64,000 nt of DNA from Ophioderma brevispina. Taxonomy: Eukaryota; Echinodermata; Ophiuroidea; Amphilepidida; Ophiodermatidae. The notes under the pieces are model-generated. The model searched no databases, was not told the origin of the DNA, and was given only the letters and a program-made list of their open reading frames with translations. Each line of letters starts with the position of its first letter. Position 1 is the stretch's first letter. Both the position numbers and the translations under genes were made by a program. Below are positions 1 to 64,000 of the stretch, piece after piece. The DNA is taken from positions 62,001 through 126,000 of the forward strand of contig JAMKCH010005450.1 in the NCBI GenBank assembly GCA_023653785.1, in the 5' to 3' direction.

Positions 1-725
1 GAATCCTAGTCTCAAAGGTGGATTTTTTTCAGAATTGAGATTTTGACAAAAAACTGTTCCTCTAAGCCTCAGCTCCAAATTGCTTTTTGTTTCATCTCAA
101 TAGGATGAATACTTTTTGAGTTATCGCAAATTACATTTGTGTAATTACATTTGCGTGACTTACATTCTCAAACTTTAGTTGCGTTTTTCTCCATATTTGT
201 TTTTTCACATTTTTCACCACGGGAACAGTCATATCTCAAGAACCATAGGGGGTAGGCACTTCATTTTTTCACTGTTTTTTCTCTATCTTTAGGAGCACAC
301 AATGAACCAAAATTATTAAATTCAACCCTTGGGAACATGTTCATTTGATCTTTTGACCAAAACCATAATTATGGTTTCTGCTGCTTTAGATGTAACCAGG
401 CCTTTATACTGCTTACTATGCTACTATGTAGTATCTTTTGGTTCATTGACTAGCTTTAAATCTCAGCTCCAAATTGCTTTTTGTTTCATTTCAATAGGAT
501 AAATACTTTTTGAGATATTACTGTTCCCGTATTGACACTTGGCAAATTTTACAATCCAAGTTGGCGGCCGTTACCGTGGCAACGGGTCACATGTTCCGAC
601 ATTTCGCATGTTAATTTTATGCAACAAGGATTAGGGTATGCATACAAACATTAACACTTGAGATACTACTTCTGATTAGTGAGAAAAAACATTTTTTTTG
701 AAATGTGTGGTTCGGACTAGGATTC
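1..725. mobile_element. TIR-bounded miniature element
   Basis: The first 11 bases (GAATCCTAGTC) recur exactly inverted at 715-725. Inside, a ~62-bp direct repeat occurs at about 65-126 and 460-525 (shared core AGCTCCAAATTGCTTTTTG). A shorter inverted pair (CGGGAACAGT with ATATCTC) lies near 220-240 and 515-537. No coding frame is visible. This fits a non-autonomous DNA transposon, but the left flank lies outside the window, so the true end and any target-site duplication (TSD) cannot be checked. Confidence 0.6.
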
Positions 726-1121
726 CCCCTTAATGCTTACATAATATATTGTATTCGTATTATATTACATGTAGTATATCAATAGATATAGCACTACATT
801 ATTTTTCTCATCCTTTAAACATTTTGAGGGATATCGTTTTTACACGTTATTAAGTTTGCACAAGTAAATGCATGCCGATAAGAAAACGTGTTAAAGTTAC
901 CAGTGGCCTAATTTTTGCATTTATTTGTGCTAATTAAGTATTATTATTTGGCAACTAAATTAAGTATTATTATTTGGCAACTAATTTGGCCTATGACAGC
1001 GATTTCTCTATGGAAAAGAAGAAAATATACATGGAATGATCTGTTTATTTTTTATCCCGCGCATCAGTTACTTTCATTTACCTTTTTCTTTTTATCTACC
1101 ATATCATTTTACGCATTATAT
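726..1121 (+). repeat. Partial copy of the 2.1-kb tandem unit (segment A0)
   Basis: This AT-rich segment is nearly identical to 3627-4051. It lacks about 35 bases present there (3769-3803); that loss lies between short ATGC repeats, as expected for slippage. The equivalent segment in the adjacent unit (1545-2030) is more diverged. No gene is seen. Confidence 0.85.
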
Positions 1122-1215
1122 ATATTTATATATAATAATAATAATATTATAATTATAATTATATAATTAAAAATTTGAAACAAAATACTTCTAACTTTTT
1201 TTTTTTTTTTTTTTT

Positions 1216-1463
1216 GGAAAGACCAAGGTGAATTTGAAGTTTCTAAGAAAAATACAAGATGGTATAAATTTGGCTATATTTTGCAATAATTATTTTAATT
1301 GGTTATTCTAGAGTAGATCTAAGGAATTATTTTGGTTCAAATCCTTATATTGTCAAACTCACATGGGAAAGTGGTTATCTGGGTTGGGTGCCTAGGACCC
1401 CTCCCCCCCCCCCCCCTTGGGCACTAACGGAAGTTTTTTTTTTAGCATTGGGCAGCTTAAGTG
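1216..1463 (+). mobile_element. P-family (piggyBac-like) right-end fragment
   Basis: This matches the right part of the complete P element at 28732-29529, including the AAACTCACATGGGAAAGTGG block, the CTAGGACCCC/GGGCACTAACGG subterminal block, and a decayed CTTGGGCACTTAAGTG end. The left half is absent; a T tract precedes the fragment. Confidence 0.8.
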
Positions 1464-2077
1464 TGTAAATATTCTAAAGCCATGTTGCGATTAGGGTATG
1501 TGTATGTGCTAAGTACATTACTTGTAGTCACGAATCAAAGGCATGAGTATGCTTTACATCATATATTGTATTCGTAATTATATTACCTTTAGTCTATCAC
1601 TAGATTTGCACACTACATTCATTTTATTTCTCATCCTTAAAAACAGTTTTAGGGATAATCGTTTTTACACGTCATTAAGTTTGCACAAGTAAATGCATGT
1701 CTTCAAATAGTCATATCTGTTTTGCCTTTGCGATGCCGATAAGAAAACTTGGTTAAAAGTTACCATGGCCTAATTTTTGCATTTATTTGTGCTAATTAAG
1801 TCATTATTATTTGGCAACTAAATTAAGTATCATTATTTGGCACTAAGTTGGCCTATGACAGCGATTTCTCTATGGAAAAGAAGAAATACATGGAATGATC
1901 TGTTTATTTTTTATCCCGCGCATCATAACTTTCATTTACCTTTTTCTTTTTATCTACCATAATCATTTTAACTTCATTATATATAATTTAATATATATAA
2001 TATTAATAATCTTATAATTATAATTAGAATAATAAAAATTTGAAACAAAATACTTCTAACCGTTTAAATTTGTCCAG

Positions 2078-2078
<1 letters not shown>

Positions 2079-2109
<31 letters not shown>
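2079..2109 (+). repeat. Poly-C tract
   Basis: An uninterrupted run of about 31 cytosines. It is absent at the equivalent point of tandem copy 2 (about 4140), so it is a recent expansion or a sequencing/assembly artefact. Confidence 0.9.
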
Positions 2110-2111
<2 letters not shown>

Positions 2112-3207
2112 ATACTACGCAAACAAACACTATCGAATTCTCTCTTGTTAGAAGTAGCAACTGGTAATCGAATGCTTGATTGCTCAACCAGTCGGAAAGA
2201 ACGATTTTTCAAAGGCTCGCGAATCTAGAATTCATGAACCGTCAGAGAACTATTTTTAAACAAATCTAGTATTTTATATAATATTTCACACCTTAAAAAA
2301 ACCGAATAGTTCCGGATTTGTGTATTTGCGCTATAATTACACACCAGAACGATTTTAAAATACACTTGTCTTTCTAAACTACTGACAGTTCAAATCTTAA
2401 CCTCGCAAAAAATAGCACAGGCGCGCGCAATCCTCGGATGAAGATATTCAGTGATTTAGCCGAAATATCAGGCGGCAATTAAACGCTGATGACATCAGAG
2501 TGTTGCTCCAATTTGCCTTTTGTAACCTAGGCGAGTCCACTGAATGTGTCTTCCTATACGTGAAACAAAGACCTTGCGGATCAAAGCTGTCAGCACTTAT
2601 CATCTGAATCTGATGAAATCTAGGTTTCAAGTTTGCGTTTAGTCGTCTTTCATCCTCAGGAGGCTCACAATGTTTGCGCAATGAATATGGAACACTTGAC
2701 TTTATAATGCCTAGGGCATCGAGATATCTGTTATATCCACTGTGTTTGTGTGCGATTGTGCATTTGAGAGATATTTGATTTCACATTTGTTGTAGCAAGA
2801 CGGAAAATACGTCCACTATAAACATTGATATGTGAATATTGTGACATTTATTGCAACGTGTGAAAGAACGTTATTCTATTTCATTGAGTATCAACATTGG
2901 AACGAAAGAAGAGATATCATTCATAACGGCATTAAATTCTCAAATGTAAATGCAAATGAAGCTATTCGGATATTCATAAAAGCACGAAATGGTGTGACAA
3001 TGTTAAATTACCATGTTTGCTAACGTCAGTAGACTCCCTCGTGTGGCAAATGTTAGGGATTGTTGTGGTGTGTTTTATTTAAACCGTTCATTCTCTTAAG
3101 CGATTTTGAGATTAAACAACGTATTGTAATTTACAGGTGCAACAGAGTTTTCAAGTCATCCCTATTTTCTGTGAGGTGCGAGTTTCATGAAGATTTACGC
3201 ACAATAG

Positions 3208-5255
3208 ATATTTATATATAATAATAATAATATTATAATTATAATTATATAATTAAAAATTTGAAACAAAATACTTCTAACTTTTTTTTTTTTTTTTTTT
3301 TGGAAAGACCAAGGTGAATTTGAAGTTTCTAAGAAAAATACAAGATGGTATAAATTTGGCTATATTTTGCAATAATTATTTTAATTGGTTATTCTAGAGT
3401 AGATCTAAGGAATTATTTTGGTTCAAATCCTTATATTGTCAAACTCACATGGGAAAGTGGTTATCTGGGTTGGGTGCCTAGGACCCCTCCCCCCCCTTGG
3501 GCACTAACGGAAGTTTTTTTAGCTTGGGCACTTAAGTGTTAAATAATTCTAAACGCCATGTTGCGATTAGGGGATGTGTATGTGCTTAAGTTACATTACT
3601 TGTAGTCACGATCAAAGGCATTAGTTAATGCTTACATAATATATTGTATTCGTATTATATTACATGTAGTATATCAATAGATATAGCACTACATTATTTT
3701 TCTCATCCTTTAAACATTTTGAGGGATATCGTTTTTACACGTCATTAAGTTTGCACAAGTAAATGCATGTCTTCAAATAGTCATATCTGTTTTGCCTTTG
3801 CGATGCCGATAAGAAAACGTGTTAAAGTTACCAGTGGCCTAATTTTTGCATTTATTTGTGCTAATTAAGTATTATTATTTGGCAACTAAATTAAGTATTA
3901 TTATTTGGCAACTAATTTGGCCTATGACAGCGATTTCTCTATGGAAAAGAAGAAAATATACATGGAATGATCTGTTTATTTTTTATCCCGCGCATCAGTT
4001 ACTTTCATTTACCTTTTTCTTTTTATCTACCATATCATTTTACGCATTATATATATTTATATATAATAATAATAATATTATAATTATAATTATATAATTA
4101 AAAATTTGAAACAAAATACTTCTAACCGTTTAAATTTGCCAAGTCATACTACTCAAACAAACACTATCGAAATTCTCTATGGTTAGAAGTAGCAACTGGT
4201 AATCGAATGCTTGATTGCTCAACCAGTCGGAAAGAACGATTTTTCAAAGGCTCGCGAATCTAGAATTCATGAACCGTCAGAGAACTATTTTTAAACAAAT
4301 CTAGTATTTTATATAATATTTCACACCTTAAAAAAACCGAATAGTTCCGGATTTGTGTATTTGCGCTATAATTACACACCAGAACGATTTTAAAATACAC
4401 TTGTCTTTCTAAACTACTGACAGTTCAAATCTTAACCTCGCAAAAAATAGCACAGGCGCGCGCAATCCTCGGATGAAGATATGTCAAGTGATTTAGCCGA
4501 AATATCAGGCGGCAATTAAACGCTGATGACATCAGAGTGTTGCTCCAATTTGCCTTTTGTAACCTAGGCGAGTCCACTGAATGTGTCTTCCTATACGTGA
4601 AACAAAGACCTTGCGGATCAAAGCTGTCAGCACTTATCATCTGAATCTGATGAAATCTAGGTTTCAAATTGCGTTTTATTCGTCTTTCATCCTCAGGAGG
4701 CTCACAATGTTTGCGCAATGAATATGGAACACTTGACTTTATAATGCCTAGGGCATCGAGATATCTGTTATAGCCACTGTGTTTGTGTGCGATTGTGCAT
4801 TTGAGAGATATTTGATTTCACATTTGTTGTAGCAAGACGGAAAATACGTCCACTATAAACATTGATATGTGAATATTGTGACATTTATTGCAACGTGTGA
4901 AAGAACGTTATTCTATTTCATTGAGTATCAACATTGGAACGAAAGAAGAGATATCCATTCATAACGGCATTAAATTCTCAAATGTAAATGCAAATGAAGC
5001 TATTCGGATATTCATAAAAGCACGAAATGGTGTGACAATGTTAAATTACCATGTTTGCTAACGTCAGTAGACTCCCTCGTGTGGCAAATGTTAGGGATTG
5101 TCGTGGTTTGTTTTATTTAAACCGTTCATTCTCTTAAGCGATTTTGAGATTAAACAACGTATTGTAATTTAAAAAGTTGCAGCAACGAGATCTTTTCACG
5201 TCATCCATATGTTCTTGATGTGTAGAGGTTTCATGAAGATTTACGCACAATAGAT
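3208..5255 (+). repeat. 2.1-kb tandem duplication, copy 2
   Basis: Same order as copy 1: AT-rich lead, T tract, P right end (3302-3538, with intact CTTGGGCACTTAAGTG then TTAA at 3539-3542), A segment, C segment. Homology to copy 1 ends near ACGCACAATAGAT at about 5253. Afterwards the sequence is unique. No gene is seen. Confidence 0.9.
3302..3538 (+). mobile_element. P-family right-end fragment
   Basis: Better preserved than the copy at 1216. The terminal CTTGGGCACTTAAGTG is intact and followed by TTAA (3539-3542), matching the right junction of the complete element at 28732-29529. Confidence 0.8.
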
Positions 5256-5658
5256 CCCGTACCTTTTATTTGGTTACAGAAATATCTTAAAATGAAAACA
5301 AAAGATGGTTTGTATATTCTTATATTTCATAGAAAACATAGGCTGAATTTCGTATTTGCTCCTATAACTAAATTATAAATTTCACATTTTTGTACCAAAG
5401 AAACAGTTCTCAGCTTAATCCTTGCAGACGGGGATATTTTTGATATAAAGCTTACACCAGTGCCAAAATCAAATTTTCTCCATTTTTCGGACCCTGCTTT
5501 TTGAAATCTCTCGTTGCGCAGCCTTTAATAACCTTTTTGTGGCATCAAATATCCAATGCTTTACTCTGCCGTTTAGTGGTAAAACACACCGTATGCAGCG
5601 CAAGCTTAAGAAGTAGGAAAACTCAAGCAAATAATAATAACAATTAGCGAAAACAAGA
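5256..5658. other. Unannotated AT-rich stretch
   Basis: I see no conserved frame, TIR or tandem structure here. Confidence 0.5.
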
Positions 5659-6411
5659 GATGTGCGCATACTAATATATCATTTGTAGTCATTTTTATAG
5701 TACATATGATATATCTGAAAGAATTTAAGGGATATATGCATGCTTAAATATTGTTTACTTCATTGAGATGACTGAAAGAGAACGATGCGTATATATTCAC
5801 GCGAAGAAAGGGACATGTGTATATTTACATATTACTTGTTGTGATTTCATATTACATAACGTATTATTGAAAGAAAGAATGATTGCATACTTGCATATTA
5901 CATGTAGTCATATCATATTACATATTGTATAGGGAAATATGAGTAACTGCAAGAAAACGATGTGTGTATGCTTAAATGTAAACAAATAAGATGTGTGCAT
6001 GCTTACATATTACTTGTAGTAATTTCATATTACATACTGACACAATTGAGAGGTAGGGTTGTATGCATACCCAAGTATCGCTTGTCATATCACGAAGTAA
6101 TACAGAGTGTCCCGTGAAGTTGGTATACCCATCATTACATGAAAATATGGTTTTACATACTTACATATTACTCGTAGTCATGTCATTTTACAAGTGATAT
6201 GACTGAAAGCAGGGGATGTGTGCATGCTTACATATTACTTGCGGTCATGTCATTTTATATATGATATGACTGAAAGGGGTGTGGCCATGCTTACATATTA
6301 TTTGTCGTCAAATCATTTTACATTATGATATGACCATAATGACTTTAAGAAATGCATGTGTGCATGCTTACACATTACTTGTAGTCATATCGAGTTACAT
6401 ATTGTATCTGA
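5659..6411 (+). repeat. Degenerate minisatellite, about 65-75 bp unit
   Basis: Diverged monomers share GATGTGTGCATGCTTACA, ATTACTTGTAGTCATAT and ATATGACTGAAAG in that order. The clearest starts are near 5990, 6216, 6280 and 6355. The same monomer motif reappears inside the tandem units at about 1494-1545 and 3567-3612. No coding potential is seen. Confidence 0.75.
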
Positions 6412-6538
6412 AAATGTAGACTTACAACAGCTGCATCAGATTTTGATCGAAGAATATGTTACATTTTATCACTGCAAAAAGCCAGACATTCCCTTTGAAT
6501 TTGTCATAAATGTTCCATATACTGACCTGACAGAGTGA
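6405..6538 (+). CDS. Possible terminal coding exon, unknown product
   Basis: Just past the minisatellite an open frame of about 44 codons has ordinary protein-like composition. It contains the runs LHQILIEEYVTFYHCKKPD and IPFEFVINVPYTDLTE and ends in tandem stops TGA TAA (6536-6541). A possible acceptor AG lies at about 6429-6430, but the pyrimidine tract is weak. I do not recognise a family and no partner exon is visible. The frame also runs upstream into the repeat, which argues against a real gene. It could be a chance open frame. Confidence 0.2.
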
Positions 6539-6541
6539 TAA

Positions 6542-9500
6542 CCACAAAACGAACCTTTTTATCCCCAGTGCAGTGTGTTTATCACAAAATCACATCAAGT
6601 ACTTCTTGTGTCCTGGTTTACGGCCGTGACGTCACTGCTGAAATATAGATCAATCCGTTCAGTTAAGTGATGGATTCGATAAAGTCAACGATAACTTGGG
6701 AGTTTTTACCTTCAACGAGCTGATTAAGTTCTTTGGTAAATCGTGTCGAAAGGTTAGTATGGATAACACTTATGGTATGGTATCAATTATGTATAGAAGT
6801 GTGTTAAATTGGACTGGTAAAAATACCCCCATCCTTTTCAGACCCGTCTAATGTTTTCCTCAAATTTAAGGCTAGCACATACCTAAAAAAATGAACAAAA
6901 TCCACTACTTTTGTACTTTGGAGTAAGATTTCAGGTCTTTATGGTAAAATGAAACACGTTTGAAACTACTTTCATTTATTTTCAATCGTGGTAAAGAAAT
7001 AACTCTGTCTTCACTTCCCTCTCACTATGAGTTACAATACGCTCATCCACCAAGGACACAGTTCAGTGGGTTGTACTTGTACATACACTGACATGAATTG
7101 ACCATGCGTGATCTGGGTATCATATATCATACCCAAAAACCAGGCGGTGTATTTTCTAAATACATTGGTGAATGAAAGCTACTGAACTGTGCCAGGGAAC
7201 TGAGATTTTACTAGCTTATAGTGCCCTCTTTTCGGTTGTACAAGGCAGTCTATTTCCTATTTGAAGTAAAGCCATTTGTTTGTCAATTATAGCCTATTTT
7301 CATTGCCTTGCATATCTTTATTTCCATCTACTTACATATATTATTCCACTTAAAGGGACATAATGGCATGAAAAAAATTGACATAATGAAAAGGACCCTT
7401 ACTGAAATCACTTCCATGAGTTTGAAAACAATGTGGATGTTTACATTCTGTAAAAACAGTAAAACAGGAAGAGTTCGGGGGTGGCAATTTGTGGCAATTT
7501 CTTGAACACAAAAGCAATGTGTTCACATCCCTCACAGAATTGTACTTTAGGCTTGTAGTAATATATTGATCTGGCAAGTGAAAGATGGATTAGCCGGGAT
7601 TAGCATATATACAATAGCAATGGTCTGTGAGCTGATGACAACATGCTTTTCAAGTTTGGTAAATGCTGGCAGTAATGTCAGCATCCTTGTTCCAGCAATT
7701 GCCACAAACTGCCACCAAACTGAACAAGCATGGGTGCCCAACGAAAATCCAAGACGCCCCCGGTCCAACTTTCAAATTTAGTCAAACTTTCAACCTTTAT
7801 TTTTCACATCGGGCAGTCTTGGGCAGTAAACCTGAATTCATAACGATGTACATTAACTTCTTATATAACGAAAACAACAACAAATACACACTGGAGACAA
7901 CCGGAACATGTTGTAATATGCAATATACTTTTACACTTTTACGTGTTCGGACATAGAGTTTTCAAAAAAATTCTACAGTCATGATTGCTCGCCGATCATC
8001 GATTGCGGCAGAGGGATTATGATCAAAGGGTCGATGTTGAATCCGTTCCTTTTGTGCGGGTGAATGGATAAACAGATTAAAATCAGACTGTGGAAGTCGT
8101 TGTGGTTCCTTCCTTCTCTCTCTTTCTTCCATGATTAGACTACTCGTTTAAATAACAGGTTCAAGTCATGCCTAGTACTGAGATCTTATGATTGCACTCG
8201 CTATGCTTTCACTTTAAACATGCACTACGGAGAATTGAGTAAAATCAGATTGCTAACACACGTTAAATACATCTCTTGTACACGAACGCCTGCATATTTT
8301 GGGAGTGTATAGTAACTGTTCAAATATGCCTTTACTTTGCAGACTATATACAGCACCTGACGTGAATGGTAAGTGATAAAGGATTGAGTTAACATTTCTC
8401 GACTCTCTGTTGATTCAAAGGAAATGTACTTTTTGAGTTACTTATAAATCACTTTAGCGGAATTGCACTATTTATACTGAAAACTGACCGAGCAATAAAT
8501 TGGGAGGAGTTGGTATCGGAAAGTAGGTGTTGGAGTCTTGTTGTAATGCACAGTATAGTGCGCACGTAATGGAAATAGTGATCATGGAATCTTTTTTATA
8601 TAGATCGAATTTGCACGTCAGATTAGACGCACATGCAATACTAAAGCTGACGTTTTATGATACAAACATTCGATTTTTTCCTATAGATAAAAGGGGGGGG
8701 GGTAATTTTTTTAATTTTTTTAATATTCCTTTTTATTTTTCTTTACACTTCTAATCCGGTAATTCCAAAAAGTTTCATAATTTTATCTGGTCCTCTTGCG
8801 GTGCCAAGAAATATACAGCAAGGGGTTTCAAATGAGTGATAACTATTAACAAAATATAAAAACAAACACACTATCATGTTTTTTTTTCATGGTTGGTGAA
8901 GATACAAAGAGAAAAAAGCAAAAAATAAAATCTTTAGAACCAATTCCTTCAAATTTTCTCTTTTTTTTAAAACTTTAAAAATTTTCGGACTTTTTCAGTT
9001 TTCAGTTTTTTATTCAGCATAACATATCGAACGTGACAGAAATGTATAATACAGTATATTATATAGTAATACATAAAAAATCAATTGTAGACTGTAATAA
9101 GATGAACTAGTGAGGGATATGATATGCTAGACCAGTAATGGACAACCCGATAGTGCTTAGGTTATTACTGGCCCTGTAAATACACAAGTCAAATATACTA
9201 AATATTTAAAAAATGATACAGTAAGGGTGATATATAGTATGACATAGGAAAAATATACATACAAAGAACAGAGACAAGAGTTAGTATTTAGAGTTTAGTA
9301 TTATTTATTATTGTTCAAGATTTCTGTATATAACTTCTTACGTTTTTATACCGGTGAGTAATAAAAAAAATGTCTGAACCCTGTTTTTTCCGGCCTTTTG
9401 AATTGTTAAATAACATAATTTAATCTAACATATGTTATATCATCGGAAAGCCTATTTCATTATCTTTTAATTAATGCACATATAATTGCAATCGGTTAAG

Positions 9501-9649
9501 TAAGGGCCGAGCTACGCTATTTTGAATCAAGTTACTTATTCAGCTCTCTCCCTATCAACTAGCCCTGGAGCTAGCACCCATTTGGTACACACACATCTCA
9601 AGTACAAAAGTTTTAGTATTAAATATGTAGACAGACTCACAGGGACCCC
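6542..9649. other. Long stretch without recognised genes
   Basis: Mostly AT-rich single-copy-looking DNA. It includes a weak imperfect inverted repeat around 7050-7200 (CACAGTTCAGT versus ACTGAACTGTG), a G tract near 8692-8701 and several A/T tracts at 8.7-9.0 kb. Short open frames at 7.3-7.9 kb overlap on both strands and have no recognisable motif. Confidence 0.5.
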
Positions 9650-10378
9650 TGAACATAATTCTTAAGTGCCACATGTGCCTTAAAGGATAGGGGTCAAGAC
9701 AAGGTGTTACAGGGGTCAATTTTTTAAAATTGATCCATCGTGCTGAAAAAATACACCATGTTATTATTCTACCACAAGGATTCAGGAAAGGTCATAGTTT
9801 GTACTATCTACAACGTAAGGTTCAAGAGTTTTATAGGCTAAAATCAGCAAAAATCAATAAAAAGGGTCAATTTCAAGTTGTACAGGGTCAAATTGTTAAG
9901 TTGCTCCGATTTGGATAAAATGGTGTAATTATGGTGAGCTCATAGGATCAAAATAAGGAATAGTTTTGACTGTCCTCAAATGCTTGCTTAAGAAGTAGGG
10001 GGAACAGAAGTCAAGCCCCATTGAATGCATTGGACGTTGACCTTCTGTGCCCCCTAACGGGAACTAAGTATTTTAGACATCAAAACTATTCCTTATTTAA
10101 ATACTATGAACTCCATCAAATTTGCACCATTTTTTTATCTAAACGGAGCAACTTTAAAATTGTTTGACCCCTGGTACAACTGAAATTGAACCCTTTTTCT
10201 TGATTTTTTCTGTTTTTATCCTATAGGTCTTAATTTTAGCATGTATATAATACAAACTATACCCTTTCCTGAAATCCTTGTGGTTAACAAATAACATGGT
10301 ATACTTTTCAACATGAAGTTTGATCAATTAAATTTGGACCCCTGTACAAACTTGTCCTTGGCCCCCTCCTCCTTAGGC
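9650..10378. mobile_element. Fold-back (long palindrome) element
   Basis: The left arm (about 9655-9975) is the imperfect reverse complement of the right arm (about 10078-10375), with about 100 bases between them. Matching landmarks are GGAATAGTTTTGA / TCAAAACTATTCC, TTGCTCCGATTTGGATAAAA / TTTATCTAAACGGAGCAA, and CATAGTTTGTACTAT / ATACAAACTATACC. No coding frame is seen. Related arms occur at 42055-42150, 44105-44250 and, more distantly, 52950-53810, so this is a dispersed family. Confidence 0.8.
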
Positions 10379-10673
10379 ACCATTTGCTGCACTTAAGATC
10401 ACGTTTCAGGAGTTCCTGTCAGTCTGTCAACCTATTTAATCACTCAAACCTTTTGTCACTGAGCTGTGTTAACAATCTGTTAGCTCCCCGGGCTACACGT
10501 ATTCCCTTTTTTGTGTTTGAATGCCCTGCGGCCCAAACTAAGCAAATGACTCCTCCAACTAATGCTAAGGGTATGTCTATGTTATCTAAGTAAATGGCAT
10601 TAAAAGGTATAAAAGTCAGTTATAATGGTAATATTTAAGGTGTTATTTGAAAACACTTTTTTCAAGCTGGGGC
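10379..10673. other. Spacer between fold-back elements
   Basis: No repeat arm or recognisable coding sequence. Confidence 0.4.
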
Positions 10674-11203
10674 CTAAAGGGACCCAAAAAAAGTTAACGC
10701 AGCATGATATAAATACCCCCATAGTTACAAACCATTGGTCTATGCACAAAAAAATAAATGCTATCAATAGTCTGTATTTTGTTTCTGCCAAATTTTGACA
10801 CCTTTTTGCTCCATTGTGATCAATATCGCTAACACAATGTCATTTTTACGGAAAAAATGTGTCACATTTTCAAAGTTGCAAAACTGAAGACATTTTATAT
10901 CAAGGTTACAATACAACAACCATTGCATCAGGCCAATTGCATAGTGACAAACACTTCACGGGAAAATGCGGTCTTAACTGAATGGCAATCATATGGCTTA
11001 TACTTTTATTGCAACATTTAAAAAGGGAGAGATTTCATATTAATGGGTATTGTGTTGGAAAAATATGATTCGCAATGGGGCAAGAAGGGATCATAATTTA
11101 CGGAAGAAAACGAACTTGATATAATTTTATGTTTTTTTCTGCAGACCCCTGGTTTGTAACTGATGGGGGTATTTAGACATGTGCGTTACTTTTTTGGGGT
11201 ATT
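10674..11203. mobile_element. TIR element, about 0.53 kb
   Basis: The left end (about 10677-10740) contains TAAATACCCCCAT, AGTTACAAACCA and GGTCT. These recur inverted at about 11143-11202 as AGACCCCTGGTTTGTAACT and GATGGGGGTATTTA, then GTGCGTTAC and TTTTTTGGGGTAT. The TIRs are about 60 bp with small indels and the interior is non-coding. Confidence 0.75.
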
Positions 11204-12509
11204 TATTTGGTCTACAAATTTAGACAATAAACTGTAAACTTCAAAAAGGTTGTCACCGATGTCTGTTCTTCATTGTATGATTTATTCAAAACCCTCCAGA
11301 AAAACTGACCGTCGTATCATATAACCCTTTATTTTTCAAATGATTGTTATGCGAAGAACAAGCGATAAAGTTTCTAATAGCGAATCAGTTTTATTGACAA
11401 GTCAGATATGGGAATTTCCGAGTGTGGAGAAGCGAGATTTAAACCAAAATGGGTATCTTAGTTTCTGCCTCGGTCAGTTGTTTCGGGGATAAGTTCACCA
11501 CCCATTTCTTCTTGTTGAAATTAGAATCATTGGTCTCAATACATGCAATACGCATCCATTCCGGTCATAAATCCACAGAATTGGCGGTCTGTTTCAAGCT
11601 GTTAAACTTCCAAATTTGACGGTCTTTGTAATACAGTATTCGCTCAACTGAGCCGCCGCGGTGAACTCTGACACTTCTTTGTATTCGCTAAATGGTAATT
11701 CCGCGCGGTAATTTGGGGTCTTTAAATACTTTTTTTTTTTATTCCAATAACTGGATCTTGACGTGTATATTTTTCAAAATTGGCTAAGGATATTGATGGC
11801 TTCGATCCGTTTACACAACCGATAATTTGCAGGACGCTTTGGAGTAATACGCGGTTATAACACATAAATTGAATCGGAGATGGTTCTTGTATCTCGTGAT
11901 AGGCAAGGTAGTGTATTTCACATGGTAAACTGAAATGCGATAATTATTTTCTTATCTTGCAATTTTTAGCATTTTGTAACCAAAAAGTACTACCTAAAAT
12001 ATTATTTTGATGTCATACTCAAAGTGTATGGCAGATATCAATTTGCCTATCTTGCCATTCGCTAAAAATAACAGAATCGCTCGATCAGGCAGATTTATCC
12101 GTCTCCAATCCTTTACTTACAACTCAATAGGATTCTATTTTTTATAAAGTGGATTACATACGTAATCCCTAGCTCCTTTTTAAGCGTTATGAAACAGTAT
12201 AGCGCTTTTGATGATAACACGCGTTTTTAGCTCTAATTCGTTCCCCGTTTTGATGATCGTCATGCCAACACTGCCCCCTGCCCCCCCCCCCCCCCCCCCC
12301 CCACAATTCTGTACGCCACTGACCGTAACATTTCAGTATATTGATCAAAATCATACGGAAAGTGAATGATCGCTTCGAGTTAAATCAACCATATCTTGGG
12401 TAATCATGTACAAGGTTGGATCGATTTTATTCGTTACAATTAGTACAGATTCAATTTATTCCTGGAGAGAAAGGTTTATTAATATGTAAAGATAATTAAA
12501 GTAAGCTAA
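11204..12509. other. No gene recognised; poly-C near the end
   Basis: AT-rich DNA without recognisable coding or TIR structure. A C tract of about 30 bases at 12272-12301 is followed by GTACGCCACTGACC. A similar GCACGCCACTG follows another tract near 13845, so both may be ends of one degraded dispersed repeat. Confidence 0.45.
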
Positions 12510-12628
12510 GTGCATTCTGTTGGATAAATGGCGTCTGAGCATCAGTTGTCCCTGTTTGTCTCGAGGCTTCGGCCTCTCTCGACAAACAGGCACAAACTGA
12601 TGCTAAGACCCAATTATCCAACATATTC
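12510..12628. repeat. Near-perfect hairpin palindrome
   Basis: Two arms of about 55 bp (12510-12564 and 12574-12628) flank a GCTTCGGC-like centre. Core pairs are GCATCAGTT / AACTGATGC, CTGTTTGTC / GACAAACAG, TTGGATAA / TTATCCAA. The tight loop and strong pairing fit a fold-back miniature element or an extruded-cruciform duplication scar. Confidence 0.85.
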
Positions 12629-14014
12629 ACGCAGCCAGGTTTTAAATATCCGCCATACACTTGCATGCATCAGTTCAAATCTAAAGTAATAATCTATGAA
12701 TCTGTGTTCAAAATTAAGAAAAAAATCACCCTGAGAAAAATAAATAACTTCAAGAAAGAATGTAAAAACCGGCCTTCCCAATTGGCCTTCTAACTCAATC
12801 ACCCGTATCAATCAATTCGCATTTGTAAGGATTATTGTTTGTTGATGGGTTCCATCCCTATCCATCATGCATTTTAAAACCCGTGGGTTACCAGGTAATG
12901 AGGTCATATCAGCTTGCGAAGTGAATACACAAAGAGTTGGACAGAACAACAACAAATATTGCCAGCAGAGCTGCTCTCCAGTTAGTAAAAAGCTAGGGGG
13001 AATAAAGTTGGATTCTCCAATTAAAGGTATGTGGCCCGATCTTTAGGCCTAGTACTAGTGTGTATTGTACACACATGTCCACACGGCCTATAAAATTGGG
13101 TAGTTCAAAATCATGTATATTATGCCACCACCAAAATTAATTTCGGCAGTCTCAACGGATTAAACTGCATGTTGAAGGAGGTGGTGGCAGAATACTAACT
13201 TCATCCCGTTTATTGTAAATAGGATAATGTATCACAAACAACAGCATTGAGGGTTTTGACAAAGCAATTATGGCGTGCATGAGTGACTCCCTCTCAATTA
13301 AAAGGCGGGATCATGTACAAGCTATTGTCCATAATTAGTCTTTGTTTTCGAGTAGCGCAACTCCTGTCAAATGAAAGTAAACAGTAAATGTCAAGAAAAA
13401 TGTGTTCGGTTAGGAGTTGGAATGACAACGGTTCGGTGGCAGTTGCGTAAGGAACCGCTTTTTTTTTCGGAGCTGGAGGGGGGCAGAGGGGCACATACAT
13501 TTTCGGGGGGGGGGCAAGCATCAGGGCGGCAAATTTTCCGCCTCGCTACGCTCGCATAGTGTGACCCAATTTTGAAGAGCTGGGGGGGGGAGGGGGTTGG
13601 CAACTAATGTACCTTCCCCCGTGCTTGCGTACAATGTCATTCTATATTTCTATACATCACAAGCGTACGGTACCTTATGCGCCCCTAAATCCGCCAATTA
13701 GCATACATTAAAATTTGTTAGTATAGTATAATAGTTAGGCCTATGTTGTTTTCTATGTATTGGGACACAACGTGCAGAAAAGCACTAATTTTCAGGGGGA
13801 AAGAGGGGGGGGGGCGGAAAGGTTCAATGACCCCCTGGCACGCCACTGTTCCGATGGGTGCGGGTCTCTACGTGGCAACAGTAGGTATATAGTTATGCCA
13901 AGTATGGCAGGCTAAATCCTCATACTTCGTTACACATTTTTTGGTCATAATTAATTTTTAATTATTTTTTTCGGGAAATTCGTAGTATTTAACTGAAAGC
14001 TTGTTTTCAACTGA

Positions 14015-14045
<31 letters not shown>

Positions 14046-14620
14046 TGCATAATTTTATTCAGAAATATTTACTGTAAAGTTTGTCATTCATAAAACCCTA
14101 CTGTTCAAGAGTTTGTCGAGTTTGTCAGTGATCATTTGAACTGAGAATGACAAGGTACTAAATTGCTTTTGGAGTTAGTTTGCTTGAAAAATGAGTGTAT
14201 GAAAATTTGGAGAAACATGGTTTGCAAAAGTCAATCATTTAATCATGAATGAATGATAAACTTTTTCGAAAAAAAAATTATCGACTAATAAACAAAGTTT
14301 TTGAAAATCTACGTTTTCATATGTGAATACCTATTTCAGGTTGAATACTAGTTTTTGGTTACATTCGTGTTAAAAAATATGTTTTCAAGTGATAGGTACA
14401 GATTTAATTTCCAATTTGAAAAAGTTCGTTTTTTCAATTTGATCATAAGCTCACTTAATCAACTCCATAGTTTTTCATTTGAATTGAAAAAAATGATTAT
14501 ATAGAGCGTCCGGAGGAAACGTTGAAGTTGAAAGATCCACTCAAGCACGCCATTTCACACAGTAGGACAACTTTGTCAACTACCCTTAACGATGCTTGAT
14601 GGACATGGTTGGTAAATCTG
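12629..14620. other. No gene recognised; G-rich and T tracts
   Basis: Contains an imperfect stem-loop at 13118-13194 (TATGCCACCACC with GGTGGTGGCAGAATA) and G-rich low-complexity runs at 13477-13518, 13579-13599 and 13797-13820. CCTCGCTACGCTCGCAT lies at about 13541-13557. A T tract of about 24 bases lies near 14017-14040. The G-rich parts look like degraded dispersed repeats. Confidence 0.5.
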
Positions 14621-14621
14621 T

Positions 14622-14878
14622 TGTATATTGATTATCCATTGTTGTTCAGAGCTTTGTATTTTACGAATCATTATCATGTTTCTAGAGGTTTGTCTGAAGT
14701 CACCATAAGACGGAGTGCACAAATTATCAAGATTCTTTTGTTTCGCGTGCAAGGTTATCTAGAATCTTTTGTTTGGCGTGCAGGTTTATATAATTTGTGC
14801 TCTCTGCCTCAGATAACCTTACTGGAGACTGATTCGTAGGATATAATGCACTGAACAACAATTGATAATCAACAATAC
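14622..14878. mobile_element. Fold-back element with internal tandem duplication
   Basis: The left arm (14622-14725) and right arm (about 14785-14878) are imperfect reverse complements. Examples are ATTGTTGTTCAG / CTGAACAACAAT, TTTTACGAATCA / TGATTCGTAGGAT, and GTGCACAAATTAT / ATAATTTGTGCTC. The centre has two direct copies of a ~31-bp unit (AGAATCTTTTGTTTGGCGTG type). Confidence 0.75.
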
Positions 14879-15080
14879 CTGTGCACTAAGAGTGTAATCG
14901 ATTGATACGATCTCGGAGTGACATGGGAAAGTCTTGGTCGATTGCAGAACACATCCAGCGTTGTTCTGAATAAAGAAGCTCTCAGTGAAATTGTGTCTCC
15001 AGCCGCGGGCCTTACATGACACATTTTCGGCTTTTACCATATCTTTCAAAACATTGGCTTGGATTTAATCGTTCTTTTAA

Positions 15081-15608
15081 AGAGACACTGGCACATATGA
15101 AAAATAATGCGCCCTCAAATCTTTTTTCAAATTGATATTTTTTGCATGGTTGTAATTTTTTTACATACATTAGCCCTCACCTGAAATATTTAAGACCAAA
15201 TCAGCGCCCTTATGGGTAAACAGGACGATTTTTATAATTAATGTCGCCGGCGACATTTATTCAGCAAACGACGGAAATTGCGTTTAAGCACAAGAAACAC
15301 ACACCGGAGCCTGATTCCTGTGGCATGAACCCCGTTTGACCGGTCTGTGACCTTTGTGGTTTTAATATCAATGAGTACGAGTCTATGATATTCATGTAAT
15401 AAACATATTCGTTGATTAAAGTTACAGCAAATTTAAAGTTGGCCTACAAATTACCTGTATGTCTTTAGCCTCTTATTAATGTCCCTATCTGTTTTGGGTA
15501 TGTTTTTTTATATGTAAAATATATATCTATTCTTCCAATGGCCTAGACTATCATATGCGATCAATTGAAAAAAAAAATCGTATTTTGTGAAAATGTGCCA
15601 GTGCCGCT
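15081..15608. mobile_element. TTAA-flanked miniature element
   Basis: TTAA at 15077-15080 precedes AGAGACACTGGCACAT. The right end reads ATGTGCCAGTGCCGCTTTAG (15594-15611), the inverted counterpart, with TTAG where the second TTAA should be. The interior has no coding frame. It contains an exact 18-bp palindrome (AATGTCGCCGGCGACATT, about 15239-15256). The form fits a piggyBac- or Kolobok-type non-autonomous element. Confidence 0.65.
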
Positions 15609-17080
15609 TTAGGAAAATAACACTAACCCTTTGAAAACAAAATGCTCATCAGCTTTATCTTTACAGACTGTACCAAAAAAAATATACAATCAAACTAAAC
15701 ATTATAAACAAATATAAACTGTGCATTCATGTGAGATATTTTGACTTTATTTGTTAGACCAGTTCCTAAGCTAAATCCTCGTTTTTATTCCATCTATTTT
15801 GATGGGCCCTAACCGGAGATATTGTTATTTGAACAAAAAGGATAAAATACCACTTGGGCCAGTTTCACTTGAAGGTTCAAGAAACTAAAGGTATAAGGCG
15901 TGTAGCATCATTGTGGGATTAAACCGTTTTCAAACAAAAGAATATTGTACAAATCAGAGAATGTATTATCATGCATTGAACTAATCAATAATATTATTTT
16001 TCAAACAGTGAAAGCACCAGAAATTGTGTCGGGAGAATGGGGGACTCAGGGGGATGATAACCATGTGAAATTCATGTAAATTTTGGGAATTTGACTGCTG
16101 ACACCAATGGAACTAACAGCCACAAAGCTTCACAACTCTCTGTTGTGGCACAAATGTGCGGACAACGCTCTAATGTGGAGGGCCAATTTACCCTTCCCCT
16201 ATTCCCCACTGCCTCCAAGATGGCAGGGAGGAACATGATGAAGAAACCATATTGAACAAAGAACAATAAAGGAAAGGATGGTTGGAAGGCCTCAATTTAC
16301 TTTCAACAAGGGTGTTTTTATGGTTTTACCTTCTGCTGAACCTGGAGTAAGGCTGAGACAACAGACGACCTGTCTGGAATTGATTTCGAAATCCTACATG
16401 TATTCTATTGGCCTTGTGACATTATAAAAGTATAAGTTATGTTATTTCACAAGAAGTAGCACGTTTATACTATTTTTATTTTAATTTTCACTAAAGAATG
16501 GCTTGAAGTTGATTTTTCAATGGCAATGGTGTTGATATCAGGATAGCGAAACTGGAACACGGGTTTTTTAAGTGTCTCATATAATTGGCCATAACTTCCA
16601 AACCAGAACCCATATTCACCATCCTAAAAATTCCAGGGGGGGGGGGGGTGAAAGCTGGGGCAATACTACAAATAATCAGTCAATGCCAGTTTTTGAGGTA
16701 AACTACATTTTTTGCCTAAAAAATAATCTTCATTTATATTTACTGGACATTCTGTATCTCCTCCCAGCCAACAATCACTGCAATTGTGATAACGCCTTAC
16801 ATGCATTAAAGGTAGGCGCCATTAATTAACTAATTATCTCCCAGCAAGTTGTTGTGTCCTTTAACTTAACACAGGCACTATTTTACTAACTGAATGTCAA
16901 AATCCTCAAACTTACGCCCATCTCTGCATCTATACAAACTAATGTCACTATGCTAATTTGATTACTAGAATGTCCTGAGAAACTAATTTCTTTGGTGCCA
17001 TTGAAACATCACTACAAATCACAATTTCTATTGACAAAATCGCATTTTTTAGCATTGCCACTACAGGATGGTTTAATAGA
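15609..17080. other. No gene recognised
   Basis: AT-rich DNA with a G tract near 16637-16648. Open frames at 16.07-16.27 kb (minus) and 16.57-16.83 kb (plus) show no family motif, and the latter crosses the G tract. Confidence 0.45.
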
Positions 17081-17320
17081 CAATTACCAACATAGCGTGA
17101 AAATTCTGTTTGAAAATCATGTGGCGGTTTTGCTTTAACCTTCAGCCTTTGAATTGTAAATGGTTAATTAATAATTTTCTCTTTACTGGCGATTATGTCA
17201 TGCTTTTGTTTCTAATTTAATGTCAATTTGACTCAAATAGTATTCAATATTTCATATTGTTTAATCATATAATCTGAAACACATTTAATGTTTTTATTTT
17301 GTATCTTAATGTAACATTTA
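17081..17320 (+). repeat. Fragment of dispersed repeat R
   Basis: Collinear with the R unit at about 25525-25765 and 28225-28495. Landmarks are CAATTACCAACA, ATGTGGCGGTT, TATTGTAAATG, TGTCATGCTT and ACACATTTAATGTTTT. The match stops at 17320, where a palindrome begins. Confidence 0.75.
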
Positions 17321-17505
17321 GGGATTCAACATGTGTTACAGAGTGTTCACACAAATTAATCAACAACGATGCATCCATGGCTTCCGCGTAGTTTTATCCT
17401 GCGATGGCGGCCTTTAATCCGCCTATCGGGATAAAAGTACCGCGGACCCTCGGATGCAGAGTTTTTGGTTTGTGATGAACCACTCTGTAACATGTTTTTA
17501 ATCCC
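17321..17505. mobile_element. 185-bp palindrome at the end of R
   Basis: Arms 17321-17412 and 17415-17505 are imperfect reverse complements: GGGATT/AATCCC at the ends, then CATGTGTTACAGAGTG / CACTCTGTAACATG, GATGCATCC / GGATGCAG and TTTTATCCTGCGAT / ATCGGGATAAAA. It abuts the point where R homology ends, so it may be a fold-back insertion or a breakpoint. Confidence 0.75.
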
Positions 17506-17611
17506 TTTCAACACGAAAAATCTTTAAGAACCTTATTAATATCGTGTTTAGAGGAACAAAATTATTCGTCACTTAAACACTAAAATGTTCCCAGTTCGAC
17601 AAAAGCTTTCC

Positions 17612-18555
17612 TATACTCGATTCGCGCTGATATAGGACAACAGTACTTTTTTATGGGTGAGAGCTTTTTGCGAGAGGCGCAACAACACTTAAATCTTTGC
17701 ATCACGTCTTGTCCCGTGTATCTTAAAAACTGGTGCTCTTCTACTGTCATTACCACGTGCAGTGGTCAAAACATAGAGGGTCACTGGTAAAGGTAACGTA
17801 CGCTAAAATGTGAAATACTACGCTATATAAGGCAGGTGCGCTAATGATTCTTGAATATGGTTAACAATGGTTTTTGCGCTATCCACTCAGGTGATATGGG
17901 GCCTCAGTCATTACTTTCATATGTTACCTAACTAATACGACTAATACATAGTCAATACGCATCTCATAATGGTTCCACTTAGTTCATAGTTCAGCATGGA
18001 CAAAAACGCAAACACAATCGTGTAATTTTCGTCGCCTAAATTAAACTCTTTAGTCAAAATTTGGGGGATTCCGTGTGTCATTGATCATTTGGAACAAGGA
18101 CCCAACAGTATAAACATACCGTGTACAGTGCTCAGTAGGAATTTAATTATTTTTTCCATGTTCGCTCTGTTTAATGCTTATATCATTTTTTTAATTCCTT
18201 AATTCTATAATGCCCATATTCTTAAACACTTGCAATCAAACCACTTAAAGATGACGTTTTGGCAGTGACTACAGAAATATGCGTTTAATTCCAAAACACA
18301 TTCCCTACATAAGGTGGGACTTCTTCTAGACACATCTTTTTTAAGTATATTTATTTAAAAAAAAAAAAAAACAAAATTCCATTCCAATATACCGTAAACA
18401 AAATTAAGTTTTGTACTTGTCCCTTTTCCTTTCAAGTCCTTCAATGTTAGGTAGTGAAGCGACTTCTTGGATAGGTTAAAATGCTTCTTCCCTATTTCAC
18501 TAATAATATGACCCAAAACTTTTCCCCAGCTCCTATATCAGCGCGATCGAGTATA
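17612..18555. mobile_element. TIR element, 0.94 kb
   Basis: The left end at 17612-17637 (TATACTCGATTCGCGCTGAT) recurs inverted at 18531-18555 with one base missing. Homology ends right after these ~25 bp. The interior is AT-rich with an A tract near 18357-18371 and no coding frame. No clear TSD is seen. Confidence 0.65.
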
Positions 18556-18803
18556 ACTAATTTTTAGAAATTCTAAAGCAAACGATCGTTTTTGGTTTGT
18601 TTTGTTTGCTTTGCAGTTTTGCACCTGTAACTTGCGCGTCTCATTTCTAAACGTGACCGAACAGCGGCGTCGACTTAAGCAGTACCGTAGTAAACGCACT
18701 TCCGTGTACACTGCGCGGGCGTAACGCGCTAATTTGCATACAACTGTGGGTTTGATAACGAATCAACCACGGTACCGTAATGACAAGCCCAATTATAGTA
18801 ATT
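18556..18803. promoter_or_regulatory. GC-richer spacer with octamer and ETS-like motifs
   Basis: Short CpG-containing stretch just before the palindrome array. It contains CACTTCCGTG (ETS-like) near 18697-18706 and a perfect octamer ATTTGCAT at 18732-18739. No open frame follows, so any regulatory role is speculative. Confidence 0.2.
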
Positions 18804-19640
18804 CGATAAACACTGTTTATCGCGATAAACACACTGTTTTTTTTCGATCGAAAAAAATAGTTTTCGAGAAAAACTATGTTTTTCGAATCGAAAAACAAAG
18901 TTTAGCGATAAACAATTGTTTTACGAGAACCTAGTTTTCGCCGATAAACAATGTTTTTCGATTCGATAAACCTGTTTTTCGATAAACTAGGTTTTTTCAC
19001 GTTCGAATAAACTTTGTTTTTTTCGAAAAACAATGTTTTTTCGATAAACTTAGTTTATCGAAAAACTATGTTTTTTCGTCGATAACAATGTTTTTTCGAT
19101 CGATAAACACGGTTTATCGATAAACTGATTTTCACTCGATAAACTTTGTTTTTCGAAAAACACTGTTTTTCGATAAACCTCAGTTCTCCGATAAACAATG
19201 TTTTTTCGATTCGATAAACCATGTTTTTTGACTCGAATAAACGTTGTTTTCGAAAAACAATGTTTTATCGATAACCCCTGTTTATCGAAAACACAGTTTA
19301 TCAGTCGAAAAACAATGTTTTTCAATTTGTAAACCCTGTTTATCGAAAAAAAACAGTTTATCAGTCGAAAAACATGTTTTTCATTTGATAAACCCTGTTA
19401 TTCGATAAACACAGTTCTCGGTTGAAAAAACATTTGTTTTCGAAAAATATATTTATCGAAAACCCTGTATCGAAAAACAAAGTTTATCAGTCCGAAAAAC
19501 ATGTTTTTCGATTTGATAACCTGCTTTATCGATAAACCAAGTTTTATCAATTCGCAAAACAATGTTTTATCATTCGAAAAACAACATGTTTTTTCACTCG
19601 AAAAACAGTTGTGTATCAGGCGGATAAACAGTGTTTATCG
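18804..19640 (+). repeat. Array of alternating short palindromes
   Basis: About forty diverged copies of two related dyads are packed head to tail: CGATAAAC-(A)CTG-GTTTATCG type and CGAAAAACAATGTTTTTCG type. Each dyad spans about 18-20 bp, joined by TTCGAT, AGTCG or TCACTCG linkers. Examples: an exact 19-bp dyad starts at 18804; others lie near 19035, 19160 and 19625. There is no spacer diversity or leader as in CRISPR, and the context is eukaryotic. The array runs directly into the conserved tail at 19641. A shorter copy sits at 27345-27560 with the same tail. Confidence 0.85.
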
Positions 19641-19826
19641 ATTTACTATACATTGAGTTCGCCATATCCGCTTCCTGTAAAGGGAGATACGGCGAGTGTT
19701 AAATGTATATAATATTATTTCAATATGTTTAAAATTTCTCTCTCTTGTAATTAGGCCTGTGGTCCACGTAAGTGTGGAATAAAAATAATATCATTATTGC
19801 TATGCTCTCACTCAATCATACACTAT
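19641..19826 (+). repeat. Conserved tail after the palindrome array (start of R)
   Basis: Matches 27561-27757: GGGAGATACGGCGAGT, AATATGTTTAAAAT, TCTCTCTTGTAATT, GGCCTGTGGTCCAC, then TCAATCATACACTAT. At ACTAT the match stops here because element X is inserted, and it resumes at 25033. Confidence 0.85.
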
Positions 19827-20239
19827 AGGCCAAGAGCATAGTTATACCTGGAAATAGCTGATAACAAGCTGAATTTTTCAAGATAGGCCAGAAGATGAGT
19901 AGAATAACATACTAAAGTCCCCAAAAATCCCCCGGAGCTCTACTGCCAAAATACCAAGATGGCGTCCAAAATGGCTCCATTTTCTATTTTTATCGAAACT
20001 TTGTCCAACAGACAAGTTTTAAATACAAGTGTCTATAGAATATATATATATGTTTTAAGGCACCGGAATCTATATAAAGTCATTACATTTAGACTTTAAA
20101 ACCTCCCAAATATCCACACTTAGATGGCATCCAAAATGGCTGCCATTTTCTGATTGTTCATAACTCGATAAGGCGTCATGGTAGAAGTACAAATTAAGTG
20201 TCTAAAACATATGTTTTAAGGCACAGAAGAATATAAATG

Positions 20240-20880
20240 AAGCCAGTATTTAGAGGGTCCAAAACTCATAAGTAGCCACCCAAGATGGCTTAAAAACTTG
20301 ATCCTCTATGATGGTATCAAATGATGCAAAAAATAGAAGAAGTTTCCGCGTTACAATAGTGTTCACCGTCATCTGGTGAAGCATCTTCAACACGAATGTC
20401 CATTTGTGTAGGCACAATCTCATATCATGACATCTAATAAGGTCGTCGTGGATGTTGCAAGTTGACCACAGCATTACTGTAAGTGAGGTGTATTCAGGGG
20501 TGATCCAAAAAGAATCCCAAGATGTTTCTTGCAACTGCTCAATCTCAGGTTTGAGCAAGTGTCTGGTGTGATTGAGATGTCTGGTTCTAATTTTGCACAT
20601 GTCGCCATACCCTTTTAGTTTGAGGCAGAGTGCTACCCATCCATTCTTAATCCGCGAGATAAGTGTGAAAACTGACTGATTGCCCGTTTGTATGCTTTTT
20701 GTCCGTATTCATCAAGTGATTTAGGAATGCTGGCCCCGTAAGTTTAGGAATGCCATGCATGTATCTATTGTTAATAAAGCTATCCAGTAAGTCTCTTAGG
20801 ATCCTATATCACTCCCATATTAAATTTAACCATTCTGCATTCTGATTTGTTTTAAATATGTTGTAATATATATAGCTCGT
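20240..20880 (-). other. Unassigned interior of element X
   Basis: A 116-codon open frame on the minus strand (20250-20600) shows no domain I recognise. It may be decayed X sequence or LINE 3' flank. Confidence 0.3.
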
Positions 20881-20884
20881 TCTT

Positions 20885-22105
20885 TCGTTGAAGTCCAAAA
20901 TCTCAGTGGAAGGTCCATCTTTAACCAGCTGATAGTTTCATTGACCAGGTTAATAAGGCTTTGATTACACCTGGAGACTTGTAGACCTCACAGTCATCTA
21001 TGATGTGGCTAATGGTTTGCGGCTCTCCACAATCGCAGTTCTGAGTCTGTTGAGCTTGACCCATGCTTACCTATCAACGTCGCAGTCCTTGGGCTTGCTA
21101 GATGGGCTGTCCACAAACTGCTTTAGGTTCAAGGTAGAGGATGACCATTGCTCAGACCATATGTCATTGATCCAGGATGATCGATAGGGATACTGCGACT
21201 GCAGTGTCATGGATTTGGGTAGCAAAGTGAGGTGGGGGATTAGGCTACCAGGTTCATCACACTTCTAGGTGAGCTTGGTCATCTGAAAATTCCTCCTAAA
21301 GTTTAGAGGAGCTACTCCGACAGAATTGTAAGATATTCTACAGGCGTCACCAAAAGGCACTAATAAGTCTCATTGCATCATTCAAAACGACATCAATCTT
21401 GTGTGAGTGTACACTGTGACTCTATATTGGTGCAGTGTATTCAGCAGTTGAGTATGCCAAACAACAGTTGATGTATGTAAAGTGTCGAAAGATGCGCCCA
21501 TCCAGTTCCTGCGAGCCGTCTGAGGAGATTGGCACGAGACTGCGTCCTGGCAGCGACTGCCTTGGTGTGTTGATGGAAAGTAAGGCTGCTGTCCATTATG
21601 ACAACAAGGTACTTCAGTGTGGGGTCGTGTGACAGTTTATCGCCATCTAGAGTGATGTTAAGTTCTCTTTTTGCGCATTGATTTGCAAGGTGAAAAACAG
21701 AGCTGACGGTCTTGGATTTGCTGAGTTTCAATTGTCATCGGGGATGAATTGGCTTACAGTGATTAGGTCTTTCTGCAACACCATTTCTAAGGTCTCAGAA
21801 GAATCAGCAGCCATTCCAAGTGCCGTATCATATGCGTAGGAATACTGCGAACAATCTCTCTTTGGCATTTCTGAGATGTAAATGTTGCAAAGACTGGATG
21901 CCAGGACAGAACCTTGTGGGACACCATTCAGAAGTAGGTGCTTTCTACTGTATTACCCATTTAAAGTTTCCAGGACGCAAGATCTGTCTTGGATGAGCAG
22001 CATTATGAATTTGACAAGCTTGACATCAGGGAAGGCTTTGAGTAGCTTTAGGTTGAGACCTTGATGCCAGACTGCATAGGGATCAGTTGGATCTATGAAG
22101 ACTGA
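20885..22105 (-). pseudogene. Decayed non-LTR retrotransposon reverse transcriptase (Jockey/CR1-like)
   Basis: Read on the minus strand, pieces in several frames follow the order of a LINE ORF2. First comes a WHQGLNLKLLKAFPD piece (about 22030-22080), then NGVPQGSVLASSLCNIYIS (RT palm GVPQGS block, about 21880-21935). Next is YAYDTAL in place of the catalytic YADD (about 21819-21838), so the active-site aspartate pair is broken. Then come KYLVVIMDSSLTFHQH (about 21600-21640) and NLLRRLAGTGW (about 21490-21530). A C-terminal CDCGEPQT..H....C cysteine/histidine motif (about 20990-21046) closes the series. Frameshifts and stops separate the pieces, and the 5' part is missing (5' truncation is common for LINEs). 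It lies inside element X and is a dead copy. Confidence 0.9.
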
Positions 22106-22734
22106 AGACTAAGTATCCCAAGCCGTAACAGTATGTAGAGACTCAATGATTTCTATAGTTTTTTTCTAGTTTCTCCGATGCAACTGAATTTCATGAAGGT
22201 TGAAGACTTTTAAAGTATTGGTGGACAATATGTCCGATACTTTAGTAATATAGTAACCACGCCTGATACATAACATGACAATTAGTGCCGGATTGATGAC
22301 AATAACTGACAACCGTCTGACTGTGCTAAAGCGAGATTGTTGATACATTACAGGTCCGTATTCTGCTTCCTCTGCCTGCTTTACGGAGAGAGTTAAATGT
22401 GTTGTCCAGATTTTTGTCCCTCTTGTTCTCTACTTAAGGTGAGAGCCTGATACTTGTACACACTGACCATCCAGTACACGGTGGAAACACGCTTGCGGTT
22501 TTGATGCTAGAGACGCGAATAACGCATAGTGCAATTCCCCCTTCACTACCTGCGCTAATATTGTGGTTAACTGTATCTTAAGAAAGAATGGATTTGAAAG
22601 CTGAAATCTCTGACGACAATTAGAAAAATACGGTCTTCCATCTTAATATCAAATTTAAACTACTCCGGGTTAAATCAGGGGATCCAAAGACATCGGACAA
22701 GCACCTTTTAAGTCAGTTAAAAATATCTGGTTAA

Positions 22735-23531
22735 AGGTCCATGGACAACGGCCTGAGTAGACATTCTTCATTTCTTACATTTTATACTCACATATCCCTG
22801 ATCATATCGTGCACACAGATATTTCTAAAAGTGAACATCGGGATTGTTAAATTTCAGGATAACTATACCCAAACTGACAGTGGGCCTTTCCCTGTTTGTG
22901 GAATCGCGTACAGATGCTGGAGTTGGATTTGAACCCCGTTAATGACGTCCTTGTAACCAATTTAACAAGCTCACACTGGGCTAACCGCACCGCACAGCTC
23001 CAATATCTCCCTTGTCGTTTCTTCTTTTTCCGGACCCTTGAATAAATCTATTCTGTTTTCTGATTCTCCTTGTCGGTAATCAGCACTCGCTGTGCACAGC
23101 CTTCGACAATACCTCACATTATAATCGTAATTTTAAGGCATCAAATCAGGAAAAATTATATGCCATATGATACAAACACTACGACGCTATCCGAGAAGTC
23201 AACTGTGTACGTCTGCAAGAAAACGGGACCACGCGCACGTCCGTTCACGATGACGAATCATGACGCGAATCGCGTATTTGTTACTCGGAAGTCACTACTA
23301 CTTCTGGGTCCCCTTGCCACGCGTTAATCACTTTCATTTTTGTGGGGGGGGGGGGGGATTTCTTTGAAAGCTTTTCAAAACACCTGATATATGCCCAATT
23401 TTTAATCAAATATACGGGTTCTCAATTACTGCTTCTGTAACAGATTTTTTACATTGATATCAATACATACAATGAAATGAAACCATTTTTTTGGTGGTAT
23501 TTAAGTATGTTTAAAGCAATGTCCATGGACC
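22735..23531 (-). mobile_element. Kolobok-like TTAA element with THAP-exon relic, copy 1
   Basis: TTAA (22731-22734) precedes AGGTCCATGGACA, and TGTCCATGGACC precedes TTAA (23532-23535). The whole element is the inverted homologue of 47124-47906. A minus-strand exon-like segment (22975-23119) begins with ATG, encodes a decayed zinc-binding start (IVEGC) and ..NRIDLFK, and ends at a GTGAGC splice donor. Kolobok transposons are known for TTAA target sites and THAP-domain proteins, so that assignment is inferred. Both copies are too short to encode a transposase. It sits inside element X. Confidence 0.8.
22975..23119 (-). pseudogene. THAP-like first-exon relic
   Basis: Homologous to 47516-47660. 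An in-frame stop follows the ATG in this copy and the FP motif is degraded. The donor GTGAGC (plus-strand 22969-22974) is at the same place. See the better copy at 47516. Confidence 0.5.
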
Positions 23532-23535
23532 TTAA

Positions 23536-24430
23536 GGGTTAACTGTTTTGACACACCCCTCAGGTATGTGAGTGGCATTCCCGGGTGTTAAAAAGCTAGA
23601 GGCACTTTAAAAGTCTATGTAATCTTTGTCCTTTGCAACCTATAAAGTGTACTCATCAAGATGCCACAGAGGGCTGCTCAAGGAGGTGAGCACAAAGGAT
23701 GAAAAAGGAGAAGAGGCACACCCTGAAGCATTTCTCTTTATTATCGGCATATTTCCAAGTTAAGCCATCAGGAAGGTGACATAATAGCCCAGAGGACATT
23801 ACGTTTAGATTGTGGGCATCTATGGTTATTTCTCGTAACTAGTCAAGGGGAAACAAAACAGTGGTGTATTAAATTGAAAATTACTAAAATCTAATAACAG
23901 TCTTCCTTGCCTATAAAAGCTGCCTCATCCCTGAAAATGAATCCACGTCACACACTCATTTTTCTTTTCCCAATATCAGTGACCCAAAATCCAGATAGAA
24001 CATTTTTGGAATGCTGGGCTAAGCAAAACACTCCTTATTTGCAGCTTTTCCCCCTCAATTATTACGGGGGTTAAATGACGGCATGTGTTCATATTCCAAA
24101 TCTCTAATGTAAAACGACGCCATAGTTAATGTGTGCACATTCATGATACATTTGCATATTAATTATTATCATTCTATACGTATATTTGTCACTGCCAATG
24201 TGTTCAATTCTGCCAAAAGTTGCGCTGGACAAGCTGGCTGCTGAGGAATCCCCGGTCAGGCCTACCACCAGATAATAGTCACGATCCCTTCGAGTTTTGA
24301 AGTTCTAATATTGTTTTCGATTCCCCTGCAATTAAATCACACTGTACTTAGACTCTTTATTTGGCATTTCTAATAGATTTTTGTAAAAGTTAGATAAAAG
24401 ATAACAATATTGGTCTTTTTTGGTTAGCTA
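23536..24430. other. Interior of element X without recognised gene
   Basis: Unique-looking DNA including a TATAAAAG sequence near 23912 without a supported transcript. No transposase motif is seen. Confidence 0.4.
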
Positions 24431-25032
24431 TTAGTTTAAGGCACCCTAGAAAATGCTTTTATTAGCCGTTTATTATCCTTAAAAATACGTTTAGACAACT
24501 AATTTTGGATTTCTAATTTTGCATATAAGTTTATGATACAATTAGAAATGGGGCCATTTTGGACGCCTCTTGATTTTTGGGTACTGTAAGCTTTGAACCT
24601 CCAATAATGACGTCATTGCCCATTCCTTGTGCCTTAACATACTGTTCTGACACTTTACTTTGTATTTTCAACGTGTCTGGTTGCAAGAATACGATCAAAT
24701 TGGAAAAGAGCGTCCCTTTTGACCGCCCTCTGGTTGTTGGGTACTTGTAAGTTTTGAAAACTCTCAAAATAAATGACTTAATTCCTTGCTTGTGCCTTAA
24801 AACACTGTTGGACACTTTATTTGTATTTTCAACTTGTCTGGTTTGCACAGAGACGATAAAATGTTAACATGTCGGCCATTGGGCCCGCCATCTTGAATTT
24901 GGAGATGGCTCCAGGATGATTTTCGGGACTTTTAGTATGTGATTCTACTCATATTCCTAGACCTATCCTAAAATTCAGCTTGTTATGAGCTATTTCCGGG
25001 TTTGAGCCTATATGAGCTAATGCTTCTTGACT

Positions 25033-27344
25033 ACTATCCTAAAATCTTTTTGTACACAGCCGAACCTTTTTTTAAAGAAAGCTCTAACACGGTTTACTCT
25101 AAGGACATTAATCAACAATTTTCACTTGAAACTTTAGGATTAAATTAAATATTGAAAAAACAAAAAAACACGCGTTTTTAACCTAATTTTAAAAAAAAAA
25201 AAAAATAACAATAATTAAAACATGAATTGGAGATAAAAAGTGTGGGGATTCCTGAGATATTAGTTTCCGCATGAATAACCCTGTCCTTACCTAGGATCAG
25301 TAAATGAAAAATAAGAACCGTTTACCGTGAAACATTCCAGAATACATTGACGTCCACACCTGTCTTTAATCACGTAACTGTCCAATGACTTTCCTTTTAT
25401 CGATCATTGGTTTCATACTTTCCTTTGATTAAAGGAAGATAACTACGCATTACTAACTACCGCTAACAGTCAGGCAAAGGTGCAATTCACACAACCATTC
25501 AACTTTACATTGTTTAATAACAATTACCAACATCACTGTGCAAAACCACCAAATTTGGAAAATTATGGGCGCCTTCAAAATGTGGCGGTTGATTGCTTTT
25601 TAAGCTGCAGCTTATGTATTGTAAATGTTAATTAATATAATTATTCTCATCGTTACTGCGATAGTCATGCTTCTTCAAGTTCATGTAAATTTGACTCATG
25701 TTATTTCATATTTTCATTTTATAATATGTTCTGAACCACATTTAATGTTTTCATTTTGTGGTCTTAATTAAACCTAAATGTATATAATAGTCTCCGGTGA
25801 TTTTTAAAAGTAACTTTCTTGTAATTAGGCTTACGGCCCATCGTAAGTGTGATTAAAACAACATCATTATCGCTATATTTTCATCATTCATCATACACGA
25901 TCAAATACAATCTTTTGTACCCAAAATCTTTTAAGAAGCCTCTTAAAACGTTTACTTCTAATGATAATGATAACATGATCAACAATTTTCAACTAGAAAA
26001 CTTAATATATTAAATAATTGATAGCGGTGTACAAGATCTCACCTTTAAAATATTATACAAGATGACAATAAATTAAACATCAAATTGGAGATAAAACGTG
26101 GTGGTGGGGCGGGGATTTCTGAGATATAGTTTTTCCTCCTCATGAATAACCTGTCTGGCCAATGATGGAAAAATAGAAATACGACCGTAGACCGTGAAAC
26201 ATTCATATACATTGCGTCAACCTGTCTTTTATAATACGTACTTCCACATGACTTTTCTTTTATCTCAATCATTCGTTTTCAATATTATCCTTTGATTGCA
26301 AGTAGATAACTACAGCATACTACCGATAACAGTCCAGCAAAGGTGAATTCAGCACTAAAAAATAGCCCCGCGACTTTAGTGTATTTGTATGAGGTGAACG
26401 CATGGGACGATTGTTTCGGTTCAATTCCAGGAATGTTAGTAATTTCGTGTAGAAAGATGTAGTATTACAGTTTTGTCCGGTTAGTAACTGTATTATAGCA
26501 GGATTCTCAGTTCAACAATCGGCTTTCTCCGTGGGACAAATAAGAAACACTATAAACAAACCAAAACCAAACACTAAACTAAAAACTAAACTTCTGAAAA
26601 AAAACAGAATCCATCCGTTAATTTTAGAATTTGTTTATTAGCTTTTTGTCAAACGTTTCCTTGAAAACATTATCTCAAACATCCTTGAGAAGCATATTGT
26701 TTGGTGTTTCGTAGGTTTGAAATTGGCCTTTCCTCAAGGCTTGGGCTATATGTTGATTTCCTACAGGCCCTGTATACGTGTGGTATAGCGCCTCTCATGG
26801 GTGTCTCTTGCCCTCGCTCCGCTCGTCGAGGTCTTTTTTCGCTTCTTATCAAATATGGTACCGGTTACATATATATATAGGTTTATTGGACGACAAGTAC
26901 AAACAGAAAACCGCAAACCTTGTTTTTGAACTGCCCTGCTATCGTAATGTGTGCCTAGAGACAACCTGCTTTGATTTTATGTCGTGCACGAAAGAAAATA
27001 CTTAAATATCATCTAATTATTACATAAAGACTGCGTACTGTGGAATGTGAGAGACTTCTTGTTTTTACCACTCTTAATAACAATCAATTTAATCGATAGC
27101 ATCACTCACTTATCGATAAATATCAAGTACCCGAATCAACAATGCAACAGATTGATTTGGGTCATTGTGATATTTTGGCCAGTTTTGCATCACTTTATTA
27201 TTCAGTCAATAATATACATATTAACAATAAAGAAAATGTAAACATTTAAACAAGATAAGCTGGAGCCTATATTGACCACCAACCGGGTATTAAACAATTC
27301 ATATAGAATAAGAGACTACACATATAAATTTATAAACAAAATAT
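25033..27344 (+). repeat. R repeat units and 3' block, duplication copy I (continued)
   Basis: Resumes the R sequence broken at 19826: CCTAAAATCTTTTTGTAC, A-rich tracts, AACATGAATTGGAGATAAAA, TGACGTC, CAATTACCAACA. A second R unit starts near 25775 and ends at about 26350, giving a tandem period near 0.87 kb. A non-R block follows (about 26350-27344). Copy II lies at 27345-30870. From about 26750 to 27344 the two copies differ by a single base, while upstream they differ by many small indels. The 26.8-kb part contains a GC-richer CCCTCGCTCCGCTCGTCGAGG hairpin. Open frames in this block are repeated in both copies and match nothing I know. Confidence 0.85.
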
Positions 27345-27560
27345 ATCGGTTGAAAAACAGTGTTTTCGAAAAACACTGTTTATCTATAAACCCTGTTTAT
27401 CGAAAAACAAAGTTTATCAGTTCGAAAAACAATGTTTTTTCGATTTGATAAACCCTGCTTTCGATATAAACACAGTTTATTCAATCGCAAAAACATGTTT
27501 ATCAGTCGAAAAAACAATGTTGTTCACTCGAAAAACAGGTTTACGGCGGATAACCCCCCG
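27345..27560 (+). repeat. Palindrome array, second (truncated) copy
   Basis: Collinear with the last ~200 bp of the array at 18804-19640. It starts abruptly at the tandem-duplication junction (AAAATATAT to CGGTTGAAAAACAG), with the same CGATAAAC/CGAAAAAC dyads and the same tail. Confidence 0.85.
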
Positions 27561-30500
27561 TGTTTATCGCATATTCACTATATCATGAGATGCCATATAC
27601 GCTCCTGTACAGGGAGATACGGCGAGTTGTTGAAATGTATATATATTCTTCAATATGTTTTAAAATGTTTCTCTCTTGTAATTGGCCTGTGGTCCACCGT
27701 AAGTGTGAATAAAAATAATATCCCTTATGCTATTGCTCTAACTCAATCATACACTATCCTAAAATCTTTTTGTACCCAAGACCTTTTACAAGAAAGCTAT
27801 AAAAAACGGTTCTTCTAATGATAAATGAATCAACCAATTTTCACTAGAAACTTAGATTAAATTAAATATTGAAAAATATAAAAAAAATAAAAAAAATAAA
27901 AAAAATAAAATGTTATACAAGATGACAATAAATTAAACATGAAATTGGAGATAAAGGGTGGGCGGATCCTTAGATATTTAGTTTCTCATGCATAACCCTG
28001 GTCTGGACACTATAATATAGTAAATAGAAAATAACCGGACGGTTACCGTGAAACATCCAGATACATTGACGTCAACCGTCTTTAATACGTAACTTCCACA
28101 CATGACTTTTCTTTTATCGAATTCATTGGTTTCATACTTATCCTTTGATTGAAAGTAAGATAACTACAGCATCATTACCATAACAGTCAGGACAAAGGTG
28201 AATTCCAACACACCATTCACTTTACATGTTTATAAACAATTACCAACAAAAACTGTGCAAAAACCCTCCAAATTTTGAAAATTATGGGCGCTCTTCAAAA
28301 ATGTGCGGTTATTGCTTTAACTTCAGCATTATGTATTGTAAAATGTAATCTAATAATAATTATTCTTTTTCCTTTTCGTTACTGCGATTATGTCATGCTT
28401 TCTTTCAAATTATGTAAATTGAATCAATGTTATTCAATATTTTCATGTTTTTATATGTCTGAACACATTTAATGTTTTCATTTGTTGTCTTAAGGTAAAC
28501 ATAATGTAATAATATCTCGGTGCTTTAAAGTACTTTCTTGTAATTAGGTTACGGACAATAGTAAGTGTGAATTAAAACAACATCATTATCGCTATAGTTC
28601 ATTTCTATCATACACGATCCTACAATCTTTTTGTACCCAAAATCTTTTAAGAAAGCTCTAAAACGGTTACTTCTAATGAATAATGATAAACATGACTCAA
28701 CAATTTTCACTTAAAACTTAGATTATATTAACAACTTAAGTGCCCAAGAGGGGGGTTCCATAGTACCCCAATCGGATTTTTTTGCGATTTCTTTACTCGT
28801 TACGCGCAATTCAAATTTTTTCATGGAGTTTTTTTGCTAATTGTCTGATTTATGAATACGCGTCCTCCTGATACTACAAAAAAATTAAATCCGCCCACGG
28901 CTTCAATTAGAAAATTGGTTGGGGTCCCTAGAACCCCCCTCTTGGGCAAATACGGAAGTGAAAAAATCAAGATATTTCCTATTAAAAAATAAATTAATTA
29001 AATCTTGGGATTTATTTGCTTAGATATATACCTTAGGAGGCAATTAAGTACTCATTTAATAATCTTAATCAAATAACCTTTTATATGCTGATAGCATCAA
29101 TTTGAATGTTGTCATGACCATGCTCTTAACTGTGTACGTCTATGAGAAAACCAGGTGATTTTTTGAAGTTTCTGAGAAAAATACAAATAGGTAAATAATT
29201 TGGCTATATTTTGCATGATTATTTTAATTGTTATCTAGAGTAGATATAATGATTATTTTGGTTCAAAACCTTATTATTGGCTTTCTGCGGACGGATATGT
29301 GCGAACGCCCTTCTTTTTCGGAGAGTGGACAATTCCAATTGCCCCGAGGTCATAGGTCAAAGTTCGGATTTTCATTTTTATTGTGGAGTATGTGGTTCTT
29401 AGTGACCCCAATTTAATTGTGTTAGTGCCATGATCAAACTCACATGGGAAAGTGGTTATCTGGGTTGGTCCCTAGGAACCCCCCTCTTGGGCACTAACGG
29501 GAAGTTTTGTTAGCTTGGGCACTTAAGTGTTAAATAATGATATCGGTGTAACAAGAATCTCACCTTAAACCCAATAACTTATACAAGAGGACAATAAATT
29601 AAACATGAAATTGGAGATAAAAAGTGTGGTGGGGCGGGGATTTCTGAGATATTAGTTGCCTCATGAATAAACCCTGTCTGGCCAATGATTGGAAAAATAA
29701 GAAAATAAGACGTATACCGTGAAAACATTCAGATACATGACGTCAACCTGTCTTTAATACGTAACTTCCACATGACTTTTCCTGTATCGAACATTAGTTT
29801 CATACTTATAATGTGATTGAAAGTAAGATAACTACAGCATACTACCGATAACAGTTCGAGGCAAAGGTGAATTCAGCACTAAAAATATGCACCCGCGACT
29901 TTTAGTTGTACTTGTTGAGGTGAACGCATGGGACGATTGTTCGTGTTCAATTACCAAGAATGGAGTATGTTCTGTAGAAAGATGTAGTATTACAGTTTGC
30001 TCCGGTTAGTAACTGTTTAAGCGGGATTCTCAAGTTCAACAATCGGCTTTCTCCGTGGGACCAAAAGAACATCTAAACAAACAAAAAACAAAAAACCGAG
30101 ACGAACGAAAAACTTCTGAAAATAAAAAACAGAATCCGTTAATGTTTAGAATGTTGTTTATAGCGTTTGTCAAACGTTTCCTTGAAAACCTTTTAGCTAA
30201 AACATCTTGAGACGCATTTGTTTGGTGTTTCTTAGGTTTGAATTGGCATTTCTTCAAGGCTTGGGCTATATGTTGATTTCCTACAGGCCCTGTATACGTG
30301 TGGTATAGCGCCTCTCATGGGGTGTCTCTTGCCCTCGCTCCGCTCGTCGAGGTCTTTTTTCGCTTCTTATCAAATATGGTACCGGTTACATATATATATA
30401 GGTTTATTGGACGACAAGTACAAACAGAAAACCGCAAACCTTGTTTTTGAACTGCCCTGCTATCGTAATGTGTGCCTAGAGACAACCTGCTTTGATTTTA

Positions 30501-30870
30501 TGTCGTGCACGAAAGAAAATACTTAAATATCATCTAATTATTACATAAAGACTGCGTACTGTGGAATGTGAGAGACTTCTTGTTTTTACCACTCTTAATA
30601 ACAATCAATTTAATCGATAGCATCACTCACTTATCGATAAATATCAAGTACCCGAATCAACAATGCAACAGATTGATTTGGGTCATTGTGATATTTTGGC
30701 CAGTTTTGCATCACTTTATTATTCAGTCAATAATATACATATTAACAATAAAGAAAATGTAAACATTTAAACAAGATAAGCTGGAGCCTATATTGACCAC
30801 CAACCGGGTATTAAACAATTCATATAGAATAAGAGACTACACATATAAATTTATAAACAAAATATATACT
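27561..30870 (+). repeat. R units and 3' block, duplication copy II
   Basis: Tail and first R unit (27561-28500), then a second R unit interrupted at 28731 by a P element and resumed at 29530, then the block homologous to 26350-27344. Offset to copy I is about 2.73 kb before the P insertion and 3.52 kb after it; the difference matches the 798-bp insertion. At 27752-27757 ACTATCCTAAAATC is uninterrupted, which is the empty site of element X. Confidence 0.9.
28732..29529 (+). mobile_element. Complete piggyBac-like TTAA element (P family), non-autonomous
   Basis: TTAA at 28728-28731 and 29530-29533 flank TIRs CAACTTAAGTGCCCAAG (left) and CTTGGGCACTTAAGTG (right). The duplicate R unit near 25960-25975 (TATTAAATAATTGATA) shows the empty site with one TTAA. 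Subterminal blocks GGGGGGTTCCATAGTACCCC and GGTCCCTAGGAACCCCCCTC are inverted too. No transposase is encoded in the 798 bp. TTAA targeting with a CAC-type end fits piggyBac, but this rests on ends only. Confidence 0.9.
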
Positions 30871-31052
30871 TAAATTAATAAGCCATTACCGTGAACCAAT
30901 CACGATAGGCCGTTCTGCCTATATAGGCCTAAATCGGAAAGCAACGTTCATTAAAGTTATTGTCTTGCTTGGAAAATTGAAAAAGAAGAAGCCACAGTTG
31001 TTTGTTCTTTAATTTTTTGAAATTCTGTCAGAGCTGTACATTTAACATTAGA
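30871..31052. other. Unique spacer after the duplication
   Basis: Starts where copy II continues beyond the tandem unit. No gene is seen. Confidence 0.5.
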
Positions 31053-31473
31053 CTTAAGGTCCGTATGCCAAAAAGTTAGACCAGTTTAAAGTTAGACCTG
31101 GTTTAAGTCAAAATTAGTTTTGCCTAAAATTGATATTATTCACACGTTCTTCGTAGTAGCTTAGCAAATTTGAAAGATTTAAAATGCAAATTTAAATACA
31201 AACTACCCCGTGTCAGTGTAAGAAAATGTCTTCTGTGCACCAAATTAAACTTAGACGTGTAGAAGAATAATCGTCCGGCGTCCCCTAGTCCGTGAACCCT
31301 TATGAACATAGGGCAATCGATTCAGTGCTCTTCACTCAAAATTAGTTTCACGCTTTATTTCCGTTACGTATATGGAGCCCGCGGACTGTGGCTCCCGCCG
31401 GACTATATGTGCTTTCACACCGGTCTAAAAGTTAGACTGGTCTAACTCTTTTGTGGCTCCGGGACCTAAGTTC
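31053..31473. mobile_element. TIR element with nested miniature element
   Basis: The left end (about 31053-31107) TTAAGGTCCG, GCCAAAAAG, TTAGACCAGT recurs inverted at 31425-31473 as ACTGGTCTAACTC, TTTTGTGGC, GGGACCTAAG. A G-family element (31257-31423) fills most of the right half. Confidence 0.7.
31257..31423 (-). mobile_element. G-family miniature element (inverted copy)
   Basis: Reverse complement of the elements at 49428-49857: CCGGTGTGAAAG end, ATAGTCCGG, GGGCTCCATA, AATAAAGCGTGAAACTAAT, TCGATTGCCCTAT. It has no coding capacity. Confidence 0.75.
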
Positions 31474-31490
31474 GGAGAAGACGACCTTAT

Positions 31491-32636
31491 TTAAAAAGGA
31501 AAAGCAGCGATAATGTGAGAGCATAAAAATGTAGAAATGCGTTTTCAGCTTATAAATCAAAGCAATATTGTAAAATTCCATATACCTACTTTAAAGAATC
31601 TGTCATGATGCTGAATATTTGGAAAATTTGATATGGATGGAGCTGAAGTAACGTAGATTACATAAAATAAAAATAAGTTGAAAATTGGTCCAATTTGTTG
31701 AATTATTTTGCCCTTTTTAATTTCCCGCCCAATAATCTTTACTCGAAAATGATCCGACATCCACATCGCAGGCAAATGGTGACGTCAAGGTGATGACCAT
31801 CCATAATTTACGTCGTTGTTTACCATCATATCAGCAGTGTTGCCCCTTAAATAAGAATTAAAAACAACGAAATGACACAAAATATGTCATCTGTAACTTT
31901 GTTTCTAATTTTTAGTACTTTATAATCCCTCAATATTACAGTGTCAATAAACCATTCGATTCAACACGATGTTTTGGTATCACTTTGAAGTCACGAGGCG
32001 GAGAGCAAAATGGGCGCTTTTGATCAATGAAGCGGTGGAGAACAAATCCCGCACGTTTCATCGTATGTCAAAAAGCAAAAATTAAAAGCCTCTATTGTGT
32101 TAATTTTACATCAATTGTACTTATTTTTTCGGGAATTCGTGATATATGTACATCTATTTATGAATGTAAGTCAAACGGAGCTTGTCAAAAATCTTGACAT
32201 ATTTCATTTTAATGAAGGAACAAAACACCAAATTGTGAAAAATGAAAGTATTGAGGAATTGTCTACATCTCCTGCAAATAGGACATAAAGTGTGATGTCT
32301 TACAATATACACTAAACAGGCGATTGTGGTTTATACACCAGTACGGAATAAACAAAGATCAATTCTGTTGTGTTTGAGGTCAAAATGTAAAGGTTATGGT
32401 GCACAGATGCGCTTAATGGGTCTTCACAGGGAAAGGCATTTTGATCTCAAGTCGGAATTTTGATTCAGCCACGTATAGAAATTACAGAATCATATAAAAA
32501 GTACTGCTGGTTTAATACACGGATTGAAGCCAACCACTCGAAGGTTATGTTAGCTCATTCATGACAATAACAAAAAATACGATTTTTAATGATGTTTTTC
32601 GAGTTTCGGATCAGCAAATCGCTGATTATCCCTATA
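31491..32636 (+). mobile_element. M3-family TTAA element, long form
   Basis: Both ends match the 464-bp element at 40881-41344: GCAGCGATAATG at the left, CAGCAAATCGCTG at the right, and the whole of about 32205-32500. About 590 bp at 31620-32205 is absent from the short form. A leading TTAA (31491-31494) is present but the right end has decayed. No transposase motif is seen in the extra segment. Confidence 0.75.
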
Positions 32637-33082
32637 AAAACCCTTGATCATATTTCAAAGTTGGACCGAGGTTCACATATAGCAAGTGTTGCCCATTATT
32701 AGATTATCATATTTCTTCAAATGGTTACTGTAAGCGCAAATAAAATTAGACGGGAAGGTAAGATTAATATCTGGAGGAACCGCTCCCCTTCAATGAGGTA
32801 TCCTTCGAGATAATCTGTACTTCAAAAGCAGAGATGCAGATGATGTTATTTTGTCGCAAAAGGTATCTGTGATATAATAGGATAGAAACGATAATCAAGA
32901 AACATTTATTGTATATTTTTTTATTCGACACAAAGGGCTAAACGCAAACAGCAAAATGTGGTTATATACTTCATTTGGCACAGATTTTGCCACAGACACA
33001 AATCTAGGGAAAATTTTACACCTTTGTAAACATGTTTCCTCTCATAAAACAAACAATTGTCATAATTTTTAAGGGTATTAAA
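32637..33082. other. No gene recognised
   Basis: AT-rich spacer between mobile elements. Confidence 0.45.
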
Positions 33083-33251
33083 TGGGCTTACTGTATTTTG
33101 CGAAACGAAACGAAAGAAAACAAACTCCTCCATGGGATGACACACGCTTTATTCCGTTATGACACGTTATGCATGCATGACGGAATAAAGCGTGTAATCC
33201 ATGGAATTCGTTTCGTTTCGTTTCGTTCGCAAAATACAGTAAGCCTATTAA
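33083..33251. mobile_element. Near-perfect 170-bp palindrome
   Basis: Arms 33083-33156 and 33178-33251 pair almost throughout: GGCTTACTGTATTTTGCG / CGCAAAATACAGTAAGCC, CGAAACGAAACGAAA / TTTCGTTTCGTTTCG, CCATGG, and CACGCTTTATTCCGT / ACGGAATAAAGCGTG. About 20 bases separate the arms. The core CGGAATAAAGCGTG also occurs in G-family elements at about 49.49 and 49.73 kb. Confidence 0.9.
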
Positions 33252-34520
33252 ATGTGATATACGTTTTAATCATCGATTCTCAGAAATGTCATAGAAACAT
33301 TTCAGCAAAACTGTAAATGTTCTATAAGCTTTTTAAATTTTTTATAAGCTTTTTAAATGTTGGATGCCAAAGGTTCCAAAAAATTGTTTAACAAGACTTA
33401 ACATTTTATGATATTTTTGAAAACACTAAGGCCATGATGTTTCTAATGTTTGCATTCCTGGGCTTGGATGGCTTCAAAAGGGCCTATATTTTTAATGTTT
33501 GAGAAAATGTAAGTAACCTTCCTTGCAAAACAAACAATAATAGGTCCTCCAGTGGCTAAACAGGTTTGGGCCCGCTCTGAGGGGCAAATTGCCCAGTCTT
33601 GGAATTTTCCCTCTCAGGGGGGTCAAAGGCCATTTTTCCCGGTCAGAGGGCTAAAAAAACGGCTGATTTAGCATGGTTTTTGCAATTTTTTTCCGGCCAA
33701 AGTCGTCGAGGGCAACCTGCCAACCCCCCCCCCCCCCCGCCTGTTAGCCACGTGTGTCCTCTCAAAGATTCTGCCAATTTTTAGCTAACGCATATGTACT
33801 TTCAAGATGTCCACGGGCTTTGTACCGCCGCAAATGGCATTGGTGTTAGATAGCGTGAGTATGTTGTCAACCGGGGAGTACATCCGCGGGCCATAGCTAC
33901 CATTTCATTTTCTGAATCAGTCTACGGTATTTAAGGAAAAATATATACATTTTGTTTGCAAATGGTATAATCCAACATTGTATAATTTATTTTGTGGCAT
34001 ATTGTAAATAAAAAAAATAGGCTGTAATAAACAAAAACATTACAGGTTTTATTTTACAAACACTCCTATATTTTATATTTAAGTATAACGGGAACTGAAG
34101 ACATATTAGGATTAACGAGCAACATATCAATCTGGATGCAATCGGATGTCTTACTGTTTGAAGAAGTAAGTCACTTCTGTCTAGTTCAATTATTTGAGCT
34201 TTTAGGTTGATATGCGGGCTTTAACAACCGGAGAATACGAGACGCAAGGCTGTTCGACAAAAAAAAAAAAAAAAAAAAATCTGTCTAGTTCGGTGCAGAA
34301 ACTCTATATTTAATACATTTTGCAAAATTGGATTTTCGGTATCCATGCCTATAGCCATTTTGGTGGGCATAAAAACCAAACCCATGAAAAAAATTGCGTT
34401 TGATTAACAATAGAAATCAAATTAATTGGTTACCTGTAAATGTACAAGATTTCAAATCAATAAGGACCATGGCTGTCATGACGGTGTAGAAACACAGGTC
34501 CATGTGACTGAGCGTCACCG
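33252..34520. other. Low-complexity and degraded repeat DNA, no gene
   Basis: Contains a short direct repeat (ATAAGCTTTTTAAAT, about 33326-33358), a GGTCAGAGGG-rich degraded segment at 33560-33720, a C tract at 33725-33738, and an A tract at 34260-34279. Confidence 0.5.
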
Positions 34521-34690
34521 CGTGGATAACGTGGCCTATAGTGGTTAGGGTGACTTGCTGTGGCGCAAATGTACCAAAATGGGTCGGAACCAATTGCTGG
34601 GATTTATCCGGGTTCTCAATTGGATTTCATCTAGACCACAACGTCCACCAGAGGGGAAATCTGAATGACATCATCGCAAAAAGGGAAGGT
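34521..34690 (+). mobile_element. Possible tRNA-derived SINE fragment
   Basis: GTGGCCTATAGTGGTTAGGG (about 34531-34550) resembles a tRNA A-box region. GGGTCGGAACC about 35 bases later could be a decayed B box. They are followed by CTGGGATTTATCCGGGTTCT and CCACAACGTCCACCAGAG, which look like a SINE body. No A-tail or TSD is defined, so this is tentative. Confidence 0.35.
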
Positions 34691-35162
34691 AGCGTTATTT
34701 TTTGTTAGATATAGGAGGAAATATCCCCCCAAAACAGGTCAGGATCAGCCCGTGTTTTTTTCTTCAAAAGTGCATTTTAAATGTAGTTAAGGATATACCA
34801 GCTATCAGATTCAAAAAACACTTGGAATGGTTGGGCTAAATAGAGGACGGGGCGCAAAAACTACAAAAATCTATGCGTCTCTACTGGCAACACCTACTTT
34901 CGTATGTCAATGAAGAAAGGCATCAATTTCAAGCTCACTGTGAATCCATTCCCTGTGGTGAATAATTTCCATCATACCTGAGATACCATTTTAGTGGCCA
35001 GGAGAGGCAGGTGTGCTGATTGGTCAGAGTCTTGCATCTCTGCACCCAACACGCAGGAGGGACTTCGGCCAAACCCCACCTGAACAGACTGCACCTTAGA
35101 GCGTTTGGCACCTTACAGTTCAACATGGTCCACGCATGCCTGGGCAGTGCCTGATTATCATG

Positions 35163-35936
35163 AACACTTAAGTGACAAGGGGTTTTCACTCCCGTTGGTG
35201 CCCAAGGGTGGGGGGGTTCCATGGGACCCCCCCCCCCACCCTAGGAAAGACCACTTCTCCGAGGGAATTTTTGCATGAAATTTATTACCACATGTGAAGG
35301 GTCAAAGGACAACCCCAAATCAGCAATAAAAAATGAGATTTGTATTTGGGTGCACAATTAGAGGGCAAAACATTTGATTTTCAAAACACGCGGGAAAATT
35401 GGGGCAAAAAGACGCGAAAATTCAAATGAGCCTTGTGCTTACAATCAAACATTTTAAAAACTATTTAATGATATCGTTATAGAAGACCCAAATACTTATA
35501 TTTAACACAAAACCAGCAGTTTTAGGAATCCTGTATTTTTAGGGTGTTGCAAAAATACACGTCATTGTCCCATAGAGTGTGGATACAGTAACGGTTGGCA
35601 ACGTACTATGATGAAATTGTTTGTTTTCAGCCCATAAAGGGTTAATTATTATTAATTTACTAATTAATTGTTTAATTACATGTATGTGTGAACTATATCA
35701 GCAAAAAAAAATGCTTTGGGTTCTCGGTTTCTTATTCGTATTTTTAAAAAATATCTCAAATGACTTCCGTTAGTGCCCAAGGGGGGGGGGGTTCCATGGG
35801 ACCCCAACTAAAAGACGCGCATTTAAATAGTCAGACAATTACAAAATTTCGGCGCAAACATCGCACGCGTAAAGTGGCCGGGCGAAAACCAAGTTTGGGG
35901 GGCCCTAGGAACCCCCCCCCCCTGGTCACTTAGAGT
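35163..35936 (+). mobile_element. P-family TTAA element (second subtype)
   Basis: Begins AACACTTAAGTGACAAGGGG and ends CCTGGTCACTTAGAGTTTAA, with TTAA at 35937-35940 and a decayed left TTAA. Subterminal GTTAGTGCCCAAGGGG and GTTCCATGGGACCCC blocks match the element at 28732. The interior (35230-35620) matches 38708-39047 and, inverted, 51420-51790. No transposase is encoded. Confidence 0.8.
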
Positions 35937-35937
35937 T

Positions 35938-36022
35938 TAATAAAGTGATGCAGTGATGAGTATGGATCCGCCAATAATTGCCTGATTGATATTAAATAAA
36001 GTGATGCATTGATGAGTATGGC
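35938..36022 (+). repeat. Two direct repeats of ~30 bp
   Basis: TAATAAAGTGATGCAGTGAT plus GAGTATGG (35938-35967) recurs at about 35993-36022 with one change, 55 bp apart. This is a local duplication next to the P insertion site. Confidence 0.75.
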
Positions 36023-37100
36023 TCACGCCATGGTCTCTCCAAACTTAGAGACGGTGGGTTTCTAGGTATTGAATGGCAATTTGCATGCTGTGTGTCTCGA
36101 AGGGTATTGAGTATGTCGGCTCTGGTTTCTGGCTATTGTCCATGGAGAAAGTGGTCAGAGTCCTGAGTTCTTTTGCAATGGCAAGCGTAGCTGCTCAGTC
36201 TGTGGCGGGGAACCAGCAAGAAAACAATCAGTTGCGTCCACCGGGGTTGGGCGCAGGCATTCTCTTTTAGTACAGTACGCACGACTTCGTTTAAACGGTG
36301 TCCCTGAAGGTGTATGCCGACTCCTCCAAACTGAGGCATAGACTAACGCCAGCTGGTACAAGCTAGGTGACGAATCTGGGTGCTTTTGACGTGATGGGTA
36401 CACACTAAATAGGACATCTAATAGGACGAATCAAATGTGTCAGGAACCATACATTCAGATGCAATCCGCCTGATGACGGAAGAATTGTTTATCCGAATTA
36501 TTTTTGAGAAAACCAGGTGAAGAAACTAAAAGGTGCGTGTTGGTGAATAGTTTTATTTCATTTTCAATTGACAGAGATTTTTACATGTAGTAGTTCGAAC
36601 ATTGTGGATAACACTATTGTTCAAAATCTCGCTTAAACCTTCTCAGACACGCAGGGCGTGAACTACCAACAATCTTATTGTTAGTTTCCCGAATGGGACG
36701 CCTCCAACGTCCAGAAGTAGGGAATCTGACAGTCACCATGTGTTCAGCACGATCTGCTAAGAAAAGATGGAGAATGGTTTCCGTGAAATATTCGGAACAA
36801 AATCCATAAACTAAACGAAAGGAAAGGTTTATCGAATTGTTGATCGAATATAAAACAGACCTCGCCAAAAGAAAGACATACATGAGGGTTCGCAATTTAG
36901 CCAAATAGTAGAAAAACACGTTTCTGCCCAATTTATTCACAAATAAAACAACATCATTCAAGATGAACGATTTTGAAGTACCAACTTACACAACGTGCAC
37001 GAAACAGAATATTTATTTAAAAAATCAATAAAAAAAAAAACCTTGATGACATCAATGCGTTGTCCATTCTGTTTTTTCCAACTGACCAAAACGAAGTCAG
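36023..37100. other. No gene recognised
   Basis: Contains a 115-codon open frame on minus (36614-36961) and overlapping shorter frames at 36.1-36.4 kb. None has a motif I recognise. The GC content at 36.05-36.4 kb is higher than around it. Confidence 0.4.
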
Positions 37101-37119
37101 TAAATCACTCCTTATATGA

Positions 37120-37410
37120 TACACCGACCTTGTGAATTCAACCTGTCGGGCAGTATGTATCGTTGAAATCTGATGAAAATGCAGGTTTCAAGTCGTTTCC
37201 AGTCTTTTTAGCCTCTGCGCGACTTGCAATGTTTGCGCAATGACTACCGAATACTTGACTTTATTTTGCCTGTGGTATTATGATACTGTTATGGCCACTT
37301 TTTGCCGATGTGCATTTGAAAGAGATTTGATTTCAGTGTTTGTAGCAAGACAGAAAAACAAGTCCACTACAAACGCCGACATTTGAATATTATGACATCT
37401 AATGTGCGGA
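37120..37410 (+). repeat. Dispersed C-segment fragment
   Basis: Collinear with about 2545-2850 and 4590-4885: ATCTGATGAAA, GGTTTCAAGT, CAATGTTTGCGCAATGA, TACTTGACTTTAT, GAGATTTGATTTCA, GTAGCAAGACAGAAAA, TCCACTA.AAAC. It is much more diverged than the tandem pair. Confidence 0.75.
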
Positions 37411-37440
37411 CGTGAAGGACTGTCAGCACCTATATGTAAA

Positions 37441-38700
37441 AAAAAACAAAGATGTGCGTTGTAGGAATAAAAATCTTAAGTAGCAAGAAATAAACATATA
37501 AGGATCTTCACGTTGGCGTAAACAAAACGGTTCAGATTATTCACAACAGACAATAATGGTGTGAAAAAAGTCAAATAATATGTTATCGCCGTCTGGAATT
37601 TCACGTGTGGGAATGAAAAGTATTTGTTTGGTGCTTCTAATACGGCAATACACTTTATTTAGACTAAGCAATCTCCGGTAATCGATTTAGAATATTCCTA
37701 ACCTTAACGGAAAAAAACATTGTCATTCTATTTTTTAATGGCATAGCGTGACGTCAAGTTAGTCCGCTGACTCGAAATATGCTTCTCGTTTTGAAACATC
37801 AACCAAATTGATCACGACCCATTTCCTAGGCTTAGCTTACACTCCAATGAGCGGTTTGTCTAGGTGGATGAGGTGTGCCAAAAAAAGTCTGTCTTACAAA
37901 CATTTGGCAAAGAGCTATGTGTTATTCTTTCTAAGAAAAGGAGGGAAACGGTTGTTGAAAATCTTTATAATGGTATTTGCCCTCTTCTTCTTAGATTTAT
38001 CCTAATAGCATAGGGCTAGGCGGCAAGATGATCTACAAACACCCGGTCGGGTATGGAGGAAAAAAGTTATTTTTGACCTATAAAAAAAAAAAAAAAAAAA
38101 AAAAAGAAGTTTGAAAGCCTATATCAATATCAAAAATGATATAAAAAGTAAAAAAAAAAAAAACAATAAATGTTGAAGAAAATTGATACCTTAAATGTTT
38201 TATACTTTTAGTTGCCAGCTGTTGGATGACAGATACCACGTTGCTCAAAAGTCGATAAATGGCAGAATATTGCCAACCACCGCCTATATTCTCAAAGTAG
38301 TGATGATCAAAAGGTGTACGAAACAGCTGAAATTCCAGGAACACAATATGCCACATGGCCTGATTCCAACATTTGCAGCGTTCATCTCAGGTGGTTGTAT
38401 TGTGACATTGGAATGTCTGTAGGATATACTCTAAAATGGCTATCGATCTCCACTATTGCATAGTATAGTTAGGTGTAATACAAGATGCGTGTACTAGTAC
38501 GCGAAAGGTGGAATTCTTTTGTTCGATATATCCATGAACAAAGCACAAATAATTCAATATCCACGTGCCCGCGCAGAATATAGGGCCTATATTAAGGCCC
38601 ACTAAAAACTTTTACCGGACACTAAATAATATTTAAAAGGAGTTACGTCTGCCGCCGGACACGTTACTCCATTGCCGATACACACACGCCAATGTTCGAA
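37441..38700. other. No gene assigned
   Basis: A tracts lie at 38081-38105 and 38150-38163. A 75-codon plus frame at 38195-38422 has plausible composition (runs QLLDDRYHVAQKSINGRI, FAAFISGG) but no family I recognise. It could be a transposase remnant or chance. Confidence 0.35.
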
Positions 38701-38707
38701 CTGGAAA

Positions 38708-39047
38708 GGAACCCCTCCCCCCTAAGGAAACCACTTTCCTGAGGGATTGTTTTGCACGATGTATACCAGATATCAGACAACCCCAAATAGCAATAAAAAT
38801 GAACTTTGTTATTTGGGATGCATATTAGGGGCAAAACATTGTTTCCAAAACCGCGAAAAATGGAAAAAAGACGGAAAATTTAAAACGAACCTTGCGCTAA
38901 CATCAAATGTTTTGAAAAATTATTTTATGTTGATATCTAATCGAGAAGACCAAATTGCATATGATTAACACAAAATACACCTCATTTGCCAAATACTTGT
39001 ACAGTAACGGTTTAGCAACGTCCACGAGAAATTTTTGTTCAGAACAC
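38708..39047 (+). mobile_element. P-family interior fragment
   Basis: Matches 35228-35630 in order: AACCCCTCC, GGAAACCACTTTCC, CAACCCCAAATAGCAATAAA, ATTTGGGATGCA, GGCAAAACATT, TACAGTAACGGTT. Both ends are missing. Confidence 0.75.
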
Positions 39048-39642
39048 CACTATACAGAGACGGCCTCCCAAAGGTTACCCTACAAGGTGGAAGTGTTATA
39101 ATGCGCGGTGGTATCAGCACAATCTCAAGACGTACATTGTTCCCATTCGAATTAGGTTACACGGCATGACGATAAAGTCCTCACGCCCTCCGGAAATTTT
39201 AACCAACCTGGGGCCGTTCCCGAAAGTGGTCGTTCGACAGTCGTAGCCTCTTCTATCGCAACATTTGCGTAAAGTTCACACCTACGAATTGACTGCGTTC
39301 CCGAAACTTGGAATGCACTTAAGATTTTCATCAAAACTTACGAAATATCTACGTCTGTCGTATAACTAGCACGTACGTTTTTTCCACGCCTGTTCATGCG
39401 TTCCTGAAACTTAACTTAGTCGCAGGATTATCGTAAAGTTACGCGAATTTCTACGTCTACTCAGAGTTGACGTAGACTTGCATATAACGATACAAGTTAA
39501 TATCATGGACATTATGGAGGAGCTAGTATTCGTGATTTTATTTGGAAAAGGAGATGAGAGGCTGGGAGATGATTGTAGGAGAATATTCCAACCATTTTGA
39601 ACATGTGTGAGCACCGGGGGTCACTCTTGTGTTTGGTTTTGG

Positions 39643-39643
39643 C

Positions 39644-39679
<36 letters not shown>

Positions 39680-39680
39680 G
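39643..39680 (+). repeat. (GT)n microsatellite
   Basis: About 14 uninterrupted GT units, then TATGTATG. Confidence 0.95.
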
Positions 39681-40880
39681 TTTTTGTGTTTCTTTTTTTG
39701 TTTGTTTCGCTCAGTGTCACCCAATGACCGATTTTCAAAACTAATTTTAAATAATTATGTAGGCCTATAATATCTTGTCGAATTTTCTCACAATTTCAAA
39801 ACAGATTTCTTTTTTTTTTAAATGAAAATATGCCTCTTTTGTGTATTTCAACCTCACATTTTTAGGGGCATGTCTCCAAAAGACCTCCGAGTTTTCAGCA
39901 CATCACCGTTACTTCCAAAGTTGAGTGATCCCCCCCCCCCAAGTTGATTAGGTAGGGATTAATGAGTACAGCATGTCTAAATTGTGAAAACTGATATAAA
40001 AATGTAGGGTTATTTTCCATTTAAGTGAGGAATAGTACGTGTTGTTTTTGTACTGTAGGCCTTGGATGAACACGCCACACGACATCGTTATTATGTAAGC
40101 CTAAAGGCACTGGCCAGATTTAAGGGTATTGAGAAAAATTTCTCTTGCTTACCGACCTGCATTGACATTGTAAAGAAAAGTAAACATATTATTGTAAGGT
40201 GTTGTTTGCTAAAAAAAGGTTCAAATGCTTAAATTACCGTCTACAAGAATAACTGTTCTTGTGCATGCAGATATTGACACACAACTATGTTAGTCATGTT
40301 ATCTAATCAAGAAGAAAACTAATAGGCCTATACCCTATTGTGTCCTTTTGAAGATATACAAATATGTACACGCGAGATGTCACCAAGCGTCTTACGTGTT
40401 AAGAAGAGTGGGATCATCCCGGGGGATCATCAATTCGAAATGAGTGATGATAAAGCTGTTAGAGTAAGGGTTGGGTAGCAGCTTGTAGCATCAAGGTTTA
40501 CAGCCAGACAAAGTATAAACCCTATAATCTGTTTTGCTAAAAGTAAACAATAAAATAATTTTATGTAGGTTATCATGACCAACCTGACCCTCTAACAAGT
40601 AATATTTTTCATTGCTCAAAACAAAATCTTAAATCTGCAAATTTAGATACAAAAATATCAGGTGACGAATAAACAAAAATTTATATACTTGATCCATATT
40701 TCAAGAACCATATCTTTAATGCCGAGATTTGACCTACATTGCACATCTTGTTATATAGGCCTATGTTATTTTTATTGAGAAAAACTTTACAATACCGAGC
40801 ATGTGCCAAGCATGTTAGTATTTATTGCATCTTGCAGAAATTAAATTTAAAAAGTTATGGTAGCTGCATGTACATGTTAA

Positions 40881-41344
40881 GGGAATCGCAGCGATAATGC
40901 GAGAGAATCGAAAAAATGTGGAAATGCATATTTAACTTATAAATCAGGGATACGTGTGTACAATTCCATATGACTGCTTTAATGTAGAGAAAAACACCAA
41001 ATAGTGAAAAAAATGAAGTATTTGAGGAAATATGCCATACCGTCTCCCGCAAATAGACATACAGCGACTGCGTCTCAAAATCTGCACTAAACAGCTGATT
41101 GTGGTTTACACCAGTACAGAATAAACACAGATCAATAATGTTTGTGTTTGAGGTCAAACTGTATTGATCATGGTGCACAATATCACGCTGAAAATCTGTG
41201 ACATTCACCGGGAAAGGCTTTTTTAATCTCAAGTCGGAATTTTGATACGCACGTATAGAAATTACAGAATCAGACAAAAATATAAAAATATGAATTTTGA
41301 TGATTTTTTCGATGTTTCGGATTAGCAAATCGCTGCTAATCCCT
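40881..41344. mobile_element. M3-family TTAA miniature element, short form
   Basis: TTAA at 40877-40880 precedes GGGAATCGCAGCGATAATG. CAAATCGCTGCTAATCCCT precedes TTAA at 41345-41348. The 464-bp interior matches both ends of the longer copy at 31491-32636. A 157-codon minus frame spans the element but crosses its ends, so it is not taken as a gene. Confidence 0.85.
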
Positions 41345-42054
41345 TTAACACGATATTGAGTTTTAAATTATTTTTTTATAATAAAAGGACCCTCCCGAAT
41401 TCCCATTTAAAAAAAGAAAATAACAAAATAGAGTATGGATTACATCTAAATTGGTCACAGAAATGAAAATAAACAGCTCTCACTGAAATAGTTACTATAA
41501 TTAAACATTTACTAAACTAATTAATTAATAACCGTGATGAAAAAGTGAAACACAGGAGCTAAAAATATATTGAAGAGTTTAACACACACACGCGCGAACA
41601 AAAAAATGAACGAATCAGACCAAGTTGATCGACAATCAAGCGAACCCTGTCCGAGTGTTTTAATACTTGTTCTATAGATACCACACAATAAAAAATCATT
41701 CGTACCTGATGATAATAGGCACATGGTAACATTCGCAAACGTGTCTCAGACTTTTGCACCCAGAGAGAGCCCAATTTTAATCCCAATCAATGAATGGAAT
41801 GACCTTTAAATCGGCTTAGTTTCTGTTAACGTAAGATTGTCGTAGGTTTACTGGTAGAAATGTACTTACGACCATCTTAAGTACACTGTTCAGGAACGCT
41901 ACTACCATGGTCGTAACCAAAATCTTAAGCCATGCGTAAGATGAACTTTACGTTCATAGTTTCGGGAACGGACCCCTGGTACCTAATCCGGCCTAAGTAC
42001 ACTATCAGACACAAAAATGCAAAATAGCATTTCTGGAATGGTAGCTATAACCAG

Positions 42055-42150
42055 GTAGAGTATAAAGGGGTCAACAATTTTTGAAATGATCCAATCATGT
42101 TGAAAAGCCCAACATGTTGTTCATCGGATCATAGGGTTTGCAATATCTGT
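42055..42150 (+). mobile_element. Fold-back family, left-arm remnant
   Basis: Resembles 9705-9800: AGGGGTCAA, TTTTTGAAATGATCCA, CATGTTGAAAA, CATGTTGTT, GATCATAGGGTTTGCAATAT. It pairs in inverse orientation with 44105-44250, so the two are probably arms of one split element. Confidence 0.6.
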
Positions 42151-42259
42151 AATACTTACTGTAATACAGGTTTTCCCAGTTAATTTCGCATTTGTGCAAT
42201 TGATTTTGATAAAACAGACAACTGGAATTCGTCCCGGAAAATCTGAAGCGCTGAAAGCC

Positions 42260-43325
42260 CAAACCAATTTGATTATTCTGTAACTGATATTCACTTTTGT
42301 GTCACTATATTCCAACTTTGTGTCATTGGTTTTCGTCCAATTGCTCGTCGAATTCGTCCGTCAATATCAAGACCAGCTTATTAAAAAAGAAAATTCGTCG
42401 TTTTTCATTGATATTCATTATTGTTTCCTTCAATTTAGTTTTTGTGCCCGTGTCTTGTTTTAGGTATGTGTGTGTTTGTGTGTGTGTGTGTGTGTGTGCG
42501 CGCGCGCGAGAGTGTGTGTGTGTCCATGTGTGTGTCCAATGTATCTTCAAAACCTGCTAATTTCTGCCCGTGTCTTGTTTTAGGTTTTAGTCTTTTCGCC
42601 TGAAAAACAAAATATTAATCCGTGTGTTAAATAAGGAGATATCATTCTCAATTCGATAAGAAATATGTATGTTTATCTCTCTTTAAACTTGATTTTTACG
42701 ATTTTTGACTATTTCGGCTTTATCCGTTAATCAATGGCGGGCTTCAACAATCCCCTTCATAAATATACCCTACCCCTTATACCCACACCCACATAGATAT
42801 GTTTCTTCAAATATGCATGGTGCAGCCCCACCCGCACCACTTCCTTGGACGGCGGTTATTTTTTGCAGTCATTATTAATTATATATGTGGTCTGGCAGGT
42901 GGGTACTGATCATGAAATAAACACGTTATTCCACCCGACGAATATGGAAGACAAGATTCTTAAAATTATAAATTATAAAAGATCAATTATAAAAGATGAA
43001 ATCGCTCTTACTATTCAGTAGTCATCGCCAGGCGGGGCGAATTTGTCAACGCATTTGACGAATATCAATGACACAAAGTTGAAATATAATGACACAAAAA
43101 GTGAACATTAGTTACAGAATAATAAAGTTGGTTTTGTGTTTCTCGCGATTCACATTTTCAGGACGATTTCCAATGTTCCTTTTTATTAAAATAAATTACA
43201 CAAAGTTGAAATATAATGACACAAAAATCGAACATTAGTTACAGAATAATAAAATTGGTTTTGTGTTTCTCGCGATTCACATTTTCAGGACTATTTTCCA
43301 AGTCTTTTTATTAAAATCAATTACC
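42260..43325. repeat. Inverted plus tandem 127-bp repeats
   Basis: A 127-bp unit is tandemly duplicated at 43071-43197 and 43198-43325 (ACACAAAGTTGAAATATAAT, AACATTAGTTACAGAATAAT, GTGTTTCTCGCGATTCACAT). Its start recurs inverted at 42260-42335. It lies between the arms of the split fold-back element. Confidence 0.8.
42465..42537 (+). repeat. (TG)n with (CG)n block
   Basis: Alternating purine-pyrimidine run: TG repeats, then about five CG units, then AGAG and more TG. This is the classic composition for Z-DNA. Confidence 0.9.
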
Positions 43326-44104
43326 ACCAGTTGAAATAACTGGGAAATCGATAGTTACCGTGATATGTGGCAAAAACATGTTAAAGGTATAGAATACAAT
43401 GGACGTGGACTTGTTTGCCCGCCGCAGCCCCCAGCGCCCATCACGATGAGAGCACGCCCGGCCAACCCGCCCCCCCCCTCGGAACGTGCCCAAAATCAGA
43501 CTCCCCGGTTCCCCCACTTCCCTTTGCGATCCCCGAGAAAACAGTTGTTAACCAAACATTTATCTTAGTCGAAACTATTCATTATCAGTCAGAAGAAAGC
43601 GTAACAAGTACTTGATACGTACAAGTACGTACATACGTCAAATTTTTTAAAGAAATACATTAGGTTTTAACATTTCACCCGGGACAGTTTATTTTGACAG
43701 TTCTGAAGTTGTAATCTTCACTACATAGAGTTGTAAAGCTTATTAACAAAATGTATGAGCGGATTTTTGATATCTTTTTTCAAATAAAAGATATTAATTA
43801 ATTAAGAAAAATTGATATGACGTCATCAGTGACATTTTTTCAATAATTAAATTTCGACACATGAAATCAAAATTTTGACACATAGAATTTGTTTATAATG
43901 GCGTTTGGCATCAGTTCTTAAATTTTTTTATCCTTTCTCATCTCAAAACTGAGAATCCCGAGAGGATTTTTTAAAAATTCTTTTGTATTTCTTTATAATT
44001 TGGTGACGTATGTATGTACGCTATCATCTGCACTGATTATATTAATCCTCTTTGCTCTATTAATAATTTGCATCACTTTTATCCAAATTAAAGCAACCGT
44101 AAAA
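43326..44104. other. No gene; GC-rich island-like patch
   Basis: 43405-43530 is strongly C-rich (GCCCGCCGCAGCCCCCAGCG and a run of C). It gives overlapping open frames that look compositional. The rest is AT-rich. Confidence 0.4.
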
Positions 44105-44250
44105 TTTCGATCCCTGTACAACTGAAATTGTCCCTTTTTGTCTATTTCTGCCCCTAGGCCACAGATTATACAAACTATAGCCTTTTTGGAATTACTATGG
44201 TCAGACCATTATGTTATACTTTTCAACACGTTTGAAGCAATTTAAACATT
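44105..44250 (-). mobile_element. Fold-back family, right-arm remnant
   Basis: Matches 10160-10340: CCCTGTACAACTGAAATTG, CCCTTTTT, ATACAAACTATA, ATTATGTTATACTTTTCAAC. It is the inverse partner of 42055-42150. Confidence 0.65.
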
Positions 44251-44361
44251 TCGCACCAGGCTTTCATTCTTTAAAATGCCATAGCTGTAGAACCGAATTC
44301 CGATTTTTGTCAAACAAAACGTATTTGAATGCTGAAATTGCCCTCTATTTATACCTTCTTA

Positions 44362-44363
<2 letters not shown>

Positions 44364-44397
<34 letters not shown>

Positions 44398-44600
44398 ATT
44401 TATATATCGCCTTTTACACAAGTAGGCAAAGCGCTGTTGCCAATTATTATTACGCTGCCGTGAACCGGTAGTCACCAGGCGGTCGGGTTTTGAAGCCGTC
44501 CCTTACCGTACGCAGCAGCCACTGGAACCAAGTTCGTCTTCATGGACGGCAATGCAGCACGGTAACGTGTTCAAGTAACCAACTAGTATCGGGATAGCAA
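44364..44600 (+). repeat. (AAT)n microsatellite with dispersed-repeat body
   Basis: About ten AAT units (44364-44394), then ATTTATATATCGCCTTTTAC and CAAAGCGCTGTTGCC. This arrangement resembles a widespread animal repeat type in which an AAT run precedes a TTTATATAGCGC-like body. The family assignment is by resemblance only. Confidence 0.5.
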
Positions 44601-46330
44601 CAATACATTTTAATGGGTTTTATTTTTGGGATACCCTATACATGAAGTCGAACAAGAACAAATATAATTAAAACAAAAAGAATGAAAGACGAGTGTGACA
44701 TTAAAACAAATGAAAATAGAACTATTATCATAGTTTATTACTATAGTTATTGCTATAATTGAAGGTGCTTGTTGTACTTCACAAACATAAAATGTCACAG
44801 TCACGATTATGACTGAGCCCTTGTGTAATGATAGTGAACAAGTTAAAAAAAGATGGCATCAGAGGCCATCCACCCTGAAATCCCCATGATGAACCATTAG
44901 TATTGCATGAGTGATCTATCATGAATCTTGACGCGTAGACCCTTGAATATGTCACGCAAATTCTTCACTTCTATTATAGGGGTTCAGTTATATAAGTAGT
45001 TGTTATTTTTGTTTGTTTTCTTTCCTTGTTTTTAAAGAAAGAAGTTTTTTTTAATGAAAAGAGAACATTTTAGAGATCAATTGTGAATAAATGATTTGTG
45101 TACATATAGTTTTTATTTTATTTTGTATTTTGTTTTTTTATTGGTTAAGGCCACTAGCAGTAATTTTCTTCAAAATTAAGACAAACACCGCCCTTAATTC
45201 GTTCTTTTGGCATTGTGTTATTGGAAAATTGCTCTAGAAGAGTCCATGTAAATGACTAAGCTAAAAGTACCGTATTTGTTTTAAACACGAGCGATTCTTG
45301 TGAAAAAGTCGGGAAACTGCCTATTTCCGCCTTTTCTTATCGGTAACGGCACGCTAGGTTCCGACGGTGTGTTTCTACTATAAGGATTAGGTGTAATGTA
45401 ACTGTAATGCTAAAGCTAGAGTCTAGAGACCTAGGGTGTGGGTTTATGGTTACTGTTAGGTTTGCGGTGTATAGGTTAGGTTTAGCGTACTGTGTTCGTA
45501 GTAATACACTCTTTACGAAACACCACTACTCTTGAAACGTTTTTAAATTCGTGTGTTTTCACGCTGAAAGGTAAAAATGATAATCGGTTATGATGCAGTA
45601 TTCCAATTAGTGCAAATCAGACATACACATTTGAAAATACGACTGGTTATGGCTTTAATGTTTGGGATAGAGTAACTCAGGTTGATCCGTTCAGGGTATG
45701 TGTCTTCAAACGTTATAGCGCCACCTCAAACGTCTGGAGAGGTTAACACGCTTGTATACATTGGCAAAACCACGATATAAATTCTGAGTCAATCACTACT
45801 GCTTAAGGCTTACAAGTTGCGGACGAATCGCATTTGGGCGTGATGTCAATTCGAAGTCGATCACGTGAGCTGCTTAATTACATATGAGTACCTGGCGACA
45901 TATTTAGCGCCGTATTCACGCACGATTCGTGAAAAAAGTATTCAGGTTTACACCCAGGTACAAACGCCTCTCCTGCTACTTCTAAAGTGGTTTTGGAAAT
46001 GGCTTCAAAAAGTGACCGAGGCAATCTTAAGACTAGGCTTGTTTGGACTCATTTTAAGGGTGCATTACGCGATCTGAGCAATTTCATATCTGTTTACGAT
46101 TCATTAAATAACATCGAGAAAACGTTATTTCCAAAATTTCAGCTGATTCTAATGGTCCGTTTTGATGTATAGCCACTTGATCGTGCAGGGCGTAATGCAG
46201 AACTTACCGCCATGGAAATAGTGTAGGCTAATGGAAGAAATGTAGGCTAAGATTAATTAACCCTTGACCCTTACATTTTATTGGTCCTTATGATCCTGGG
46301 CGTGACCCGTCCTTAACAGGTCATGCCCCG
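44601..46330. other. No gene recognised
   Basis: AT-rich. 45395-45490 carries loose TTAGG-like words (GGATTAGGTG, TGTTAGGTTTGCGG, GGTTAGGTTTAGCG) that are not a true telomeric array. Frames at 45.86-46.17 kb are overlapping and unassigned. Confidence 0.4.
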
Positions 46331-46334
46331 GAAG

Positions 46335-46348
46335 TGACCTTTGACCTT
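46335..46348 (-). promoter_or_regulatory. DR1-type nuclear receptor site
   Basis: TGACCTTTGACCTT is the reverse complement of two AGGTCA half-sites spaced by one base, the consensus for HNF4, RXR or COUP-TF-type dimers. Another AGGTCA (46317-46322) lies just upstream. A motif match alone is weak and no adjacent gene is recognised. Confidence 0.3.
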
Positions 46349-46763
46349 GGGAACTGGAAACAGAGCTTAAATACAGTGATCTCAATATATATAGCTTCCA
46401 CACCACGGTATATATGAAACGGCGCTAAACGCGGTCAGGTGGTTAATGAGCAAATGTCCATTTACCGACAAAAAATATTTAAAAAATACGACTTTCCCCT
46501 GGAGTAGAATGAATCTCCACGCCAGATTACGCAGACATACCAGTGATTCATATCTCAAATGTAGAAAGAAGTATAGTTTCAAATATTAACGTATGAATAC
46601 AGAGAGCTACAGAGAGTGCTGCACTGTAATACGAAACAAAGTTGCGACCCCATGTCCAATCTTCAAAGTAGAATGGATTGAAGTTACCTGGATCTTCGAT
46701 CATTGTCAACCAAACCGCAAAAATGCAACTATGTATTTGGAATACACTGTATGCTACCTTTAA

Positions 46764-47119
46764 AGGCTGACTCAGAGATTTCCCGATGAGGGCGCACTCA
46801 ATTTTCAAAAAAATCGCGTTTTTTGCATATACATAATGCTTATCCATATACTAATCACTGTGTGAAATAACTACGCTCAAATCGAAGTCCTTCATATAGA
46901 AAATCACAACTTTGTTCTTAAATTCCAGATCCAGAAATGTTATACACGGTATCCTATGGCACTGTAATACTGTTCATAGATGTTTACTGCATCAAAACGG
47001 AAAATCCGATTCATATCAAACTTTGGAATTAAACATTTTAGGTAACTATCTTTAGTTCTAGATGGCTATTTTTAATTACTACACAAAAAATATATATTTT
47101 GAAATCTCTGAGTCAGCCT
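46764..47119. mobile_element. M1 TTAA miniature element
   Basis: TTAA (46760-46763), then AGGCTGACTCAGAGATTTC. GAAATCTCTGAGTCAGCCT, then TTAA (47120-47123). The TIRs are exact over 19 bp and the element is 356 bp. It shares its right TTAA with the next element. Confidence 0.9.
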
Positions 47120-47123
47120 TTAA

Positions 47124-47906
47124 AGGTCCATGGACATGCTTTAAACATACTTATAATACCACCAAAAATGGTTTCATTCATAGTATGTATTGGTATCAAT
47201 GTAAGATCTGCATGAAGCAGTAATTGAGAAACCGTATATTTGATAAAAATTGGGCATAATATCATGTGTTTTGGACAAGCTTTCAAAGGATATTAAAAAA
47301 CAAAAGTGATTATCGCGCTGGCAGCGATGACCCGGAAGTGACCCCGAGTAACAAATACGCGATACGCGTCATGATCGTCATCGTGGAACGGACGTGCGCG
47401 TGGCCCAGTTTTCTTGCATACGTACACAGTTGACTTCTCGCGGTATATGTGTAGTATGTGTTGTATCATATGGCATAATTTTTCTTCATTTGGTGCCTTA
47501 AAAATTACGATAATAATGCGCTGTATTAGATTGTCGACGCCTGCACCAGCGGCGACCGTACCGACAAGGAGAATCAGAACAGAATAGCTTTATTCAAGTT
47601 CCCAGACAAAGAAACCGACAAGGAGAGATATCTGGAGTGTGCGGTGCGGTTAGCTCACGTGTGAGTTTTGTTTACAACTTGTCACTCTGACGTCATTAAC
47701 GGGGTCAAATCCAACTCCAGCATATTGATACGCGTTCGCGAAAACAGGAGAAGGCCCTGTCAGTTTTAGGTATATTTATCCTTAAAATTTAACACTTTCC
47801 CGATGTTCACTTTCAAAAAATCGGTGTTGCGATATGATCAGGATACTGTTGAGGTACGAAAATGTAAGTAATTAAGAAATGTCTACTCAGCCGTGTCCAT
47901 GGACCT
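47124..47906 (+). mobile_element. Kolobok-like TTAA element with THAP-like exon, copy 2
   Basis: Ends AGGTCCATGGACA / TGTCCATGGACCT between TTAA at 47120-47123 and 47907-47910. It is homologous, inverted, to 22735-23531 over its full length. It carries an exon-like segment with a good donor but no transposase, so it is probably an internally deleted derivative of a larger element. The superfamily is inferred from TTAA plus THAP. Confidence 0.85.
47516..47660 (+). pseudogene. THAP-domain first-exon remnant
   Basis: THAP domains are C2CH zinc DNA-binding modules that start near the N terminus with C-x2-4-C, followed by a [F/H]xFP motif. Here ATG at 47516 begins M-R-C-I. After an apparent 4-base insertion (by comparison with copy 1), the frame reads on through TDKENQNRIALFKFPDKE and KERYLECAVRLAH to a GTGAGT donor at 47661. 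The FKFP motif, ERYLECAVR helix and exon end match the first half of a THAP domain. The remaining C..H half would be in a second exon, not found here. It is broken as it stands. Confidence 0.6.
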
Positions 47907-47910
47907 TTAA

Positions 47911-49427
47911 CTGGGGTGATATTTCTCATTTGACAACTGAATATACATCATAAGGAAAAAGTAAGCGCTTATATAAATACCTACGTAACGTAATTTAGGT
48001 AAACTGTATCCATTTTAACTCTCCAAACATTTGACACAAAAACACAAATCTGAAATGCATCAGTAGCCATCTCATCTATTTTTAGCGAAACCATCCTAGC
48101 ATGACGTGTTGAATTTAGCCCATCGCACCTGCCAATCAATGAGCGCTACAAGTCGCACTACATTTCGTGTTATATGGTTACGTAAAACTAGACTAAGACA
48201 CACCAATGGTGTTGGTGTCCCACATTATTGACTCCGTGACACAAAACAAGGTGTTGCCTTTCAACGGACGTCTTATACGTCGATGGAAAAACAGCGAGAT
48301 AAAGTTTGCGGTAAGAAGCAGGTTGCATATGATATAGTTCGAGTTTTACAGTAAATGCTACATTGAATGATTCAAAACAACCCATCAACTCCCTCTGTTT
48401 AAAAAAAAAACACGATCTATTCTGAAATCACTAGTGTAAACTCTGCCTACACATTTCATTTGTGGCTTCTAAATGACGGGTAGCTAAAAGCATCCATGAG
48501 GAGTCGATGACCTTTACATGCGACTGTTTCATTATTACCTCTGCTATGTACAAACAGTACAGTGGAAGCTTTGGCCTATCACGATCGTATGTGACATCTT
48601 AGGGATCAAAATCATCGGATTGTACAATCTAACACGCGAGTTCCAAGTTTGGCACCAATGCAAACTGAATTTAGTGCAGGTTATATAGAACTTGCAAAAG
48701 TTATACATTAGTCTTTGAATATGGCGGTCTGATTTGATATTTTGACCAAAATAACATATGACTTTGAATCAATCGTTAAGGTTCGATTTTATTGGAAAAG
48801 GCACAAATCATGATACAAACTTAAAGACTCGAGTCAGAATGGGCGTGCCCGTGATACAATTGTCTCGGTGAAATCTTAAAAGGCTCACTCTAAATTTGAC
48901 ATTTTAGCATTTTTCGACAAGAAAGTGTCACTTCAAGGCTGCCATCCGCATCTGCCAACTCCGACGGTGAAGGTCTTTTTTTCGCTTCTCCACTGTACAT
49001 TACGCGGTGTTGTGATATCTTATTGACCTGATCCTGCCAGAATAAATCAATGCTGTGACCTTTTTAACGCCGTGACTGCTACAAATCAATTTTGGTCTTT
49101 ACAATAAGATAACTTATCATTACAGATTGTATCGAATAGAACGTCCGTAGCTGATTGTTTTTGGCAATAGTAGCGTTTGGTTTAAAAGAATCAAGTTTGC
49201 CGATAGGTGACCAAATACAGATCAAAGGCGGAAGATTGACGGGGGTTGTATGAATTGTTTTCGTCTTTCGTTTCGATTCAATCGGAAGGAAGGTGATAGC
49301 ACATATAACCCTTGGAATACATAATCTGCTGAAAATTGGTGAATTTAGCTTGACATGCCCAAAGTTGCCAGTTTGCCATAGGACTAAGTGTTATAAGTGA
49401 GCTAGTGGTGTTTAACGCATTGGATGT
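47911..49427. other. No gene recognised
   Basis: AT-rich, apparently unique DNA with no TIR or tandem structure that I could pair. Confidence 0.4.
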
Positions 49428-49601
49428 CCGGTGTGAAAGTAATCATAGTTCGGGCAGGTATCATAGTCCGGGCTCCATAGACGACAACGGAATAAAGCGT
49501 GAAACTAATGTTGCGTGAAGAGTCAACTGATCGATTGCCCTATTGTTCACCATTGTTCCCGGAACTGTGAGCCCGGAGGACTATATCTCCGCCCACACCG
49601 G
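49428..49601 (+). mobile_element. G-family miniature element, copy 1
   Basis: Starts CCGGTGTGAAAGTAATCATA and ends ATATCTCCGCCCACACCGG. The body GGGCTCCATAGACGACAACG, GGAATAAAGCGTGAAACTAA is shared with the copy at 49669 and, inverted, 31257-31423. Confidence 0.8.
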
Positions 49602-49668
49602 CAATCGCTGGGAAGTTATCCGTGTCCATTCTGGCAAACTGATAGCGTAGTTATATGTATTACAATTA

Positions 49669-49857
49669 GGGTGTGAAAGGAGATATGGTCCGGCAGGAAC
49701 CACAGTCCGGGCTCCATAGACGACAACGGAATAAAGCGTGAAACTAATGTTGCGTGGAGAGTCAATTGAATCGAATTTACCCTATTTGTTCACCATTTTC
49801 TCCGGATGTGAGCCCGGAGGACTATGATACCTGCGGACAATTGATTACTTTCACACG
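49669..49857 (+). mobile_element. G-family miniature element, copy 2
   Basis: Starts GGGTGTGAAAGGAGATATGG and ends with CTATGATACCTGCGGACAAT, then TTGATTACTTTCACAC. Its left end matches the right end of copy 1 (GGAGATAT) and its right end matches the left end of copy 1 (ATCATAG, GTAATC). The ends therefore look exchanged. Confidence 0.8.
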
Positions 49858-50568
49858 GGGAAGCAGGCGATCAACTGCATGGTGGATGACTTTTGAGGCG
49901 TCCCTACTCAAATAAAATTTGCTCCTGATAAGTGATATTCTACATCTTGACGATCAGGGGCTATTCTATAAGCCAGCTTCGGGGCTAAGTTGGCTATGTG
50001 AATAATAGAAAGTGTTCATACTTTGAATGTTAGGTTCACAAATAGTAAAATGGTTCTCATGGAAATTGTATGGCGCATGCTCTATGTCCACATTCAAGAT
50101 CAATTGTGCTCATGACTTGTTCATTACGAAAGGCGTTCACAAAAATAGTGTAGAAAAAATTGGATGGCCTGACCTCAAAATAATTGCAAAAGAAATAATT
50201 TTAGTCTTATTATACTAAGTCAATATCGCATAATACCTTAATTATTAAACGTTTATAAGAATCAAGACAAGGGAACATGTATTTTATTGGGAGCAATTTT
50301 TATACGAGTGTTAAAATAACATTAGGCTTAAATTGTGTTGAAAAGTATGTGCACACTTCTATCATATCCCAACGATTAAAAAAATGGTTTTCCCTAAATG
50401 CGGTTTATAGTTAATTCTTATTCAGTGGGCGTGGTTTGTCATGTTAAAAAGAAATTTGATTTGGTAATTTAGATCAAAGCCTCCGCCCATCCATTACCGC
50501 GCAATAGATGTGGTGTAGTCGAATGTTTGACACATTGCTGCTGAAGTTCCTTGTTCCAAACTTGTTAA

Positions 50569-50913
50569 AGGTGGATTTCGTGATTCCAGCACCTTCCGTT
50601 TTATTCATGGTTTACTAGATATCCTTGCGAAAACTTTCGCAAGAACTTTTAGTTGATTCCGATCTCGCTGTTTTGTGTTATGCGCAATTGCTTAAGCGTT
50701 TCCCACGGTCCCATAAGCCACTGTGCTGTAATTTCTGTCCGTTTACGGACAGAAAATACAAAATCGCGGATTTCTTACAGATTCGAACGAATTTGCACAT
50801 AAAATTTGGCACACGTGGATTTACTAAGGCTAACGGTTCAGATGATATAAAAATCTCAACTTTTTTTTAGGTAAGTCGGGGGGGGACGAGGTTGTGGATC
50901 ACGAAATGAACCT
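50569..50913. mobile_element. M2 TTAA miniature element
   Basis: TTAA (50565-50568), then AGGTGGATTTCGTGATTCC. GGATCACGAAATGAACCT, then TTAA (50914-50917). It is 345 bp. An 81-codon plus frame fills most of it but has no known motif. Confidence 0.85.
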
Positions 50914-51199
50914 TTAACTAGTTAGTCAACAGAGATCCTTCGTTCTCTCATCTGCCTGAATCTGGAATATTCTTCCAGAATACATCCCGCATCTGGAAAA
51001 AGCGGGCCTGTTTCCAAAAGGAAGTAAATCGTTTTCTCCGCGCTAACCGATCTGCACTACCCTATTGGACTGTTGTCGGTATTTAAAGCAATAATAGCAT
51101 ATCGTTTGAAGAGCACCCCAGTTGTCCTAACATTTTGTAATTGGTTACTAAGCTGTATCTGTAATGGTTTACGCTGACCGCTGTACCCATGGATTTTTT

Positions 51200-51857
51200 C
51201 TTCAGATTTTTGTTGTAATTGTCTGACTTTTAAATGCGCTTCTTTTCATACCAAATAACCATGCCGTCAATGAGTTAATTAGTGGGTCCCCATAAACCCC
51301 TCACCCCTTAGACACTAATGGAAGTTGTCTGAGAATATTTTTAAAAATCAAAGAACCATAGCCATTTTTTTCCTGATATATGTGCCCACATACATGTATG
51401 TAAACAATTATTAGTAACAATAAAAATAATTAACCCTTTATGTGCTGAAAACAAGCAATTTCGTCGTGGACGTTGCTGAACCGTTACTGTACAAACTCTA
51501 TGGGAAAATGACGTGTATTTTGCAACACCCGTAAACAAAACAGGATTGTCTAAAACTGCAAGTGTTAAATATTTGGTTCTTCTAGTAGATATCAACATAA
51601 AAGAAGTTTTCAAAAAGTTTGATGTAAGCGCAAGACTCATTTGAATTTTCCGTCTTTTTGCCCGATTTCCGCGTGTTTTGAAAACATTGTTTTGCCCAAA
51701 TAATAATTTTCCTTTTTTTTTTGCTTAATTGGGGTGTCTTGTGACGCTTTTACATGTGATATAAATTTCGTCCAAAAATTCCTTCGGAAAAGTGGTTTCC
51801 TGGGGGGGGGCACTAATGGGCACTAACTGGAGTGAAAACCCCTTGGTCACTTAATTG
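51200..51857 (-). mobile_element. P-family element, inverted, left part lost
   Basis: Reverse complement of 35163-35860. The terminus GGTCACTTAATTG with TTAA (51858-51861), GAGTGAAAACCCCTTGG, GGAAAAGTGGTTTCC and CTGAACCGTTACTGTACA follow in order. The other terminus is missing. Confidence 0.8.
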
Positions 51858-51861
51858 TTAA

Positions 51862-52082
51862 GCTCGAATTTTGTAATTAGAATAATTAATATCGGAGATC
51901 CCGAAGATAATTCAACGGCTGCTGGAAACGGCCTTCCAAAATGAAATAGCCGGGAAATAGCGCAATGTACACATCTATATACAGTAGTTCATTGGTTCCG
52001 AATTTACAATCTGGGATCTTGATTCAATTTACAAAATAGCTTCTTTTATGACAAATACGCACTTTTGAGTATTACCATTCGC
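51862..52082. other. Spacer
   Basis: No recognised feature. Confidence 0.4.
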
Positions 52083-52188
52083 ATGTATAGTTTAATAAAC
52101 AACTACTAACGCAATTGTGCAAAAATATCAAATTTTGAAAACTGGGGACGGTCTTCAAAAATGTGCTGTTATTGCTTTAATACCCTAA
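52083..52188 (+). repeat. Short R-repeat fragment
   Basis: Matches the R segment CTGTGCAAAA, AAATTTTGAAAA, GGGCGCTCTTCAAAAATGTG, GTTATTGCTTTAA of 28255-28322. It is about 100 bp long. Confidence 0.65.
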
Positions 52189-52949
52189 TAAGATTTGACA
52201 TAAAAACCCTATCAAGAGGCCATTCTGGGGGTTAATTCTTTCGTGATCAGCGACATATGATTTGCTGTTTCTTATTTCAAAATAAAAGTGTATACATAGT
52301 ATAGGAATCTATTTAGAACTGAGTAACATCAGAAAAAAATAGGTTCCATGTGGTTAGGCTAAAGTTAGAGCAAATAAAATAAATCAACAAATAAATCAAC
52401 GTAAAAGACCAAACAAAATGCCGTTATTTTTGCTTTGGAATATAATAAAATCAGCTCGAAGAATGATCTTCCCTTTAAAGGTAGGTGATTGTAATCTTTT
52501 TATATATGATGTTTTATGTGAACACATTAAAACATCTGATTAAAAAGTTTGAGTTTTATCAGCCAAGCCTTTTGGAAAGTAGAAGCATAAATGTGTACTA
52601 AATGTTTTCCTATATCAAAATCAAAATCATTAATGGGGTAATGTAGAATGATGAGGTTGTTGATCGGGTCCCCGCCTTTAATCACCATCCAATCTGGTTA
52701 TGAAGGACTAAAATGCTTTGATGACCTTGAAAGGAGATAGGTGTACTAGAATTTTCCCCGTTTCTAATCAAGAACGGCTATAAAGAGTTGAATGTGCTTC
52801 AAAACCTTAAAATTGAAGATTAAAATGTAAGGACATGAAAATATACTATGCAAACCAAAAACCAAAGTTTAAACTGAATACAATGCCTTCAAAATGTAAA
52901 CTGGATTTCGTGATAGATTTTAGTTTGTTATTTACCCAAATATAACACA
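52189..52949. other. No gene recognised
   Basis: AT-rich spacer before the 53-kb palindrome. Confidence 0.4.
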
Positions 52950-53810
52950 TATAGTAGGGTTATAAATCAGAATCCCATTCTAGAAGTCTGGGGAAGAAGG
53001 TTTGAAGATGTTTTTCTATAGTTTGAAGGGTGCTGAATCAGAATTTTTGGGTCCAACCTCTGGGAAATGTGGGGAACTTTGTAAAATAAGGGGGTAAAAT
53101 TAGTACAGGGGTAAATTTGAAATCAAGTCAAATTGTGTTTAAATGTACACTAATGTATTTGTCTCATTATAAGGATTAAAAAAGGTATAGTTTGTCTAGG
53201 GTCCGACCTTTAGGTAAACAGGTACAGCCCTATTAAGGTTCAAGGTCATCCTGGGGTAAACGTTACCCAGTGCTCCGATTTCGTTGAAACTGATGTCAAA
53301 TTGTTCGTCTTGCCTTATAATGTTTGGTATTTTGTTTCGTAATTCATGGGCAAAATGTAACAAGGGTCTACAGGGGTCTATAGGGCGTCACCAAAACCTG
53401 ACCTCAAATAGTATACAGAGCTGTCACCCAAGAATTGAAATTAATGTTCTGCTTCAGTATGACCATGGCAATAATTTGACACCAGTTTCAACAAATCTGA
53501 GCACTAGATTTTTTTGCCCCAGGATGACCTTGAACCTTATCAGGGTAACCGAGTAACTAAAGGTTGGAACCTATACAAACTATACCTTTTTTTAATCAAT
53601 ACAATGATACAAATACAATGGTGTACATTTAAACACAATTTGACCTGATTTCAAATTTACCCCTGTACTAATTTTACAAAGTTCCCCACATTTCCCCGAG
53701 GTTGGACCCAAAAATTCTGATTCAGCACCCTTCAAACTATATAAAAACATCTTCAAACCTTCTTCCCCAAACTTGTAGAATGGGATTCTCGTTTATAACC
53801 CTACTAATAT
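52950..53810. mobile_element. 0.86-kb palindromic fold-back element
   Basis: Arms run from TAGTAGGGTTATAAA at 52954 to TTTATAACCCTACTA near 53806 and are inverted along almost the entire length: GAATCCCATTCTA / TAGAATGGGATTC, GGTTTGAAGATG / CATCTTCAAACC, AAGGTTCAAGGTCATCCTGG / CCAGGATGACCTTGAACCTT. The centre is near 53380. A 90-codon open frame across the centre is a by-product of the repeat. It is distantly similar to the fold-back at 9650. Confidence 0.85.
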
Positions 53811-53914
53811 GCAATATCAGGCAGCGGACTAGGCAGCATCCTGAATAATATGTTTTACTGCTTACCCTGAAACCCTGTCGAATCCCTTAAATGGTTCCTC
53901 CCTAGTGATACAAA

Positions 53915-54225
53915 GGGCCTTGCTTACGGAGCAGCCTGTCAGATATCTCCTCGTCGAAATCTGATGAATGCCCGGTTTCAAGTTGCATTTTATTCACCCT
54001 TCGTCCATAAGGGGCCAACAATGTTTGCACAATAAATATGGAACACTTAACTTGTAATGCCCAAGGTATTATGATAGATGCTTGGCCACCGTGAGATTGT
54101 GCCTTTTCAACGATATTCGATTTCAAGTTTGTTATAGTGTGTCAAAAACATATCCACTATAAACATCGATATGTGAATATTATGAAATCTAATGCAGCGC
54201 GCGAACACAAAAGATTGAATGACAT
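53915..54225 (+). repeat. Dispersed C-segment fragment
   Basis: Collinear with about 2545-2860: AATCTGATGAATG, GGTTTCAAGTTGC, ACAATGTTTGCACAAT, ATATGGAACACTTAACTT, TATTCGATTTCAAGTTTGTT, TCCACTATAAACAT, GATATGTGAATATT. Confidence 0.75.
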
Positions 54226-54869
54226 TCTTTGAGAATGCCAGGAAATGGATGTTGGAACTGAAGGCCTTAGTATTGTGGATTTGATAAATGGTATGAGCGC
54301 AAACCTGGTGCATGTGCGGTGAGAAGTATTTAAAGTGTAATTACAAATATGCTGTCATGATGTATTTATAGACAGCTGTATAGTTTTCTTAGTAGTAATT
54401 ATGTCGCAGAAATGTCATAATTGACGGTGATTTTGTCAAGCTTTCAGCGTCATTTGTTGAAAAAAGAAAGGGTATTTTCTATGAAGTGTTTCTTCATTTC
54501 ATGGAGCGCATATGCGTTTTCTTAAACATAGATGGCTGTATGAAAGGGTGATTTTGCCTTTAATTTACTGTAGAAATATATAAGATATATAACAATCTTA
54601 ATAAACACGATACACTTGGCATTAATAGTCAAGCAGATAGTGGTAACAATTGTGAATTTTAGTATAAAAGCATCAAATTTGGTAAAGAGGTAGGGAATTA
54701 CATTTGGAAAACATTTGGATATAGAACCACCTGCTCCCCTAGAGGTCAAAAAAGGTCAAATGATGTCAAAATTCTTAAAAGGTACAGAATAGATCTAAAA
54801 TCGCCACATTATGCATGAAAGAGACCAAATTAAACCTAAATATCATGCTTTAATAAATGAAAACGAGGT
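54226..54869. other. No gene recognised
   Basis: AT-rich spacer. Confidence 0.4.
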
Positions 54870-54965
54870 TTTATGAATAAAAATGTGTTTAATGAATAAA
54901 GGGATGTTTAACGAATAAAAAGAGTGTTTAACGGAGAAAAAATGGTGTTTAAAGTAATAACCGCA
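54870..54965 (+). repeat. Short tandem repeat, ~23-bp unit, four copies
   Basis: Copies of TGTTTAACGAATAAAAAGAG type, each with small changes (TGTTTAATGAATAAAGGG, TGTTTAACGGAGAAAAAA). Confidence 0.8.
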
Positions 54966-56541
54966 AATGATACAACTTGAAAATTAATATGCCATTCAAA
55001 GATATTCTAAGAAAGGTGGTGGTCCTCAGAGAAATTACATTACAAAGGAAAGTAAAGAAAAAAATGGAGGGAATGTTGACAGTTCTCCAAGAACGTGTGC
55101 TATGCAGTTATACTATCTGGAGTACTACATGTATAAGGGGCTATATTTATTGTATATAATAAAAAAAAAAAAAAAAAAATCCAATAACATGTTGCTGTAA
55201 TGTACACACCGCTCATCTAATTTGAGTAAATATTGTACCAATCAAACACCCCTATGGATAAAGAAAATGATTTTATATTAAAACCACTCAGGAGTTTTAT
55301 TATTAGGCAGATGATCATGATTTTAAACACCAGACAACACACTGAGTGATTCATCGGCATCCACCTGAGTCCAGGCGGTAAGCTTTGTGGGCTCCAGTTG
55401 ATAAATATGAGTATGAGTATTGTGATATTCGTTTTAATAACCATACTGTGTGAATATAAACGTTACAGTAGGTCCACAATTTGGCTAAAATCAGCAGTGG
55501 CTTGTCAGTTAGCCATATCTAAGGCTCACCATATCATGTTATGCTTTGCATTTTGGTGCCTAAAAGATATCTGTATCTCCAAGAATCCCTAGGACTATCA
55601 TTTGAGAGCAAATTGCAAGAAATAGAAATTAGAAGAAAATTTCATTATTTTGTTTGAAAAATTTGTCCAACGCTGATTAATAGATAAACGACACCTTGTT
55701 TTTTGAAATATTTATATAGATCTCAAAGATTGAAAACAATACAATGTAAATACTAAATTTCATATTACACATGTCCACAATTTGGGAATTTTCATAGGTT
55801 AGATTGTTTGTAAGGAACTAGAACCCCCACCGAGTGGTTTACCTTCCAACAATCTTTATCTCTTGAAATAACATTTTTTGTAATTAAAATCGGTAATCCT
55901 AGACCTCATTTAGCCGGTTCATTATATTACTAAAAGGATATGGAGCTCCTATTCACTCTGTGTTAAGTTCAAGTTCAAGTTCAATTTATTCAGCAAATAT
56001 ACAAGAAAAAATACAAATGAAACATATATAATAAAACATGTGCTAGAACTACGATAGACAACCCCGGAGGGCTTATTTGCGTCGGTAGCCCTTGTTAACT
56101 AAATTATAATAATATGTACAAGAAAGTTGATCAATCATGATAGGCATATTGCATCGATAAGGCAAAAAATTGCCACTACATCCTCCGCACCCGCCACGTA
56201 TCACGAAATATAATTTATCAAAAGAAAAGTGCACGTAATATGGGGCTGGAACGAAGGGTATAATGCAACCATGCCCGTGTGAGATGATGTACAAGATACT
56301 TAGAGACCAAAGATTCGAGGGCGATGCACATAGAAATATTTACGCCTCGGCTAGTGTATTATAATTACATTTTATAACGCATGTTAGATTTGATAGAGTG
56401 GTTACTATATTCCTCATGCTGTTTTACCAATTATTTCTCCATGTAACACAGGAAAACCCAGAAAACAAATTGTAAAGTAGCTGTTACTATTCCAAAATGA
56501 CACATTTGTAAAATGTTGCCGAATTCGGAAACCTGTGCACC
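54966..56541. other. No gene; LINE-tail-like hexamer
   Basis: An A tract at 55161-55178. At 55967-55985 three AAGTTC units are followed by AATTTATTCAGCAAATATAC. Such a short 3' repeat next to a TTTATT segment is typical of some LINE 3' ends read from the opposite strand, but no LINE body is recognised. Confidence 0.4.
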
Positions 56542-57534
56542 TATACACGAATCCGACGGGGAAGCCTCGAAAGGACACCCTCTACGTCGCCGCCATTACT
56601 GGGGGGGGGGGGGCATCCCGGCCACCAAAAAAAACAATACACACACGCCGCATATTGCTTAACGAACGAAATAATAAGCCCATAATCATGATAATAAGAA
56701 TTACAACCTAACTTTTTTTGCAATTGTTAACAAATTTTCATCGTTTATTTCCATGGATTTATGGGAGGATGATGTCAGGGACTGGCCTTAAACTGGAATT
56801 CCAGGGCAAGTGTCTTACTGTTGTGTAAAAATTGAAGGTTATCTCGCCCACTTTGCGTGACTGAGAATGAACGCTTATGGTTAGAATACGTGTTAAAAAT
56901 TGGTAATAACAGCCGCGTGAGAAAAATAATTTTTCGTAAAATATCAAACATCTCAGACAAAATAAAGTAACAATAGAATGTTGGTATATTCCGTGTACGT
57001 GGAAACATGAATAGTTCCCAAAGACCGTGACATCTTCCGATGCGGGTTGTTGGTGTTTTAGAAAGGACACTTCCGTGCCATGTGATCGATTTCGGAGATC
57101 TGAACAAATTAGTCTCGTTTGTGCATGGAATGTGCTACGCCTGGACTATCAGTCACGGAAAATGCCCGGCGGGACAATGTGGTATTTAGACTGAAATGGA
57201 TACGATGATTGTTTCATTTGTGTCATTAGCGAGTGAATTCGCACGCAGTTCGTTCCATTTTTTGAACTTTTTATCGCTATTTGTGCAGCCAAGAAATTTA
57301 CATTTTTTTCCTGAGCCGATGATTTGTATATGATGATATACAAATGGATAACAGTGAGATAGTGTTGGTTTTTGCCGTCAGAACTGATCAAAATTATCGC
57401 TTCTTTGTGGTAACACGACAACGTAAACGCGGTGTATAACGAGAAATGCAAAAGATGCCCCCCAGTCATGGCGGATGGTGAGTGCGCCGCCCACGGCGTA
57501 GGGGCGATAATAGTCGCCGTCGGATTCGTGTATA
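56542..57534. mobile_element. TIR element, 0.99 kb
   Basis: TATACACGAATCCGACGG (56542-56559) recurs inverted as CCGTCGGATTCGTGTATA (57517-57534). Weaker pairing continues inward: CTACGTCGCCGCCATTACTG and a G run against CCCCCCAGTCATGGCGGATG. Two overlapping minus frames of 103-110 codons inside have no domain I recognise. Confidence 0.75.
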
Positions 57535-59367
57535 TTTGTCCTCAAATTACTCTTACAAAATTATTATAAAACTACAAAAAGGGATATTTATTTTCTCTGA
57601 TGTATTTCTGGTGCAGTTCTGGCACTAAATTATATTTGGTTTTCCTGAAAATTGTCAATTTTCTTTTTGTAAAACCAGGACCATGCCACACATAAAATGA
57701 AGTATTCGTGTATTCTTCCTTTCCCTCTTAGGTATATTCATCCCAAGTTCAATTTTCACCTCGCTCTTTGTTAATTTTTCTTGATCTGCGGACCTAAAAG
57801 TCAAATTTGTTGACCATTTTAAACAAATTGTTCATTTAAAGGACTTAAACTAGAGACAATTTTATTTTGTCATATTTCTCCAAAAATGCAAGCATTATTG
57901 CAATATTGTTAATTAAAACGTCATCTAAAGAAGGCAGTTGTTTTAGGACATTTATGTGATATTAGTTGGTAACGAAAAAAACCGCTCTTGATACAGAGTA
58001 GGAATGTGCGACTCTATATACTTGAAATATATTGACTTCGCTGATCCTAATCTTGCAGAGAGATACCTCATAAATAAATGAACATTAAAGTACACGGTCC
58101 CAAAAGTGTTTTCAACCACAGAAATGCTCTAATAAAACGTAGAAGACTAACCCACACATGAACCGCTATGGGTGGTAAATTTAGAGCCATTCAATTTACG
58201 AATCAAGAATGATGATAAGGTAATCAAGAATAAATTTGATTTGATTCCAGTGCCTTGAAGAATTATATCAACCAAACATTGATTTCTTCGCATATGCGAA
58301 GTGTCGTTGAACTTGTCTTGAATGACAGACGAGAAATCCATATAAACTAAAGATCTACACACATCAACTACTGTGCTGCGAATAGGAAAGAACGTCCTAG
58401 ATCGTTGCGCATTTTTTTGGGGGGATAGTTTTTTTGAGACAATCTAGTTACAATGGCTGCATATTTCTTACGGCCGTGAAATGTTAATAGTCATTAAGTT
58501 CGTACAACCATTACCTTTGATCTGCTGTAGAGGTCGGCATGGCGTCTTTGAAAAAAACAGGGAGACGATAGAAATCGATGTACTCGACTTGTCAATTAGA
58601 GCTCTTGATATGTCATATCTTCTAAATTGTTAATTAGGCCAACGTTCTGTGATTACGTTGATGATTGCGATGTGTCTGTCTCCTGTCAAAGTTTAAAAAG
58701 CTCCTCCTACGCGTCTTTTATTTGAAATCATTCTGACTAATTAAAAGTAACGCCTTGGCGACTTGGAATTTTTTATTACACATTTTATCGATGAGATGCG
58801 TATGACAGGACAGAGACAGAATATCAGTGATGGGTTTGTGTGTGTGTGTGTTTGTGTTTATTTAACCGTTTTAACCTTAAACCTTTTTGTAATTTGTCAG
58901 GGACAAGGGTGTCTCTTACAAAAATTCTTAGCAGTACGTTAGCACGCCAACGACGCATCTAAACGTTAAAAGGTCAATTTTAAGGGTTTGAACTTTGGTG
59001 AGTGGTGAGCGGCATGAGGACTCGTGGGTACGAGGAACGATATTTTTTGCGCGGTTTTCAGTACCAATTTTAACAATTTTTAACACAGGAGAGGACCAAT
59101 TATTCCCAAAGACTGCCGAATAAGACTTTTCAATGGTATGTGTTATTTCTACGTAGAATTTGTCGACGGCGGTGTCCTCATTTGCCAGAGTTTTGCGTTA
59201 AAAACCCTTACCCAAACTGACTGTAATTGTGGTCCACGGTTCTGAATTATAAACTTTCGTCTGCTTCGTACGCTGTGTGCCCTATGGGGATTCCATATGA
59301 TGTCATAGCAGCGCGTTATTTGTTCAACGGACAACTTTGTATATTGCATTTTCGTCAAATATAATAA
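57535..59367. other. No gene recognised
   Basis: AT-rich DNA with a short GT run near 58836-58850. No TIR or coding motif is seen. Confidence 0.4.
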
Positions 59368-59566
59368 TAGACCGTATTCAATAGCCAGCCTTGTTGGTGG
59401 ACAAGATAGACGCATTCCAGTACTACAATACATTCACCTGTCAATGATCCCTGTGCACTCGCTAAACATGGATCGATTGACAGCTTAATGTATTGTAGTC
59501 CTGGAATGTATGCATCTTGTCCACCAACATGTCTGGTGGCTGACGTCATATTGAATACGGTCTATA
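59368..59566. mobile_element. 200-bp palindrome
   Basis: Arms 59368-59451 and 59470-59566: ATAGACCGTATTCAATA / ATATTGAATACGGTCTAT, GTTGGTGGACAAGAT / ATCTTGTCCACCAAC, TACTACAATACATT / TAATGTATTGTAGT, CCTGTCAATGATCC / GGATCGATTGACAG. The centre is a short unpaired loop. Confidence 0.9.
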
Positions 59567-60842
59567 CATGTTTTTATTTTTGTTCTTTAAGAGTTAGTGA
59601 CAAGACTTAAATGAAACAAAGTTTTCTTCGGATACCAATATGGCTGGAGAAGGTTCCTATCCATTTGCGTGTCACTGTCACGCATGAATGCGCCTAAGGA
59701 TATGACAAAATCAATATGCGAATGGGCGTATTACACAACCAAACTCAGTGAAAATTTCAGACAAGTAAAGTGATTCAATATTTTAAGATGTAGTAATTTC
59801 TGACTTTCTAATACCTAGATATAAAATTTGTTGTAACTTGTGATTCTGATTTATGTTCAAAATAGCTTGTATTTTGTGTTTCATAACTATGTGTGCATTT
59901 ATACCTAAAATCAAAATGTAGTGTTTTTCAAGTGACTAGTTACTGTAATGCATCCAGAAAAGGTCATTTCATTCAATTTTATAGTTGTTCGTCGAGGACT
60001 TGCACTTGTAAATCTGAGCACTTAAATTTGGAATTTTGTGACGGGGATCACATCCCGTAACAAATACCGGAGGCGATCCTACTGTGACATGAATGACACT
60101 TAACGGAGTGGCCGAGCTTTAAAAATTGCTCTAGTTTTTGAGTTATCCCTCCCTCGGTAGAACAAAACATTTCCACTTTTCTTTGAAGGAAGTATATAAG
60201 ATGGGGAAATGATGGTTGCGGTTGAAATATTTGGTGGCAATGATGATTTCTAGGTCCCCAAAACACATTTGGACTGCAAATTTAGCCAAAATATTATACG
60301 TAAATTATTTAAGTAAAATTTACAATCTTATTTTTATTGGTATCCTTTTTTTTTTTTTTGATTACTCGTACTCGATATTCGTGTGAAATGAAATGTGATG
60401 TTTTGGTAAAATTCCAGACTCTTTATATATTGTATAAAACAGAAATATATAGCATAAATGTTAGAAATTGATGATTACATCATGATTTAAAAGTGTTTGC
60501 TAAGAAATCTAAGAAATTAATAAAATCTTGATTTTCTTAAATTTATAGACTCCAAAAACGTGATTTTTTGGCCTAAAACCCCCCTGCCACATTCACATTG
60601 TCTTTATGAATAGCAATACGGTTGAGCCGTACGTGCAACAGGGTTCACTCTCATTAGCAGACATGTGAGATCCAACAACATGAGCAATGGCTTTATCAAA
60701 TATCTCACTGACATGCATGAAACCAAACCAAAATAATCAGATGCTTCCGTATTTAATTGTGTTGCCCAAGGAAAAAACAAACAATCAACCAATGAAACAA
60801 AAACCAACAAAAAAACAAAAGGAGAACATACGATAATAGGGC
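59567..60842. other. No gene recognised
   Basis: AT-rich, with a T tract at 60348-60359. Confidence 0.4.
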
Positions 60843-61384
60843 TACACTGTAAAACATTTACAGGCAATTTACAAAAAAATCCTGGACAAAAAAATACAGT
60901 ATTTGGCTTATAAATTTGGCAAATAAAGGAAAGTACCGTAAATTTTATGTCCAATATTTCGGGCCTGTTAACGACACAAAAAATTTAAAAAATTAGAAAA
61001 AACCAAAAAAGAAAAATTAAAACAAACATTATTGATACACCGGATGAATCTTCAATTATACGATTAAGTACTAATTACAGGGAAAAATACTGTAATTTTA
61101 CAGGGAACTCTGGCAGCAAGTGCCACAAAACCACCGTACAATCCAGCTTTTGCAGGTTACATTCGAATTGATTATCTTTTACAGTTGAGTAATACATTTT
61201 ACAACAAGTAGGGGCGTTTCGTCAGTGCTTTTTTACTCTACCACACGTTGCACAATCTCTATCTATATGTTTTTGAGGGTTTCGATAATTTATGTTACGT
61301 TTATACTGTAAAATTTACGGTAATTTGTGGCAGAATTGCTTCCAGGATTTTCCTGTAAAATTACAGTATTTTTTTACAGTGTAA
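60843..61384. mobile_element. CACTGTAAAA-type (hAT-like) miniature element
   Basis: TACACTGTAAAACATTTACA at the left and TTTTTTTACAGTGTA at the right, with CCTGG/CCAGG blocks and repeated TACAGTATTT/CTGTAATTTTACAGG motifs inside. CACTGTAAAA ends are common in animal hAT-type miniature elements. No clear 8-bp TSD is visible. Confidence 0.65.
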
Positions 61385-62430
61385 CTGGACTAGGGAAACA
61401 GTCGGAATTGGAAATAAAGCCACCAGCTAGTACCAGACAGGACAAGAATGGCAAGCACTCAAGCCAACATCACTCTTGTTAGGAAGAGGCCGTGTGACCG
61501 ATCACGATAGGCGCTAGGTAAAACACGATGACAGGAATCTCACAGTCTTCATTTCAATAAAATAAAGAGCAAGATTATTTGTGGTCCTTTAGATGGGAAA
61601 AAAGTGCTGTGAAGTCAAGTTCATTTTTATGAGAACCTGTTGGGTTCTACATAATCAAGATGAAATGAACAAATAAATGGCAAATAAAAAGCTTCTTTTA
61701 TTGGCTTGAAATGAATATTGTCAAACAAACGACCCATGCGTATTTGTTTTAGAGGCAATATACTTTTGCCCGAGTCGTTAAAAAGCCACAATCAGTCTTT
61801 TTCCCCAAATTCAAAATGCCCATTTGTCTCTAATGCTATTGTTACGTAATAACAACACTTTATATTACTGTTCTTTGTGGAAACAGACACTTAAGCATTT
61901 TAAAGTGGTAATAAAGGATGCCATTTACGATTTTTCTAGACCTAAAAAAGTCGGATCCCGACTTGTATTAGTAAAACAAAAATAAATCATTATTCTTGAC
62001 AACTACGGAATGTTACGCTTCGCCACTTACAGGGGTCTTTAATACAACAATTTCCAATACAACAGTGTAAAAAATGCACTTTGATGAAAAATAGGGGGCG
62101 CGATTTGTTTACATTTGAAAAAAAAATCGCTGTAGGCTTTAACATTATTTGCTACAGCCTGTATTTACGAAGTTAGTGATTTATATAATTTCTGGCCTTG
62201 GCCATTTGACGTACTATCGTTAATGTGGTCTAAGCAGCACGTACATAAAAGCACACTAAACAAATTCTGGGATTATTTTCAAAATTGATGGCGCCCTCAA
62301 TTCTTTTAAGGATCTTTAATTTGAACACCATACTCGACCCCTAGAACTGGTTTTGCGTCAAAACACGCGCACGTTATGTGCTGCGTGTTTTATGATCTTA
62401 TGTATTTTCCTTACCCGTCGTCATGGTAAT
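61385..62430. other. No gene recognised
   Basis: AT-rich, no tandem or TIR structure paired. Confidence 0.4.
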
Positions 62431-62431
62431 A

Positions 62432-62507
62432 TTCGGCGGAAGTGCGGGTGTAGTTTGAGGAAGGTCCAAGGGAAGTTACAGAATTATCTTGGCTAGTGCA
62501 AGAACAG
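62432..62507 (+). other. Possible non-coding first exon
   Basis: GCGGAAGTGCGGGTG (ETS-like CGGAAGTG) is followed about 60 bp later by a strong splice donor CAG|GTAACC (cut after 62507). This resembles a housekeeping 5' exon, but there is no open frame or downstream exon to support it. Confidence 0.15.
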
Positions 62508-62513
62508 GTAACC

Positions 62514-63450
62514 GCAAAAAACAAACACCGCGGTTTTGTGTGGTAATGCGACGCCATATATTGTTCACATGTAAACTTGTTAATAGATCATGGAACAATT
62601 TATCCTTATGGGTCGTTTAGGGATTTTATGTACGTCACACAGTTTCTTCTGTTGCTAGGCTAAGGTAGTATTAAATATATGATATGTATATTTAAATTAT
62701 TAAGCGAATGATATTTGGAGAAACAGAAAAGCCAGAGAGATGCCTATCTCTCTCTGGTGACATTTGTGGATTGTATGATGAAATAATTGGTAACCGTATA
62801 ATCGGAAAAAAAAAGTATTAAGGATATAACGTGTTGTATTATAAAATGCATGTTCTGTTCTTCTGAACGAAAAAGGTTCGGAAAATGTGCAAATTCTCTT
62901 CTGGTGAACAAAAATAAATAACAATTGTTTCGCCTATTAAATTAAAAATCGTACAGAATAAACACGAAATTAACTATAGGTCAGAATAGTTATATGCCAT
63001 ATTAAGGGGAAAAGCGAAAAAGCTACTATTTCTTACGTCAAGAAGTTGATGCTGCTTATTGGATATCATTACAAATAAAAAGAAAAGACCAGTAGGATAG
63101 GGATACCAAATTTTAACTCAAATTGTTGTGTTTTTTTTTTGGTTAGCAAGTAGGGGTGCAACAACAACACCTACCCAACATGGTAAAGAAATACTTTGGT
63201 TAGAAAGGAGAAACAGGACAAGTCTTGAAACAACAAACAACAATTATCATACGGTAACGCCCTGATCAGGTTTTGTTCTTCAATTAGACTTAACCAAGGC
63301 CCGTCACCGTCGTTTCCCAAATTGAAATTCTGACTTAGATCAATTAGACTCATTATGCAGTTGATATATTCATAAGAATACGCATGATAAGTAACATATT
63401 CGAATATTTTTGGAAACCTCATTTCTGTAGTATTTGTACACAAATATATT
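62514..63450. other. No gene recognised; small hairpin
   Basis: A short perfect hairpin CCAGAGAGA / TCTCTCTGG lies at 62732-62757. Confidence 0.4.
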
Positions 63451-63557
63451 AGTAGTAGTAGTAGTCAACCAACGTTTTAAATCCGGTTTTGGCCCGTAAC
63501 GGGGGGTGGCCGGTACCCCATCTTCCCACCCCCACCCCCCCCCCCCCCCCCCCTGGT
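63451..63557 (+). repeat. (AGT)n and poly-C low complexity
   Basis: Five AGT units at 63451-63465 and a C-rich run at 63526-63553. The proline-rich frame downstream is created by the C run. Confidence 0.9.
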
Positions 63558-63957
63558 AGCAACCGCCTTTACTCCTTCCTTCCCTTCACCCGATCAATGC
63601 ATCCTCATCCTCAACCCAACCTCCACCCGACTCAAAAGGCCTTCTTAAGGCATGCTCTTTATCCTTCCTCACCACCTGCCACATACCACGCAAACTATCG
63701 CTTGCGATATAAGATAATAAAATGAAAATATTAAAAAAAAGATTTTTGTAACAGCGATTGTGAGACTAATAAAACATTTTTTCCCCATAAATATTAATAT
63801 TCATTTTTACAAATTCAAAAGAAATATTATTGGTGTAAAGTGAATCTGTATGCGTTAAAATATTCTAATTAAATTGCTTCCGCAAAAATTAATCGAATGC
63901 CCAAAAACTTACTTCAAAGAAACGTTTTTTTCAAACCATTCGAGTCGCTGCTCTGAC

Positions 63958-64000
63958 CTTGCCCAATTCCCGATACTCATCCCGAACGGAGTTCATTTCC
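63958..64000 (-). CDS. Possible partial coding exon at window edge
   Basis: On the minus strand the last bases read EMNSVRDEYRELGK, a helix-like protein segment, up to AAG|GTCAGA, a possible splice donor. If not spliced, the frame stops at about 63931. The rest would lie beyond 64000. The product is unknown, and it is too short to distinguish from chance. Confidence 0.2.

What the first reader, a model, noticed from the sequence alone, without database searches (positions are those of the whole stretch)
19827..25032. 5.2-kb TIR element X with a readable empty site in a tandem duplicate
The R repeat breaks at ACTAT (19822-19826) and resumes after ACTAT (25033-25037). The duplicate at 27752 has the uninterrupted ACTATCCTAAAATC. 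This gives exact ends, a 5-bp TSD and a relative date: X inserted after, or in only one copy of, the duplication. The transposase family is unknown.
Basis: seen in the sequence. Interest (0 to 1): 0.75.

Follow-up and report, generated by a model that had tools for sequence, protein, structure and literature searches.

The report
Jumping-gene insertion with readable empty site
A 5.2-kb non-coding "jumping gene" with mirrored ends, carrying a broken retrotransposon piece and a smaller mobile element inside it, sits in one of two nearly identical neighbouring DNA copies while the other copy keeps the empty landing site; it is a clean example of an ordinary kind of event, and it suggests that the element moved recently.

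Summary
19827-25032 (5,206 bp) interrupts a repeat whose uninterrupted copy lies at 27332-28731; the flanks share ACTAT and the empty copy has one ACTAT. X has ~500-bp inverted arms with tandem ~165-bp modules. None of its 80 stop-free pieces of 35+ aa matches a transposase in Pfam. It carries a 5'-truncated, decayed LINE fragment and a TTAA-flanked MITE. Best reading: a non-autonomous, foldback-like cut-and-paste element mobilised in trans.

Two corrections. (1) The TSD is not fixed at 5 bp: 3-bp CTA with TAG... ends fits as well. (2) The two repeat copies differ mainly by indels and A<->C/G<->T changes, a PacBio-like error pattern, so their true divergence is small. Either the duplication is very young or two alleles were joined by the assembler; either way X looks recent or heterozygous. 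Copy 2 has its own insertion, Y (28732-29529, TTAA), absent from copy 1.

Transposase superfamily and host stay unknown: the own-genome search did not complete (20 tries), and the scans of other collections gave no relative. New member of a known kind.

The parts
19822..19826 (.). left target-site repeat ACTAT
19827..25032 (.). element X (5,206 bp) under the 5-bp TSD reading; 19826-25033 under the 3-bp CTA reading
19827..20338 (+). left inverted arm, with two ~165-bp tandem modules (19957-20116, 20122-20278; 69% identical); a third, shorter stretch to 20338 is inferred from the match to the right arm
20339..22112 (-). nested LINE fragment, 5'-truncated: RT homology detected between 22108 and 21031 (RVT_1 E=3.2e-4 on one piece, below Pfam's cut-off); both outer limits, the 3' one above all, are inferred
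22731..23535 (.). nested ~0.8-kb MITE, inverted 14-nt ends AAGGTCCATGGACA in a TTAA context; second copy at about 47120-47910 (minus strand), 80% identical
24445..25032 (-). right inverted arm (TIR match 24511-25011) with three ~165-bp modules (24902-24746, 24740-24585, 24585-24445; neighbours 75% and 66% identical)
25033..25037 (.). right target-site repeat ACTAT
27332..28731 (+). uninterrupted copy of the target repeat; empty site at 27753-27757
28732..29529 (.). element Y: 798 bp, ends CAACTTAAGTGCCCAAG.../...CTTGGGCACTTAAGTG between TTAA repeats (28728-28731, 29530-29533); empty site in copy 1 at 26010-26013

Best explanation
X is a non-autonomous, foldback-like cut-and-paste DNA transposon. 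Its ~500-bp inverted arms, built of repeated ~165-bp modules, are presumably bound by a transposase supplied in trans by an autonomous relative elsewhere in the genome. Excised as one unit, already loaded with a dead LINE fragment and probably a TTAA-type MITE, it integrated by a staggered cut at ACTAT (5 bp) or CTA (3 bp) into one of two nearly identical copies of a repeat; the other copy preserves the target. Shown: breakpoints, target repeat, inverted arms, modules, nested parts, empty site, error-like nature of the copy differences. Inferred: transposase in trans, cut-and-paste, nested parts present before the jump, recency.
For: Breakpoints and a single-copy target in the empty copy; arm similarity above all 200 random pairs; modules. 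Pfam scan of all 80 stop-free pieces of 35 aa or more that one search lists for X: one RT match, otherwise only sub-cut-off matches to unrelated families, none a transposase. Decayed LINE: RVT_1 match E=3.2e-4; 28 RT homologues, 27-69% identical; 7 of them begin to align at 22,102-22,108, 6 of these 7 having further residues before that point, and none of the listed matches lies above 22,108; the first Asp of YADD reads Y, and motif A reads FIDPTDPYAVWH where P0001 has FIDLTAAYDTVWH. Arms differ with K80 0.152 and ts/tv 29:30, while the flanking copies show 27 transitions and 103 transversions in 2,617 sites, so X's own decay looks older than the split of the copies.
Against: Only one copy of X has been seen, so ends, TSD length and mobility rest on one event. 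No autonomous partner was found. X's own sequence is noisy too: with only well-isolated substitutions counted, the arms give 1 transition to 4 transversions, so part of the arm difference is error. The YADD change is G-to-T, an error-type change. Gene conversion between tandem copies could homogenise the flanks and make X look younger than it is. The copies may be alleles rather than a duplication.
Confidence: 0.7

Rival explanations
1. The tandem 'duplicate' is an assembly artefact: two alleles (with X / without X) laid end to end. X is then a heterozygous insertion polymorphism, and Y likewise on the other allele. (Compatible with the best explanation of X itself; it concerns the setting.)
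For: Copy differences look like read errors. Each copy has an insertion the other lacks. The units abut with a 15-bp overlap. Elsewhere in the window 730-1195 and 3625-4126 are identical but for 1 substitution and one 36-bp gap, while the pair 1108-3209 / 3194-5255 differs by 40 substitutions and 46 indel events in 2,034 aligned bases, so clean and noisy copies are mixed in this assembly.
Against: Real tandem repeats of this size are common in repeat-rich DNA (general knowledge). No read data are at hand to show two haplotypes.
Confidence: 0.35
2. X was present before the duplication and was lost from copy 2, by precise excision or by repair templated on an empty copy.
For: No out-group was seen, so the empty state is only inferred to be the older one.
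Against: No footprint: one ACTAT and an unbroken alignment. Two further copies of the repeat in the window, at 25896 and 28613, are also uninterrupted, reading CACGATC, so the empty state is the common one here.
Confidence: 0.08
3. The stretches 19827-20338 and 24445-25032 are separate elements or rearrangement ends flanking unrelated DNA, not one transposon.
For: More than half of the interior is nested or unclassified; nothing in it ties the two arms together.
Against: The arms are inverted, similar over ~500 bp, and lie exactly at a target repeat with an empty site.
Confidence: 0.07

Closest known systems
Foldback-type elements such as Tetris of Drosophila virilis (PMC4079207, abstract start and passages seen)
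   Same: Long TIRs containing tandem modules (~220 bp in Tetris, ~165 bp here), non-coding middle, no autonomous copy known.
   Different: Tetris TSDs are 8-10 bp and its authors place it with Mutator; here 5 or 3 bp. No sequence comparison with Tetris was made.
hAT5 (hAT with 5-bp TSDs; named in PMC12730594, passages seen)
   Same: TSD length, if the 5-bp reading is right.
AcademX and PIF/Harbinger (3-4 bp and 3-bp TSDs; PMC10045372 and PMC12730594, passages seen)
   Same: TSD length, if the CTA reading is right.
   Different: No transposase in X; end sequences not compared.
KolobokP (PMC9587614, passages seen)
   Same: TSDs of 3-4 or 4-5 bp, depending on the family.
   Different: KolobokP has long terminal direct repeats with short TIRs; X has long inverted arms.

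Membership tests
TIR cut-and-paste DNA transposon (order level) | terminal inverted repeats at the ends | tested here: met
   score 335, null maximum 127 in 200 pairs
TIR cut-and-paste DNA transposon (order level) | target-site duplication with an empty site | tested here: met
   ACTAT on both sides, one copy at 27753-27757
Autonomous TIR transposon | DDE transposase gene | tested here: not met
   no transposase match in 80 of 80 stop-free pieces of 35+ aa; a gene broken into shorter pieces by errors could be missed
Foldback-like element | long TIRs with internal tandem repeats | tested here: met
   ~165-bp modules, 66-75% identical
Mutator-type foldback (Tetris) | 8-10 bp TSD | tested here: not met
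   shared flank is 5 bp at most
Ginger2 | TGTNR termini (PMC2836005, passages) | tested here: not met
   ends AGGCC/AGTCA or TAGGC/TAGTC
Transib | 5-bp TSD with CAC-type termini (both recalled, from no call) | tested here: not met
   termini are not CAC under either reading
KolobokP | long terminal direct repeats | tested here: not met
   no same-strand match joins the two ends of X at E<=1e-4; none in the 20 families listed
hAT5 | 5-bp TSD | tested here: inconclusive
   5 or 3 bp
hAT5 / AcademX / Harbinger | family transposase in an autonomous relative with the same ends | not testable with these tools
   own-genome search unreachable (20 tries); pattern scans of viral and prokaryote contigs gave no relative

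The most novel reading that the evidence does not exclude
X belongs to a currently active family whose transposase is of no described superfamily (ends TAG/AG, 3- or 5-bp TSD, modular ~500-bp arms), and it routinely carries nested retroelements as cargo because only the modular arms are needed for mobility.
Probability: 0.06. Interest if true: 0.6.

Novelty: new member of a known kind. Interest (0 to 1): 0.3.

Why it matters
A filled site and an empty site side by side give an element's ends without any database, and they suggest that a decayed, passenger-laden element moved recently, which would imply an active transposase source in the genome. The error-spectrum check also warns that insertion dates read from duplicate divergence in an unpolished long-read assembly can be badly wrong.

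Tried and rejected
Other copies: pattern scans with the arm block GGAAATAGCT-N-ATAACAAGCTGAA in viral contigs (0 hits) and the same block one base shorter in genome contigs (0 hits); AAGATGGC-N-TCCAAAATGGC (1 hit) and GTTTTAAGGCACAAG (53 hits) in viral contigs. Of these 54 loci (all 54 in the file) none aligned to X at E<=0.01 or to the window at E<=1e-6, so they are taken as chance matches. These scans need exact matches and may leave out the window's own genome. Phage collection: no match to 19827-20338 at E<=1e-5. An ORF lying in the right arm (24531-24863): 2 candidates, none at E<=1. Rfam: nothing at the gathering threshold in the window.

Rejected: a transposase in X (80 of 80 pieces). 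Further nested inverted-repeat elements: 0 pairs in 22100-22740; one 12-nt pair in 23520-24460, taken as chance; over 22100-24460 seven pairs, among them the MITE's ends and a perfect 13-nt pair (22204-22216 / 23604-23616) that encloses the MITE and was not explained. A TSD for the LINE was sought: only two 7-nt matches, neither convincing. Literature on such elements: three searches (listings, and passages of seven papers) showed nothing that I recognised as this element; that does not show it is unpublished. The AcademH paper (PMC7165386) is not held.

Full report
Observation. The 5,206 bp at 19827-25032 interrupt a repeat. Flank 19405-19826 matches 27332-27757 and flank 25033-26013 matches 27753-28731, and the two matches overlap by exactly ACTAT in the uninterrupted copy. 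ACTATCCTAAAATC occurs twice in the window, at 25033 and 27753. Three other copies of the repeat aligned to X's left flank run through the site without interruption, reading CACTATC once (27752) and CACGATC twice (25896, 28613).

Ends. The inverted arms align over 19838-20338 and 24511-25011. The score of the outer 520 nt is 335, against a maximum of 127 and a median of 48 in 200 random same-spaced pairs from the window. The terminal bases read AGGCCAAGAG and AGTCAAGAAG if the duplication is ACTAT, or TAGGCCAAGAG and TAGTCAAGAAG if it is CTA; both are symmetric. One copy cannot decide, and the arms themselves contain sequencing noise.

Anatomy. Each arm holds tandem modules of about 165 bp, two plus a shorter stretch on the left and three on the right; neighbouring modules are 66-75% identical. 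Inside lies an antisense LINE fragment: Pfam RVT_1 at E=3.2e-4 on one piece (20.9 bits, below that family's cut-off of 29.6) and 28 homologous proteins, 27-69% identical. Seven of these begin to align at 22,102-22,108; six of the seven have further residues before that point, and no listed match lies above 22,108, which marks the 5' truncation. Motif changes (FIDPTDPYAVWH; YAYD for YADD) and several frame changes show a dead copy, though the Y of YAYD is a G-to-T change and frame changes could be read errors. A second nested part at 22731-23535 has 14-nt perfect inverted ends in a TTAA context and a second copy at about 47120-47910 with TTAA on both sides. TTAA with purine-first ends is what PMC9587614 (passages) states for Kolobok, so Kolobok-like is a plausible but untested label. 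The rest of the interior (22150-22729 and 23534-24450 were tested) matches nothing else in the window. All 80 stop-free pieces of 35 aa or more in X were scanned with Pfam: besides RVT_1 only matches below the curated cut-offs to unrelated families appeared (best E=0.0056), none a transposase.

Dating. Between the copies of the 2.7-kb unit (A/A', B/B') there are 192 indel events against 130 substitutions, and the substitutions are 27 transitions and 103 transversions in 2,617 sites. Adding the tandem pair at 1108-5255, A<->C plus G<->T make up 106 of 170 substitutions and ts/tv is 0.23; in nine other repeat pairs that I picked from the list, ts/tv is 0.79 (166:209); Fisher p=5.7e-9. Two pairs counted were not put into that test: 730/3625 (1 transition, 0 transversions) and 733/1549 (2 and 16). 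With only substitutions flanked by four matching columns on each side, A/A' and B/B' give 4 transitions to 21 transversions, and the seven of the nine other pairs counted there give 19 to 34: the same direction, but showing that noise touches all copies. PacBio raw errors are indel-rich, affect homopolymers and are elevated in A<->C and G<->T (PMC7671305, passages); nanopore errors favour transitions (PMC8486125, passages). So the copies are probably almost identical in truth, with at most about 1% transitions. X's arms, by contrast, differ with ts/tv 29:30 and K80 0.152, though only 1:4 in isolated substitutions. X is therefore most likely an old, decayed element in a young position. That the LINE was inside before the jump is inferred from its decay; for the MITE it is only likely.

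Reciprocal event. Copy 2 holds its own insertion Y (28732-29529), with ends CAACTTAAGTGCCCAAG / CTTGGGCACTTAAGTG and TTAA on both sides, where copy 1 has one TTAA at 26010-26013. Parts of Y recur at 1233-1440 and 3319-3529. Each copy thus carries one insertion that the other lacks: two independent insertions after a duplication, or two alleles joined by the assembler. The near-perfect pair 730-1195 / 3625-4126 (one substitution, one 36-bp gap) shows that this assembly mixes clean and noisy copies, so the second reading is live.

Mechanism and family. The anatomy fits a non-autonomous foldback-like element moved by a transposase acting in trans. It resembles Tetris (PMC4079207, passages) in its modular arms but not in TSD length. 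Ginger2 and KolobokP fail on defining features, and Transib on features recalled from memory; hAT5, AcademX and Harbinger cannot be tested without other copies. Host taxon: a eukaryote, judged from composition, lack of long ORFs and LINE content; no call named it.

Verdict. A real, clean insertion of an ordinary kind, with a useful correction to its dating. Whether its transposase is known is open.

Noticed in passing
28732-29529: Second insertion Y (798 bp, TTAA target repeats, TIR CACTTAAGTGCCCAAG) in the other tandem copy, with its own empty site at 26010-26013.
   Followed up: yes
1108-5255: Another abutting tandem pair of ~2.1 kb whose differences also look like PacBio errors (5 transitions, 35 transversions, 46 indel events).
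   Followed up: partly
730-1195 and 3625-4126: Identical over 466 aligned bases but for one substitution, plus one 36-bp gap, while neighbouring copies differ by several percent: mixed polishing or a falsely duplicated stretch.
   Followed up: partly
18790-19655: Self-complementary tandem array of CGATAAAC/GTTTTTCG-type units leading into the target repeat; a shorter array lies at 27344-27585.
   Followed up: no
9591-10469: Large imperfect palindrome (76% over 916 columns), possibly an inverted-repeat element.
   Followed up: no
47120-47910: Second copy of the TTAA/AGGTCCATGGACA MITE, with TTAA on both sides.
   Followed up: partly
22204-22216 and 23604-23616: Perfect 13-nt inverted pair (AGACTTTTAAAGT) enclosing the nested MITE inside X; could be chance or the ends of a further nested element.
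   Followed up: no
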